Part shown: one piece after another, positions 1 through 50,328 of the stretch | Layout: every line of letters starts with the position of its first letter | Numbering within the stretch: the stretch's first letter is position 1 | IMG/VR virus record: IMGVR_UViG_3300022888_000001 | Location: 1-50,328 of that record | From: a virus | DNA: 50,328 nt | Reading direction: 5' to 3' (one strand) | Made by a program: the position numbers and the translations under genes | Notes under the pieces: model-generated | Seen by the model: the letters and a program-made list of their open reading frames with translations, nothing else | The model's database searches: none | Told to the model about the DNA's origin: nothing

Positions 1-127
1 CTTCCGGATGTTGATGTTTTACCAGTGAGAACCGCGCTTCCCGGAAATTGCCTGATCAGCTCATCCAGTATCACATGATGATGAGCGAAAACGACAACCT
101 TTTTAGTCTCGAGCAATACTGATTTTA
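1..127. repeat. Terminal overlap, left copy
   Basis: These 127 bases are identical to 50202-50328. The helicase reading frame continues without a break from position 1 to position 50201, so the repeat is best read as the assembly overlap of a circular (or circularly permuted) molecule and not as a biological terminal repeat. An overlap of exactly 127 is typical of a k-mer assembler (inference). Confidence 0.95.
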
Positions 128-1403
128 TATGCGATATTACTTGCGGGAGTTTCGCGACTGCGGTAGCCTTACGAAGCTCTGCCATTTTAGATAGATCAGT
201 CAACCGAGCTTGATTAAGTTTCTGCACAGCGTCCTTGTATGCATCTGTATTATCAGACTTCCGAAGAGAATCAACCTTACTTACTAGAGATTTAATACGA
301 GCTTTTTTTCGATCATACTCCAATAACTCTTGAGCAACAACTCTTCTGCATTCTGGAGAGTTACAATCAAGCTCAATCACCTGTCTAAACTTACTCGGGA
401 GATCGGTCAATACTTCAGACTTCAAACGCCTGATCATAAACGAAGACCTCATTTTTTCCTGCAATTCATCAAGGTTAGATGCGCCTGTATCGACATACTG
501 ACCATAATCATTTTTATATGCTGCGCAATACCTCCGTTTAAATATCGTCTGATTGCGCCATTGTACTGAATCGAGCGATGATATCAATGTCCAGATCTCC
601 TTCACCCGGTTAGGGATTGGAGTCCCCGTCAGATAAACCAGCTTTGCATCACCCTCAATAATCCCGCCCTTATATTCAAAAGTCTTTTTCCCGAGGATTA
701 CTTTGGTCCATCCCGTTTTAGAATTCTTCAATCGATGCGCTTCGTCGCAGACTATCATCTCCCAATCGAACGCTTTTAATTGTTCTGGAAATTTCTTCAC
801 GATGTCATAATTAATGATCACGATTTCCGCTTTCGGAATCCGCTTCATTTTCGAATCTACAATAACGATGCTGTGCCTTCGCACCATCCATTTTGTAATT
901 TCATTATACCAGTTCCGCTTCAGTGATGCCGGGCAGATAATCAGCACCGGATATTTATATAGTTTATCAAACGAATCAGAGTTCATGTCCGAGCTTAATT
1001 CACCATCGCACAAATTCATATACCCGATGACCTGAATAGTCTTCCCCAATCCCATCTCATCCCCGAGGAGTACATTACCCCGGTTATTAATAAAGTCTAT
1101 CCCTGCTCGCTGAAAGGGCATGTATACAAGCCCTTTCGGTGATGGGATATCAACATCAGCATCCAGTGCGCGGGATGATACAATCTTTTTTTCCTTTTCA
1201 ATGATTGGTGTTATTCCTAATCCGGTGAGAACCTCCCGGCAGGTATCGTCGCAGGAGTCAAACAGCTTAACAGCTCTTCGAGGATCGCGAGTGAACCAGA
1301 GTTTCGAATCGCCATCCCAATAAAACCCCGCATCTTTCAAGGTATGTCGCTCACGAAAATCAGACTGAGCGACATACCTGTCGTTGTCGAAACAAATTAT
1401 CAA
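1..1403 (-). CDS. SNF2/SMARCAL1-like DEAD/H-box helicase, N-terminal part
   Basis: N-terminal 467 codons of a 573-residue SNF2-family ATPase whose remainder lies at 49883-50201 across the circular junction. The Walker A motif GDEMGLGKT is near residues 114-122 and the Walker B/DEAH box (CDEAH) follows near position 740. The first ~50 residues (GFYWD...LWFTRDP) resemble the small substrate domain found before SNF2 domains in SMARCAL1-like annealing helicases. The start is a TTG at 1403 that shares bases with the stop of the upstream gene and has an AAGGAAG site; no ATG lies near the domain start. SNF2 proteins move on DNA and in phages are usually encoded with recombination genes, as here (ERF, Gp157, SMC-like ATPase upstream). 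Partial only because of where the circle was opened. Confidence 0.9.
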   Translation of the reverse strand, partial: MIICFDNDRYVAQSDFRERHTLKDAGFYWDGDSKLWFTRDPRRAVKLFDSCDDTCREVLTGLGITPIIEKEKKIVSSRALDADVDIPSPKGLVYMPFQRAGIDFINNRGNVLLGDEMGLGKTIQVIGYMNLCDGELSSDMNSDSFDKLYKYPVLIICPASLKRNWYNEITKWMVRRHSIVIVDSKMKRIPKAEIVIINYDIVKKFPEQLKAFDWEMIVCDEAHRLKNSKTGWTKVILGKKTFEYKGGIIEGDAKLVYLTGTPIPNRVKEIWTLISSLDSVQWRNQTIFKRRYCAAYKNDYGQYVDTGASNLDELQEKMRSSFMIRRLKSEVLTDLPSKFRQVIELDCNSPECRRVVAQELLEYDRKKARIKSLVSKVDSLRKSDNTDAYKDAVQKLNQARLTDLSKMAELRKATAVAKLPQVISHIKSVLLETKKVVVFAHHHVILDELIRQFPGSAVLTGKTSTSG

Positions 1404-1963
1404 GCTACTTCCTTGCGCTCGTCCTCGATCTGAGCCTTAGATTTATGCTTGTTTGGAATCACCTCTAAATCGAGAGTCAGTTGCGCTCGCTTTCCCTCGA
1501 TGTAATCCTCGGCTCGCTTGCAAAGTCGAGCAAGGATCTTGACGCATTCGAGCGGGAGATAGTGAGTCTTATTATCACCATCAGCCTCCTCGTCGGATGG
1601 TCCGCCAGATTCTTCCGGCTTTGATTTAACACCTCGAGCAACAGGTCTCTGCGGTGTTGTAAATTCAAATGGTTCAGATGAATTTGCCATTGGCTTGATC
1701 GCTACAAAGCTAACGAAAACCATATCATCATCAAGGTTGAATCTTACATCCTTGATAGCAATATCCGAGTCCCATCCCTGTTCACTCACCTCAACCAAGT
1801 CTGCAATATATTGGTTGAGAGAGTGCATCGTTTTCCTGAACAGCGGATCAGGTGCGCCCTTTGATTCTAACGTGTAATTTACAACCGTCAAATCAGGTTG
1901 CTCAACGTAGTACTTCAGGCACACCTTTTCTCCATCGATCCGAATAAGTGTAAAGTCCCGCAC
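1400..1963 (-). CDS. Conserved hypothetical protein between ERF and helicase genes
   Basis: 187 residues, not recognised. The start is taken as GTG at 1963: it has a perfect AAGGAGG site four bases upstream and its G is the last base of the preceding TAG stop. A longer frame to 2008 would overlap the upstream gene by 46 bases without a good ribosome site. The N-terminal two thirds look beta-rich and globular, followed by an acidic Gly/Ser-rich linker and a helical Lys/Glu-rich tail. It ends on the helicase start, so it is translationally coupled to it and probably serves recombination or replication (inference from position). Confidence 0.75.
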   Translation of the reverse strand: MRDFTLIRIDGEKVCLKYYVEQPDLTVVNYTLESKGAPDPLFRKTMHSLNQYIADLVEVSEQGWDSDIAIKDVRFNLDDDMVFVSFVAIKPMANSSEPFEFTTPQRPVARGVKSKPEESGGPSDEEADGDNKTHYLPLECVKILARLCKRAEDYIEGKRAQLTLDLEVIPNKHKSKAQIEDERKEVA

Positions 1964-2223
1964 TAATCCTCCTTTTTTATGAACAGTAGCACTGTCTTTT
2001 CGTCCCATAGGTATTGAATCTCAGAAGAATCTATGGGACCAACCTCATCTAATGTTGTATCGTTACATGAGCGATGGTCCCGAACGTCTTGCAGTGTTTT
2101 TAAATTCGAGATTTCTTCTATAATTTCAAGGACATTTGGATAATGCTCATCCCGCAAATCACATTGAGATAACCTACATCCGTCACAAACAAAGTCGTTC
2201 GGGCATTCAAAGGTGTTTGACAT
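1963..2223 (-). CDS. Small Cys-containing hypothetical protein
   Basis: 86 residues, unknown. The N-terminus carries four cysteines in a C-x6-C-x2-C-x4-C arrangement (CPNDFVCDGCRLSQC), consistent with a metal-binding knuckle. The rest is acidic and helical. The ATG has a strong AAGGAGGG site. It lies between the ERF gene and the 187-residue gene and shares its TAG stop base with the next GTG start. Confidence 0.7.
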   Translation of the reverse strand: MSNTFECPNDFVCDGCRLSQCDLRDEHYPNVLEIIEEISNLKTLQDVRDHRSCNDTTLDEVGPIDSSEIQYLWDEKTVLLFIKKED

Positions 2224-2237
2224 TTAATCATCCCTCC

Positions 2238-3485
2238 TTAAATCTTTCCGAGAATCTTTTTCCGCATATCGATTATCGAATTCAGTTTTTTAGATTCAGC
2301 ATCTCCGAGTGCGAAGATGAAACCACCATACTCCTCAGATAACGATGCTATCTCCGCCTCCGATGCTGATTTGAACTTAGTCGCGATATCTGTAAACGTA
2401 GGCTGACCGGGATCAACCTTTTGGTCTGCGGTATCAGGTCCGGGAGTCTCTGCTGGATTTTCAACCGGAGTCTCGCCTGACTTGTTATTAAATCCGGCAT
2501 GTACTGTATCAACCGCTTTTTGTATAAACTTTCTTGATTGCTCTGAGTACATTTTCAGAGTCGGTTCAGATGCAAGCCATTGATCCCAAACATCAATCTC
2601 GTTCCACGTTTTAGCCTGAAGGATCAGGTCGCGCGCTCGCTGTGATAATGTTTGAACAATCTTTTTCTTATCGTCAACGATGATCGATCCGCTCAATGCA
2701 GCATCCAAGTTGCGAAGAGATTCTTCCTTAACCGTAAATGTCCCGAAGTCTGGGGATCGTAACACCTCGTTAATAAACCCCTGCACATCGAACGGTGTCC
2801 GCGCTGGTTGAGCCGGAGTCTGGTCTACCGGAGGAGCAAATGTTTTCTGCGCTGGCGGTGGAGTCTGTTGTTGCTGCGCTGGTGGTGCAGATGGTGGTTG
2901 ATTGTTGATCTGATTAACTGGACGCTGTTGTTGTTGCTTCCGCGCTGGTGGTCGCTGGTTCTGATTCTGCGGTGGTCGTTGCGTGTTGTTGCCACTCACA
3001 TTGTCTCCGGATTCCTTATCGTGTCCAACATCGAGCGCGGATGAGATAAGGAACATCATTGAAAGCCCGTACTTTTTCGCGCCAGTATATGCGATGTACG
3101 TCCCTTTATCTCCGCCATCCTGACCGTATCCATAAACAACGATTGACTCTTTCTCTTCCGGATTGTCAGCGTTAACAATCTTGACCTTGAGTCTTACCTC
3201 CTCAATAAACTCAATTTTTCCCTTTGATGTTGTTACCTGTCTCCAAGTCCCGTGCTTGACTGGAGTACAGATAATGGCGATTGAGTACTTAATAAGCAGG
3301 GGTCTCAACACACTCATTATGTCATCCTCGGTTGAGTAATAATACCCGCTAAACTTATTGTGACCGCTTTGAGGTGCGGTTTCAATCTCCGCCTGTATCC
3401 GGTTGAGCTTCTGGTAGAGATTTAATCCCGCGACAGGAGTAATGTCGACAGGATCGTTTTTCTCTTCAATTTTCTTTTTTCCCAT
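2238..3485 (-). CDS. erf: ERF-family single-strand annealing recombinase
   Basis: 415 residues. Residues ~20-160 match the ERF family of phage ssDNA-annealing proteins: a KLNRIQAEI segment, an NKFSGYYYSTEDDI motif, then a Tyr/Gly-rich stretch and AYTGAKKYGLSMMFL, the usual end of the ERF core. A long Gln/Pro-rich linker (~165-230) joins this to a helical C-terminal region not usual in short ERF proteins, which may bind a partner. ERF proteins promote annealing for circularisation and recombination of phage DNA. It overlaps the Gp157 stop and sits with Gp157, an SMC-like ATPase and a SNF2 helicase, a typical recombination module. Confidence 0.9.
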   Translation of the reverse strand: MGKKKIEEKNDPVDITPVAGLNLYQKLNRIQAEIETAPQSGHNKFSGYYYSTEDDIMSVLRPLLIKYSIAIICTPVKHGTWRQVTTSKGKIEFIEEVRLKVKIVNADNPEEKESIVVYGYGQDGGDKGTYIAYTGAKKYGLSMMFLISSALDVGHDKESGDNVSGNNTQRPPQNQNQRPPARKQQQQRPVNQINNQPPSAPPAQQQQTPPPAQKTFAPPVDQTPAQPARTPFDVQGFINEVLRSPDFGTFTVKEESLRNLDAALSGSIIVDDKKKIVQTLSQRARDLILQAKTWNEIDVWDQWLASEPTLKMYSEQSRKFIQKAVDTVHAGFNNKSGETPVENPAETPGPDTADQKVDPGQPTFTDIATKFKSASEAEIASLSEEYGGFIFALGDAESKKLNSIIDMRKKILGKI

Positions 3486-4108
3486 TATCTAATCCTTAGA
3501 TGTTTGCCTTTCGTGACCCAAATATAATCAATTGGAATCCCGGCTTCCTCTAAGTCGTTGCCGAGAATATTGAACTCGCTTACTTCCTTCGTGCAGTCTT
3601 CACCGCTCTCTTTCATCTGCGCGATCTTCGTGTTGAGATCTTGATGTCTGAATACTGATTCGAGATGCTCGATAACCAGCGCGACGAGATATTTTTTATC
3701 AAGTTCGACCTTCTCGAGCTTCATCGCTTCCGGGATATCAAGATCAGTTCCCATCCATTCAACACTCGGCTGAGAATTGTTCACAACCGATACGACGGCG
3801 GTTGGTGTCTCAACTTTGGTTTTCTTGACCAGCTCGAGGTAATAAAGCAACCTCGCTTTTAATGAATCAACTAATGAGACTCGCGTTTTTTTCAGAGCTG
3901 ATATCCGCTTAACTTCACCACCAGCCTCCTTTGCTCGCGCGTCGTTATGATTGATAACATAAACGTAATTCTCGACCTTTTTCTCGAGCTTCTCCTCGGA
4001 GGCATCAAGTCTTTCGATCAACTCCTCGGTAAGCTCGCCTCCATTGTCAAGCAAGACAGCCTCGATGGACTTCATTTCATCAGTGATATCAAACAACCGA
4101 TCTTTCAT
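3485..4108 (-). CDS. Siphovirus Gp157-like protein
   Basis: 207 residues, related to the siphovirus Gp157 family: an N-terminal region with the spaced acidic motif GELTEELIERLD, a long helical middle part, then a KKTKVETPTAVVSVVNNSQPSVEW strand region and a predicted C-terminal helix pair. Family members commonly neighbour ERF or other recombinase genes, as here; the biochemical role is not settled. It has an AAGGGGTCGAT leader and overlaps the ERF start. The C-terminal ~60 residues diverge from the family as I remember it. Confidence 0.75.
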   Translation of the reverse strand: MKDRLFDITDEMKSIEAVLLDNGGELTEELIERLDASEEKLEKKVENYVYVINHNDARAKEAGGEVKRISALKKTRVSLVDSLKARLLYYLELVKKTKVETPTAVVSVVNNSQPSVEWMGTDLDIPEAMKLEKVELDKKYLVALVIEHLESVFRHQDLNTKIAQMKESGEDCTKEVSEFNILGNDLEEAGIPIDYIWVTKGKHLRIR

Positions 4109-4117
4109 ATCGACCCC

Positions 4118-5494
4118 TTAATCCTTAAATTTCAGTTCTGAAGATTCAACCCGGTTGTCTGCTTTGACCGCTCCTGCTTCAATCACGATCCCGACCTTGC
4201 CAGTCTCGTCAACCCGCTCGACAATACATTGAATATTATTTTCTTTACAGAAAGCATCAATTCCGGCCATAGTCTCAGAGTCAAGTGATTCTCCCCGCTC
4301 GATGAAAATCGTTTTAATCTGCGGGTCCTGTTTAACCACAAGCTCGAGTCCGATCAAGACACTTTCCGATTCTGCTATACTTTGAAGCCTGATTCGTTTG
4401 TATAGCAATCCATCACCATCAGGATCAAGCGTGAGTCCCTTAACCGGGGAGTTCTCATCAGTGAGTAATCTCGCTTTGTCATCGTTGAGCTTCCGGATCT
4501 TCGCTGTATGCTCTTTTGAATTTTTATCAACAGATTCAACCTCAGCGACGAGCTTGAGGTATTCAATTTTCTGCCTGATCGGTTCGTTCAGTGCGTTGAT
4601 GTTTTTTAGCTCTTCGCGGATCGGATCGATCGGAATGTCATCGGCAAGCCCATTCGCTTCAGCGGAGATCATCTCGTAATATTCTGAGGCATCCTCAGCG
4701 TACCCTTTTACCTGAATCAGACTATCTCTTGCTTCTTTCAGCGCGATTTCGAGATTCGATACCTTTGCCTCATCGGAAGTAACATCCTCGCCAAGCTCGA
4801 TCATCTTATCATATGCGGATGATTTCTCATCCCGGATGCGCTTGTTGCTTTCGTTTTTCTTTTCAGCCTGTTGCATCCGATCAAAAATACTGTCGGCTGA
4901 TTTCAGCTCGGGGTCCGTTTCTTCATCAGGTGTTGGGAGCTTAGCTACCCGAGCATTGAGTGACCGCAGATCTGCATTGATGAGCTTTCGCTGTTCATCG
5001 ATTTGCGATTGCTTCTGCTCGATCTCAAATAGCTCGTCGCGCTTCCCGATCGCTTGAAGGAGGAGTTCGACCTGCTTCCGTCTGCCCTCGGCAGTTTTGG
5101 AATTTTCCTGAGAGAAAGTCCTCAAATCAAATGATGATGGTCCGATGAGCTTTTTAAGGAGGGCTTGTGGAGATGAATACTTTGCTTTGTTGGCATTCGT
5201 GATGGTGAGCGTTTGCTTACCGTCCTTCGGGCAGGAGATCACAATCTCCGTTTTATCGTCCAGCGTGACGCTGAGCTTCGCTTTGTCCATGCCCTTATAA
5301 ACTGGATCATCAGGCTTGATCTTCCCGCCCGAGAGCAAGTATACCATCGACTTCACGACCGATGATTTTCCTTGCTTGTTTTTGCCAGTTATTTGAACAA
5401 TCCCACTCTCCGGGGAGAACCCAAGCTCGATAGCTTCGAGCCTTAAAAATCCTTCCACCTTGAGAGCAATTACATGTGTGCCTTCGATTGGCAT
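4118..5494 (-). CDS. SMC/RecF-like AAA ATPase
   Basis: 458 residues. It begins with a RecF/Rad50-like N-terminus and Walker A GKNKQGKS at residues 37-44, followed by long Lys/Glu-rich coiled-coil stretches (~150-330). A late IFIERGESLDSETM segment could be the D-loop/Walker B region, as in SbcC-like ATPases of phage recombination operons. It is the first gene of this transcription unit: a promoter at 5637-5665 and a structured leader at 5518-5631 lie directly upstream, and the ATG follows AAAGGGGTC. A role in end processing or recombination with ERF is inferred from the neighbourhood. Confidence 0.85.
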   Translation of the reverse strand: MPIEGTHVIALKVEGFLRLEAIELGFSPESGIVQITGKNKQGKSSVVKSMVYLLSGGKIKPDDPVYKGMDKAKLSVTLDDKTEIVISCPKDGKQTLTITNANKAKYSSPQALLKKLIGPSSFDLRTFSQENSKTAEGRRKQVELLLQAIGKRDELFEIEQKQSQIDEQRKLINADLRSLNARVAKLPTPDEETDPELKSADSIFDRMQQAEKKNESNKRIRDEKSSAYDKMIELGEDVTSDEAKVSNLEIALKEARDSLIQVKGYAEDASEYYEMISAEANGLADDIPIDPIREELKNINALNEPIRQKIEYLKLVAEVESVDKNSKEHTAKIRKLNDDKARLLTDENSPVKGLTLDPDGDGLLYKRIRLQSIAESESVLIGLELVVKQDPQIKTIFIERGESLDSETMAGIDAFCKENNIQCIVERVDETGKVGIVIEAGAVKADNRVESSELKFKD

Positions 5495-5517
5495 ACTTAG
5501 ACCCCTTTAAAATCAGA

Positions 5518-5631
5518 CAAGCGCAACATCTCTTTAGGTTGGGGTCGATAACCAGTGAGGAAATTGCGCTTGACTTTGAAAACTTGGAGTTACCTCACAT
5601 GACGTATGTAAGGCGTATACTGGTTATCGAC
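5518..5631 (-). promoter_or_regulatory. Structured 5' leader with interleaved inverted repeats (copy 2 of 3)
   Basis: Two perfect inverted repeats are interleaved: 13 bp (5619-5631 with 5544-5556, GTCGATAACCAGT on the minus strand) and 9 bp (5564-5572 with 5518-5526). On the minus-strand transcript the order is arm B, arm A, arm B', arm A', the order of an H-type pseudoknot or of two mutually exclusive hairpins. The first arm starts 6 bases after the -10 box of the promoter at 5637-5665, at the predicted first transcribed base. The GGGGTC ribosome-site motif of the SMC-like gene follows. Confidence 0.65.
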
Positions 5632-5636
5632 ACTTA

Positions 5637-5665
5637 AAAATACAATCTTTTAATGTGCTATGCAA
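5637..5665 (-). promoter_or_regulatory. sigma70-like promoter for the recombination operon
   Basis: -35 TTGCAT (5660-5665), 17-bp spacer, -10 TATTTT (5637-5642), read on the minus strand. The boxes are weak on their own, but spacing and position match the stronger promoters at 49601-49629 and 35648-35676, which also lead straight into interleaved-repeat leaders. Confidence 0.5.
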
Positions 5666-5695
5666 TAGATAATTCTTCACTTGCCACGATATTTG

Positions 5696-5730
5696 AAAAA
5701 AAGTTGCCCCGGGCGGGTCAAGTCCGGGGC
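5696..5730 (-). terminator. Rho-independent terminator after the tRNA
   Basis: On the minus strand a GCCCCGG/CCGGGGC stem (5724-5730 with 5706-5712) is followed by AA, C and seven T residues (5696-5702). It ends the short transcript that starts at the tRNA promoter. Confidence 0.8.
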
Positions 5731-5788
5731 ATGGTCCGGATCGTCACTCCGAACCGGGAGGTGCCATCTCTGGCAAGGAGAATCTTTG
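5731..5788 (-). ncRNA. Possible structured 3' trailer RNA of the tRNA transcript
   Basis: Between the tRNA 3' end and the terminator lie about 58 bases with two further small hairpins on the minus strand: TGCCA-GAGA-TGGCA (5762-5775) and CTCC/GGAG (5747-5760). No open frame is apparent. Together with the terminator this would be a ~90-nt RNA released when the tRNA is processed. Its function is unknown and it may be only a trailer. Confidence 0.35.
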
Positions 5789-5860
5789 TTGCGGAGGCTG
5801 GATTCGAACCAGCGACCTCGAGGTTATGAGCCTCGTGAGCTACCTCTGCTCTACCCCGCA
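5789..5860 (-). tRNA. tRNA-Met (CAT), initiator-like
   Basis: A 72-nt cloverleaf: acceptor TGCGGGG/CTCCGCA (one G-U), D stem GAGC/GCTC, anticodon stem CGAGG/CCTCG with loop CTCATAA, T arm GCTGG-TTCGAAT-CCAGC, discriminator A, no encoded CCA. It resembles bacterial initiator tRNA: a purine-pyrimidine A11-U24 pair in the D stem (elongators have the reverse) and A72 in a weak U1-A72 pair. It departs from the initiator type in having A29-U41, so only two of the three usual G-C pairs next to the anticodon. A CAT anticodon could also mean elongator Met or lysidine-modified Ile2; the D-stem pair favours initiator-like. It has its own promoter and terminator. Confidence 0.9.
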
Positions 5861-5865
5861 AATCA

Positions 5866-5894
5866 AATATAGCAATTATTCATTCAATTGTCAA
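5866..5894 (-). promoter_or_regulatory. Near-consensus sigma70 promoter driving the tRNA
   Basis: TTGACA (5889-5894), exactly 17 bp, TATATT (5866-5871) on the minus strand. Only five bases separate the -10 box from tRNA nucleotide 1, so transcription should start at or within a base of the mature 5' end. Confidence 0.85.
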
Positions 5895-5960
5895 TGCACC
5901 AGATCGTCGTTTTAAGGCATATCTACGCAACGAACGGCTCGGGATGAGAAACAATACGCT

Positions 5961-6446
5961 TCAGGACGTTTTATTCGCAATCAGGTTGTGTACGTCGCAA
6001 GCCTGACGGAACATTTCACGAAGGATGTCAGCGTCAATGTCCGGACACGTTTTATGTTCATCAATTTCGTAGTGGCCCATAACTTTTGTGTCCGGGGTAA
6101 TTATCCCTTTCTGAAGCAAACTGAACATGAGATTCTTTGCTGATATCAATTGCCTTCCAGTTACCATCCCTTTCCCTACAAAGCAAATTCCGATCGAGTT
6201 CCAATTATAACCAGCAACGTGCGCCCCGGGCGTGTTAAATGGTCGACCGGATTCGATTCTTCCATCATCAAGAATCACTGGCCTTTTATTAACAAATGAA
6301 TCCTGATCCTTATAGGGATTCAGAATCACCCAGTGATAGCCGATATCATCCCATCCGTTTCCATCGATATGCCAGCGACGAATCTCATCAGCATCACCAC
6401 AATCGGAAACGGAGATATGAAAAATGAGGTAATCGATACGCCTCAC
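5961..6446 (-). CDS. Endolysin: N-acetylmuramoyl-L-alanine amidase (type 2)
   Basis: 161 residues, a stand-alone Amidase_2/T7-lysozyme-like domain. Predicted zinc ligands are H10, H125 and C134; Y37 (GYHW) and K132 (HKTC) match the catalytic Tyr and Lys of T7 lysozyme, and K-x-C spacing is the same. RPFNTPGAHVAGYNWNSIGICFVG is close to the family's central motif (shown here as positions ~68-91). It would cleave the amide between muramic acid and the stem peptide. There is no signal peptide, so release needs a holin. It is the last protein gene of the late operon, four bases after the preceding gene, which fits a lysis cassette. Confidence 0.93.
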   Translation of the reverse strand: MRRIDYLIFHISVSDCGDADEIRRWHIDGNGWDDIGYHWVILNPYKDQDSFVNKRPVILDDGRIESGRPFNTPGAHVAGYNWNSIGICFVGKGMVTGRQLISAKNLMFSLLQKGIITPDTKVMGHYEIDEHKTCPDIDADILREMFRQACDVHNLIANKTS

Positions 6447-6449
6447 TAT

Positions 6450-6803
6450 TCACTTTTTCCAAATAGTTTTATTAAACACTAATACTGCTGCTGTGATGAT
6501 TGCATCAACAAGCAATTCAAGAACTTTCCCGTCAAATGGTTCAAGGAAAAATGGTAACGAAATCATATCATCGATATGCTGAATCAGTTTATACTCCTTG
6601 TCGAAGTAACTGAATGCCTCTTTTACGAGCGCATGCTTTGCTTCGCCATTTCCGGGATCAATAATAATTGATTCTGCGGATTCAACAAGTGATGAAATGA
6701 GATCCGTAACCTCATTAAGACTAAATTCACCTGTAAACAAATTCTCCCAATAATTCCTTACTTCATCCACTGACTCAATTATTCTGTCTAGGTACGTAGA
6801 CAT
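6450..6803 (-). CDS. Hypothetical protein next to the endolysin
   Basis: 117 residues, mostly helical and acidic in the first 85 residues, then one hydrophobic segment (VLELLVDAIITAAVLVF, ~93-109) close to a short basic C-terminus. A membrane-associated lysis accessory is possible because it sits between the holin-like genes and the amidase, but I do not recognise a family. Confidence 0.6.
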   Translation of the reverse strand: MSTYLDRIIESVDEVRNYWENLFTGEFSLNEVTDLISSLVESAESIIIDPGNGEAKHALVKEAFSYFDKEYKLIQHIDDMISLPFFLEPFDGKVLELLVDAIITAAVLVFNKTIWKK

Positions 6804-6839
6804 TTGACTTAACCTCCGTTTTTTAATGTTGCGTTTGGT

Positions 6840-7034
6840 CTATTGTAAATAGGACCAGTAAATTGGGCTTGAAAACTCCACCCACTCACCCTCAGACAGC
6901 CACCACCACCCGCCTGATTCGTATTTATAAACTCCACTCATTACCTTAAAAGAGTGACCAGCACAATTTACTGGTATCCCTTCGTTTGGTAGCGGGGCCT
7001 TTGAGGGAATTAAACAGTTCCATGTGTTTCTCAT
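6840..7034 (-). CDS. Small hypothetical protein
   Basis: 64 residues, rich in Trp and Tyr at the C-terminus (GGWWWLSEGEW). The pattern resembles the short beta-hairpin, Trp-rich 'collar-like' proteins that phages place near tail and lysis genes, but no family is assigned. The ATG overlaps the upstream stop (ATGA). Confidence 0.6.
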   Translation of the reverse strand: MRNTWNCLIPSKAPLPNEGIPVNCAGHSFKVMSGVYKYESGGWWWLSEGEWVEFSSPIYWSYLQ

Positions 7035-7435
7035 TTCTTAAGCCTGTATTTTTTTTCTTCGGCAGTACTTTTGAAACGTAGATCCTTCAACCCTTTGACT
7101 ATTGAATCATAGAGACGATCAGGATTGATATTGAGCTTTGCAGCAATAATTGATATTGAGATATCCACCATCGTTGTCCGGAATGCGTTTTTAATTGACT
7201 CCTCGCTTTTACCAGAAATAACAGGGATATCAAATGCTCCGAGTAGTTTATTCATCCGGGACATAAATCGATATGCCACTCTACGGAGTTTTTTTCTATT
7301 CAAGAACTTCGCGATCGCAAATAAAATCACAACAGATAACAAGCCTCCACCACCGACTGCCAACGGATCATTAATGGCTAGATCCCCGACAACAGGTATA
7401 CCCAAAACCAGCTCTTTGATTAAGGATAAATCCAT
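7031..7435 (-). CDS. Membrane protein, candidate holin
   Basis: 134 residues with one clear transmembrane segment (~30-45, LLSVVILFAIAKFL after a GGGG turn) and a basic stretch after it (NRKKLRR), then a soluble helical domain and a Lys-rich C-terminus. Position in the lysis region, between a TM/coiled-coil protein and the endolysin, suggests a holin or holin-like function (inference). Confidence 0.55.
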   Translation of the reverse strand: MDLSLIKELVLGIPVVGDLAINDPLAVGGGGLLSVVILFAIAKFLNRKKLRRVAYRFMSRMNKLLGAFDIPVISGKSEESIKNAFRTTMVDISISIIAAKLNINPDRLYDSIVKGLKDLRFKSTAEEKKYRLKK

Positions 7436-7438
7436 AGG

Positions 7439-7795
7439 TCACTCCTTTTTAGTTCGCTCGTCTATTCGCTCCATCATACCCATCATTTTATTCAATGATT
7501 TTTGAAACTCATTGAATTGATCGTGCTGCTTGTTCTGTGCATCCTTGATCTCGGTGATGTCAGATTCAATGTTTTTAATCTTGACATTTACTGGATCGAG
7601 ATGGAGTGCAACAGACTTCGTTACGCCATCTCGATCAACCGCATCTTTATATGTAGAGGTAACAAACTCCTTACTGGCCTTCTTTGCCTCAAGAGTCTTG
7701 AGTGAATCATTAGTTTGCGACCACAACACCCCAATTAGGAGAAGAAGTATGCCCGTCAATCCACCAAGCATCGACCACATTTGCTTATTGCTCAT
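7439..7795 (-). CDS. N-terminal membrane anchor plus coiled coil; i-spanin-like topology
   Basis: 118 residues. A transmembrane segment at ~8-25 (MLGGLTGILLLLIGVLW) is followed by a periplasmic-side helical region with heptad-like spacing up to the C-terminus. This N-in, single-TM, coiled-coil architecture is that of Rz-like inner-membrane spanins. No separate o-spanin lipoprotein is adjacent, so the assignment is tentative; a holin-associated protein is the alternative. Confidence 0.5.
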   Translation of the reverse strand: MSNKQMWSMLGGLTGILLLLIGVLWSQTNDSLKTLEAKKASKEFVTSTYKDAVDRDGVTKSVALHLDPVNVKIKNIESDITEIKDAQNKQHDQFNEFQKSLNKMMGMMERIDERTKKE

Positions 7796-8457
7796 AGTAA
7801 TCGAACCCCGATTTTGTATGAAAGACTGTATGTTTGCTTGTCTCCGCTCGTGTAATACCTGAAGACAACTTTGTGCTTGACCTTACCACGTTTCACTGGT
7901 AGCGTTTCGACATTGATATCCCATATAGGAGCTTCACCATAAATCAATGTGAGATTGCATCTTCCATCTTCTCCCGGCATTGGAATCCTTAAATCAAAGG
8001 CTACATTGGGCGATCGGTACGATGTTGCTTTTACCCCAAGACCTGCACCAAATATAATTTCACGACGCGCACTATTAATGTAACTCGCTGACCATCCCAA
8101 TGTAAAGATTTGATCATCGATTTTCTGAGCTTCTTTGTAATGGGTCCGGAATTCTGATTTGATCAGATAGAATGGAAGCAGATAGGTCAACCGTGCTTTG
8201 TGTTCAGAATATTCAATCCCATTCTCTCGCTCAACGGCACCCATCAAGGAGCATGAAAATTTATTAATCCCATACCGATCTTCTGATACATTGATCAGGA
8301 ACTCATTTGCAACGTACCAATCGAAAACATTAACATCATCTTGATTGGGAGTGCGAATCGAAATCTCTGTTTCCGAATCCAAAGAGCTTATTGAATAACA
8401 AATATTTGATACTGCAAGGAAAAGTATTGCTACCAACAATATCCTTTTAAATCCCAT
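7792..8457 (-). CDS. Predicted exported beta-rich protein
   Basis: 221 residues. Starting at the ATG at 8457 (AGGAG site 8 bases upstream; a GTG three codons earlier is possible) there is a typical signal peptide: basic FKR, hydrophobic ILLVAILFLAV, then a C-S region with likely cleavage after YS. The mature part alternates hydrophobic and polar residues with aromatic strand ends and finishes with a hydrophobic strand (SYKIGVRLL), which resembles a small outer-membrane barrel. First (most downstream) of six adjacent signal-peptide genes. Function unknown. Confidence 0.65.
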   Translation of the reverse strand: MGFKRILLVAILFLAVSNICYSISSLDSETEISIRTPNQDDVNVFDWYVANEFLINVSEDRYGINKFSCSLMGAVERENGIEYSEHKARLTYLLPFYLIKSEFRTHYKEAQKIDDQIFTLGWSASYINSARREIIFGAGLGVKATSYRSPNVAFDLRIPMPGEDGRCNLTLIYGEAPIWDINVETLPVKRGKVKHKVVFRYYTSGDKQTYSLSYKIGVRLL

Positions 8458-8543
8458 ATTATACACTCCTGTAAACTTAATGAATAAAGAACCTGTTCTA
8501 TCTGAAATGCAACCTTTATAACCATATAGTCAACCGGGTATCG

Positions 8544-8837
8544 TTACTCTTCATCCCGATACCACCGACCATCAGGATCATCTACAATCAGTCTCATCTC
8601 GAATTTTGAGTAACTTTTATACATCACAAAACATTCAGGGATGCTAGTACCTCGATATGAAAAAAGCGTCAGCACTCCATCAATAGAAACTCTTGCGGAT
8701 CCATTATCCTTCTGGTGCGAATTTACATACATCTCATCGGTGATATCGGCTGTCGGAATAATTAGATATACCGTAGTGTCATCTGCCAACGAAATTGAGA
8801 CAACCGCCAATATGAGTATCATTATAATTAGTTTCAT
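8544..8837 (-). CDS. Small predicted exported protein
   Basis: 97 residues: signal peptide MKLIIMILILAVVSISLA with likely cleavage before DD, then a short beta-rich domain with one cysteine and an acidic C-terminus (DGRWYRDEE). Not recognised. It lies in the run of signal-peptide genes after the tail fibre gene. Confidence 0.6.
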   Translation of the reverse strand: MKLIIMILILAVVSISLADDTTVYLIIPTADITDEMYVNSHQKDNGSARVSIDGVLTLFSYRGTSIPECFVMYKSYSKFEMRLIVDDPDGRWYRDEE

Positions 8838-8846
8838 TGCGTATCC

Positions 8847-9698
8847 TTATGGATTTGATGGAACGTCGAGTTCATAATCCGAATTGTCCATGTTATTGAG
8901 AGTGCAATCATAAGAATTGGTTGACATGTCATAAACCTTTGCTCCTGTTCCCCCTTCTGTACCATCACCATTTCTTAGCCAAACTAATAAGCTTGAAGAA
9001 CTAACATAATTACCAGAGTTCGATGATAAGTCAGTTGGATTTCCAGAATTATACAATGCAACCACCTCGCTCAATCCCAATGCGACACCTGTCCAAATAG
9101 CAATCTCGTCAGCATTGCCTCCCGAGAAACTAGAAGTTCCGTCGCCACGAGTAGATACCTTGACAGAAGACATACCACCATAGCCAGTAACAACAGCAGA
9201 TGTGCCTTTTGAAGATCCATCAACGAAACCTTCAAAAGTCTCTGCGCTCTTGTTCCAGCTCATTACAAAGTGATGCCAAGCATTATCATCATAATCAGTA
9301 ACCAATCCAACAGTTTTCGATCTCATCCAGAACATAGACCCACCAACAGCTAAACCCCAATCAGTAGCGTAAGAAGGTGGGTTTGCATGAGATTGAGCCA
9401 TTAAGTAGTCGCCCTCGCCCACAGGAATTTTAGCCCACATCTGAACAGTAAAGTCGGATGTACCTGACAGATCTAAAGTTAATGTTACGATGTCACCAAA
9501 GTCATCTATCGAGTCGAAGTTCAAAGAGTACTCATTTACAAATGCCAACGATGACCCAACAACAACATCCTGATATGCCCCGTTCGCAACCACAACATCA
9601 AATGACTTCGAGTTATCAATTACAATATCTCGATATTGAGCCGTCGCTGTGATCGGCAGGAATAGTGCAAGGATCAGTATTAGGTTAAGATATCGCAT
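8847..9698 (-). CDS. Exported LamG/concanavalin-A-like domain protein
   Basis: 283 residues. Signal peptide MRYLNLILILALFLPITATA with predicted cleavage before QYRD. A laminin-G-like jelly roll spans ~55-215: LNFDSIDDFGDIV at its start, FTVQMWAKI, WHHFVMSWNKS and the DEIAIW strand are typical. The C-terminal part (LLVWLRNGDG...YDCTLNN) matches the second strand set of such domains. LamG domains bind carbohydrate and are common in phage fibres, but those lack signal peptides; this one has a textbook signal. Confidence 0.75.
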   Translation of the reverse strand: MRYLNLILILALFLPITATAQYRDIVIDNSKSFDVVVANGAYQDVVVGSSLAFVNEYSLNFDSIDDFGDIVTLTLDLSGTSDFTVQMWAKIPVGEGDYLMAQSHANPPSYATDWGLAVGGSMFWMRSKTVGLVTDYDDNAWHHFVMSWNKSAETFEGFVDGSSKGTSAVVTGYGGMSSVKVSTRGDGTSSFSGGNADEIAIWTGVALGLSEVVALYNSGNPTDLSSNSGNYVSSSSLLVWLRNGDGTEGGTGAKVYDMSTNSYDCTLNNMDNSDYELDVPSNP

Positions 9699-9699
9699 C

Positions 9700-10467
9700 T
9701 TATATCCTGTGCAAATTTATGTTCGCATGTTCATAGCTGAAGTTCTGCGTGTCTTGAGTATTCTTAATCTGAGTCCACACCCGATCACCAGCAGCGACCG
9801 TAATAAGTGCAGAAGATCCCGCGCCATTGTGGAGATTCGCGGTTGTGATAATTTCTATTGCAATCTCATCAATGTGGGTCGAATTGATCACGCCTTCAAT
9901 CTTGTACTCTTTAGATGGTTGCGCTCCGCTACTACCAGAAAAACTCATGTTCATAAGATATCTCCCCGCAGCAGTAGCCCCGGCAAGGAGGTAATCACCC
10001 TCGTCCCATGTGCAAGCCTCATCGCCGACGTAGGCGATTGCGACGGTGAAATTGTTCGCATCAACGTATGTGACAACAGATGATCCCATGTGATTCACGG
10101 ATTGAACATTCACGTAATCACCAGATATCAGACCATGATCTGTATCCGCAATATTAATCGCAGTCCCACCCGAGTTTGTTATGGCTCCTGATCCATTAGA
10201 TCCAGCGACAAATGTCCAATCACACAGTTCGCCAGCCTCAAGAACACCATTGACCGCATAGTATTGGTTAGCTATTGCGACCGTCAATTCGCCCGATGAT
10301 TCATACATCCACATCTCGCCATGACATGCTTGATTGCCGGTAACATGTAGCGCACCAGCAATATTCACATCCCCGGGGAGATCAACATCATTGTTAGCAT
10401 CAGCACCGCCAATGGTCTGCCCGAAACAAATTATCGGGATTAGCAGTATTAAGAGTAATTTATTCAT
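9700..10467 (-). CDS. Exported fibre-like protein with FCCH-like and TNF/C1q-like domains
   Basis: 255 residues. Signal peptide MNKLLLILLIPIICFG with cleavage before QTIGG. Residues ~95-165 look like the small 'HGL..GDYVNV...V.Y.DANNFTV' beta-barrel seen in phage fibres (FCCH-like). The last ~90 residues (GRYLMNMSFSG...AAGDRVWTQIKN...INLHRI) resemble the TNF/C1q jelly-roll tip of trimeric fibres. Adjacent to other fibre genes, so it is probably a fibre or display protein, but the signal peptide is unexpected. Confidence 0.7.
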   Translation of the reverse strand: MNKLLLILLIPIICFGQTIGGADANNDVDLPGDVNIAGALHVTGNQACHGEMWMYESSGELTVAIANQYYAVNGVLEAGELCDWTFVAGSNGSGAITNSGGTAINIADTDHGLISGDYVNVQSVNHMGSSVVTYVDANNFTVAIAYVGDEACTWDEGDYLLAGATAAGRYLMNMSFSGSSGAQPSKEYKIEGVINSTHIDEIAIEIITTANLHNGAGSSALITVAAGDRVWTQIKNTQDTQNFSYEHANINLHRI

Positions 10468-10475
10468 CTCATCCC

Positions 10476-11474
10476 CTAATCGTTATCGTTATCTGACCGA
10501 TACCTCTCGACCCAAGCTGCACCAGTCCACCGGAATGAAATGACATCATTAATCCCTAAAGCGAAGCTCACATCACCTGCCATCTCAAGGGTTGTCCCGG
10601 CAACAGTAGTTTCATCCTGAAGCGTGATAGTGTTCGCGTCGTCAAGCCCGATCAATTCAATCACCTGACCTGCTGCAACTCCAGCGACAATTGTTGGAGT
10701 AGATGTCATTGTTACCGCTCCACCAGAACCTCCAATAAACTCAAGTTCATGCGTAGAGATGATGGTCTCAGCAGCGAGATACAGGCTGTCTGTCGGAGGG
10801 GTAGATATGTACTTGCCCACATTATAGATGTCAGTAAAGTGCGATGTTCCATTGTTCCTGATATCACCAGTGACATGAAGGATAGTGTTTATATCAACCC
10901 GCGAGCTATCAAACGCACCCGCGCCATCGTAGGCAGTATATATCTCAATCAGTCCGGAGTTCCCGACCTTAAACTGATAAGACAACTCTCCTAATGCGAC
11001 CGAACCGCCAGCCTGAGTCAACGTGTCCATGTTGGCAAGAGCGATATTAGACCCCGGTACAATATCGAGCAATCCCATCACTAGATCAGATCCGGTGACC
11101 AATTCATCCGAAGCATTGATCTTGATCATATCAAGCCAAGCATCATCTGCATTGTTGTAGGCTTGCAGATAAACATCATTAGCCATCTGCAGATTGCTGG
11201 CGAGATATACAATTCCGGTAGTGTCAACAGAGAACATCGTTGTCCCGTTGACATTCACTTGCAAGATATTAAGCTCTGTACCGGGATCGATTCTGACCGT
11301 ATCACCATCAGAGACGAGATACAGCGTTCCGTCGATCGTTAATGGATTACCGAGGTGAACGAGATGGCCATTACCTCCTCGACCATACCTGAGCTGCTGA
11401 CCTCGCTGTGCAAATCCGGTCGACGCTATTATCACCAACAGGAGAATGATTGTCCAAATTCTTAATGAGCGCAT
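10476..11474 (-). CDS. Exported beta-helix-like fibre protein
   Basis: 332 residues from the ATG at 11474 (GGAG site six bases upstream). The N-terminus is a long signal peptide (MRSLRIWTIILLLVIIASTGFA) with cleavage before QRGQQ. The mature protein is rich in Asn, Asp, Thr and Gly with short repeated strand patterns (LYLVSDGDTVRID, LYLAAET, VYLAS), typical of beta-helical tail fibres, and its end (VISFRWTGAAWVERYRS) is a usual fibre-tip motif. Overlaps the upstream gene by 13 bases. Confidence 0.7.
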   Translation of the reverse strand: MRSLRIWTIILLLVIIASTGFAQRGQQLRYGRGGNGHLVHLGNPLTIDGTLYLVSDGDTVRIDPGTELNILQVNVNGTTMFSVDTTGIVYLASNLQMANDVYLQAYNNADDAWLDMIKINASDELVTGSDLVMGLLDIVPGSNIALANMDTLTQAGGSVALGELSYQFKVGNSGLIEIYTAYDGAGAFDSSRVDINTILHVTGDIRNNGTSHFTDIYNVGKYISTPPTDSLYLAAETIISTHELEFIGGSGGAVTMTSTPTIVAGVAAGQVIELIGLDDANTITLQDETTVAGTTLEMAGDVSFALGINDVISFRWTGAAWVERYRSDNDND

Positions 11475-12190
11475 ACTACTCTCCACTTGTAGATTGGTGT
11501 CTCGCGCATGTCGTCAACGGATTCAATTGTGATATCAATAATCCCCGATGGCGGGATCTTGATATTGTATATCCACCATGCCCCGATCATTCTTGCTGTT
11601 GAGATAGGACCGATAAGCTCTTCATATGTCCATATCCCATAATCCTCTGAATTCCACTTTCCGTCCTGAGCCACGACATTTGAGGTATCTGCGAACCATG
11701 CAGAGTAAGAATTATCAGAGTCATCAACATTGAGCATATACTGAACTATTATTTTGGCAAATCCAACACTATCAGGAATAGCACTATCAGGGTCATCAGG
11801 AAGGATGTACTCCCCGTATCCAGTAACAGTCCCGTCGACATAAGAGTTCGAGTCAGCCCGAAGCCATAGCCAGCACATTGTTGGATCTTGCCATGTCACT
11901 GAATCAAATTTTGTCCAATTAGGATAAGTACCCATAGAATCAGCATCCAGCCATCCAACATTAAGCGGTCCGGTTGTCATAATCGAATCGAACCCGGTTG
12001 AATCGACACCTCCGGCAGGACTGATTGTATCTTGCCCCTCAAAATAAAAATAGGAGTGTTCACCACCCATCATGAAGGCTTCGCGGTACTCGGTAACATT
12101 CGGATTTTTAACCGGAGTCGCGGAATCGGAGATCGAGGAGACCAGCATCAATGCCACGAATATTGTTAATGTTAAAATCAGTCTTTTCAT
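11462..12190 (-). CDS. Exported hypothetical protein in the fibre cluster
   Basis: 242 residues. Signal peptide MKRLILTLTIFVALMLVSSISDS, cleavage probably near SA-TP. The mature part is acidic, Asp/Ser/Trp-rich and beta-like. No known domain recognised. It directly follows the 519-residue fibre gene and is the first of six signal-peptide genes in transcription order. Confidence 0.6.
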   Translation of the reverse strand: MKRLILTLTIFVALMLVSSISDSATPVKNPNVTEYREAFMMGGEHSYFYFEGQDTISPAGGVDSTGFDSIMTTGPLNVGWLDADSMGTYPNWTKFDSVTWQDPTMCWLWLRADSNSYVDGTVTGYGEYILPDDPDSAIPDSVGFAKIIVQYMLNVDDSDNSYSAWFADTSNVVAQDGKWNSEDYGIWTYEELIGPISTARMIGAWWIYNIKIPPSGIIDITIESVDDMRETPIYKWRVVCAH

Positions 12191-13750
12191 TTAGTACACC
12201 TCGATGTTTTTCACAATTTCCAATGAAACTGCGTCTTCTAAAAATGTTAATGATCCCGGAGTCGGATCGGAGTTCCATATCAAGATTTCAAGCTCGTATC
12301 GAGTCCCAACGGTAAGCCCTGATGAAACATCAATTTCAAGCACAACATCCTCGTAACTTGCGTTTGTTGTTGATCCAGTTGCGTTTTTCCCGGACACCTC
12401 GGACCCGCCTCTGGTGGTAAGAGATCCCTTCACATATCCAGTGTCAGCATCAATTTTTATCGCACACGTTATAATAAGTGTTTGATATCCGGTTCGATGC
12501 TTGTACATAATCCGTTTTTTTACAATTGGAGTTACATCGCTTTGCTTAAAATCAGCAGCACTAAACTCGGCAGCCACAGCATCGTCAGCCGTTCCCGCTT
12601 GATAAGATGGATTTGAAAGAGTTTCGTATTGAACCAGCTCATCACCAAGATCATCTCTATCTGGAGGGATTTGACCTTGACCCCAAATGTTTGAGAATAC
12701 TGGATCACTTGAATACTTGACGTTGCTATCATCAACAGCAACAAACACAAAGTAAAGATCCGATACAGTCTCGAAATCAAAGGCATTTCCCTCACCGCTT
12801 CTTATCAATATCCGGTTATAATTGTCGCGCAGATAATCCAACTCGGCAGCGGTTATTGATCCAACAGAAACATTCGGCTGACTTTCACCGCTGAATATTT
12901 CCCAACGAGTAGGGTTGCCTTGATTCGTGACATCCATCTCAAAACCGAGTCGGAGTCTTGTTGAAACGATCCTATTTACACCTCTGATCTGTCGCTGTAT
13001 CGTCACACTTCCACTTACAACCGGAGATCCAGTGAATGTACCTCCGCCCTCAAGGTTCGTTACGCGAGTATTAAGAGCATCAAATTCGTCAAATCGCACA
13101 GCTTCTTTTGTCAATGTTGCTGCAGCGAGTCCTGTGATGACGATATCATTGCCATCTTTATCTTGAATGTCAATAGATCCCGCGATGAATCTGAATATCC
13201 GGTTCGCGCTCTTGGCAGCATTAGCAGCCTGAATACTCAATACGGTCGTTGTCGACGTGACTATATGAAATACAGTATCATCAGATCCGGGCTTGACCAT
13301 CATTGCAGGATGCTCATTACCGGATGTGTCTGCTTTGTGATTAGACCCATCAAGATTCTGGATCGTGTTGTCCGGGGCATTGATTACTTTTGCTGTCAAT
13401 GTCTGTGTCTCATCAACGCCAACGAGCGCAGTAGCAGATCCATGAGTCGTTGTGTCAGCGATGTGAGTCTCGAGATCCGTTGCTGTTTTAATATCAGCAA
13501 GCATCAAATTGTCTTGAATGATGGTTTCTGTTGTGCCACCATCAGAAGATTTGACTATTTTATATATTACCGTTGGGTCCCATATGTTTGTGTCATCAAT
13601 GTCGTATGTAAAACCGTACTGATTTACAGAGAATGCGCCAACGACATGATTCGGGACATCATCAAGCCATGCCTCGCTCGACCTGAATAAGTGAACAGCG
13701 TAACCCGTTAGCTCTGTTGAACTGAATATCTTTTTTACATTGGTAGCCAT
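12191..13750 (-). CDS. Tail fibre or baseplate protein
   Basis: 519 residues, no signal peptide. N-terminal ~75 residues look like the beta domain that attaches phage fibres to the tail (GAFSVNQYGFTYDIDD, VIYKIVKSSDGG). A short helix-rich stretch (~90-120 and ~220-235 'RFDEFDALNTRVTNLEGG') is a trimeric coiled coil. The C-terminal ~280 residues are beta-rich. It follows the tail hub genes in the usual place for a fibre or upper baseplate protein. Confidence 0.7.
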   Translation of the reverse strand: MATNVKKIFSSTELTGYAVHLFRSSEAWLDDVPNHVVGAFSVNQYGFTYDIDDTNIWDPTVIYKIVKSSDGGTTETIIQDNLMLADIKTATDLETHIADTTTHGSATALVGVDETQTLTAKVINAPDNTIQNLDGSNHKADTSGNEHPAMMVKPGSDDTVFHIVTSTTTVLSIQAANAAKSANRIFRFIAGSIDIQDKDGNDIVITGLAAATLTKEAVRFDEFDALNTRVTNLEGGGTFTGSPVVSGSVTIQRQIRGVNRIVSTRLRLGFEMDVTNQGNPTRWEIFSGESQPNVSVGSITAAELDYLRDNYNRILIRSGEGNAFDFETVSDLYFVFVAVDDSNVKYSSDPVFSNIWGQGQIPPDRDDLGDELVQYETLSNPSYQAGTADDAVAAEFSAADFKQSDVTPIVKKRIMYKHRTGYQTLIITCAIKIDADTGYVKGSLTTRGGSEVSGKNATGSTTNASYEDVVLEIDVSSGLTVGTRYELEILIWNSDPTPGSLTFLEDAVSLEIVKNIEVY

Positions 13751-13760
13751 CGTATATTCC

Positions 13761-14279
13761 TTAGAAAATTAACGGATAAATTGCATCAGCAAGAGCCGTA
13801 CCCGATCCGATCGCCCCTGAGATATCAGTCACCAATTCAACCCCAATAAATCTCACAGAAGGGGCATGCCCGAGATACATATTACCGGGAGATCCGAACC
13901 TCAACTCAGCGGAAGTATCATAAATCATATTATAAACATCTTCGACATCATCATGAGGCTGTATCCTTAACGGAAGTGTTGATAAATTGCAAACGCTGAT
14001 AAAAGCTCGCAATCGATTTGCAACATCAGCATCGATGTGACCCCACCCCAAAGTGAGAATTGGTCTCCATCCATCCTGAGTATTGATTACGCGATTCTTC
14101 ATATTTCCATTTTCATCCCACTCAATCACTGTTTTTGATGTTGGCCCACCATCAAATCTTTCTGCGCGAAAGGTCAGGTCTATCGTAGCAGGATGAGGAA
14201 ATTCATAATTACCAGCCCACCAAGCATGATGAAACTGGATTTGTCCTGCGCCACCTAAAGCATAATTCGGATATGCCAC
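13761..14279 (-). CDS. Tail protein, distal-tail region
   Basis: 172 residues, beta-rich with no signal peptide or coiled coil. Segments such as WRPILTLGWGHID and TLPLRIQPHDDVEDVY resemble small siphovirus tail-tip components. Lies between the 636-residue hub-like gene and the fibre gene, sharing the ATGA/TAATG-type junction with the former. Family not identified with confidence. Confidence 0.6.
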   Translation of the reverse strand: MAYPNYALGGAGQIQFHHAWWAGNYEFPHPATIDLTFRAERFDGGPTSKTVIEWDENGNMKNRVINTQDGWRPILTLGWGHIDADVANRLRAFISVCNLSTLPLRIQPHDDVEDVYNMIYDTSAELRFGSPGNMYLGHAPSVRFIGVELVTDISGAIGSGTALADAIYPLIF

Positions 14280-16189
14280 TATGAAGCCCTCGATCGAGTC
14301 ACGCTAATAATCACATTACTCTCTCTCACTTGTACACTCCTCACGATAGCAGGTTCACCCGATATCCCGCCCCAAGTGACTCTATCAAGTAAATTGATGG
14401 AGACATTATTTGTGTTACGGTCAGCCACGATCTCCCACTGATCCTCTTTCTCTGCAAAGTACGAATTAATATAGTAATTTTCAAGCATTGTATTAAATGC
14501 TTCATTTGCTATGATCTCAGATCTAACAACAGGAGATTCATTTCCGTAGTTATCTTTCACTTTCCTTGAGAATGATTCAATATCTGTAATCGTTTTCACC
14601 GCGACATTGTTAAAGAAATCCCGGGAAACAATGTTGATTTTCTTGTCATCGTCAATATAGAAAACCGAATTAGTGAGCTTACAGATCTCAACCAATATCT
14701 TTGTAATTCTCGTATTCAGGAATTCAAACGATATCTCCTCAATGACGATCGATCCCGTGAAAATTACTTTCCTGTTTCTTAAACTATATATCCCGTTTGC
14801 ATCCTGATACGTAATATATTCATCTTGAGGAAAGTGGTCAGTTTGTGGAGAAACCACAGGAAAATAACCTTCTGAATAAGGAATCAAATCTCCGTTTGGA
14901 TCTCTACTGGATCTCGGGAACGTGACTGATTTATATAGATCAGCACTAGGATACTCTCCAAAGATCAGATTTCGCGATTCGGTATCTGATTGATCATACC
15001 GATCAGACAAATCACCCGTTACTGGATCATATACATACCACTGAACCTGATACCTCAGATCGTATGTGTTACCTGTTTGCCCTCTAGTCGACCACATCTG
15101 GAGAATGATAATGCGATCTTCGATACTAAAAACCCGATTTGACCAGAATCGTCCGAGTTGCTCTTCATTGATCCCGGAATAATCGTAAACATCACCAGTG
15201 AACTCTAATCTCTCAATATCCTCGATATCAAACTGAGACACAACCCGACCGAGATAAGCAATCTTAATTGATGTGGGAGTCGAGTTCTGAACCCCGTCCT
15301 CATAACTCCAGAGTAATGAAAATAATTCTGTACTTTCACCGATATCCATTGGAATAAAATGAGCATAACGCATCTGTCGATCGTCGAGCGGTATCGCTAC
15401 CGCAAACTCACTCGTGATGGTACCGAGATCGATAGATCCAATAGAGTATCCCGGCTTGGTAATGTTGATCTGTGTCAATAGTTCTGAGATGACATCCGTC
15501 AAATTTACATTAAACAATGTACCTGTCTTTTTCCCATCATGCATTATCTTGCGATAAACAGAATTGCTGAAAGATGATCCGCGCAATAGGAGTTCAAATC
15601 CGGTCGATCCATTGTTTTCAGACTGAAATATTCCATCAGAAAACAAAGATCTCGTATCAAATATTGATGCTTTATTATATCCGGTCCGTCTCGGCAAATC
15701 ATCGTTCCAATCGTTCTCGTATATGCCCGGAGTCGCTATATATTCATATTCCAGATCCGACTCATCAACATCCTCAGTGTCGAGATCATCTAAAAGATTC
15801 TCCTCCTTCTGGTACCGATACAGCGACTCACCCTCCGTACCGTCGATGATTCTACCTGCGAGTAATTGATTAATTTCCGCAATCCATCCTGAAGCGCGGA
15901 AGGAGATCGTGCCACTTTTTTCATCGTGGCTGATATCGCGATCTACAATCCCTTCAAATATCCTCACATCACCAGAATAGATCCTTACCGCATCTCCCCG
16001 TGTGATTTCCCAATCACCCTCAGCCCTGAATCTCGGCTCTGTATTCGTGTCAATTCTCAGAGTCGCTTTAGATGCCTGAAATTCAAATAAGCGAAGTTGA
16101 TTTTCAACCTGATTGACTACGATCGGAGATTGACCGGGAGAGTACGACATATTTCGCCACTCACCTGATTTATATATCTGCGGACGCAT
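14279..16189 (-). CDS. Tail tip/baseplate hub-like protein
   Basis: 636 residues. The first ~110 residues (FQASKATLRIDTNTEPRF...GDAVRIYSGDVRIFEGIVDRDIS...ISFRASGW, read as separate motifs) match the N-terminal hub domains (gp27/late-control-D/Gp37-like) of tail-associated proteins. A later region (~490-636) with ITKILVEICKLTNSVFYID and repeated short strands resembles the second hub barrel. It directly follows the tape-measure gene, the normal place for a tail-tip hub. No lysozyme or peptidase domain is visible. Confidence 0.7.
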   Translation of the reverse strand: MRPQIYKSGEWRNMSYSPGQSPIVVNQVENQLRLFEFQASKATLRIDTNTEPRFRAEGDWEITRGDAVRIYSGDVRIFEGIVDRDISHDEKSGTISFRASGWIAEINQLLAGRIIDGTEGESLYRYQKEENLLDDLDTEDVDESDLEYEYIATPGIYENDWNDDLPRRTGYNKASIFDTRSLFSDGIFQSENNGSTGFELLLRGSSFSNSVYRKIMHDGKKTGTLFNVNLTDVISELLTQINITKPGYSIGSIDLGTITSEFAVAIPLDDRQMRYAHFIPMDIGESTELFSLLWSYEDGVQNSTPTSIKIAYLGRVVSQFDIEDIERLEFTGDVYDYSGINEEQLGRFWSNRVFSIEDRIIILQMWSTRGQTGNTYDLRYQVQWYVYDPVTGDLSDRYDQSDTESRNLIFGEYPSADLYKSVTFPRSSRDPNGDLIPYSEGYFPVVSPQTDHFPQDEYITYQDANGIYSLRNRKVIFTGSIVIEEISFEFLNTRITKILVEICKLTNSVFYIDDDKKINIVSRDFFNNVAVKTITDIESFSRKVKDNYGNESPVVRSEIIANEAFNTMLENYYINSYFAEKEDQWEIVADRNTNNVSINLLDRVTWGGISGEPAIVRSVQVRESNVIISVTRSRAS

Positions 16190-17922
16190 CAGGCTTGGTT
16201 CCTTGAATCGAAAGCATCCTCGGATTGAATATATGTTCTAAGCTGATACCCGTCAATAGTGACATTGATGGATGGCTGATCAACATTGATGTTAGGGGAG
16301 ATACTTTCGGACCCACCGAATCCAGTCTGTTGCGATCCACTATCTCCGCCCAATCCAGCATCAGAAAATCTATTCCCTGTACTAAACCTTCGATCTGTGT
16401 TAAGAGGAGAAAACCCTGATTGAGATCCTAACGCAAGCGCGATCGGTGCGCCACCACCAAAGATTAGACTGATAGCTGCAAAGATAGCATATTTCGCAAT
16501 CAAATCAGCAACCATTTGAGCTAACATTGATCCGAATGACTTTAAGACCTCATCGAATGACTTAATCGTTCCGGTGGCCCATCCAGCGAAAACGCTTGAT
16601 AATGAATTGGCAGCCTGAACACCGAAAGAGAGCATCGATTGAAAAGTTACAATACTTCTTTCCCCGATATCATCTACCTGATTAGAAATAATAGTGAGTG
16701 CATCATTAAGAGGTCTGAGTTGTTCCGGTGCATTGTCGAGATTCTTGAATGCAAATATTCCTGTGAAGTCTTTTATCTTCGGGACAACAAACGTGTCCTC
16801 AAGCGAGAAATCATCACCTTTTTTCTTTATATCATCAATTGCTTTTCCAGCTTCATTGAGCTTTTCTTCGAGTCCACCCGATACACCAATAGCATCACCA
16901 ACGGCAGAATCATAGATCCTTATCGATTCTGAAGCATCAATAAATCCAGAATCCAATTTAGCCAGTGCCTCGTCAACCCCGCCATGAATTTTGATTGACT
17001 TATCAGCCATTTTAGACTCTTCAGCGATGGCAGCAGACAAGTCGTAAACTTCATTAGTTATCGGAGGAAGGATGGCAACAGCTTCAGCGACAGCGTTTTT
17101 CCAGTTACTAAGTTTATTAACACTCGCATCGAGCCTCTCGTTGAGATTCTCGAATAAATCCGACAAACCAGAAACGCTCGTTGAGAATGATCCAGCAATA
17201 TACCCACCGACCAACTCCATTGTATCGCCAAACGTATTAAGCAACGCTTGACGCTTCCCTCCAAATGTTTCTCGCATTGCTCTGGCAGATCCACCGAATT
17301 GACTTTCAAGCTCGCCAAGTATCACACTTTGAGCTTTAGACATCTGATTCGTCTCAGCAAAGAATTTAATCATTTTCTTTTGCTCTTTGCTAAACGTAAT
17401 CCCGACTCGAGTCATCGCAGATATACCAGTAACGGGATCATTAAGAGCTTTGCCTAACTGGATTGCACTTTCTTTTAATCCCTGATTCATTGCAGTAGAT
17501 AAATCAAGGATTGCCTCTGTTGTCCTTTCAAAAACATCGCTTTTGATATTCTTGAAAGTTAGCAGAAGTGCTTGCATTCCAATTGTAGCCTCATCCCCGA
17601 AGGTGGTTACTGACTGAAGATGAGTTGCCATATCTTGTAACTCGCGGGATGTTTCACCAGCGACATATCCGGTTGATTCAAGAGCTGCGTTTAATTGTCG
17701 AACGGCTTGCTCTTGAGTTTCGAATACAGAGATCGCTTTCTTCGCAAAATTAAGCGCACCAACAGCAATGATCGTCGCACCCGCTGCTTTAAAGAGGCTG
17801 GTCATCCGATCAGTAGATTTTTTAGTTAAGCTCTCAGCTCGCTTAAAGTCACGAGCCAACCCTTTTGTCGGGGCATCGATCTCAACCTTAGTTTTTCCTA
17901 ATGCTGGTAAATTATTAGGCAT
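16189..17922 (-). CDS. Tail length tape-measure protein
   Basis: 577 residues. N-terminal helices with an APTKGLARDFKRAE start, a hydrophobic segment near 46-64, the conserved block around FGDEATIGMQALLLTF and GLKESAIQLGKALNDPV (~105-165) and a hydrophobic stretch near the C-terminus (MVADLIAKYAIFAAISLIFGG) fit the PhageMin/TP901 tape-measure family. At ~0.15 nm per residue the tail would be about 85 nm (inference). It follows the two tail assembly chaperone frames and overlaps the second. Confidence 0.9.
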   Translation of the reverse strand: MPNNLPALGKTKVEIDAPTKGLARDFKRAESLTKKSTDRMTSLFKAAGATIIAVGALNFAKKAISVFETQEQAVRQLNAALESTGYVAGETSRELQDMATHLQSVTTFGDEATIGMQALLLTFKNIKSDVFERTTEAILDLSTAMNQGLKESAIQLGKALNDPVTGISAMTRVGITFSKEQKKMIKFFAETNQMSKAQSVILGELESQFGGSARAMRETFGGKRQALLNTFGDTMELVGGYIAGSFSTSVSGLSDLFENLNERLDASVNKLSNWKNAVAEAVAILPPITNEVYDLSAAIAEESKMADKSIKIHGGVDEALAKLDSGFIDASESIRIYDSAVGDAIGVSGGLEEKLNEAGKAIDDIKKKGDDFSLEDTFVVPKIKDFTGIFAFKNLDNAPEQLRPLNDALTIISNQVDDIGERSIVTFQSMLSFGVQAANSLSSVFAGWATGTIKSFDEVLKSFGSMLAQMVADLIAKYAIFAAISLIFGGGAPIALALGSQSGFSPLNTDRRFSTGNRFSDAGLGGDSGSQQTGFGGSESISPNINVDQPSINVTIDGYQLRTYIQSEDAFDSRNQA

Positions 17923-18232
17923 TGAGATCCCTCAAAATTTGCTCTGCTTTTTTGCCAGCGTCTATCAACGTTTCGGTGTCCTCTTTTGTCAATGGTTTTG
18001 GTTTATTGATGAGCTTATCAAGTTCTGGAATCTTTTTCTGCCTCATAAGGCTGGAAGTCAACCAAGCAAGATGAATACGCTCTTTGCGCCCACGCTCATA
18101 ATAGGATTCTATCACCATTCTCAATTCATGAGGAGTCAATGACCAGATTTGATCAATTCCCAACCCGACTAACAACCCCTCGCGAATTATATCATCCCAA
18201 CCTGTGCCTCCGGATTCACCGGAGGCATCTAA
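17915..18232 (-). CDS. Tail assembly chaperone, second frame (likely -1 frameshift extension)
   Basis: About 104 codons in the -1 frame relative to the preceding gene. Initiation could occur only at a TTG at 18175 (86 residues), yet the frame is open and protein-like upstream of it (GWDDIIREGLL leading into GLGIDQIWSLTPHELR), with no ATG or GTG, back to the stop of the first frame. This is the G/GT arrangement found before tape-measure genes in many siphoviruses, where a fraction of ribosomes slip to make a longer chaperone. The only window open in both frames (18 nt) ends CTC-CCT-TAG, where P-site tRNA-Pro could re-pair on CCC. Confidence 0.65.
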   Translation of the reverse strand, partial: LDASGESGGTGWDDIIREGLLVGLGIDQIWSLTPHELRMVIESYYERGRKERIHLAWLTSSLMRQKKIPELDKLINKPKPLTKEDTETLIDAGKKAEQILRDLNA

Positions 18233-18543
18233 GGGAGTTTGGTATCATCCTTTTTATCGTCGACTTTCGGAGGTTCGTCTGCTCCGAATATTGCTCGAGA
18301 TAATGCAAGCGATACCTGACCGATCATTTCGTTGATCGGAACATCAATGTCATTAACCTCATCCTCGGTGACACCGCATCCAATCGCGACGATTTTCCTT
18401 ATAGACCTGACGCTTCCTGCTTTCTGAAAAACCTGAACATATGACTCAATCTCAAGTTCTTCCTCAAGTTGTGCAAGCTTGTCGAGATCGAACCGCATTT
18501 TCAAATTACCTAACTGAACAACTGCCCGATGTTTAGTTTCCAT
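18229..18543 (-). CDS. Tail assembly chaperone, first frame (gpG-like)
   Basis: 104 residues from the ATG at 18543, which overlaps the tail-tube stop as TAATG; a longer frame to 18582 would only run inside the tail-tube gene. The core (VVQLGNLKMRFDLDKLAQLEEEL) is typical of short chaperones of the GTA-gp10/TAC families, and the C-terminus is charged (VDDKKDDTKLP). It keeps the tape-measure protein soluble and recruits tail-tube subunits (family knowledge). Its stop lies at the probable slip site for the second frame. Confidence 0.75.
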   Translation of the reverse strand: METKHRAVVQLGNLKMRFDLDKLAQLEEELEIESYVQVFQKAGSVRSIRKIVAIGCGVTEDEVNDIDVPINEMIGQVSLALSRAIFGADEPPKVDDKKDDTKLP

Positions 18544-18917
18544 TAAGCCCACTCTGAAGTTTTTTGGAATGTTGCATTCCACGTCACCACATCTTGATCT
18601 GGTGCATTAACGGTGAGACCAGTACACAAAGCTGTGGCCGTGTAGTTTGTACCCACAGCATCAGTCCTGACCAATGTGACCTCTGTGCCGTTTTCCCTTG
18701 CTGATTGTACCGCAAGTTGTGCAGCATCGTCATAAATATATAACGCATCCAGCGTCACCGTTCCAGAGGTACGTCCACCAAGACCGTCCTCATGTCGCGC
18801 ATCTTTCGTTGAAGTGTCAATGAATGCGAGAGCATCATCAACAGACACATCCCGCTGTGATGCAACAGCTACTCCACCGACGGTGATGGTAATTGTCGAT
18901 CCGTTTACTCCTGCCAC
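18543..18917 (-). CDS. Major tail tube protein
   Basis: 124 residues, GTG start with an AGGAG site. ITVGGVAVASQRDVSVDDALAFIDTSTKDA and the closing VTWNATFQKTSEWA strand are typical of the tail-tube fold (major tail protein of TP901-1/GTA type). Position just before the chaperones and tape measure agrees. Confidence 0.8.
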   Translation of the reverse strand: MAGVNGSTITITVGGVAVASQRDVSVDDALAFIDTSTKDARHEDGLGGRTSGTVTLDALYIYDDAAQLAVQSARENGTEVTLVRTDAVGTNYTATALCTGLTVNAPDQDVVTWNATFQKTSEWA

Positions 18918-18925
18918 GATTTCTC

Positions 18926-19282
18926 CTAAACTTTTGTCATCTTAAATGCTGCCATAGTCACTGTTGTGACCGATGAGCATATGATAGTGCACTTTCCACT
19001 GCTATTAAATCTTGCTGGTGGACATTGAAACATCCGCTCCTCACCCGCTGGAATAGCGATGGTAACGTCAGGAAGCAAGATGTCACCAAATCCCTTCATG
19101 AACACGCTCGATTCCGAAGCCTGAATTACAGCGTCTATCGAACCACCACTCCCGTTTTTGATATGAACAAACGTCCGGTCATCATTAGCGAACTGATCAC
19201 CTTCAGTAACCGTTGCAGCCGTGTATGCGGGTTCAACCCCGCTTTCATCGAGATCAAGAACAGTCAATATTGTTGCAGCCAT
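18926..19282 (-). CDS. Structural protein, tail or head-tail region
   Basis: 118 residues of beta-rich, low-charge protein (TILTVLDLDESGVEP at the start, AAFKMTKV at the end). Similar small proteins are found between terminator and tube genes in metagenomic siphoviruses, but I cannot assign a family. Could be a decoration or tail-collar protein. Confidence 0.6.
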   Translation of the reverse strand: MAATILTVLDLDESGVEPAYTAATVTEGDQFANDDRTFVHIKNGSGGSIDAVIQASESSVFMKGFGDILLPDVTIAIPAGEERMFQCPPARFNSSGKCTIICSSVTTVTMAAFKMTKV

Positions 19283-19711
19283 TTAATCTGCCTCCATTCT
19301 AAAACTACATGTTACGATTAATCCATAAACTCCATCCTCGACAGGAGCAGGGAATGGACCCGATGCCTCCGCCACGATGGTTGTGTATCCTGTCACTACT
19401 AAAGAAAATCTGTGTAATAAAGTTCTGACTCGCTCTGCGATCGCTTCAACACCAACCATGCTTCCGGTTCGTAACGTATAACAGCGGATATCCCACGTTA
19501 TTGCGCGCCCTCGAGTCTGCTTAGTATCGTCCGAAGTGTCGGACACCTTTGAAATTATAATATATGGGTAAATTGCATCACCCGGTATCGGTTCAATTGT
19601 AAAAATAGCATGCCCGGCATTCGGGACATCATCACTATAATCAGCAAGCAATGATGTGAGTGTCGCATCATTATTCAACCTGTTGTAAATGCCAGTAGTA
19701 AAAACACTCAT
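19283..19711 (-). CDS. Tail terminator protein (DUF3168-like)
   Basis: 142 residues. GIYNRLNNDATLTSLL, the PYIIISKVSDT strand, ITWDIRCYTLRTGS and VEAIAERVRTLLH are the pattern of the gpU/DUF3168 tail-terminator fold, which caps the tail tube. It follows the gp10-like completion gene with a four-base overlap. Confidence 0.8.
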   Translation of the reverse strand: MSVFTTGIYNRLNNDATLTSLLADYSDDVPNAGHAIFTIEPIPGDAIYPYIIISKVSDTSDDTKQTRGRAITWDIRCYTLRTGSMVGVEAIAERVRTLLHRFSLVVTGYTTIVAEASGPFPAPVEDGVYGLIVTCSFRMEAD

Positions 19712-20118
19712 ATTCGTTTCCCTGTTGCGATGATTCGCAATATTATCTTTCTATCCCCAATCACCACCCGCCTGATATAAGGACGGGGTTCCATTTTTGA
19801 AGTACCAAGCTCTAAATAAAGTCCGTAACCATCAGCAACACCTTTTCGTATTCCGACGAATCCGCTCACTCCGTTTATATTGCGTTTAACCTGATAGCTC
19901 ACATTATTCCGAAGCAGTCCTGCAATAACCTTTGGAGGCTGACCCGGTCTGGATGGTGACAGTCCTCTCATTTTCTGACCACTACGTTTTGTAGGTTGGG
20001 AACGGCTGATCAGATCCACAATTTCCCCTTGTGCATGTGCTGTGGCTCTGATCATATTCCGCTCGAGTAACCTATTTACTGCTTTCATGAGATTTTTTTG
20101 GTTAGACTCATAACTCAT
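19708..20118 (-). CDS. HK97 gp10-like head-tail completion protein
   Basis: 136 residues with a basic N-terminal helical part, SRPGQPPKVIAGLLRNNVSYQV and YGLYLELGTSKMEPRPYIRRVV; the last motif (Y..YLELGTSKM.PRP) is diagnostic for the HK97 gp10/tail-completion family. ATGA-type coupling on both sides. Confidence 0.87.
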   Translation of the reverse strand: MSYESNQKNLMKAVNRLLERNMIRATAHAQGEIVDLISRSQPTKRSGQKMRGLSPSRPGQPPKVIAGLLRNNVSYQVKRNINGVSGFVGIRKGVADGYGLYLELGTSKMEPRPYIRRVVIGDRKIILRIIATGKRI

Positions 20119-20453
20119 GGCTCGAGTTGCTCATTGTTACAATCGACTTCGAAGTGATGATTGATCCCGCCCGGTTCTCTCACTCCGACAACATAAACGG
20201 TCAACGCTGTTGGCGCGGATGAAACTAGCTGATCACCGAATTGAACATCTGTTCCGGGATCAAAATATGCTACGTGAGTAATTTGAGCTTGTTCTCTACC
20301 AGCGACAACTCGCTCTCCGGATTTTGCTGGCCTGATCCGACCCTGCACTGTCGATGATGTGGCCCATGCAAAAGTAAAACCGCCCTGACCATCTTTAGTC
20401 CGGGATTTTCGCTTGATCGTTACGGTACGATTCATTAATCCAGCAGGGATCAT
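20115..20453 (-). CDS. Head closure / head-tail joining protein
   Basis: 112 residues. MNRTVTIKRKSRTKDGQGGFTFAWATSSTVQGRIRPAK (as the usual N-terminal strands) and VYVVGVREPG near the end fit the SPP1 gp16/HK97 gp7-type head-closure family (Phage_H_T_join). Sits between the connector and the gp10-like gene. Confidence 0.85.
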   Translation of the reverse strand: MIPAGLMNRTVTIKRKSRTKDGQGGFTFAWATSSTVQGRIRPAKSGERVVAGREQAQITHVAYFDPGTDVQFGDQLVSSAPTALTVYVVGVREPGGINHHFEVDCNNEQLEP

Positions 20454-21379
20454 ATCGCAATCACCCGGTATTTGCTCAGCAATGATATTGCAGCAGGAGT
20501 CAACGCTTCATCCGCTGCCGATACCGACTTCCCTCGAGTATAGGAGTAATCCCCTATTTTCTCTGCCTGTAACGACTGATCGCGATGAAGGTATAAATCC
20601 GCGACTGATTGAATCGCTGCCAGTTTAACGTCAGCGGGTGCAGTATTAGTGCCACCGTTATAAGTTACTTTGAATCGACGCTTCCCGGGAGACCAGCACA
20701 TCCGATCAAGAAGTGGTGTCTGTAATGTTGTCGCGTCCCACGTAGGATAGATCAATCCTGTTGCTGGTTCAAATGTGAAGTCAAGTTTTTTCACAGATAC
20801 GAGATCGACATTAGCAGTCAGCGATGTTAGCGCATCGAATGAGAAATCCTTGTTTCCGAGGCATCTTCCGGTTTCTGTAAATTCACCATCCGCTTGTCGC
20901 GTAGTCAGTGCCGTTGTTCCGAGCTTTGCTGTTATTGTTCCACCAGAGTATCCGGAAATAGTATAAACGACCTTGAAAATGCTTCCGAGTGTCAGTATTC
21001 CCGATTGAGTCAGGCTTGCAGTTGATGTTGTCGCGACCGCTACACCTCCAGCGATTGACCATCCCGCGCCCTTTGTCCAATCAGAATCAGAAGCAAAGCC
21101 ACCGTTTGCGACCAGCTCATCACCTACCAGATCCTCTCCCTCGGAAAACAGATCTAATATTTCGAACACATCACTAATAGGGATGGTCTTTGCTATTAGA
21201 TACTCGCGACCGCCATCAAGATAATCAATCACCTCTCCAAGGGTCCACGTTCGACCGCAATAAGTCTCGATCGCTCCTGTGACGTACCCAATGAGCGCAG
21301 CAATTAGAGCATCGTATGTGCTGACCGAGATACCAAGATAAACCTTCACCTCGGCAGTAGTGACCAGATCATCAGCCAT
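20450..21379 (-). CDS. Head-tail connector (gp6-like) with an inserted beta domain
   Basis: 309 residues, far longer than ordinary gp6-like connectors (~100-200). The connector helices are split: ~1-80 (TTAEVKVYLGISVSTYDALIAALIGYVTGAIETYCGR) and ~235-309 (DVKLAAIQSVADLYLHRDQ, EKIGDYSY). Between them, ~86-203, lies a domain beginning ELVANGGFASDSDWTKG with GWSIAGGVAVA and repeated strands, which resembles the carbohydrate-binding beta-sandwich modules (CBM4/9-like). The insert would project from the portal ring. Confidence 0.75.
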   Translation of the reverse strand: MADDLVTTAEVKVYLGISVSTYDALIAALIGYVTGAIETYCGRTWTLGEVIDYLDGGREYLIAKTIPISDVFEILDLFSEGEDLVGDELVANGGFASDSDWTKGAGWSIAGGVAVATTSTASLTQSGILTLGSIFKVVYTISGYSGGTITAKLGTTALTTRQADGEFTETGRCLGNKDFSFDALTSLTANVDLVSVKKLDFTFEPATGLIYPTWDATTLQTPLLDRMCWSPGKRRFKVTYNGGTNTAPADVKLAAIQSVADLYLHRDQSLQAEKIGDYSYTRGKSVSAADEALTPAAISLLSKYRVIAI

Positions 21380-21737
21380 TGTTGATTAGCCGTTTCGGTT
21401 TGAGATCTTCATCATCATCTGTCTTTGGAGGATCATCCTTTGGTTTCTCGGGCGTAGCGGTAACGAGGTGAACCTTTGCAGCCTCTTTTTTCGCTTTAGC
21501 AGCCTCTTTTTTCGCTTTAGCAGCATCGTTTTTCTTGTCGGCAGCCTTCTTCTCCGGAGGAACGACCATTTTGTTCTCAGAGGGTCTAATCATCAACTCC
21601 TCAGCCACACCAAGCCTGAGGAACCGATCAGCTACAATTTTCGGCATCTCTGACCCGGAATATACTCTTCCTGACTGATATAACCCGGAAGCCGTTGTAT
21701 AAGTACACAACATTTTGATCTTTCTGTCTTGTCCCAT
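21372..21737 (-). CDS. Small head-region protein with Lys/Ala repeats
   Basis: 121 residues. N-terminal ~55 residues (TASGLYQSGRVYSGSEMPKIVADRFLRLGVAEEL) are a short conserved beta-alpha domain common next to capsid genes. It is followed by a low-complexity tail with AAKAKKE repeats coded by an exact 21-bp tandem duplication. Function unknown. Confidence 0.65.
   Translation of the reverse strand: MGQDRKIKMLCTYTTASGLYQSGRVYSGSEMPKIVADRFLRLGVAEELMIRPSENKMVVPPEKKAADKKNDAAKAKKEAAKAKKEAAKVHLVTATPEKPKDDPPKTDDDEDLKPKRLINNG
21480..21521. repeat. 21-bp tandem duplication
   Basis: Two exact copies of a 21-bp unit (21480-21500 and 21501-21521) plus a degenerate third copy code for the AAKAKKE repeats of the head-region protein. 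In-frame, so it changes only tail length. Confidence 0.9.
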
Positions 21738-21753
21738 AATTACCTCAAGTTGA

Positions 21754-21790
21754 GATTTGCAGGAGGAGATTTAATCCACTCCTGCAAATC
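21754..21790 (-). promoter_or_regulatory. Repeated intergenic hairpin (copy 1)
   Basis: A 12-bp perfect stem, GATTTGCAGGAG with CTCCTGCAAATC, loop of 13 bases. It lies between the decoration-like gene and the next ATG, with CCTCAAGT beside it. A nearly identical hairpin with the same loop length is at 22865-22903. There is no T-run on the transcribed strand, so a processing site or partial attenuator is more likely than a terminator. Confidence 0.6.
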
Positions 21791-21834
21791 CTTTTATTAT
21801 TAGCGAAATTCCCGTTGCACTAATAAATCTCGTC

Positions 21835-22308
21835 TTAGGTTCCGATCACGCCAGACCCACCAGCGTTCGTCAGATTGGTATTGTAAGAAACAACGCCAAT
21901 CGCAGCAGTTGCGTCATCAGCCGACACAACCTCTGTCAGAACGATCTTTGAGTACCGCTTATTCCCTACATAAGCTACGGTATAAACCTCACCCGCGTCT
22001 CCGGCATCGTCAAGATTTTTCATGATCCCGGAAGCGATTGCTTCAGGAGTCGTGATTGTGTTTCCAACCTTGAAAATCACTTGACTCACATCAGTGACAG
22101 CAGCAAATGTTGAATCATCATCCGAGTCGTGCAGAATGATTTGAAAATGATCCGATGCATCTGGATTCGCAAGCACACCAACAGCCACCGAGTGAACAGT
22201 TGCCTCGGCACCCTTCTTGTCCATTGATACGGGAGCCCCACTCGCAGACAGAACAATGGGCGCAAGGGATATCTGGATTTTTTGATTGTTCAATGGGTCG
22301 TTGAACAT
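21835..22308 (-). CDS. Structural protein, probable head decoration or accessory
   Basis: 157 residues, beta-rich, no signal peptide (IVLSASGAPVSMDKKGAEATVHSVAVGVL; SKIVLTEVV). Shares the general 'VxxGVLANPD...HDSDDDSTF' design with the neighbouring 159-residue protein, so the two may be diverged copies. Located just after the capsid gene, where decoration proteins are common. Confidence 0.6.
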   Translation of the reverse strand: MFNDPLNNQKIQISLAPIVLSASGAPVSMDKKGAEATVHSVAVGVLANPDASDHFQIILHDSDDDSTFAAVTDVSQVIFKVGNTITTPEAIASGIMKNLDDAGDAGEVYTVAYVGNKRYSKIVLTEVVSADDATAAIGVVSYNTNLTNAGGSGVIGT

Positions 22309-22368
22309 AATTATTGTCCTCTTTTAATGTAAAGTAAAATTTGTTTCACACATCACTGAAGAATGTTT

Positions 22369-22848
22369 TTAATATCCGTCAGCGTTTGACCGCATCGGAT
22401 GGAGTTTTATCCCCGTTATTGATACAGGAGTACCATTTGCATGATTTCCGGTTCGATCCATCCTGATATTAATGTAACGCTTTGCGTTTGGATGATTCGC
22501 TTTGTATTCGACAGTGAACACCGCTGAATCTTCCGCAGGTGCATTAATTAGCGCGATCACTCCAGTTGCCTCAGTGACAAAATCATTCACGACTAAGTCG
22601 TTTGAGTCAACCGCAGCTCCGGCAGTATCAGTGTCCGAATGCTCAAGGACTAATGTTATTGCAAGACCAGCAGCCAGCGTATCACCAGAGTTTCCAACTT
22701 CTATGACAAAAAGTCCACCAGCCCATCCATCGAGATCAAGAGTTGACGAATCAGTTGAGTCACCATTACCTGCATAAACGGCAGGAATGAGCGATTGCTC
22801 GACACGTCCACCGGGCGCGACGGTTTTTGTTAATCTTCGTAAGCCCAT
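22369..22848 (-). CDS. Structural protein downstream of the capsid gene
   Basis: 159 residues from the ATG at 22848 (TTGAGGT site); a TTG four codons earlier is less likely. LFVIEVGNSGDTLAAGLAITLVLEHSDTD and AVFTVEYKANHPNAKRYINIRMDRTGN suggest a beta-sandwich head protein. Similar in style to the next gene. Confidence 0.62.
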   Translation of the reverse strand: MGLRRLTKTVAPGGRVEQSLIPAVYAGNGDSTDSSTLDLDGWAGGLFVIEVGNSGDTLAAGLAITLVLEHSDTDTAGAAVDSNDLVVNDFVTEATGVIALINAPAEDSAVFTVEYKANHPNAKRYINIRMDRTGNHANGTPVSITGIKLHPMRSNADGY

Positions 22849-22864
22849 AAAATACCTCAAGTTT

Positions 22865-22903
22865 CAATTTGCAGGAGAAGGATCGACCCGCTCCTGCAAA
22901 TTG
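22865..22903 (-). promoter_or_regulatory. Repeated intergenic hairpin (copy 2)
   Basis: A 13-bp perfect stem CAATTTGCAGGAG with CTCCTGCAAATTG, 13-base loop, in the gap after the capsid gene. Same sequence core and loop length as the hairpin at 21754-21790, and the same CCTCAAGT flank next to the following start codon. Confidence 0.6.
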
Positions 22904-22929
22904 GTTCTAGATCAAATCGAACAATATTT

Positions 22930-24189
22930 CTATGTACGATTGAGTCTCACGAATCCATTTACGTCAGTCACGCCAGCATCCATCCGCTTGGTGAACTTCA
23001 GCCCAACCATTTCATTGAGTATATATAGCTCAATCAATTTCTGGACAGAGATTCCGCCATGATCAACGATGGCATACTTGCGAAGATCACCGAAGAACAA
23101 CAGCGGATCGCCATCTTGAGAGGCAGCAGTCATAAATTCGGTTTCTTCGACAACGTAGCCCTGAAGCTCTGCGGGTTTGCCCGTTGCGAAATTGGGGTTC
23201 CACATGAATTCACCAGTATTCGCGCCATCATCATTGGATCGCATCAGCATGATTTTCAGCAATTGCGCCCTCGGTATTCCCCACCGAACGGTTGCTTTGT
23301 TTCTGCGATATGCAGCTGTGAGTTGCATAGGAACCTTAACAATGTCTTCAGGAACCATATCGCCTGATCCGGATGTTAAGATATCAAGCGCGGTGATTCC
23401 AGTTGCATTCAAAATGCCAGTAGGTTCTCCTGCCCCGGTACCCTCAATGAATAATGGTTCTTCAATCTCAGCAATTTGCTCAATAACCATCTCGCGCAAC
23501 TTGGCCTCGACATCGAAGAATGAATCCTCAAGAAGCTCCTGTGTAATCTGGAGAATCGTAGATCTTTTATGCGGGGTAAATGTCTTTTGACCCGCGGTAT
23601 CCGCTGACTGAACAGCAATCGTCCCTTTCTCCGCGACGGCAGGAAGAGTATAGGTGCGATCCCATACTGGAAGCTTCAATTGTGCTGATCCGATTGTATA
23701 CAGATCCGCAAGTTGTCGAATCCATACACGATCACGCAATTTGGTGATGATGCTGGTTGAAAACTCAGGATGAACAAAATAACCACCAGCCGGATCAGTC
23801 AACCGGGACATGGTTTTGTACTCTTCCGCTGTTGCTGACTGCCTGAATGCGTCTGCATTCGGTGCGCGGAAATACTTCTCGAGAGCTTTCTTCGCGAGTT
23901 TTAATTCACCCTCAAGCATCTCACCGTTGTATTTCGTTTCTGAAGGATCAGCGATGAATTCGCGAACTGGTTCATCCATGAATTTATCGGTAAGATCTTG
24001 CCCTGCTTTCGCATCGATCAGTTTCTTGACGCTATCGCCAATTTGCACCGATTCTGCAAGATATCCATCAGCCTTTGCTCGATCTTCGACAGTGATGGTG
24101 CCCCCTTCCCCGAGTGCGTCCCGTCCCTTCTCGAACAATGTTCTCTGCTTTAATTGCAGATCTTCAATCATTTTCTGGAACTTGTCCAT
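22930..24189 (-). CDS. Major capsid protein, HK97 fold
   Basis: 419 residues. Helical N-terminal delta/scaffold-like domain (~1-115), then the HK97 capsid core: GGYFVHPEFSTSIITKLRDRVWIRQLADL, LKLPVWDRTY, KRSTILQITQELLEDSFFDVEAKL and FIEGTGAGEPTGILN are highly typical, as is the FGDLRKYAIVDHGGISVQ C-terminal region. The upstream protease would remove the N-terminal segment. The start overlaps the protease stop (TAATG). Confidence 0.95.
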   Translation of the reverse strand: MDKFQKMIEDLQLKQRTLFEKGRDALGEGGTITVEDRAKADGYLAESVQIGDSVKKLIDAKAGQDLTDKFMDEPVREFIADPSETKYNGEMLEGELKLAKKALEKYFRAPNADAFRQSATAEEYKTMSRLTDPAGGYFVHPEFSTSIITKLRDRVWIRQLADLYTIGSAQLKLPVWDRTYTLPAVAEKGTIAVQSADTAGQKTFTPHKRSTILQITQELLEDSFFDVEAKLREMVIEQIAEIEEPLFIEGTGAGEPTGILNATGITALDILTSGSGDMVPEDIVKVPMQLTAAYRRNKATVRWGIPRAQLLKIMLMRSNDDGANTGEFMWNPNFATGKPAELQGYVVEETEFMTAASQDGDPLLFFGDLRKYAIVDHGGISVQKLIELYILNEMVGLKFTKRMDAGVTDVNGFVRLNRT

Positions 24190-25316
24190 TAGTTAATCAC
24201 TCCTAAATGATTTTCAGCCAGACTTAAACTGGCTCTGGTCAATAATCTGTTTGTGTTTTCAACAGATTCATCGATTTGATTATCATCATTAGTGAGTGAA
24301 TCGTGATGATCCGGCTCGGCTCCGTCAGATAATGCTTTTATGATTTCCGATTTATGCTCGGGATCTGATTCAATCAACCCCTTACACGCATCGATAATTT
24401 TCTTTTGGTCCGGTGATACGGTTTTCCCGATCTCAACGATCAGATCGTATCCTTTCATGTCCCACGATGGAGTAAACCAATCACCCATCTTTCCTGAATA
24501 AAAATCAATCTTTTCCTTAACAGCCATCTCATGCTTGATTGAAAGCTCAGGTCTGTTCTCGTGATATGCTGAGATATCAGTGGCCACCGCCTTGATCGCT
24601 TCCGGGATAATCATCAGCTTTCCATCAACAACATCTGCGATCTGGAATTTATGTGCCACGAAATTCAGAGGATCATTTGAGTCGTACAGGATGAATGCTT
24701 TGCGATAATTTGCGTTCGGCTTTTCATCAGCACCAGCCCACTCGCGGACACGTCCCTCTGCACTAATAGGGTCCCATGAAGTTTTGACATCCGCGATCGG
24801 TAGCTCGAAAAAGGGAACAGCCGATTTTATTGCAGTAATCTCAGCATCCTCATTGGCAGCGAATACAACAGGCGAGATCTCATATAGCTTCACCTCATCA
24901 AGGTATCTGTAATTAGGGTTTTCATTCTTTTTCAGATCACCGTAATGCTCTTTGATGGTGGTGTATCCGATCGACAACTCAGCGACATGTCCTTCCATTA
25001 TCTTTTGTCGCACATCCTGAGCAGACTGAACCTCTGAGAATAATCCCTCAAAATACAATCCTTTTTCGTCTTCTTCCGCAAATGTAATCGATCCCAACAG
25101 TCGAGAGATGTTCCACCCGTGCGAATCCATCAACTTGACTTTCCCTTTATTCACACGCTCGCGGATAGTTTTCTTAAACGCGCCCTTCTTCACGACATCA
25201 CCATACGAATCAACATTATCAAATGCTGATCCATGACCAGCGATCATGTTTTCTCCAAGCTCTCCGCTTCGACCCTTAGCTTTGATCTCGAATGGAAAAA
25301 ATATTCGTTCCGACAT
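24189..25316 (-). CDS. Prohead protease with C-terminal scaffold-like domains
   Basis: 375 residues. Residues ~1-165 are the HK97 prohead protease (S78) with GHGSAFDNVDSYGDVV, catalytic H66 (MDSHG) and S115 (ELSIGY). Residues ~175-270 (WDPISAEGRVREWA...AFILYDSND...IPEAIKAVATDIS) form the small domain often fused to such proteases. An acidic helical tail follows and could act as scaffold. It should cleave itself and the capsid delta domain during maturation. Confidence 0.9.
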   Translation of the reverse strand: MSERIFFPFEIKAKGRSGELGENMIAGHGSAFDNVDSYGDVVKKGAFKKTIRERVNKGKVKLMDSHGWNISRLLGSITFAEEDEKGLYFEGLFSEVQSAQDVRQKIMEGHVAELSIGYTTIKEHYGDLKKNENPNYRYLDEVKLYEISPVVFAANEDAEITAIKSAVPFFELPIADVKTSWDPISAEGRVREWAGADEKPNANYRKAFILYDSNDPLNFVAHKFQIADVVDGKLMIIPEAIKAVATDISAYHENRPELSIKHEMAVKEKIDFYSGKMGDWFTPSWDMKGYDLIVEIGKTVSPDQKKIIDACKGLIESDPEHKSEIIKALSDGAEPDHHDSLTNDDNQIDESVENTNRLLTRASLSLAENHLGVIN

Positions 25317-25330
25317 GAGAATTTCCTCTC

Positions 25331-27475
25331 TTAAAGTTTAGGTTTCAAGACACATCTACAATTCGGATGTGCTGGAGGTGCATTGATCGCTTCGTAATTA
25401 GCCTTGAGCGGTGGCACTCCCGCGGGAACCTCTGTCACCACTCCATCAACTACCTTTTCAACAGGATCAGGGACCAGCTCTGCATTTAAGTCGATGAAGT
25501 TGTCTCCGGTTGGTACTGACTTCCCATCAAGTGTGGTGCAATACGGGCAAGCATCTCCCGCAGCATCCCACTCCACCTCCTCGATCCCGTCATTCTTATA
25601 AGCTTGTAACGCGCCTTGATTGACAGCTCTTATTGTTTCGGTACGAGCCACCATATCGGCGCGAAATGCGATTTTCTTTGTCAGTCCTTTCCCGACCCAT
25701 TCATCAAACTGAGCTTTTAATTTCTTGACCAGATCATTGTATGATATATCACTATCCAGCGCATCCTTGATTAATCTCCGAATCACTTCATCGGACGTAT
25801 CAGTGATTTTTCTTGCGAATTTAAACCCGTAATCATCAACGAATTTTTGCTGTGTTGCGTTTGTTATATCAAAGACAGTTCCAAGCTCGGCAGCAGCCAG
25901 AGTTGCAGCTTCGTCCAGTACCCCACCGAGTACCGGAGTCAGGTTTTTAATCGTTCCCTCGATCCAATCATCATATAAGCCATCGATGCGACCCTCAAGC
26001 TCTTTTATGAGGACCTTATCAATTTCATCTATACTATCAGCCTTTTTCCTGAGCTTCCCGACTTCACTCGCGAGCTTCGTGACATCTGCTTTTTCACTAT
26101 TGAACTCATCGATCATCGCGGATTCGATCTTACCTTTCCACGCTTCGGCAGCATTGCGTCGACCGACCACATCGGAGATTGCACTCACTCCGCTTGCTTT
26201 GAATTTTCGCGCATATGCACTGACAAGTTGATTGGCAGTGGAATCAACAGCATCAGCCGGGACGAGAACGAGGTTCATTGGCCTTACGAACGCATCACCG
26301 TTCTTTGTAGGATCAAGACCTTGAACAGTCCGTGCTTCATTTAGTGTCATAATTCCGGATGTGAAGTTTTCGCGAGCTTCGGTTCGGATCGTTTTGCGCT
26401 GTTCAGCAAGCGCGGTGACATCGGAGGTGTCGTATTTCAGATATATATTTTCATCAAAATCCGGGACGAGATGCTGATTCAGCAAATCCTCCAGCTCGCG
26501 GTATATCGGCTCAACACCATCCTCATATAAAGCGCGTCTGGCTTCCTTCGCATTATTAAAAGTATTGTACTTCAATCCAACCATCGCGAACACAGTTCCG
26601 GGAGGGACATGAAACATCCCGCAGATACGAGACTCGAGTTTATTTGTCAACTCGCTCATTTCAAGCTCTTGCATATTGAAACCGAAAGAGCTGACCTTCA
26701 TTCCTTCAGCGACAAATCCAACCTTGCCGCGAGACTCCTGACCAAACCTTGCTGACCACTGCGCTCTCAACCGGGTAATTTCATCCTCTGTCAGCTCACC
26801 GACACGCGCTGGCACTTCAACCATCGTTCCGGGTCCGACACCTTTATTCTCGAGGACTACCCGCACAAATTCTGTTGAAATATTATCTGTATCCACTTCA
26901 TGAAAACCCGGCTCGACCGGAGACATCCCGAAATAATCATCCAATGGATGAAACGTTTTGGAATGAATCATGTTTTCTGTCGGTATATCTCGCGTCCGCT
27001 GACCCGCTTTGTAAATATAGTGACTGATAAACCCACTATCTAAAGTTTTTATCGTTACACGATCCGGTCTCAAAGTCCACAGTTCCGCAACCTTCCCCGC
27101 CCTCGACCGTACCTTCTCAATATATTTATTTCCAGCGATCAGCCCATAAGAAAGAAAGTCCCGCCAAAATTCATAGCGAGTTGAGAATTCATTCGGGGCA
27201 TTAAGGATGTTTTGAAGTTGGTGATCCGGAAGCTCTTGATTATCGGTTTTTGAATAGACTCTGAGTTTTCCCTCGACGAATATATTAGTGATGGCATCGA
27301 TGCAGATCTTGACCAGCACATTAGTCATATATGCCTGTTTGGATACACTCGAGTAATTAACTGGTTCGATCTGGCTTCCCGGAGATGATGGGAAGTACAT
27401 GTCCGATGAACCTCGCGAAGAAGCGGACACCTTTTCTTCGATGATTTTTTTGCCCAACCAAGACCAAAAACTCAT
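25331..27475 (-). CDS. Portal protein fused to a MuF-type minor head domain
   Basis: 714 residues from the ATG at 27475, which overlaps the terminase stop (ATGA). Residues ~1-400 are an HK97-type portal (FEFWRDFLSYGLIAGNKYIEK-like segment, LRPDRVTIK, MFHVPPGTVFAM). A helical linker follows, and the last ~130 residues carry the Mu gpF/head-morphogenesis signature: ARTETIRAVNQGALQAYK, EWDAAGDACPYCTTLDGK and AHPNCRCVL, with paired Cys and His as in the family. The MuF domain normally rides on the portal, so fusion keeps one copy per subunit. Confidence 0.92.
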   Translation of the reverse strand: MSFWSWLGKKIIEEKVSASSRGSSDMYFPSSPGSQIEPVNYSSVSKQAYMTNVLVKICIDAITNIFVEGKLRVYSKTDNQELPDHQLQNILNAPNEFSTRYEFWRDFLSYGLIAGNKYIEKVRSRAGKVAELWTLRPDRVTIKTLDSGFISHYIYKAGQRTRDIPTENMIHSKTFHPLDDYFGMSPVEPGFHEVDTDNISTEFVRVVLENKGVGPGTMVEVPARVGELTEDEITRLRAQWSARFGQESRGKVGFVAEGMKVSSFGFNMQELEMSELTNKLESRICGMFHVPPGTVFAMVGLKYNTFNNAKEARRALYEDGVEPIYRELEDLLNQHLVPDFDENIYLKYDTSDVTALAEQRKTIRTEARENFTSGIMTLNEARTVQGLDPTKNGDAFVRPMNLVLVPADAVDSTANQLVSAYARKFKASGVSAISDVVGRRNAAEAWKGKIESAMIDEFNSEKADVTKLASEVGKLRKKADSIDEIDKVLIKELEGRIDGLYDDWIEGTIKNLTPVLGGVLDEAATLAAAELGTVFDITNATQQKFVDDYGFKFARKITDTSDEVIRRLIKDALDSDISYNDLVKKLKAQFDEWVGKGLTKKIAFRADMVARTETIRAVNQGALQAYKNDGIEEVEWDAAGDACPYCTTLDGKSVPTGDNFIDLNAELVPDPVEKVVDGVVTEVPAGVPPLKANYEAINAPPAHPNCRCVLKPKL

Positions 27476-28704
27476 GATATGAAAGCCTTCTGGCGCGGTT
27501 TGCCGAGATGGGTCCATAACGCGTATCTCTCACCGTCCATTAAATGATCGTGTTCTTTCAATGGTTCATCCAGCGGATTTTTGTTTTTGTCGACTTTCCA
27601 CTTGTAGGTCTCTTTCTCATTGTTGTAATCAATGTTACTTTCATGGGAATAGATCTCTAATGTCTTAACGAAGTCAATGCCAGCCCTGACAGATCCCGGA
27701 CCCTTGTTTGCCGGATGCGCATTATATCCGGCTCTGTAAATCGTTTCAATTCGGTCCGGCTCTGCACTATCGCAATATATGGGTTCGGTAGACTTAATTC
27801 CAAACGATGGGAACATATCAATTAAATCTTTTGTGGTTAAACCGGGTCGATATACCAATTGCTCCACGTAAACAGCCCCATCTTTCAGCCCATACCTGCA
27901 CAATCCCATCGGTAATGAATAGTTGAAATCAAGCCCATATATGATCTCATCAAACGAGTCTGGATAGCTTGCCAGTAAGGTCGGAGGTGCATAGATGATC
28001 CCGGTTAAATCACCCCACTGAGCCAGACCATAAATCTCATAATACTCAATATCTCGATGTTTCAGGTCATTAATCTTGTCAATATCTGACTGATCAAGAA
28101 ATTTATTATCGAGAAATGTTGTTATAAGTACTTTCGATCTCGGATCATGCTTATCGAAGAACCGCTTCTTCAGGTGATGCATCCGAGATATCGGATTAAA
28201 TGTTAATATTATTTGCTTATATGATTTAGTCCTTCCGCGAAGTCTCAAGTCGACTTGGACGAGATCCTGCGCTGAAAACTCTGTCGCTTCCTCAACCCAT
28301 ATCGAGGTGATGTTCGTAATAGATTTTAATTTTTCGCTGTCATCCAGCCCGGAGAATATTATCTGATTGTCATTCAACAGACACGTAATCGTCATGTCTG
28401 ATTTGTTATACGAGAACAGAGTCTCCATGTTCCATCGTCGTATAGTATCCAGCACCTGAGCAAAAGATGAGTAGCGAATTGTCGCGCCCACCTTCCTCAG
28501 ACATAAAATCTTATGATTCGGCTCGCATATTACCCGCTTGACAACCTTATCAGCAGCGAACACCGATTTCCCGGACATCGCGCCACCCATAAGCACGAGC
28601 CACGGTTTCTTATTCCAGAATAACGGGTAATACTTATCATTCGAGACATTGGCTAAATCGTCAAAGCTTACATGTATATCTTGATTAGCCATCCTCTTCA
28701 GCAT
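27472..28704 (-). CDS. terL: Terminase large subunit
   Basis: 410 residues. Walker A GGAMSGKS (40-47), Walker B SIWVEEATE, coupling motif LTFNP, and RNase H-like nuclease acids in GLDFNYS, YCDSAEPD and HDHLMDGERYA. It packages DNA into the prohead with the portal. The start could be the ATG at 28704 or one at 28692; both overlap the small subunit and neither has a clear ribosome site. Confidence 0.93.
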   Translation of the reverse strand: MLKRMANQDIHVSFDDLANVSNDKYYPLFWNKKPWLVLMGGAMSGKSVFAADKVVKRVICEPNHKILCLRKVGATIRYSSFAQVLDTIRRWNMETLFSYNKSDMTITCLLNDNQIIFSGLDDSEKLKSITNITSIWVEEATEFSAQDLVQVDLRLRGRTKSYKQIILTFNPISRMHHLKKRFFDKHDPRSKVLITTFLDNKFLDQSDIDKINDLKHRDIEYYEIYGLAQWGDLTGIIYAPPTLLASYPDSFDEIIYGLDFNYSLPMGLCRYGLKDGAVYVEQLVYRPGLTTKDLIDMFPSFGIKSTEPIYCDSAEPDRIETIYRAGYNAHPANKGPGSVRAGIDFVKTLEIYSHESNIDYNNEKETYKWKVDKNKNPLDEPLKEHDHLMDGERYALWTHLGKPRQKAFIS

Positions 28705-29116
28705 CTTCCGGTGGATCTGGCTCAGACACCGAGTAATTGGATTTCAAATTCACATTGTGAGTGTCCTGCTTACCCCATCGGGCAGGGAATCGTCGCTCTA
28801 ACATCGCAATCGCAGCTCGCCAGTCGCCTTTCGCTTCCTTGCGGACCTGTGCAACCAACCCGACCTCGGAGTCAGCAATTGCCTTTTGCATCATCTCGTT
28901 AAACCTTGCGTATTTATACAGAGGATGCTTGCTCAGCAGCGTCCCGTCTCGCTCGGATTCTTCGACAGCTCGCTTCCCTTTCCTGTCCCAATCGTAAAAA
29001 GTGTTGTGATTTACCCCGGCATATTCGCACGCGGTCGTGATGTAATTCCCTGCGACAATCGCCTTGACGAGATTGTCCTTGTTCTTCTTGGTGAATTTGC
29101 GATCTTTATTTGCCAT
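28685..29116 (-). CDS. terS: Terminase small subunit
   Basis: 143 residues. N-terminal helix-turn-helix (KNKDNLVKAIVAGNYITTACEYAGVNHNTFYDWDRKGK), a central helical region for oligomerisation, and a C-terminal tail starting at MLERRFPARWG, all typical of TerS. It recognises the packaging site and feeds TerL (family knowledge). It overlaps the upstream methyltransferase by 11 bases. Confidence 0.88.
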   Translation of the reverse strand: MANKDRKFTKKNKDNLVKAIVAGNYITTACEYAGVNHNTFYDWDRKGKRAVEESERDGTLLSKHPLYKYARFNEMMQKAIADSEVGLVAQVRKEAKGDWRAAIAMLERRFPARWGKQDTHNVNLKSNYSVSEPDPPEDAEEDG

Positions 29117-30356
29117 TGGTCAGCACCGGGGTTAATCCCATGTCTGCCATTCGTTGAAGAGTCACCGCAACATATTTCGGGTCGATCTCCATTCCGTAAC
29201 AGATGCGAGAATTGTTTTCACACGCGACCATCGTGCTGCCTGAGCCGATGAATGGATCTAACACGCTCTTTGCTTTTGGATTATGCCTGATTCCCATTTC
29301 AATTAATTCAACAGGCTTGATTGTGGGATGCATTTCGCTGACACTTGGTCTTTTGCACTCCCACACATTCGTTAACGTCCGGTCAGATGTAAACGTTGAT
29401 CCAGACTTATTCCATCCAAACCAGCACGGCTCATATTTAGTGTGATATTTGCCTCGTCCGAGAACCATTCGATCTTTAACCCATATAATGGTCCCGCTGT
29501 TGTGGAACATATTGTCGAGGACAGTAAACATTATTCGACCATCTGCACCCTGCGCACCGAATGAGTAGATAACACCATCACACACGCGCTTTACACTCTG
29601 GAATGACTGCCTTATGAATTCAGCAAAATCCTTGCTGCTCATTTTATCGTTTTCGATTGTCCTGCCCGGCGTGTTATTCCAAGATGGGTGATTTGTGTCA
29701 GATCCGTAATTGACATTGTACGGAGGATCGGTGAAAGTCATCCCTGCTTTCTTGCCTGCCATTAACAGATCAACATCTGCATCAACCCGGCAATCACCAC
29801 AGATTATACGATGCGATCCATTACAGGATTCAGACCCAATCTCCCAAACCTGACCGGATTCTGTTTTCCAAGTATCCTGCAGCTCGGCAGCTTTGTCCAC
29901 GCGCGGGACAGGATCTTTGGATTGCTCACCCGATGAAATGCCGACAATAACATCGTTGTCCTGAGCAATATCCACGATGAGATCATTAATATCTTTGTTG
30001 TCAGAATCTATACTGTCGAGAAGATCTTTCAATAAGTCATCGTCTGTTGTCGCCATGCTCCCTATCGGGTCAAACGTTGCCAGCATCAGGTCCTGCTCGG
30101 CTGGGGTGAGGTCTAATACAAGAATCGGCACTTCAGTCTCGGCTGACACTTCCTTCCGAAGATGCCCGTCGATAATCATCAGCCCTTTGGGAGTCTCAAC
30201 GACCTTGATGGCATCTGCATACCCGATCTCGCCGAGGATGGATTTCATCGCGGTCTTTTGCTTCGCGGGATGCTTGCGCCAGTTTAGAGGGTTGTCGATA
30301 AGTTCGGATGCTTTAACGGTACGATACGCCTTGATCCGGTTTTTAGGATTAGGTAT
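29106..30356 (-). CDS. ParB-like domain fused to an adenine/cytosine-N4 DNA methyltransferase
   Basis: 416 residues if started at ATA (30356). The ParB-like N-terminus (KASELIDNPLNWRKHP, then GYADAIKV and MIIDGHLRKE) begins well before the first ATG at 30248, and no ATG, GTG or TTG lies between the in-frame stop and it, so an ATA start with a GGAG site six bases upstream is proposed. The methyltransferase has DPPYNV (motif IV, near residue 210) and a C-terminal DPFIGSGST (motif I), a beta-class order. It likely modifies phage DNA against host restriction. It is the first gene after the promoter at 30414-30442. Confidence 0.82.
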   Translation of the reverse strand: MPNPKNRIKAYRTVKASELIDNPLNWRKHPAKQKTAMKSILGEIGYADAIKVVETPKGLMIIDGHLRKEVSAETEVPILVLDLTPAEQDLMLATFDPIGSMATTDDDLLKDLLDSIDSDNKDINDLIVDIAQDNDVIVGISSGEQSKDPVPRVDKAAELQDTWKTESGQVWEIGSESCNGSHRIICGDCRVDADVDLLMAGKKAGMTFTDPPYNVNYGSDTNHPSWNNTPGRTIENDKMSSKDFAEFIRQSFQSVKRVCDGVIYSFGAQGADGRIMFTVLDNMFHNSGTIIWVKDRMVLGRGKYHTKYEPCWFGWNKSGSTFTSDRTLTNVWECKRPSVSEMHPTIKPVELIEMGIRHNPKAKSVLDPFIGSGSTMVACENNSRICYGMEIDPKYVAVTLQRMADMGLTPVLTNGK

Positions 30357-30413
30357 ATTTGACTCCGGTTTTTGTTGACGGTTTGGAAAGTGACGAAACG
30401 TTTAGATACTTTG

Positions 30414-30442
30414 AATTTACAAATTATTTCGGCTTCTGTCAA
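30414..30442 (-). promoter_or_regulatory. sigma70-like promoter for the packaging/head operon
   Basis: TTGACA (30437-30442), 17-bp spacer, TAAATT (30414-30419) on the minus strand, directly downstream of a strong hairpin terminator. It gives a leader of about 50 bases before the ParB-methyltransferase start. Confidence 0.7.
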
Positions 30443-30454
30443 GTGCGGTAACTG

Positions 30455-30498
30455 AAAAAGCAGTTTGCAAGATCTGAGGAGATCCTACAAACTGCTTT
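30455..30498 (-). terminator. Rho-independent terminator after the lipoprotein gene
   Basis: 11-bp stem AAAGCAGTTTG/CAAACTGCTTT (30457-30467 with 30488-30498) capped by an inner GATCT/AGATC hairpin, with a five-T run on the minus strand (30455-30459). It insulates the lipoprotein unit from the promoter 13 bases downstream. Confidence 0.8.
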
Positions 30499-30542
30499 AG
30501 TTTAAGGGTTTGAAGAAATACTGTGTCCAGAAAATAAATCTC

Positions 30543-31010
30543 CTATTCTGGATCTGGACCGAAGTAGTAACAATCTTCCAGATCCATGTTGTAGAACACA
30601 ATATCGTCAAGACTGTCCAACCCCGGTGACCTAATTGTTTCATCCTCACTGATTACACCTGTTGTACTCCAATCTAATGATGTATAAGTTTGATCTCCAG
30701 AAACCCAATGAATCACAACAGATCCAGTAGATAGGGGATCAACTTTCACAATAGGGGCCAATCCCGGGGTCTCCACCATCAGGGCTAAAAGTTCTGTTTC
30801 AATTTCGTCCATTTCGTCTTCTACTGGCCACCACCACGCAAGCCTTGCTACTCCATCGTACACTACATCAATTTCTTGTGGTTTGATGATAGATGGTGCA
30901 GCTTCCCGGGCAATACCAGTGTCTACCGTTGGGCTCATCGGATCAGTTGTCGAACATCCGACGACTCCAATCATAATTAACAAACAGAATACTACGGTCA
31001 ATCTTCTCAT
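30543..31010 (-). CDS. Phage lipoprotein
   Basis: 155 residues with a clear lipoprotein signal: MRRLTVVFCLLIMIGVVGC with the lipid-anchored C19 in a VVGC box, followed by S-T-T (no Asp at +2, so outer-membrane sorting is plausible). The mature part has Trp-rich WWWPVEDEMDEIE and an acidic end. Phage lipoproteins often block superinfection or receptor use, but no known family is recognised. It has its own terminator, like an expressed 'moron' gene. Confidence 0.75.
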   Translation of the reverse strand: MRRLTVVFCLLIMIGVVGCSTTDPMSPTVDTGIAREAAPSIIKPQEIDVVYDGVARLAWWWPVEDEMDEIETELLALMVETPGLAPIVKVDPLSTGSVVIHWVSGDQTYTSLDWSTTGVISEDETIRSPGLDSLDDIVFYNMDLEDCYYFGPDPE

Positions 31011-31032
31011 GCGTTACCTCATTGGTTTATGG

Positions 31033-31347
31033 TTATTCCCTGTTTTCAGGGATGTTATTTTTCTCTGACTCTATACATAACTCTGGATTAAAATCAGGGT
31101 GTTCACAACAATTAGAGTTGTGCTCCCCATCTCTCCCATCACACATAAAACACTCATTTTCCCATCCAACGCACACATTTTCACCCGTGATATTTTCAAC
31201 AAACTCCTTGAATTCACTTTTTATATTCTCACGATCATCCTCACCAATAACATCGTCAAAGATTACTCTTATAATCCCTGAAGATGTTTGGTTATCCCCA
31301 AATGGATAATCGACGTGTGCTATTAATTCGGGTATTTCCTTACTCAC
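31033..31347 (-). CDS. Cys-containing hypothetical protein
   Basis: 104 residues from a GTG at 31347 with an AAGGAGG site; the longer frame reaching 31374 lacks one. After an N-terminal alpha/beta-like part (IIRVIFDDVIGEDDRENIK) the C-terminus has a Cys/His cluster (CVGWENECFMCDGRDGEHNSNCCEHPD in separate motifs CFMC and NCC) suggestive of zinc binding. Unknown function. Confidence 0.65.
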   Translation of the reverse strand: MSKEIPELIAHVDYPFGDNQTSSGIIRVIFDDVIGEDDRENIKSEFKEFVENITGENVCVGWENECFMCDGRDGEHNSNCCEHPDFNPELCIESEKNNIPENRE

Positions 31348-31361
31348 AACTCCTCCTTTTT

Positions 31362-31718
31362 TTATTCCTCGCAATCGGCACGGGGGTTGTTTTCAGTCCA
31401 ATCGTAAATGGCTTCAGATTTTGTGTCAAAGTATGTCGTCGCCCTGTCGCAATAATTACATTTCACAAAGTAGTGATTGCCGTCTGTGAGACCTATTATA
31501 CCTCTACCCTTTTCACAACTACAACATAATGTCTCAGCTTTAACTTGGTGTACAACAGCCACTTTGTTCGGTTCAGGTTCTGGGTCAAGTTCGCCCGATT
31601 CGATTGCGTATATGATGCTACCTAATCCAATAACCCTGCAATCATCCTCATCAGGGAACTGATCAAAATCGTGAGATTTCACCCACTCCAGCAACTTCTT
31701 CTTGTCAACTACACTCAT
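31362..31718 (-). CDS. Lar-like restriction alleviation protein
   Basis: 118 residues from the ATG at 31718 (TGGAG site); the frame upstream to 31766 has no ribosome site. The C-terminal half fits the Lar family pattern: a CCSC knuckle, NHYFVKCNYCDRAT, then SEAIYDWTENNPR, equivalent to the usual 'EAIEAWNRR'. Lar of Rac prophage modulates type I restriction; here the neighbours are three methyltransferases, which supports an anti-restriction role (inference). Confidence 0.7.
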   Translation of the reverse strand: MSVVDKKKLLEWVKSHDFDQFPDEDDCRVIGLGSIIYAIESGELDPEPEPNKVAVVHQVKAETLCCSCEKGRGIIGLTDGNHYFVKCNYCDRATTYFDTKSEAIYDWTENNPRADCEE

Positions 31719-31770
31719 TTCTTTTTCTCCAATTGTTTTACACATTCCTGATTCAGCCAAAGGCACTCTA

Positions 31771-32223
31771 TCAAAGCTTCAGTCTCTCGTTTTTTTCTGT
31801 CTTGGCACACATGGATGAGACTTTAAGCTTTTCTGGCGAACTGCCGTTAAAGATAACCAGCATGCTTGGATGATTTGACCTCGACGGTTGTTCCCCTTTT
31901 CTCACGAAATTGATTCGCCCATTAACAAATCTTATCTCATCTGCAGCCATACAAAACCGATGAAACCATTTGCGATCTGTCCGGTTTGCAGGTAGAAGCA
32001 TAACTACAACAACATTATTTTTCCGTGATTCATAGCGAGCTTTTTCAATCCATTTGTCGATTGCTGAATATGGTGGATTACAGAACACGATCTCATCCAC
32101 CCACGATCGCGTCAATCCATCAACGATCGGATTCTCTGAAAGCGGACACGGATCCAGTGTGAAGCTAAACTCCCTATCCAGCCTATCGTAGAAATCTTTT
32201 GGGGTTTGCCAGTGGTCACTCAT
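31771..32223 (-). CDS. dam: Phage Dam-type adenine-N6 DNA methyltransferase
   Basis: 150 residues, matching the short phage Dam family (Dam, PF05869-like): WQTPKDFYDRLDREFSFTLDPC at the start, NPPYS catalytic motif at 49-52, VVVMLLPANRTDRKWFH and the FVRKGEQPSRSNHPSMLVIF end. GATC is the usual target for the family, and this genome shows many GATC sites by eye. The N-terminal AdoMet motif is reduced, as usual for this family. Confidence 0.9.
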   Translation of the reverse strand: MSDHWQTPKDFYDRLDREFSFTLDPCPLSENPIVDGLTRSWVDEIVFCNPPYSAIDKWIEKARYESRKNNVVVVMLLPANRTDRKWFHRFCMAADEIRFVNGRINFVRKGEQPSRSNHPSMLVIFNGSSPEKLKVSSMCAKTEKNERLKL

Positions 32224-32902
32224 TTAACAATCGTTCTTTGCAAATTTTCACATCACCCTGCTCAATCTCTATCCCGATGCATCGACGGTCGAGACTCTTC
32301 GCGGCCACGAGAGTGCTACCGGACCCGGCAAATGGATCGAATACCATATCACCGACATCAGAGTGTTTCTCAATACACCGCTTCAGCAGGTCGACGGGTT
32401 TCTGGTTCTGGTGAATCTGCTTTTTTCCCACGACCCGATCAAACTCCCATACATCGGTCAGACGCTTCCCATTATAGAGCGTCCGTCCTTTGTGAACAAG
32501 GAATATTATCTCGTACTGATATCCGAAAGCCCCGAAGAGGTCTCCGGCAGTATGCGAGTTCTTTTTCCAGATTATCATGTTCTTGATTTTGAAGAATCGC
32601 TCGAGTTGCTGCTTGAAAAAATCCACATGATCCCACGAGCAGAACATATACATCGCAGAGTTTAGTTTCATCACCCGGTTTAGTTCGGGCATGATATCGA
32701 TAATAAGCTGTTTGTCGGTATCGCCCTTGATCCGCTTGCAGAACCTGTGCGATTTATCCTTCCTCCGGTTAGTCTTGTATTTCTTGTATGGCGGATCAGT
32801 AACAATCAAATTCACCGACCCACCGGGAAGCAATTTCGTCACCTCCCGGCAATCACCCTGCATGATCTGGTAGCTATCAGCGTTTATCATGACCTCACTC
32901 AC
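32216..32902 (-). CDS. DNA methyltransferase (N6-adenine/N4-cytosine, beta class)
   Basis: 228 residues. DPPYKKY (motif IV, residues 36-39) comes before the AdoMet site DPFAGSGST near the C-terminus, a beta-class order. The spacing and total length suit a small phage MTase with a short target-recognition region. Overlaps the Dam gene start by 8 bases; with it and the ParB-MTase it forms a late modification set. Confidence 0.92.
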   Translation of the reverse strand: MSEVMINADSYQIMQGDCREVTKLLPGGSVNLIVTDPPYKKYKTNRRKDKSHRFCKRIKGDTDKQLIIDIMPELNRVMKLNSAMYMFCSWDHVDFFKQQLERFFKIKNMIIWKKNSHTAGDLFGAFGYQYEIIFLVHKGRTLYNGKRLTDVWEFDRVVGKKQIHQNQKPVDLLKRCIEKHSDVGDMVFDPFAGSGSTLVAAKSLDRRCIGIEIEQGDVKICKERLLNE

Positions 32903-33285
32903 AAATTACTCGGAAAGTCATCTTGAGCAGAAGCACTTATAAACTTCTGCGTCTCTTCTTTTTTCCTTAAAAACCGGACAATCTTATTTTGCATCTCGGT
33001 CTTAGAGCAATGACCATGATCGTTACTCGGAACATACAACCCGCAGGGAATCCACAACCGACCACGTTCATCAACCTCCCATTGACTCGGATCAATATGG
33101 TTCAAATGCTCATGGCTTGGATGATACCACTCCTCGAACACCCCAAGCTTTGCATTGAATCTAAAAACCCACAACAACCCGTCGCGCCAGCTCTCGTATG
33201 ATTCGGAATCCTCGATCTTTCCGCTTTCGTCCATGAAATGCTCCTGCTGACTGACCGAGCTTTCGTCAAATATTACTAAGTACAT
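32899..33285 (-). CDS. Hypothetical protein
   Basis: 128 residues from the ATG at 33285 with a GAGGGTCAAA leader; a frame extending to 33315 would add only a Lys-rich stretch. Trp-rich (ESWRDGLLWVFRF, EEWYHPSHEHL) and HxH-like motifs; no family recognised. Overlaps the methyltransferase start by four bases. Confidence 0.65.
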   Translation of the reverse strand: MYLVIFDESSVSQQEHFMDESGKIEDSESYESWRDGLLWVFRFNAKLGVFEEWYHPSHEHLNHIDPSQWEVDERGRLWIPCGLYVPSNDHGHCSKTEMQNKIVRFLRKKEETQKFISASAQDDFPSNL

Positions 33286-33329
33286 TTTGACCCTCTTTTT
33301 TTTCTTCCCCACCACTGGGGCAATCCATC

Positions 33330-33362
33330 CTCAACCACTGACAGTGTTGAGTTTTTATTTTT
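33330..33362 (+). terminator. Hairpin with T-run on the plus strand
   Basis: CTCAAC(C)ACTG pairs with CAGTGTTGAG (one bulge), followed by TTTTTATTTTT on the plus strand. Genes on both sides run on the minus strand, so it would stop antisense transcription, or it may be a leader hairpin for the gene starting at 33285. Confidence 0.4.
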
Positions 33363-33411
33363 GATCTTTTTACTGAATGGATGCTGAAATCACCCGCTTC
33401 AATTCTACGAA

Positions 33412-33738
33412 TCAGAGTCTCGTTATCAGAATCGAGAATTGTTTAATATAATCCATCAGCAAATCGCGGTCGATATCTGATTCATCAAAAACACAAAGTA
33501 TATCTCTCAATGCGTCAGCGACAACTGGCTCCGATGATCCCATCAACACCCTTATGTAATCAATTATTTGACTAGCATCACTCATCCCGCCTTGATCAGT
33601 ATTAAAATATCCTGACTTTATGACATTTAAGATATTCTTTAACTCCTGAGCAACTGGACCATCCCCAAAATGTCCACATCGTTTGACTATAAAATCAGTG
33701 ATTTCTTTTCTACTAATATCTGGCATGCGATTTTTCAT
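33412..33738 (-). CDS. Hypothetical helical protein
   Basis: 108 residues, acidic and helical (EITDFIVKRCGHFGDGPVAQELKNILNVI). Its ATG overlaps the GroES stop (ATGA). Unknown. Confidence 0.65.
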   Translation of the reverse strand: MKNRMPDISRKEITDFIVKRCGHFGDGPVAQELKNILNVIKSGYFNTDQGGMSDASQIIDYIRVLMGSSEPVVADALRDILCVFDESDIDRDLLMDYIKQFSILITRL

Positions 33739-34046
33739 CGCTGCTCCGTATGAATTGTCACATGATCTACCAATTTTGCATACACTTCTTTAATTTTCAC
33801 GATGACATAATCCTCGCCATCGTGCGTTATTGGAGTTCCTCCACCGTACCTCCGCCAGACAACTTTGTCACCCGGTTTGATCGGGGTACGTCTGACCTCG
33901 GGATGCTTACCGAGTGCCATTATAATCCCGGTTTGCGGTATTTGTTTCACCCGCTCTTGAATCTGGATCAACCTGTGCTGGTTAAGATCCATCTCAACTG
34001 GTTTGACGATGACGCGCTTTCCAAGTGGCGTTAAACCGAACTTCAT
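33735..34046 (-). CDS. GroES-like co-chaperonin
   Basis: 103 residues. TPLGKRVIVKPVE corresponds to the GroES N-terminal strand, GIIMALGK to the strand after the mobile loop, KPGDKVVWRRYGGGT and DGEDYVIVKIKEVYA to the roof and C-terminal strands. The residues between (~19-38, RLIQIQERVKQIP) form the mobile-loop position and contain a hydrophobic LIQI where GroES has IVL. Like T4 gp31, it could replace host GroES on GroEL during capsid folding (inference). Part of the late operon. Confidence 0.87.
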   Translation of the reverse strand: MKFGLTPLGKRVIVKPVEMDLNQHRLIQIQERVKQIPQTGIIMALGKHPEVRRTPIKPGDKVVWRRYGGGTPITHDGEDYVIVKIKEVYAKLVDHVTIHTEQR

Positions 34047-34091
34047 TTCAGCCTCTCTCGTGTAAGGTTTTGTGTTATTTGTGTAAAGTTA

Positions 34092-34280
34092 TTACAGTTT
34101 TTTTCTTCCGCATCTCTGGCATCGGTAAGTAAATGCGTGATTAAAATAATCGTTTCGCGGGAATCCGATATACTCGTCCGCGTGTCCTACAATCCAGCAT
34201 GGCAAAGGAGAAAACGATCCTTCAGCGAGCAACCCGATCCGCCTGAGAATGCGATTGATCATCCGTTGGCATTTATTCAT
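34092..34280 (-). CDS. Small zinc-knuckle-like hypothetical protein
   Basis: 62 residues, Arg-rich N-terminus, then PCWIVGHADEY and a C-terminal YRCQRCGRKKL CxxC motif. The pattern C/GH...CxxC is common in small phage proteins of unknown role. ATG overlaps the upstream stop. Confidence 0.6.
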   Translation of the reverse strand: MNKCQRMINRILRRIGLLAEGSFSPLPCWIVGHADEYIGFPRNDYFNHAFTYRCQRCGRKKL

Positions 34281-34992
34281 TAGGCTTCCAACAGAACACC
34301 ATTGGATTCATATGAATATTGAGCCGATGATAACCAGACTCATGTTTTTTTCTGAAGCAAAACACCCCACTTTTTGCTCCTATGCTCGCGAAGAAACCAT
34401 CCATGATGCTTTTTCCGTAGATGCTTCGCAACATAATCGGCTGGTTGACCTTTGGAATTGCGACATCTGGAGACAGTCCGATCCAGCCTTCGTCTGTTGC
34501 TGATACCATATCGAGACTAACGATCGTGAAATTCGTTGAGATGATATCGATGTCAAGATACAAGTGCTTCCCAAATATCGACGCGATGGCAATTGTCTCG
34601 CTTGAAGACAACCGCGCTTCGATTTTCAGGATATCTCCGAATTGAAGAAAGATGTTTTTCGTGTCCACTGGCGCGAAATGATACTGGTGATTTACTTCAA
34701 TAACCACATCTCCATCAGGCGTGAAATACCTCCCGGGCGCGAAAAAAGCATTTTTCTTGTCGCGCTCAGGATCGCCCACGCCAATCTCCTGATTCCCTGT
34801 CACAGTATGCAGCGCATCGAATTCCTCGTCGATGCATTTTTTTAATTGCTCCTGAAGCATCACAATTTCGAGCGATCCGTTTGCTATGATATCTTCAATA
34901 ACCTCATTAACGTCGTCTTGAGTCATCTGTCCCGCTGAGTATTTCTCTACCGCGTGCCGGATATGCCACTCAATCCTTTGTTTCGCGTTCAA
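34273..34992 (-). CDS. Hypothetical protein
   Basis: 239 residues, TTG start with an AAGGAG site seven bases upstream. N-terminal helical part (IEWHIRHAVEKYSAGQMTQDDVNEVIEDI), then a beta-rich domain (PGRYFTPDGDVVIEVNHQYHFAPV). No known domain recognised. Overlaps the upstream gene by 23 bases. Confidence 0.65.
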   Translation of the reverse strand: MNAKQRIEWHIRHAVEKYSAGQMTQDDVNEVIEDIIANGSLEIVMLQEQLKKCIDEEFDALHTVTGNQEIGVGDPERDKKNAFFAPGRYFTPDGDVVIEVNHQYHFAPVDTKNIFLQFGDILKIEARLSSSETIAIASIFGKHLYLDIDIISTNFTIVSLDMVSATDEGWIGLSPDVAIPKVNQPIMLRSIYGKSIMDGFFASIGAKSGVFCFRKKHESGYHRLNIHMNPMVFCWKPNE

Positions 34993-35497
34993 CGGTTGAC
35001 TCCTTTTGTGTTTTCTGTTTGGTCAGCGCGTCATATATCACTTCAATGAGCGCATCGTGCTTGGTCCGAATATCGATTCCGGTGTATTGCTTGATTATCT
35101 CAGCCTTGCTCCCAGTTCTTGACCAACCAGTTCCGATTTTATTAAGATACGAGTAATAAACTATCCTCGGCAGCTTCGCGATGACGCTATTGATGTTCTC
35201 CTCGTGATTGTCATAAAAAACGTCTGGCCCTTGACCGAGGTGAATATCTGAAATCAACTGACTCAATACTGGTATTCTCCATGATCCAGACTGAGACTCC
35301 ATCACCTCATTAGACATCACAATATTTACATAATAATTTGCAGATCCTGCCTTGAATGTAAATTTCCAGTTAAATTCACTTCTCTGCGTCTCATACCACC
35401 ACCCCTCCTGCTCAAGACAGATCCAGATCTTTTCAATATCGGAAAGTTCCTCGTGCTTCTTTTCAAGGATCAGCTCTGTTATCGGACTCATTCTCAT
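34970..35497 (-). CDS. Hypothetical protein, first gene of the late operon
   Basis: 175 residues from the ATG at 35497 with a GGAGGT site five bases upstream; a longer frame to 35536 has none. N-terminal IEKIWICLEQEGWWYETQRSE suggests a small DNA- or protein-binding fold; the C-terminus is Lys/Glu-rich. First gene after the promoter at 35648-35676 and its structured leader. Unknown. Confidence 0.7.
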   Translation of the reverse strand: MRMSPITELILEKKHEELSDIEKIWICLEQEGWWYETQRSEFNWKFTFKAGSANYYVNIVMSNEVMESQSGSWRIPVLSQLISDIHLGQGPDVFYDNHEENINSVIAKLPRIVYYSYLNKIGTGWSRTGSKAEIIKQYTGIDIRTKHDALIEVIYDALTKQKTQKESTVERETKD

Positions 35498-35541
35498 GCG
35501 ACACCTCCATAAATACTCGAGCCGGGACATCAACAATCACT

Positions 35542-35644
35542 GTGAACTGATTGAGTGGATGGAAAACCATCGATGCCCCGGCAGGATATAAATTTGACTT
35601 CCGTAAAAATTGCGATCTTTCAAAAGGCGTAATCAGTTCACGCC
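35542..35644 (-). promoter_or_regulatory. Structured 5' leader with interleaved inverted repeats (copy 3 of 3)
   Basis: On the minus-strand RNA, GGCGT (35640-35644) pairs with ACGCC (35626-35630); the hairpin loop plus the last bases, GTGAACTGATT (35631-35641), is perfectly complementary to AATCAGTTCAC (35542-35552). Pairing of a hairpin loop with a downstream segment is the pseudoknot layout. The 11-bp arm starts 7 bases after the -10 box. Two small hairpins (TGCC-GG-GGCA and GATGG/CCATC) lie between the arms. Confidence 0.65.
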
Positions 35645-35647
35645 TCC

Positions 35648-35676
35648 AATATATATCGTAATTTCTTCATTGTCAA
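35648..35676 (-). promoter_or_regulatory. Near-consensus sigma70 promoter for the late operon
   Basis: TTGACA (35671-35676), 17 bp, TATATT (35648-35653), the same as the tRNA promoter. Transcription should start near 35641. Confidence 0.85.
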
Positions 35677-35709
35677 GTATTCGCACAAAATAAACAAAAC
35701 TACACTTTT

Positions 35710-35742
35710 CGCAAGTTTGTCGCAAGTTTGTCGCAAGTTGCT
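35710..35742. repeat. Three 11-bp direct repeats in the divergent region
   Basis: CGCAAGTTTGT at 35710 and 35721 and the variant CGCAAGTTGCT at 35732, repeated every 11 bases, one DNA turn. Lying in the divergent intergenic region just upstream of a plus-strand -35 box, they are candidate sites for a replication initiator or a transcription regulator. Confidence 0.75.
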
Positions 35743-35770
35743 TGGTTTCTGCTCACGAATTGGTTATGTT
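35742..35770 (+). promoter_or_regulatory. Possible promoter of the accessory operon
   Basis: TTGGTT (35742-35747), 17 bp, TATGTT (35765-35770) on the plus strand. A weak match but with the shared spacer, abutting the 11-bp repeats. The rest of the 35771-35935 leader is A/G-rich and shows no gene. Confidence 0.4.
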
Positions 35771-35935
35771 ATGTGTAGTAAGATTAACGCACATTGACAT
35801 AGAGCCGGAGCAAGAAAGAAACGCAAACGGACATTTGAAGCAGGACACAGGCAAATAAGGGAACCAAACGCAGACGCAGACCGAAAGCAAATAAACAAAC
35901 ATAAACACAACGCAGGATTAAAAAGGGGTCGAACC

Positions 35936-36805
35936 ATGAGAAACCAGAATTTTGGAGTAGAGATTGAACTGGCTGGCGTATCACGCTCAGCAATAGCAGA
36001 AGCCGTATCACGCGCCCTTCAGGGTAATATCACCATGACGAACAGCAGAGACGGATACAATAGCACGATAATAACAGACCAGCAAGGCAGAGCATGGAAG
36101 GTAATGAACGACAGCTCAATACCAAGACGGAACGGATACGAAGGATCGGAAATAGTAACCCCGATACTGAATAACGAAGACATAGAGCTTCTCCAGAAGG
36201 TAGTAAGAAGCGTAAAAGCAACCGGAGCCAAAACCCCACCACAATGCGGAATACACATCCACATCGACGGGGAGCCACACACGCCCAAGTCAATCGCAAT
36301 ACTCGCCAAGATGGTATATAAAAACGAAGAGCTGATTTTCGACGCACTGAAAACTCACGGAGCGAGACTCGGATACACCAGAAGCATGAAAACAGAATTC
36401 ATTGAGAAGGTATCGAAAACCAGAACGCACACAAAGGACAACCTTAACGAATCATGGTTTGGAAACTTCCACTCAAGAGTATCGCACTACAACGGAGAAA
36501 GATATCACGGACTCAACCTCAACAATATCTGGCGCGACCTCGGAACGATAGAATTCAGGTATTTCAACTCAACCCTTCACGCTGGCAAAGTAAAAGCATA
36601 CATACAATTCTGCTTAGCCTTATCGGAACGCGCATTAACAGCCAAATCAGCCTCGCATAAAAAAATAGTAACCGACAACCCGAAGTATAACTTCAGAGTC
36701 TGGCTGGTATCAACACTCAACCTTAAAGGTGACGAATTCAAAACCGCCCGCTACCACCTGACCAGATACCTGCAGGGAAACAGCGCATGGAAAACCGGAC
36801 ACTAA
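35936..36805 (+). CDS. Amidoligase
   Basis: 289 residues, an amidoligase of the COOH-NH2 (glutamine-synthetase-like) superfamily. FGVEIEL (6-12), DSSIP...GSEIVTPIL (~59-78) and CGIHIHI (104-110) are the metal/ATP-binding motifs, and the GLNLNN...TIEFRYFNSTLH region completes the fold. Such enzymes make amide or peptide bonds. A GGCT-like gene follows, a pairing described for amidoligases in phages and mobile elements. First gene of the plus operon, with an AAGGGGTCGAACC leader. Confidence 0.88.
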   Translation: MRNQNFGVEIELAGVSRSAIAEAVSRALQGNITMTNSRDGYNSTIITDQQGRAWKVMNDSSIPRRNGYEGSEIVTPILNNEDIELLQKVVRSVKATGAKTPPQCGIHIHIDGEPHTPKSIAILAKMVYKNEELIFDALKTHGARLGYTRSMKTEFIEKVSKTRTHTKDNLNESWFGNFHSRVSHYNGERYHGLNLNNIWRDLGTIEFRYFNSTLHAGKVKAYIQFCLALSERALTAKSASHKKIVTDNPKYNFRVWLVSTLNLKGDEFKTARYHLTRYLQGNSAWKTGH

Positions 36806-36819
36806 AATAACAGAAACGC

Positions 36820-36885
36820 GCCTGCCCTGAGAGATCGGGGCAGGCTAAAAAAAGCCCGGTAGAGAGCCGGGATAAACAATTTTTA
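36820..36885 (+). terminator. Two adjacent GC hairpins, possible attenuator
   Basis: GCCTGCCC/GGGCAGGC (36820-36845) and CCCGG/CCGGG (36855-36871), followed after eight bases by TTTTT. On the minus strand the second hairpin is followed by seven T, which makes it a better terminator there. Probably limits read-through around the amidoligase gene. Confidence 0.45.
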
Positions 36886-36898
36886 ACAGGGTCGAATC

Positions 36899-37108
36899 AT
36901 GAAAAGAAACGAACTGCCAGACGATAATATCATATTCAAAGCAACATTTATGTTCGGAGATGCCTTTTATGACATCCCCGCCATGAAGATCGTAGAAGGC
37001 GAGATTTACCAGAGGAGATTTTTTGGCAAAGGGTTTGTGCAGAGGGGATTGAGCATAAAAAACATAATCAGCTTCAGAGTCATTCAAACATCCACAAAAG
37101 AGGATTGA
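36899..37108 (+). CDS. Small hypothetical protein
   Basis: 69 residues with an AGGGTCGAATC leader. One compact alpha/beta domain is likely (FKATFMFGDAFYDIPAMKIVEGEIYQRR). Unknown. Confidence 0.6.
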   Translation: MKRNELPDDNIIFKATFMFGDAFYDIPAMKIVEGEIYQRRFFGKGFVQRGLSIKNIISFRVIQTSTKED

Positions 37109-37112
37109 TCAC

Positions 37113-37346
37113 ATGACCTTAGATTTTGGGAAATACAAAGGCAGAAAGGTGGATGATATTGCCAAGATTGATATTGATTACCTGATCTGGATACTCGAGA
37201 ACATCAAAGCTAAAAAACACAAAAACCTCATAGACCATATATTTGATCTGATTGGAGATACAGAATATTACGAGACTCATAACGAGATGAGGCGATTGGA
37301 ATGGATGGTCGACTGTGGCGCAGGACTAATGTACACTCAATTTTAA
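37113..37346 (+). CDS. DUF3820 / ExoX C-terminal-like small protein
   Basis: 77 residues. LDFGKYKGRKVDDIAKIDIDYLIWILEN matches the short 'GKYKGK.I.DI...DPDYLRW' domain (DUF3820) found at the end of ExoX-type exonucleases and alone in phages. The separate domain is thought to bind nucleic acid; here there is no exonuclease part. Confidence 0.75.
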   Translation: MTLDFGKYKGRKVDDIAKIDIDYLIWILENIKAKKHKNLIDHIFDLIGDTEYYETHNEMRRLEWMVDCGAGLMYTQF

Positions 37347-37363
37347 ATTAACACGGAGTCGAA

Positions 37364-37822
37364 ATGTCAGAAAATAAAATTATATACTTTGCCTACGGAG
37401 CAAATCTTGACATCCACGGGATGGATTACCGATGCCCCGGTCATAATGCATTATGCAGGGGAGTGCTTCACAACCACGCGCTCGTATTCAAAGGAGTCGC
37501 GGACATCTGCCCGAGTCGCGGAGACTTGGTTCATGGCGCGCTTTATGAAATTTCCGAGGATCATCTGAGATCGCTTGATCGATTTGAGGGATATCCACAT
37601 TTGTATATCAGGAAAACAGTATCGGTAACGACCGAGGATGGCGTGACCATCGATGCGATAGCATACCAGATGACAGACCAACACCGATGGCAATCTCGAC
37701 CGGACTTGGGATATCTTAACACAATATTGTCAGGGATTCAGAGCTGGGGATATCCAATAGAGATTTGCAGGGACGTAATCATTGCATCAAAATGCAAGCC
37801 CGTCGAGATGGAGACCTTATGA
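37364..37822 (+). CDS. Gamma-glutamylcyclotransferase-like (AIG2/GGCT) protein
   Basis: 152 residues. YFAYGANL (8-15) is the substrate loop, HGALYEISEDHLRSLDRFEGYPHLY holds the catalytic Glu (E75) and the usual second motif. GGCT-like enzymes cleave gamma-glutamyl amides as 5-oxoproline. Two genes after the amidoligase: the pair could attach and remove a gamma-glutamyl type group (inference from the described association). Confidence 0.85.
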   Translation: MSENKIIYFAYGANLDIHGMDYRCPGHNALCRGVLHNHALVFKGVADICPSRGDLVHGALYEISEDHLRSLDRFEGYPHLYIRKTVSVTTEDGVTIDAIAYQMTDQHRWQSRPDLGYLNTILSGIQSWGYPIEICRDVIIASKCKPVEMETL

Positions 37823-38067
37823 TAATAAAACACGAACTTGTAAATAGCGACACTTACTTTGTCGGCACCGCGATTGAGATCATTGAGCAGATGCGATTTC
37901 AATCATACTTCGAAAAGGGAGCGAGCATTGAGGATTATCTTGATCATTTAGTCTGCCTCATCAACCGCGTCGGGAAAACAGACCACCAGTTAACCGGGGA
38001 GACGCTGGAAGAGAAAGCTGAAAGCTTTATTGAATTGATGAAGCTCGAATATTTCAAGGAGGCTTAA
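37819..38067 (+). CDS. Small hypothetical protein
   Basis: 82 residues from the ATG at 37819, which overlaps the GGCT stop (ATGA). SDTYFVGTAIEIIEQMRFQSYFEKGASIEDYLDHLV is a recurring small phage protein pattern. Unknown role. Confidence 0.65.
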   Translation: MIIKHELVNSDTYFVGTAIEIIEQMRFQSYFEKGASIEDYLDHLVCLINRVGKTDHQLTGETLEEKAESFIELMKLEYFKEA

Positions 38068-38069
38068 TT

Positions 38070-38240
38070 TTGAAGACATCATTAACCAGCCACCAGTATT
38101 ATATGAGATTAGCTAAACGCCAAAGCACAAGATACTTGAGCGATTGCGTTCTGCACCCGACCAAATACATGACCAAATTTCATGTCGCAATTCTAAAAAT
38201 CGTTTTACGAGACAGAAAGTTAAAAGGAAGCATGATATAA
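38070..38240 (+). CDS. Small basic protein, TTG start
   Basis: 56 residues, MKTSLTSHQYYMRLAKRQSTRYL at the N-terminus, rich in Lys and Arg, one or two helices. The TTG start has a perfect AAGGAGG site seven bases upstream and follows the previous stop directly. Basic composition suggests nucleic-acid binding. Unknown. Confidence 0.6.
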   Translation: MKTSLTSHQYYMRLAKRQSTRYLSDCVLHPTKYMTKFHVAILKIVLRDRKLKGSMI

Positions 38241-38271
38241 CACATCTCAAGCAAAAAAATAGGGGTCAATC

Positions 38272-38631
38272 ATGAATGAAGAAAAACGCCAGTTAGTCCG
38301 AAGCTTTCAAACAACGATCAAGCAACTCAGTGATGAAGAACGCGCAGCATTGATTGAAAAGCACGGTGGTATTGTAACGATTGAAGGACACGCACTCAGC
38401 GTGAAAAACACTCTTATGGTAATATATCAGAGAGAAACCAGCACCGTTGTCGGAGGGTTCAAACAATGGTTACGCGCTGGACGAGTTGTAAGTAAGGGTC
38501 AGTCTGGTTTGACTATTTTTATCCCATGCAAGAAGAAAGTAGAGCAGAACGAACCTGACGAAACATTTTTCAGAATGGCATCAGTGTTTGATATTTCACA
38601 GACGGTTGAACTTGAAGTCGAGGAGAATTGA
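38272..38631 (+). CDS. ArdC N-terminal-like ssDNA-binding protein
   Basis: 119 residues. ALSVKNTLMVIYQRETSTVVGGFKQWLRAGRVVSKGQSGLTIFIPC and VFDISQT match the N-terminal ssDNA-binding domain of ArdC anti-restriction proteins (shown here as positions ~38-110); the metalloprotease half is absent. ArdC protects incoming DNA from restriction and binds ssDNA. A stand-alone domain could protect replicating phage DNA. AGGGGTCAATC leader. Confidence 0.82.
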   Translation: MNEEKRQLVRSFQTTIKQLSDEERAALIEKHGGIVTIEGHALSVKNTLMVIYQRETSTVVGGFKQWLRAGRVVSKGQSGLTIFIPCKKKVEQNEPDETFFRMASVFDISQTVELEVEEN

Positions 38632-38855
38632 TGAAGATCAAACAATCATTCAGAGTTGACGTTATACTGGAGATCCCGGATGAGGGTTTCCAGTATGAAT
38701 TCAGCGACCAGCATCATCCAACTCGTGAGCTGGTAATGACTGCACGGGACCACATCTTAACATCGACCGCGCTCCGAGATCATATGGATGGCAAGAAGCC
38801 GTTTGACCGCGAGTGGATCGTATCGAAACAAATCACAATATCGGAGATGAAATGA
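38631..38855 (+). CDS. Small hypothetical protein
   Basis: 74 residues from the ATG at 38631 (GAGGAG site; TGATG coupling). Beta-strands then helix (FRVDVILEIPDEGFQYEF...ELVMTARDHILTSTALRDHM). Unknown. Confidence 0.6.
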   Translation: MKIKQSFRVDVILEIPDEGFQYEFSDQHHPTRELVMTARDHILTSTALRDHMDGKKPFDREWIVSKQITISEMK

Positions 38856-39157
38856 CAACCAAATTCACGTTTTATGAATTTGTGACACTAAAAGAGGACA
38901 TGTCAATCGATCCTGTACAGGGAATAATAAGTGGGATTAGAATAGGATCTGAACCTTTTGACAATTACTGTGAGGAGGACACATCTTATTATGTTCGACC
39001 TTATGGTGTCCCGATTGGGCTGTGGTATCCATCATCACAACTCAGAAAGGTCATCACCACATCCAATGGTCGCGAGATGACATTCAATCAGTCGCTAACC
39101 GGAAACACACCACAACTTAATAAAGGGGTCGGAAATGATAGATTGGAACGGAAGTAA
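38852..39157 (+). CDS. Small hypothetical protein
   Basis: 101 residues from the ATG at 38852 (ATGA overlap with the previous gene). YEFVTLKEDMSIDPVQGIISGIRIGSEPF suggests a beta fold. Overlaps the next gene by 23 bases. Unknown. Confidence 0.55.
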   Translation: MTTKFTFYEFVTLKEDMSIDPVQGIISGIRIGSEPFDNYCEEDTSYYVRPYGVPIGLWYPSSQLRKVITTSNGREMTFNQSLTGNTPQLNKGVGNDRLERK

Positions 39158-39755
39158 AAAAGAATATCAACTGGTCGACCAGATCGTCGAGAGATCAGAA
39201 CCAATTTTTAAGAAGCTTAAAATTGACATTGATATCCCAAAGCTGAGAATGGATATTATAGCTTGCCACCTGAATCACCACAAACTCGATCTTGACGCGA
39301 TGGTAACATCTAACAGCATATCAGATGTTTATCACGATGTCAGAGGTATCGCTTGCCACATCGATCGCGAAACAGGGAAGCTAAAAGATTGCTTCGTACC
39401 GAGGTTCACACTCCCGCAGCCATTTAAGATAGGAGCAGGCGCAACGATCCAGCGAGGATCTGATTCAGTCGCATGCACAGTGATTGACGTATCGAAATCC
39501 AGACTGATCCTTCAGCGGGACAGAGCAACGCTGAAGGATCAGCCGGGGAACAATCCTGAATTCGTATCAGGAGGGTTTGCCGGACACTGCACTAACCAAA
39601 GCGAACTCAAATATGACTACGCCAGGGATCTTGGAGGTGAGAAATTCGAATGCACTTGGAGACCGAGCGAAAAGCGGTTCAGATTGAAGGGACAGCATAA
39701 GGGTTTCGGATCAGTCTCGCACGGCAGATACGAGTTTTATGATTACAACTTTTAA
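39135..39755 (+). CDS. Hypothetical protein with two domains
   Basis: 206 residues, AAAGGGGTCGGAA leader. N-terminal helical domain (LDLDAMVTSNSISDVYHDVRGIACHIDRETGKL) resembles a small phage domain of unknown role (DUF6874-like). C-terminal part has a beta region with RLILQRD and ends W-x-P...HGRYEFYDYNF. Common pairing in phage accessory regions; no activity assigned. Confidence 0.65.
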   Translation: MIDWNGSKKEYQLVDQIVERSEPIFKKLKIDIDIPKLRMDIIACHLNHHKLDLDAMVTSNSISDVYHDVRGIACHIDRETGKLKDCFVPRFTLPQPFKIGAGATIQRGSDSVACTVIDVSKSRLILQRDRATLKDQPGNNPEFVSGGFAGHCTNQSELKYDYARDLGGEKFECTWRPSEKRFRLKGQHKGFGSVSHGRYEFYDYNF

Positions 39756-39840
39756 TTCCTAACTGATGATCCCGGATGGCACCCGGGTGAATATCCCGTT
39801 GATGATCAGTGTCGCGGCTGTGAAGCGGGATAATTAGGAA
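39756..39840 (+). ncRNA. Candidate structured RNA (three-way junction)
   Basis: Directly after a stop codon: closing stem TTCCTAA/TTAGGAA (39756-39762, 39834-39840), hairpin CCCGG/CCGGG (39771-39787) and stem TATCCCG/CGGGATA (39792-39798, 39826-39832). ACTGAT (39762-39767) is also complementary to ATCAGT (39805-39810), interleaved with the last stem. No T-run. It may be a leader of the gene at 39877 or an RNA on its own. Confidence 0.5.
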
Positions 39841-39876
39841 GCTAATAAATTAACGTCTTAAAAATGGAGGTCAGAA

Positions 39877-40221
39877 ATGAGAAACAATCTCCCTAATGTA
39901 AGGTTCAACCACTTTGTTAATATGGATGTTGTCACGCTGACCATCGAGCCGGGTCAAACGCTGGAGCATTACCGCTTCTTCTATACAGATGAAGGATGGA
40001 GCGAAGAGTCTGAGACATGGATATATCGCGAGTGGGGAGTTATCGAGCGGTATTCTATGACAGGAGGAGTTGATTGTGATGGCAAGCTTGAAAGTTATCA
40101 CGAATCACAATGCCGGATTGATTGTCTCGATGCGATAAATCATCAGAGCAACGTCTACCCTGCTTGGGAAAAGGTTAAAAGTTCACAGCGCGATCATTTC
40201 GCGGGATCGATGGGATACTGA
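39877..40221 (+). CDS. Hypothetical protein
   Basis: 114 residues, GGAGG site. FNHFVNMDVVTLTIEPGQTLEHYRFFYTDEGWSEESETW is a recurring phage protein pattern with a beta-rich domain. Unknown. Confidence 0.65.
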   Translation: MRNNLPNVRFNHFVNMDVVTLTIEPGQTLEHYRFFYTDEGWSEESETWIYREWGVIERYSMTGGVDCDGKLESYHESQCRIDCLDAINHQSNVYPAWEKVKSSQRDHFAGSMGY

Positions 40222-40222
40222 T

Positions 40223-40444
40223 ATGACAATAAACTGGAGAAAGAAGATAGTCGACACTGTTGATCGGATCGCAAAATATCACGATGTTGACACCAAAAGC
40301 GCACAGGACATTTTTGCTGATCGGTTGGATGTGTCTAGATCGACAATGTGGAGATGGATCAAGGGAACAGGGACAAGGAGACCTTACAAGTGGAAGGAGA
40401 TACTCGCGCTTGAAGCAGAATACAAAGCAAAGGTGAAAATATAA
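40223..40444 (+). CDS. Small HTH DNA-binding protein
   Basis: 73 residues. FADRLDVSRSTMWRWIKGTGTRRPYKWKEILALE is a helix-turn-helix of the phage regulator type. The only candidate transcription regulator of this operon; target sites could be the 11-bp repeats at 35710-35742 (inference). Confidence 0.75.
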   Translation: MTINWRKKIVDTVDRIAKYHDVDTKSAQDIFADRLDVSRSTMWRWIKGTGTRRPYKWKEILALEAEYKAKVKI

Positions 40445-40599
40445 TGTATCGATTCGATTATATCCGAGGATCGCCCGGATGGAAAAGGCGGGAACGATGG
40501 GGAAAGACTGTGATTATGTTCTGGTTATTACTTCCGAGCATACTCACCGCAATCACTATAATCTATTTGATTAAATCCGGAGGGTTCGGTGGACAATAA
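40444..40599 (+). CDS. Small membrane protein
   Basis: 51 residues: basic N-terminus (WKRRERWGK), one transmembrane segment (MFWLLLPSILTAITIIYLI), short tail. ATG overlaps the HTH stop as TAATG with an AAGGTGA site. Not in the list of longer genes but well framed. Unknown. Confidence 0.6.
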   Translation: MYRFDYIRGSPGWKRRERWGKTVIMFWLLLPSILTAITIIYLIKSGGFGGQ

Positions 40600-40825
40600 T
40601 AAACTTTCATTTGATAGATATCGACAGACCTACACAATCAGCGGCCTTGATGTTAAAGAACCGCTCCCGTACTTTTGTAAGTCATGCGGGAAGCAATTTG
40701 CAACGATCAGTGGAGTGCTTAATCATATCAACGAATCGCACCCGGAGGAGATCGATCGCATCACGCTCGACACTTTCGGAAGCAAGTTGAACAAGAAAAT
40801 CAAAACCGCAGACAATCGCGTATAA
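40589..40825 (+). CDS. C2H2 zinc-finger protein
   Basis: 78 residues, GTG start with a GGAGGG site, overlapping the small membrane gene by 11 bases. Residues C30, C33, H46, H51 form a classic C-x2-C-x12-H-x4-H finger (YFCKSCGKQF). Likely binds nucleic acid. Last gene of the plus operon, before the bidirectional terminator. Confidence 0.75.
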   Translation: MDNNKLSFDRYRQTYTISGLDVKEPLPYFCKSCGKQFATISGVLNHINESHPEEIDRITLDTFGSKLNKKIKTADNRV

Positions 40826-40841
40826 ATCGATTGTAACGAAC

Positions 40842-40888
40842 AAACGCCCCAAGATGATAACTTATACATCTTGGGGCGTTTCTCTTTA
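40842..40888. terminator. Bidirectional terminator between converging operons
   Basis: 15-bp perfect stem AAACGCCCCAAGATG/CATCTTGGGGCGTTT with a 10-base loop; T-rich on the plus strand (TTTCTCTTT) and partly on the minus strand. Separates the plus accessory operon from the minus operon. Confidence 0.85.
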
Positions 40889-40927
40889 GCGTACCAGCAA
40901 CGCTGCAAGCCTGTTGCTGTGAATTTA

Positions 40928-41155
40928 CTAATCAGTCATCGCATTGGTGATTTTTTCGACAATATTCTGCATTCTTTTGCTATTGTCATTTTCACTCTTT
41001 CCAAATGCCTGAATCGCGCAGTTTGCGTTTTCGCCATCGATCTTAAATCCAAGCACAACTATTCCATCATAATCATGTTCATTCATAAGAAAATTTAGCG
41101 TAGCATCCTTAATCTTTCTCACCTCAGCTATTTCCACTTTTTCAGTATTTCCCAC
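40928..41155 (-). CDS. Small hypothetical protein
   Basis: 75 residues, GTG start with a GAGGT site. Two beta strands and a C-terminal helix (GIVVLGFKIDGENANCAIQAFGKSEND). Last gene of the long minus operon. Unknown. Confidence 0.62.
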   Translation of the reverse strand: MGNTEKVEIAEVRKIKDATLNFLMNEHDYDGIVVLGFKIDGENANCAIQAFGKSENDNSKRMQNIVEKITNAMTD

Positions 41156-41170
41156 AATGACCTCACTTTG

Positions 41171-41638
41171 TTAAATTTCCACAATTTTCCACTCGCCATC
41201 TTCGCGAGTCACTTTCCTGAACTTGAACATCGGGAAGTCTGTTGCTGCTAAATACAACTTCAATCTCCCGGTTGATCTCATATATCCCTTAGTTTCATCA
41301 AAGAACCAGCGTCCGTCATTGTATTCAACCAGCCAATCAGGATTGTAATGACTCTGAGCTTTTTTCTTGTCGACCAGCCGGATATTGACAGGTTCGTATC
41401 TCCACCGCTTAACAATACCAGCAAGCTCTAATGTCTTCAGTCGAGCAGCATAGTCAGCCTCGAGTTGTGATTTATACCCGTCAGCTCGCTTGGTTGATTT
41501 TTTCTTTGGAACATCAATATGAGTTCCAAGCTCTCGCGATCGCTCTTTCACTGGTCCGGGATCACCGAACAGCCCGGGATTCATCCTGCGCACTTCTTCA
41601 CTCACCGATGATTTAAGGGTATCCTTATCAACACTCAC
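41171..41638 (-). CDS. DUF1064-like PD-(D/E)XK nuclease
   Basis: 155 residues from the GTG at 41638, which forms a GTGA overlap with a small upstream gene. KSQLEADYAARLKTLELAGIVKRWRYEP, YNPDWLVEY and FFDETKGY give the E...D...ExK motif of phage DUF1064 putative endonucleases, often found with replication genes and suggested to act on branched DNA. A longer TTG-started frame to 41692 is possible but would run inside the upstream gene. Confidence 0.8.
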   Translation of the reverse strand: MSVDKDTLKSSVSEEVRRMNPGLFGDPGPVKERSRELGTHIDVPKKKSTKRADGYKSQLEADYAARLKTLELAGIVKRWRYEPVNIRLVDKKKAQSHYNPDWLVEYNDGRWFFDETKGYMRSTGRLKLYLAATDFPMFKFRKVTREDGEWKIVEI

Positions 41639-41799
41639 AATGCCATCCAAACACAAAGAGCAGAAGTTGTGATTATTATAAAAATTCCCCAAATAGACCC
41701 TTTGAAAAAAGTGTTGTTATCTATTCGTGTATTCTGCTCTAGAGAAACTGACACAATAGCAAGAGCTACAACAACGATGGTCATTATTAAATATTTCAC
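41635..41799 (-). CDS. Small two-TM membrane protein
   Basis: 54 residues from a GTG at 41799 with GGAGGATGT upstream. Two hydrophobic segments (YLIMTIVVVALAIVSVSL and SIWGIFIIITTSALCVWM) around a polar loop. GTGA overlaps on both sides. Unknown; small membrane proteins of this type may be anti-host or exclusion factors. Confidence 0.6.
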   Translation of the reverse strand: MKYLIMTIVVVALAIVSVSLEQNTRIDNNTFFKGSIWGIFIIITTSALCVWMAL

Positions 41800-41945
41800 A
41801 CATCCTCCTCAAGCATCTTCCGAAGTCGACACTTATTTTTTCTAATTCTTGCGCTTAATATAACCACCTCAGCGATCCTCATCACCAGACAACCGCCTCC
41901 GAGGATTATTATAGAAACGCCAATGATCTCCCTGAGATTAATCAT
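41796..41945 (-). CDS. Small membrane protein with basic tail
   Basis: 49 residues: one TM segment (IIGVSIIILGGGCLVM), then a basic helical tail (ARIRKNKCRLRKMLEED). ATG at 41945 with a GGAGGT site eight bases upstream; overlaps the previous gene by eight bases and the next by four. Unknown. Confidence 0.6.
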   Translation of the reverse strand: MINLREIIGVSIIILGGGCLVMRIAEVVILSARIRKNKCRLRKMLEEDV

Positions 41946-42207
41946 TGTTAGACACCTCCTTTACAAATTTAAGAAAATGATCAAGTATCCCTTGAGAGTA
42001 CAGAACCTTCAGGACCCCGTGCAAATCTTTTTTATCGTTCCGGTATACACTCCGCCTGATCGAAAATAGATTGTATCCTCCAATTGGATTGCTTTTGATG
42101 TACTGTTCGACAAGTTCAATCCAGTCCTGATGCTTGGATTTAAATTCGTCTGCCATCATTTCCAGATACTCGTTGACTTCAGCGGTCAGGGTGCAATCAT
42201 TCACCAT
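41938..42207 (-). CDS. Small helical hypothetical protein
   Basis: 89 residues from the ATG at 42207 (AAGGTG site); the long frame above it (to 42402) is inside another gene. Helical (LTAEVNEYLEMMADEFKSKHQDWIELVEQYI). Unknown. Confidence 0.6.
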   Translation of the reverse strand: MVNDCTLTAEVNEYLEMMADEFKSKHQDWIELVEQYIKSNPIGGYNLFSIRRSVYRNDKKDLHGVLKVLYSQGILDHFLKFVKEVSNND

Positions 42208-42529
42208 CGCACCTTGATTCGATTCGAACAAAATGTCCAATGAACCTGCACATGGGCTTTTTGTCTGAATGACCCATCCCGAGGCATTGGTCAACCTTGC
42301 ATAAGCGAGGCCTGACCGATCGGACGATCCCATCGATGATCCTCTGCTTCCCGCACATATCCGGCATGCAGAGGATCGCGTGACCAGCCTTACATCTCCC
42401 ATTGATGCAATTGTTCGGAGATATGTTTTCTATTGAGCAGCAACATTGACCGTCGCAATAAAGGCCATCGAACTCAAGTATCTGGAGATGCGATGTTGTT
42501 AGTTCCGGCACTGAAGGATTATTAGGCAT
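42197..42529 (-). CDS. Cys-rich hypothetical protein
   Basis: 110 residues with ten or more cysteines (YCDGQCCCS, NNCINGRCKAGH, CMPDMCG, CKVDQC), so probably zinc-binding. ATG overlaps the previous gene by eight bases. Unknown. Confidence 0.65.
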   Translation of the reverse strand: MPNNPSVPELTTSHLQILEFDGLYCDGQCCCSIENISPNNCINGRCKAGHAILCMPDMCGKQRIIDGIVRSVRPRLCKVDQCLGMGHSDKKPMCRFIGHFVRIESRCDGE

Positions 42530-42743
42530 TAGATTCTCCTTTAATGATTACTTGATATTGTCGCTCAAGCTCAGTCATAAGCACAAAAGACTTTATTGGA
42601 AAGAATTGATAAACCATGTCGCTATCAACACCCCAATCTGACCATGTAATCTCACCGCCAATAGATAATTTTCTCTCGTATACACCGCCTTTCTCATCTG
42701 TGAATGTTGTTGTTGATTCCCGCGATTTTTTCTTGATCTTCAT
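42522..42743 (-). CDS. Small hypothetical protein
   Basis: 73 residues if started at the ATG at 42743; a start at 42776 is possible but overlaps the nuclease gene. Basic N-terminus, beta-rich middle (TFTDEKGGVYERKLSIGGEITW). Unknown. Confidence 0.55.
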   Translation of the reverse strand: MKIKKKSRESTTTFTDEKGGVYERKLSIGGEITWSDWGVDSDMVYQFFPIKSFVLMTELERQYQVIIKGESNA

Positions 42744-42747
42744 TATG

Positions 42748-43461
42748 CTAATTATTCTCCACTTTTGTGCTTCCAATGATAAAATCTTTTTTAAGATAAA
42801 GCTTGTACGGTCTCACCGTTTCATCGAATACAATGTCACGAATCACATCAGTTCCGATGAATTTAGACAGACATGCCTTTGCTGTTGCATCACTGGCGTA
42901 GTGATGATTGATTGAATCAATTGCTTCTTTAATCGTGCATCCCGGAACGCAAGATACATAATTAATCAACGTGTTTACAGTACCTCTAAATGGCGTATGA
43001 TACCCACCTTTATTTGATCCCGCATCAGTAGTGTTCTTGTGCTCTGGACACAGACCTTTATTTATAGCGTCTGGATTGCGCGGTCTGTAATGTCGAGGAG
43101 AAATATACTCCCTGACGTAACTAGCTTGATAATCACTTCCCGGTTCTACTCCGAAACACCCTAATCCAAGACTGCAATTTAAATAATTCATAACATTTCG
43201 ATTCCGTATGCCCGACAATCGCCCATGTTTACTAATGTATCCGATCGATATAAAATGCGCAAATTCCCTGTACGGGATTATCTGATCTAATAGTTTTAAG
43301 CTCATTGAAGTTTTAAGCTCAATCACCCATATCAGGCGTTTCTTTCTTGCAACAATATCAGCTCGCGCCCCACCATATCCCGCACTAACCTCTTGATATA
43401 CATCCCACCCCTCACTTCGTAACCAATCTGAGATACATCGTCCAAGCTCGACTTCTGTCAT
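42748..43461 (-). CDS. PD-(D/E)XK nuclease-like protein
   Basis: 237 residues. D35, E48 and K50 in GGARADIVARKKRL and VIELKTS form the PD-(D/E)XK core. The rest resembles a DNA-binding extension (SINHHYASDATAKACLSKF). Could resolve or process replication intermediates alongside the DUF1064 protein. Overlaps its neighbour at the start. Confidence 0.78.
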   Translation of the reverse strand: MTEVELGRCISDWLRSEGWDVYQEVSAGYGGARADIVARKKRLIWVIELKTSMSLKLLDQIIPYREFAHFISIGYISKHGRLSGIRNRNVMNYLNCSLGLGCFGVEPGSDYQASYVREYISPRHYRPRNPDAINKGLCPEHKNTTDAGSNKGGYHTPFRGTVNTLINYVSCVPGCTIKEAIDSINHHYASDATAKACLSKFIGTDVIRDIVFDETVRPYKLYLKKDFIIGSTKVENN

Positions 43462-43838
43462 TACCCCACCCCTCTACATATGACTGTGCCAGTTTTTTCC
43501 AGATCCCTTTTACTGAATGATCTGATTATTTTTTCCCCAAGATTAGACAACCCACATTTATAGAAACCCGCCTTCACAGCAAGGTCAATTCCTCTCACTG
43601 TCTGGTCATTCTCATCGATAACGAGATCCGATTTTATATAACCGAGGTGACATACATTTTCAAACGTCTTGGTCGATGTTTCAATATCACCTATATTGAA
43701 ACGATTCAACGTGTATCCCTCTTTACTTGGATCATAAGGCTGATTAGGAACAAATATATCATAGACGTTGATTATCAATTCCTTTTGTAGCAACGCGAAC
43801 ATTATATCGCGATGATTTCTTGGAACGGATATATTCAA
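43461..43838 (-). CDS. Hypothetical protein
   Basis: 125 residues, alpha/beta. HRDIMFALLQKELIINVYDIFVPNQ and VRGIDLAVKAGFYKCGLSNLGEKIIRSF resemble a winged-helix-like end. Unknown. Confidence 0.6.
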   Translation of the reverse strand: MNISVPRNHRDIMFALLQKELIINVYDIFVPNQPYDPSKEGYTLNRFNIGDIETSTKTFENVCHLGYIKSDLVIDENDQTVRGIDLAVKAGFYKCGLSNLGEKIIRSFSKRDLEKTGTVICRGVG

Positions 43839-44059
43839 AATGGAGTATCTCCTATTCTTAACATCTCAAGTTTGCTTATCGCGTCGGACCCAAATATTCT
43901 GATGCGACCATACCACCGACACCGACACCACTTGACAAGCCCGTCTCTTCCCTCGGCATGTTCCGGGATCAACTCAACCCGCTCATAGACGTGCATCGTT
44001 CCGTCCACTTTAGTCACGAATCGCTCTATCCTCTCATGCCTGAATCTTCTAAATGTCAT
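43835..44059 (-). CDS. Small basic hypothetical protein
   Basis: 74 residues, Arg-rich at the N-terminus (FRRFRHERIERF) with a CRCRWYGRIRI stretch. ATGA overlap with the C5 methyltransferase. Possibly nucleic-acid binding. Confidence 0.58.
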   Translation of the reverse strand: MTFRRFRHERIERFVTKVDGTMHVYERVELIPEHAEGRDGLVKWCRCRWYGRIRIFGSDAISKLEMLRIGDTPF

Positions 44060-44769
44060 TGGTTAACCTCCATTATGGAACTCATTATTTCATAGGCAAT
44101 CTGAGGTGGGATAGCGTTCCCGAGTGCTTTAACTCTGTCCATTTCTCCGGAAAACCCTTCACCCACTCGACGTACTCTGCTCTCGGGTATTGACCATCGC
44201 TGTGTTTCTCCCTGATCACCTCGCGGAAATTCCCATGACTGTGTTCCGATTCTCTGAATCTCTTTGCAGATGCCCCTTTTTTGTCTGATGCCGTTGGACG
44301 AGGCAATAATCCAAATGTGCCGTTCCACCGTTGGTAGCCCGACACAAGCAGCTTGTATATCAATCGTCCCGACTTCGTAACCGACACTCTCCAAGTCATC
44401 AATCCACTCATCGAGAACCATCTTGACGATTCCAACAACATTTTCAATAATGATCCAATCGGCGTTGAACTTGATAGCAGTTCCGACAGTTTCTTTCCAG
44501 AGATTTCGGTCATCTGATTTCCCTGCTTGCTTCCCCGCAACCGAGAATGGCTGACACGGAGGCGAGGCGGTAATAATGTCAATTGGCTCATCTATCGCCC
44601 ACTCCTCATAGTTTTTAATATCCCCAAGATTCTGCACCCCCGGCATCCTGAGTTTGATCAGCTCGCAGCAGTAGGGTTCAATTTCCGATACAGCAACTGT
44701 CTTTATCCCTGCGAGATGCGCTGCGATAGAAAACCCCATGATGCCAGTGAACAAATCAAGGTGATTCAT
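44056..44769 (-). CDS. C5-cytosine DNA methyltransferase
   Basis: 237 residues, shorter than cellular enzymes. LDLFTGIMGFSIAA (motif I), PPCQPFS with catalytic C72 (motif IV), IENVVGI (motif VI), VERHIWI (motif VIII) and GNAIPPQIAYEI (motif X) are in order. The target-recognition region is short (~50 residues). Likely protects phage DNA; placed in the replication operon, unlike the other MTases. Confidence 0.92.
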   Translation of the reverse strand: MNHLDLFTGIMGFSIAAHLAGIKTVAVSEIEPYCCELIKLRMPGVQNLGDIKNYEEWAIDEPIDIITASPPCQPFSVAGKQAGKSDDRNLWKETVGTAIKFNADWIIIENVVGIVKMVLDEWIDDLESVGYEVGTIDIQAACVGLPTVERHIWIIASSNGIRQKRGICKEIQRIGTQSWEFPRGDQGETQRWSIPESRVRRVGEGFSGEMDRVKALGNAIPPQIAYEIMSSIMEVNQ

Positions 44770-45350
44770 CCCTTAACCTCCATGTCAACGATCAGCCCGT
44801 TATCATCAATTCTCCTGATCACGTTCGGACCGTAATGTGATTCTAATTTCGCGGAGAGCATGTTAGATGTGACCATGATCGGGACACCGCGCTTGTGGCA
44901 CCAGTAAATAATCCTCATAAACCAATCCGATGCGAACTTCCCTTCGCGACCTAAGTCATCCAGTACGATCCCTCGTGCGCTATTGGTCAAAGCCTTGAAG
45001 TGCTTGGCAGCCTCAAACCCTTGCTCGAACTCGCCCTGATCGGTGCAGTCGATGAATCTATACAGCGATGGGAATCTGCGTTCGGGTTCATCTTTCCAAG
45101 TGTGATGAATCGTGTCAGTAATCCACAGCTCAGTCAACCAAGCAACAGCTAACATCGTTTTTCCATGCTTCGTCTTAGTTGAGCAGAGACCGAGATTTTT
45201 TCGATTGTGAGTTGACTGAATGATGAGTTGATGAAATTTCGCGACATCATCAGGGGTCCAGCGACCATTGTATTCGTTAAAGTCCTTGATCGTGTAACCC
45301 CGGTAAACCTGCGGGATCATCATTTGCTGGTGAATCTGGTGAATACTCAT
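44766..45350 (-). CDS. DnaC/IstB-like helicase loader
   Basis: 194 residues of AAA+ loader: Walker A GLCSTKTKHGKT (54-65), Walker B GIVLDDLG (127-134), sensor MVTSNM (~165). The loader places the host helicase on DNA. Directly after the initiator-like gene. Confidence 0.85.
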   Translation of the reverse strand: MSIHQIHQQMMIPQVYRGYTIKDFNEYNGRWTPDDVAKFHQLIIQSTHNRKNLGLCSTKTKHGKTMLAVAWLTELWITDTIHHTWKDEPERRFPSLYRFIDCTDQGEFEQGFEAAKHFKALTNSARGIVLDDLGREGKFASDWFMRIIYWCHKRGVPIMVTSNMLSAKLESHYGPNVIRRIDDNGLIVDMEVKG

Positions 45351-45353
45351 AGA

Positions 45354-46190
45354 TTACCTCGTTGTCATTATTTTATTGACTGACTTAACTGGCGGAGATA
45401 AAAGATCCGTACCTCCCCGGGATTTGTCAAGAATCTCATAAAACTGTATTCGGCCCCGCCCTTCCCAAAATTTCAGAAGAGATCCGATCGATCGATGGTT
45501 CTCTTTTAGGATCTCCTCGATATCGTCGCGCTTCAAATATTTCAATACTTCCCTGATCGTCTCGATATCATAACCGGCATTGATAAAATCTCTCCGTTTC
45601 ATCAGAGTTTCGATTGCATCAACCTGAGTCCTGAGTTCAAAGTTAGATCCGGGATACCGTTTTTTTATTACAGTATCTATCCAGTGCCTTGCTATCGCCA
45701 CAACCGAAGAATCATGTTCTGACTCATCCCATTTGGGTTTTGATTGAGAATCAGAGGAGTCGGTTGTTTGTTTCTCTTCTATTCCTTTCTCTTCTATTCT
45801 CTTCACTTCAGGTTCACTTTTATTTACCGATGGTTTACAATTGTCGGTCAGTGTCGGACATTTGTTAACCGATGACGGCTTTTGTCTTAGCAATTTTCGC
45901 TTGATATAGGGAGGTGCATGTTCACTCCATTGATGAATTTCGTACTCGTCTGAATCTCCAATTCTATCAATAAATCCTCTTGTCTCTAACGCTTTAGCGA
46001 AATCACCGCACTCACCCTCCCATTCGGCAGCGACCTCGATATCAATAAAGTCACCCACATTGGGGTCACAGTTCGAATATGTCGAGTGCCATAGCAGCTC
46101 AAGATGACCAAGCGTTTGAGCCTTAGATATGCCGAGATCCCTAATAAGCCTTAAGAATTTTTTATTAGAATAAAGTGAGTTAAGAGCCAT
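45354..46190 (-). CDS. DnaT/DnaD-like replication initiation protein
   Basis: 278 residues. N-terminal winged-helix-like domain (LGHLELLWHSTYSNCDP) closing with EYEIHQWSEHAPPYIKRKLLRQK, typical of phage replisome organisers; a charged linker; C-terminal helical domain (REVLKYLKRDDIEEILKENHRSIGSLLKF) as in DnaD/DnaT. Pairs with the loader gene to start replication with host proteins. Confidence 0.8.
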   Translation of the reverse strand: MALNSLYSNKKFLRLIRDLGISKAQTLGHLELLWHSTYSNCDPNVGDFIDIEVAAEWEGECGDFAKALETRGFIDRIGDSDEYEIHQWSEHAPPYIKRKLLRQKPSSVNKCPTLTDNCKPSVNKSEPEVKRIEEKGIEEKQTTDSSDSQSKPKWDESEHDSSVVAIARHWIDTVIKKRYPGSNFELRTQVDAIETLMKRRDFINAGYDIETIREVLKYLKRDDIEEILKENHRSIGSLLKFWEGRGRIQFYEILDKSRGGTDLLSPPVKSVNKIMTTR

Positions 46191-46214
46191 TAGTTGCTCG
46201 CCATCCGTGAATAA

Positions 46215-46403
46215 TCACAATGTCCCTCCAAAAGAAAAACTCCCTGATTTCGCCGCGATCATCTCCGAGAGGGATGTACGAAAAAAGGGAGTTAATACAA
46301 ACTTGTTCTCGGAATTTAATATAGTGATCGCTCTTATATAATAATCGAATCCCGCTGCAATAGCAAGCGATAAAACGATTTCTTTCATGTTGTGCATTAT
46401 CAT
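46215..46403 (-). CDS. Small hypothetical protein
   Basis: 62 residues; a hydrophobic N-terminal part (IVLSLAIAAGFDYYIRAITIL). ATG overlaps the previous stop (TAATG). Could be a small membrane protein. Unknown. Confidence 0.5.
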   Translation of the reverse strand: MIMHNMKEIVLSLAIAAGFDYYIRAITILNSENKFVLTPFFRTSLSEMIAAKSGSFSFGGTL

Positions 46404-46609
46404 TAGTTTAGTACCACCTCCGGATTATCAACGAGCAGACCGAAGGTAATGGCCATCTTTTCAACGTCGAGGGTTTCCGTCCCGTTTGACAAGAACTTCA
46501 GATCAATGACAGCATCATCTTTAACCGCCAGTACGATCAGCCCGCTCAATTTACACCCTTTCGCGATGGCATGCAGTGTCTTGAAGTCAACCAGTTCACC
46601 GTCTTTCAC
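46403..46609 (-). CDS. Small hypothetical protein
   Basis: 68 residues, GTG start in a GTGA overlap with the preceding gene and a GAGGTGA site. Compact alpha/beta (LHAIAKGCKLSGLIVLAVKDDAVIDLKFLS). Unknown. Confidence 0.55.
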   Translation of the reverse strand: MKDGELVDFKTLHAIAKGCKLSGLIVLAVKDDAVIDLKFLSNGTETLDVEKMAITFGLLVDNPEVVLN

Positions 46610-46764
46610 TCTTCACCTCGTTCTGATTTATTTTCCACTGGCTTCCTAATTGCCTCCACCGAAATATCAATAATTGTCTTGCGCTTCTTTTTGATCGGCT
46701 CGCCCATAATCAGATTGACATAAATATCAGAAATGTCGATGATGAGGATATCCTTATTTTTCAC
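46606..46764 (-). CDS. Small basic hypothetical protein
   Basis: 52 residues from a GTG at 46764 with GGAGGT five bases upstream. IIDISDIYVNLIMG then KKKRKTIIDISVEAIRK. Unknown. Confidence 0.55.
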   Translation of the reverse strand: MKNKDILIIDISDIYVNLIMGEPIKKKRKTIIDISVEAIRKPVENKSERGEE

Positions 46765-47107
46765 TCTCCACCTCCCGCTCGAATTCAATTATATCCTTGA
46801 TCACCCCGAGACACAGTTCACATTCGCCATCGACCAGAATCGAGGTGCATCCATTCACCGCACAGTTCGGACAGAGCTTTTCGCCACACATCGGACACGT
46901 CACTTCGCGAACCGTATCGACGTGATAGATCCGATGCTTTTTCGATAGCCTGATCCCGCACAAGTACCTCCTGCGCCCTGTACTGAGGTGATATTGGATT
47001 TGACCACGCTTTTTCTCTGGTATCTTGACTGCGATCGTTATTTTGCCGAATAACACTATCTCCAGTTTTCGAGTCTTTGGGTTGAAGTCGTGTTCGAATA
47101 ATTTCAT
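46754..47107 (-). CDS. Zinc-binding hypothetical protein
   Basis: 117 residues. Basic N-terminal strands, then CPMCGEKLCPNC and CELC motifs, so probably two zinc knuckles; acidic helical tail. ATG overlaps the upstream stop (TAATG). A competing frame at 46818-47123 is rejected. Unknown. Confidence 0.65.
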   Translation of the reverse strand: MKLFEHDFNPKTRKLEIVLFGKITIAVKIPEKKRGQIQYHLSTGRRRYLCGIRLSKKHRIYHVDTVREVTCPMCGEKLCPNCAVNGCTSILVDGECELCLGVIKDIIEFEREVESEK

Positions 47108-47319
47108 TATAAATTAGCCTCACGCTGGAGATTCTCTCTTTTTATCGCGACACAAATCATAGCCTTGTCCCATTTTAATCCAGCATAAAGAGTCGATGAC
47201 GCAAATAGTGGCTTAAATCCACACAACCCACATTCATAAGCATACCATCGCTCATCAGCATCACCATCATCTACAAGGTGTATATCCTCACTTCCGCACT
47301 TACACTGTCTAAGTTTCAT
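47107..47319 (-). CDS. Small zinc-ribbon protein, Lar-like
   Basis: 70 residues from the ATG at 47319 (TGATG coupling). KLRQCKCGSEDIHLV and YECGLCGFKPLF give two CxC/CxxC knuckles as in Lar restriction-alleviation proteins; the C-terminal tail lacks the usual WN motif, so Lar assignment is tentative. Confidence 0.58.
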   Translation of the reverse strand: MKLRQCKCGSEDIHLVDDGDADERWYAYECGLCGFKPLFASSTLYAGLKWDKAMICVAIKRENLQREANL

Positions 47320-47582
47320 CAGGACCCCGGTATTTTTCTTTGAATATCGATTTTCCAAGCATAATATTTAGGATCAGATCCTATTATCACAATATCGATG
47401 ACCTCTTCACAGATACGCCTACGCGCTCGATAAGCGTAGGTCATTGAAAGCCCCTCAGCATCAAAGCGTTTCTTTATGTATTGAGAGCTGACTCCGGTGC
47501 AATTGAATTGCCCCAACAGCAGGATCAGCAGTTTGATTGCGAGGATTTCGCGACGCTTCTTCTCTGCATTAGATATTCTCAT
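47319..47582 (-). CDS. Small HTH-like hypothetical protein
   Basis: 87 residues, basic helical (AEKKRREILAIKLLILLLGQFNCTGVSSQYIKKRFDAEG resembles a winged-helix half). Unknown. Confidence 0.55.
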   Translation of the reverse strand: MRISNAEKKRREILAIKLLILLLGQFNCTGVSSQYIKKRFDAEGLSMTYAYRARRRICEEVIDIVIIGSDPKYYAWKIDIQRKIPGS

Positions 47583-48462
47583 TAGGAAATTCCCTTATCT
47601 TAAGATCTTCCGGGAATCGCGGATCGTTCCAATCCTTGACCACTTTCCCGTCGATGCTAACCTGCTTGACGAAACAAGCGACTCCTGCAGATTTGCACTG
47701 AGCTACAATCTCTCTGATCCATTCGATCTTGCATTCTCTGCGCTTGGGTCCGGACTCGCAACCAACGATCACCCAATCGCAAGCTATATAACCTTCACAC
47801 TCACTTCCGCACCTATAACAACGAGTACTTCTGTTCTGGTGTGAACCTGTCAGATCTATGTCCATTTCGGTTTCATGCCAGCCACATGAGCATTTATAGG
47901 CATTATACCCGATATATGGAAGGATGTTAACCTTCTCCAGCATCGGTTCAACCGATACAAACCGAACCGATGCCGGAGTCTTTAGTAGTAGCGGAATTCG
48001 CACATCAGCGCGATCTTGATTCTCGGCAGTCACGCCAAGCCAGAGATTCGGAATTGGAGACTGAACTCCCGCTCGGGCTGCAACCAATTGTCCCTCTCCC
48101 GTCATGTAATTAAACATATTTCCAGATCGCTTAGTAAGTACCTGAAATGTATGCTTCGGCTGTATTGCGACGGAATGAATCACCTGATCGCGCCATTGAC
48201 TTTCGATGCCTTCGTGAAATAGATCTCCCATAGAGCAGACGAATATTCTTTTGCCTTTCTTGCCCCGGATCGGTTTATAAAGAGAATCAAGATTCGCTCG
48301 GACACCGAAGGGATTGTGATGTTGATAATGCTTCGCGCCCATTAACTTCAGTCGATTCGCCATTTCCTTCGCGTAGCAATTCAGGCACCCCGTTGATATC
48401 TTGGTGCATCCTGTCACCGGGTTCCATGTCTCATCTGTCCATTCGATATTAGTTTTATTCAT
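47569..48462 (-). CDS. Gp37/Gp68 (DUF5131) radical-SAM-like protein
   Basis: 297 residues. TGCTKISTGCLNCYAKEMANR holds three cysteines (C19, C26, C29) as for a 4Fe-4S cluster, and the IFVCSMGDLFHE, QVLTKRS, WLGVTAENQ and FVSVEPML motifs follow in order. A second Cys cluster (CSCGWHE, CYRCGSEC) is a zinc-ribbon insert. Family function is not settled; it is often found beside small modification-linked genes. Overlaps the next small gene (ATGA). Confidence 0.88.
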   Translation of the reverse strand: MNKTNIEWTDETWNPVTGCTKISTGCLNCYAKEMANRLKLMGAKHYQHHNPFGVRANLDSLYKPIRGKKGKRIFVCSMGDLFHEGIESQWRDQVIHSVAIQPKHTFQVLTKRSGNMFNYMTGEGQLVAARAGVQSPIPNLWLGVTAENQDRADVRIPLLLKTPASVRFVSVEPMLEKVNILPYIGYNAYKCSCGWHETEMDIDLTGSHQNRSTRCYRCGSECEGYIACDWVIVGCESGPKRRECKIEWIREIVAQCKSAGVACFVKQVSIDGKVVKDWNDPRFPEDLKIREFPNENI

Positions 48463-48611
48463 ATTCCACTCTTGCGGTTAAAATGCTTCACAAATCCCGC
48501 TATCACATAAGCACTAAGAGTGATAGTTCCGTAGCCGTGCTGAAAAGCATGTGTGATGATTACAGCGGATATCAGTAACCAAAGGATTATCACCCCGTAT
48601 GTTTTACTCAT
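48459..48611 (-). CDS. Small two-TM protein
   Basis: 50 residues with two hydrophobic stretches (VIILWLLISAVIITHAF and TITLSAYVIAGFV) and a basic tail. ATG at 48611, GAGGTG site; overlaps the ASCH stop and the Gp37/Gp68 start (ATGA). Unknown. Confidence 0.58.
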   Translation of the reverse strand: MSKTYGVIILWLLISAVIITHAFQHGYGTITLSAYVIAGFVKHFNRKSGI

Positions 48612-48996
48612 CTGGCACCTCGAAAAACATTTGCTGACCTTTTAATTCTCTGAATGGCAGGGCTATCGGATTCGCTAATAGCCAACAATACCCCGCCCTA
48701 TCATTCCAGACGTTATCTTTTACTTTCGGATCACTGGAATGAAAACAATCAATGATCTCAACAGAGCCGATGATGCCTCCCCGCTTTGCTAATTCTGAGG
48801 TCTCCTTCGAATCATAATGAAAGTTATCAAAGCGAGGATCGTTCCTGATCAGCAAATTATGCCGAAGATCCCGTTGCTTTCCTACGTGAATAAGTACCCG
48901 ACCTCGGATGCGCGTATTCCATGTTCTATTCTCAATATCCTTTCCGAGGTGAAGAATTGCAAAGCCCCATGGTTGCCTGATTGAGACTGCTTTCAT
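48604..48996 (-). CDS. ASCH-domain protein
   Basis: 130 residues from the ATG at 48996 (ATGA overlap). KAVSIRQPWGFAILHLGKDIENRTWNTRIRGRVLIHVGK is the start of an ASCH domain; GSVEIIDCFH and GYCWLLANPIALPF complete it. ASCH proteins bind RNA or act on modified nucleosides. Upstream of the small TM and radical-SAM-like genes in one coupled unit. Confidence 0.85.
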   Translation of the reverse strand: MKAVSIRQPWGFAILHLGKDIENRTWNTRIRGRVLIHVGKQRDLRHNLLIRNDPRFDNFHYDSKETSELAKRGGIIGSVEIIDCFHSSDPKVKDNVWNDRAGYCWLLANPIALPFRELKGQQMFFEVPDE

Positions 48997-49184
48997 AATC
49001 CCCTGCTCCTTTCCCACTGGTGAATCAAGAATTGTTGATTTGCATCAGCATTTTTCTGACTCTCAATTGAGTTGTTTTTGAATCCGATCGGTTTCTGATC
49101 AGCCAACCGATCGCGCTTGATTTTTCGCGCATCATCGTAAAGAGTCTTGATGATGGGATTGTCTTCTGGATTAATCTGTATCAC
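48993..49184 (-). CDS. Small hypothetical protein
   Basis: 63 residues, GTG start. Helical, charged (TLYDDARKIKRDRLADQK). Unknown. Confidence 0.55.
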   Translation of the reverse strand: MIQINPEDNPIIKTLYDDARKIKRDRLADQKPIGFKNNSIESQKNADANQQFLIHQWERSRGL

Positions 49185-49198
49185 CTGATTCTCTTTTG

Positions 49199-49483
49199 TT
49201 AAAAAGCAGTTAACGTGACGGGAACAATAAACTCTCTGCGATTTTTACCGCTACATCCCAATTCACCAATAACAAGAGTTTTTCCCCTTAGACTGTCAGC
49301 ATAATTCTCAAGAGCCTCTTCAGGTGTATTCCCATTGCCAAATGTGGCAGTTAGGACACTATCACATTTTATACCCGAGCTTTCAAACGAAGCATACCAT
49401 CGCGAAATATCTCTGCAAGATGTTGGTCTGTTGAGTATTTCTATCTGCGCTTTGGTGATGTCTGATAATTCCTGTAATGTCAT
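49199..49483 (-). CDS. Small hypothetical protein
   Basis: 94 residues, first gene after the promoter at 49601-49629 and its structured leader; AAGGGGTCGGATAAA site. Pattern FGNGNTPEEALENYADSL resembles a small phage/phage-like beta-alpha protein. Unknown. Confidence 0.65.
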   Translation of the reverse strand: MTLQELSDITKAQIEILNRPTSCRDISRWYASFESSGIKCDSVLTATFGNGNTPEEALENYADSLRGKTLVIGELGCSGKNRREFIVPVTLTAF

Positions 49484-49512
49484 TTTATCCGACCCCTTTA
49501 TTTAATAAACAG

Positions 49513-49594
49513 CAATGCCCCGGTCGCTGTTACCTTTGCACTTATGTGAAAGACGAGCCGGGGCATTGACTAAAACTGATCGTACAAAGGTAAC
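49513..49594 (-). promoter_or_regulatory. Structured 5' leader with interleaved inverted repeats (copy 1 of 3)
   Basis: 10-bp repeat GTTACCTTTG/CAAAGGTAAC (49585-49594 with 49529-49538) interleaved with an 11-bp repeat CAATGCCCCGG/CCGGGGCATTG (49558-49568 with 49513-49523), both perfect. On the transcript the order is B, A, B', A', a pseudoknot or switch. The first arm starts at the seventh base after the -10 box, i.e. at the predicted start of transcription. The GCCCCGG arm also resembles the complement of the AAGGGGTCGG site before the gene, so the arm could reach the ribosome site (inference). Confidence 0.7.
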
Positions 49595-49600
49595 GATCAT

Positions 49601-49629
49601 AATATAAACCCAATCTTTCACAAAATCAA
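49601..49629 (-). promoter_or_regulatory. sigma70-like promoter inside the replication operon
   Basis: TTGATT (49624-49629), 17-bp spacer, TATATT (49601-49606) on the minus strand. The start of transcription would be near 49594. Confidence 0.75.
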
Positions 49630-49632
49630 GCT

Positions 49633-49872
49633 CTAAACGATCTTGTACGAAGCCTCAACCGTCTGCTCTGCTCTATAAACCTTCATATCATGTGAAAAGC
49701 ATTTGAGAGAAAAGCTGTCAACACAGATTGCATTACATGTTGCTCCACTACTATTCTCGAACCACGGGAGCTTGCAATGAATCATTTTATGATTATTAAT
49801 ATCTACAAACAACTCCCTATCTTCTATTTCCTGAAACGTCACGACGCTTGGCATTCCTGCGACCTTACTCAT
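49633..49872 (-). CDS. Small hypothetical protein
   Basis: 79 residues, AAGGGGTCGGAA leader. Beta-rich with three Cys (TCNAICVDSFSLKC). Follows the helicase stop by about ten bases. Unknown. Confidence 0.62.
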   Translation of the reverse strand: MSKVAGMPSVVTFQEIEDRELFVDINNHKMIHCKLPWFENSSGATCNAICVDSFSLKCFSHDMKVYRAEQTVEASYKIV

Positions 49873-49882
49873 TTCCGACCCC

Positions 49883-50328
49883 TTAAATTAATTCTGCTTG
49901 CATTGGTTTTTTATCTAAAGCCCGATTCGCGATATCTTCTTTCGAAACGAGCATTTTAGCCATATGTGAATCCAGACTTCCGTCGAGTACCAAGTACTGA
50001 ACCAGCACACCTTTTGTTTGTCCGATCCGGTGGCATCGATCCTCAGCTTGCGCCATGTTCGCATGTGTCCAGTCCATCTCGGCAAATATAACAACGTTGG
50101 ATGCTGTTAATGTAATTCCCACCCCTGCAGCCTGAATTTGTCCGATGAATACCCTACATTCCGGGGTTTCCTGAAAATAATCAACGCTGTCTTGCCTCTT
50201 ACTTCCGGATGTTGATGTTTTACCAGTGAGAACCGCGCTTCCCGGAAATTGCCTGATCAGCTCATCCAGTATCACATGATGATGAGCGAAAACGACAACC
50301 TTTTTAGTCTCGAGCAATACTGATTTTA
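49883..50328 (-). CDS. SNF2/SMARCAL1-like helicase, C-terminal part
   Basis: C-terminal part of the junction-spanning helicase; bases 50202-50328 repeat 1-127. It carries the second helicase lobe: KVVVFAHHHVILDELI, GQIQAAGVGITLTAS (motif V) and AEDRCHRIGQT (motif VI). Joined to 1-1403 it gives 573 residues with no interruption (1403 + 319 bases = 574 codons), which itself supports circularity. Ends at TAA 49883. Confidence 0.9.
   Translation of the reverse strand, partial: KSVLLETKKVVVFAHHHVILDELIRQFPGSAVLTGKTSTSGSKRQDSVDYFQETPECRVFIGQIQAAGVGITLTASNVVIFAEMDWTHANMAQAEDRCHRIGQTKGVLVQYLVLDGSLDSHMAKMLVSKEDIANRALDKKPMQAELI
50202..50328. repeat. Terminal overlap, right copy
   Basis: Identical to bases 1-127; see the left copy. 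Genome length without it is 50,201 bp. Confidence 0.95.

Follow-up and report, generated by a model that had tools for sequence, protein, structure and literature searches.

Three minus-strand leaders in the DNA of an uncultured tailed phage share one layout: a promoter-like site is followed, at the predicted first transcribed base, by the 5' arm of a long helix (S1). A second helix (P2) would enclose the 3' arm of S1 in its loop, so that the two would cross. We tentatively interpret the leaders as 5'-terminal pseudoknots in which the 5' end of the mRNA could be locked away from 5'-end-dependent decay, with the ribosome site kept clear of the fold. The arms, their register and their recurrence are read directly from the DNA; the start sites, the formation of the pseudoknots and their protective effect are what we infer from them. 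The stretch analyzed, hereafter the window, spans 50,328 nucleotides (positions 1 to 50,328 of IMG/VR record IMGVR_UViG_3300022888_000001) and includes portal, terminase, capsid, and tape measure genes, although the record may be a fragment of a genome.

The original prediction described a promoter leading straight into interleaved inverted repeats at 49629-49513 (leader 1), and this observation was confirmed, with all of its coordinates holding on the minus strand. S1 is a perfect helix of 10 bp (13 bp with one G-U pair) and P2 a perfect helix of 11 bp, arranged in the order S1-P2-S1'-P2' between the end of a 79-aa gene at 49633 and the start of a 94-aa gene at 49483, which is preceded by AAGGGGTCGGATAAAATG. 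The features of leader 1 are as follows:

49601..49629, minus strand: promoter-like TTGATT-17-TATATT, 9 of 12 consensus matches, weak by itself
49577..49599, minus strand: dyad TGATCGT-N9-ACGATCA straddling the predicted +1, centred at +7
49585..49594, minus strand: S1 5' arm GTTACCTTTG, predicted +1 to +10
49558..49568, minus strand: P2 5' arm CAATGCCCCGG, an inverted-repeat arm
49529..49538, minus strand: S1 3' arm CAAAGGTAAC, within the P2 loop
49513..49523, minus strand: P2 3' arm CCGGGGCATTG, ending 29 nt upstream of the start codon
49491..49496, minus strand: Shine-Dalgarno (SD)-like GGGGTC of the leader 1 gene
49199..49483, minus strand: first gene downstream, 94 aa, without a family match

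With a 6-nt discriminator, the predicted +1 falls at 49594, the first base of S1, and an A+U-rich stretch, CTGTTTATTAAATAAA, separates P2 from the SD. GGGGTC takes the place of the usual GGAGG in 7 of 68 genes (49872, 49483, 39135, 38272, 35936, 5494, and 4108). Upstream of the predicted start lie TGTGAAAGA (49622-49614, minus strand) and TCGTACAA (49650-49643, minus strand), both perfect complements of parts of leader 1; such pairing could be relevant only to read-through transcripts.

Leader 1 had been grouped with two further leaders into a family with one layout and differing arm sequences, and such a common layout was supported; each S1 has its first base on the predicted +1. Coordinates for leaders 2 and 3 were absent from the original prediction and were assigned here as 5631-5518 and 35641-35521; the GGAGGT site placed before one of the genes fits leader 3. 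The features of leader 3 are as follows:

35648..35676, minus strand: promoter TTGACA-17-TATATT, 11 of 12 matches
35625..35645, minus strand: dyad AGGCGT-N9-ACGCCT straddling the predicted +1, in the same register as in leader 1
35631..35641, minus strand: S1 5' arm GTGAACTGATT, predicted +1 to +11
35565..35582, minus strand: P2 5' arm GCCGGGGCATCGATGGTT, 18 contiguous pairs (12 Watson-Crick and 6 G-U) with a core of 11
35542..35552, minus strand: S1 3' arm AATCAGTTCAC, within the P2 loop
35521..35538, minus strand: P2 3' arm GATTGTTGATGTCCCGGC, ending 23 nt upstream of the start codon
34970..35497, minus strand: first gene downstream, 175 aa, without a family match

S1 of leader 3 is 11 bp long, and a 6-nt discriminator again places +1 on its first base. 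Upstream of this promoter, at 35700-35745, are three copies or near-copies of a direct repeat of about 11 bp, TCGCAAGTTTG, which look like regulator sites. The divergent operon has a U-poor leader (35796-35935, plus strand) with 10 T and 66 A per 140 nt, the opposite of the highly structured leader on the minus strand. The features of leader 2 are as follows:

5637..5665, minus strand: promoter-like TTGCAT-17-TATTTT, read from the sequence, weak and weaker than that of leader 1
5619..5631, minus strand: S1 5' arm GTCGATAACCAGT, predicted +1 to +13
5564..5572, minus strand: second-helix 5' arm CAAGCGCAA
5544..5556, minus strand: S1 3' arm ACTGGTTATCGAC
5518..5526, minus strand: second-helix 3' arm TTGCGCTTG, ending 23 nt upstream of the start codon
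4118..5494, minus strand: first gene downstream, a 458-aa AAA ATPase (phrog_1499)

Here S1 is 13 bp long and starts on +1 with a 5-nt discriminator. The AAA ATPase heads a recombination operon (Gam-like, Erf-like), and a tRNA gene with its terminator-like hairpin lies upstream of the promoter.

Across the three leaders, S1 measures 10-13 bp and the second helix 9-18 bp, and S1 spans 66 bp in leader 1, 88 bp in leader 2, and 100 bp in leader 3. The gap from the last helix to the start codon is nearly constant, at 29, 23, and 23 nt in leaders 1, 3, and 2. All three predicted transcripts begin with 5'-GU and all three S1 3' arms end in AC; in the other 8 of the first 10 pairs of S1, both bases vary among the units, and every one of these pairs is Watson-Crick. 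The covariation described in the original prediction is in this case one between units of the same genome, which may not be homologous.

When each leader was shuffled, a helix as long as the one observed rarely began at +1 to +3: 7 of 40,000 for leader 1 (at least 10 bp), 5 of 40,000 for leader 3 (11 bp), and 0 of 40,000 for leader 2 (13 bp). Over 1587 promoter-by-spacing tests in the window, the longest +1 helices were those of leaders 1 and 3 (10 and 11 bp), against a background of at most 8 bp. We also scanned for the whole layout, defined as S1 of at least 10 bp, an interleaved P2 of at least 9 Watson-Crick pairs, an SD with a start codon, and a -10; this returned three sites in the window, namely leaders 1-3. 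No site with a promoter appeared when the window was shuffled 60 times, and loci from phages and prophages that are distant relatives, 2.34 Mb in all, had no site with a -10. The scan criteria were set with the three sites already known, making these figures descriptive; the evidence that the layout is non-random is strong, but carries no formal significance.

Related sequences were scarce. The leader 1 stretch has a 100%-identical copy in a second IMG/VR contig from a different dataset, making an assembly error unlikely. IMG/VR searches with the portal and capsid proteins and with the proteins encoded beside each of the three leaders returned either 100%-identical contigs or nothing, and terminase-based searches reached relatives of about 50% identity at most. 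Comparison of the first-gene proteins with 47 virus records gave no usable leader homologue (a single weak match, at 25%, was found for the 94-aa leader 1 protein), and no comparable leader is present in a 48.8-kb relative whose AAA ATPase is 25% identical. By its portal, capsid, and first-gene proteins, the phage thus stands alone in the searched collections. Many of the best genome matches were to Ignavibacteriae MAGs, which we take as a hint to the host and no more.

Folding of the leaders supported the plausibility of a pseudoknot. All three fold better than their shuffles (z of -3.8, -3.2, and -3.25). In nested folds computed from +1, nucleotides 1-5 were unpaired with a probability of 0.97-1.00 in leader 2, 0.65-0.96 in leader 3, and 0.41-0.61 in leader 1. 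The S1 duplex alone is worth 12-20 kcal/mol in the three leaders, and the usual pseudoknot penalty is about 9 kcal/mol; Vienna does not score pseudoknots, so that the resulting balance is an estimate. By this estimate leaders 2 and 3 would lie at or beyond balance, with the pseudoknot favored, while leader 1, which has an alternative nested structure of similar energy, would lie near balance or, with the 13-bp S1, on the side of the pseudoknot. Judged by its loop lengths and by this energy estimate, a pseudoknot, as originally proposed, is plausible.

Control of translation through a hidden SD was not supported. SD accessibility was 0.42 in leader 1, 0.55 in leader 3, and 0.32 in leader 2, ordinary values next to a median of 0.53 over the genes of the window. 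Sequestration of the SD does occur in the nested folds of all three leaders, yet the other genes of the genome are no more open, and we rejected it as a distinguishing feature. A kissing-hairpin model for leaders 1 and 3, in which a 9-nt hairpin loop would pair with the P2 loop, was likewise rejected: the 5' arm of that hairpin runs from -5/-4 to +2 and starts upstream of the predicted start, making the hairpin impossible in RNA made from the leader's own promoter. A scan for the kissing-hairpin layout elsewhere gave chance levels.

Among the functions first suggested for these structures, protection of the 5' end is the best fit to the anatomy, as judged from sequence: the 5' nucleotide would sit in a blunt helix, the fold lies outside the 30S footprint, and the sequence of S1 is free. 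In the mechanism we envisage, the first transcribed base of three separate mRNAs would open S1, and the triphosphorylated 5' end would be held in a blunt helix, out of reach of RppH, the 5' sensor of RNase E, and RNase J, although these enzymes may not be those of the host. The B. subtilis RppH requires at least two unpaired 5' nucleotides (PMC3997798). The predicted fold would end 23-29 nt before the start codon, just beyond the region covered by the 30S subunit, and the outcome would be a longer-lived operon mRNA with its ribosome site left outside the fold. Base pairing at the very 5' end is reported to stabilize mRNA in E. coli, in work of 1992 attributed to Bouvet and Belasco and to Emory et al. 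The stabilizing 5' stem-loops of ompA, papA, and aprE pair the 5' end at or very near +1 and leave an open ribosome site downstream, as the phage leaders are predicted to do. Those are local hairpins, whereas the 5' arm of the phage leaders would pair with a remote segment that is interleaved with a second helix, a design that recurs three times in one phage. Interleaving might hinder easy opening of S1 from one side. The weakness of the leader 1 and leader 2 promoters and the nested alternative of leader 1 count against this reading, and as a plain 5' hairpin would protect equally, the interleaving suggests a further role.

One such role would be that of an autoregulatory operator, in which a phage protein, for example one from each operon, would repress translation by binding to the pseudoknot, following the example of T4 gp32 on the mRNA of gene 32; we consider this unlikely, though it is the most credible of the alternatives. 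In the T4 mRNA, a pseudoknot lies about 67 nt upstream of the start codon, and an A+U-rich stretch after it covers the ribosome site (PMC3014915). The likeness is that of a phage mRNA leader with a 5' pseudoknot upstream of its ribosome site, a layout that all three leaders have as sequence potential only, and leader 1 adds its own A+U-rich stretch between P2 and the SD. The recombination proteins encoded in the leader 2 operon also speak for an operator. In contrast to gene 32, S1 of the phage leaders starts at +1, the helices are long (10-13 and 9-18 bp), the three operons are unrelated, and no protein is known to bind them. The A+U-rich stretches of leaders 2 and 3 are short, and, as the arms differ, one protein for all three leaders would need to recognize them by shape alone. 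Moreover, the first genes encode an AAA ATPase and two proteins without a family match rather than an ssDNA-binding repressor, and those of leaders 1 and 3 belong to no recognizable RNA- or ssDNA-binding family.

A two-state switch, also among the original suggestions, would have S1 compete with other pairings, such that ligand, temperature, or read-through transcription converts the pseudoknot into a nested fold and back. The similar energies of the two folds in leader 1, the pairing of leader 1 parts with TGTGAAAGA and TCGTACAA, present only in read-through RNA, and the dyads straddling +1 in leaders 1 and 3 would all suit a switch. Nevertheless, the alternative pairings differ from one leader to the next, SD accessibility is ordinary, and there is no conserved ligand-binding core, and we regard a switch as rather improbable.

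We give still less weight to antitermination in the manner of HK022 put, with the leader as an element that would act on RNA polymerase from the beginning of a long operon. In all three cases a promoter-like site and then the leader head a multi-gene operon, and the HK022 putL and putR sites are similarly structured RNAs directly downstream of the promoters of long phage operons. In particular, putL is located immediately downstream of PL and needs no protein for its action (PMC9378689). The put RNAs are, however, about 70 nt long and consist of two stem-loops with a common sequence, whereas the phage leaders are interleaved and their S1 helices differ in sequence. The put reading is further weakened by the lack of a clear terminator excess in the downstream operons, in which terminator-like sites were no more common than in shuffles.

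It is very unlikely that the inverted repeats are DNA-level operators, that is, repressor binding sites rather than RNA helices. A CGT-N9-ACG site centred at +7 is common to leaders 1 and 3, which account for two of the four such sites in the window. The S1 and P2 arms are non-palindromic, the S1 spans vary, and the S1 sequences differ, and for these reasons no one DNA-binding protein could recognize S1. An exact start at +1 is, in addition, a property of RNA, and unrelated arm sequences with kept complementarity argue for RNA helices over a common DNA-binding site. The +1 dyad of leaders 1 and 3 is a separate matter: most of its 5' arm falls within the discriminator, which places that arm outside the transcript from the leader's own promoter, and the dyad may be a separate DNA operator or an element of read-through RNA. 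Finally, shuffles often yield one interleaved pair when the threshold is low, but with three promoter-bearing sites in the window as opposed to none in the 60 shuffles, and a +1 helix frequency of about 2e-4 or less per leader, chance is scarcely credible as an explanation.

Going a step beyond protection of the 5' end, and with somewhat more reserve, we propose that the leaders may represent a new class in which a hairpin farther downstream would receive the mRNA's own 5' end in its loop. This would be a reusable 5'-terminal pseudoknot 'cap' whose layout would be selected and whose sequence would be free, in at least three operons of one phage. The exoribonuclease-resistant xrRNAs of flaviviruses lie inside transcripts, in 3' UTRs, and have a defined ring fold. 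The phage leaders would share with them a pseudoknotted fold, a possible block to 5' to 3' decay, but are placed at the predicted 5' end. The threefold recurrence at +1 is surprising, and if the proposal is correct, it would give phages an RNA-only route to protect or control their mRNAs through a structural cap at +1 with free sequence. Such a cap would be missed by sequence-based searches for RNA families and could be found in other phages by its layout. At the gathering score, Rfam matched no family in the window except a tRNA; for leaders 1-3 on either strand its matches were weak (E of at least 0.15), and blastn against phages and plasmids returned no match for the leaders.

Other repeats and hairpins recur in the window. 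We set aside the interleaved pair at 21831-21754, which lacks a promoter and is part of a plain intergenic hairpin in the capsid operon. The intergenic hairpins of this operon at 22935-22860 and 21800-21734 (minus strand) are near-copies that have TTTGCAGGAG...CTCCTGCAAAT in common, followed by AACTTGAGG or AAACTTGAGG. The motif CCGGGGCA occurs nine times on the two strands of the window, as compared to 0.57 expected. Among these sites, leader 1 has the motif in both arms of P2 and leader 3 in one, and the hairpin that follows the tRNA gene has it in both arms; in leaders 1 and 3, the order of the arms is swapped.
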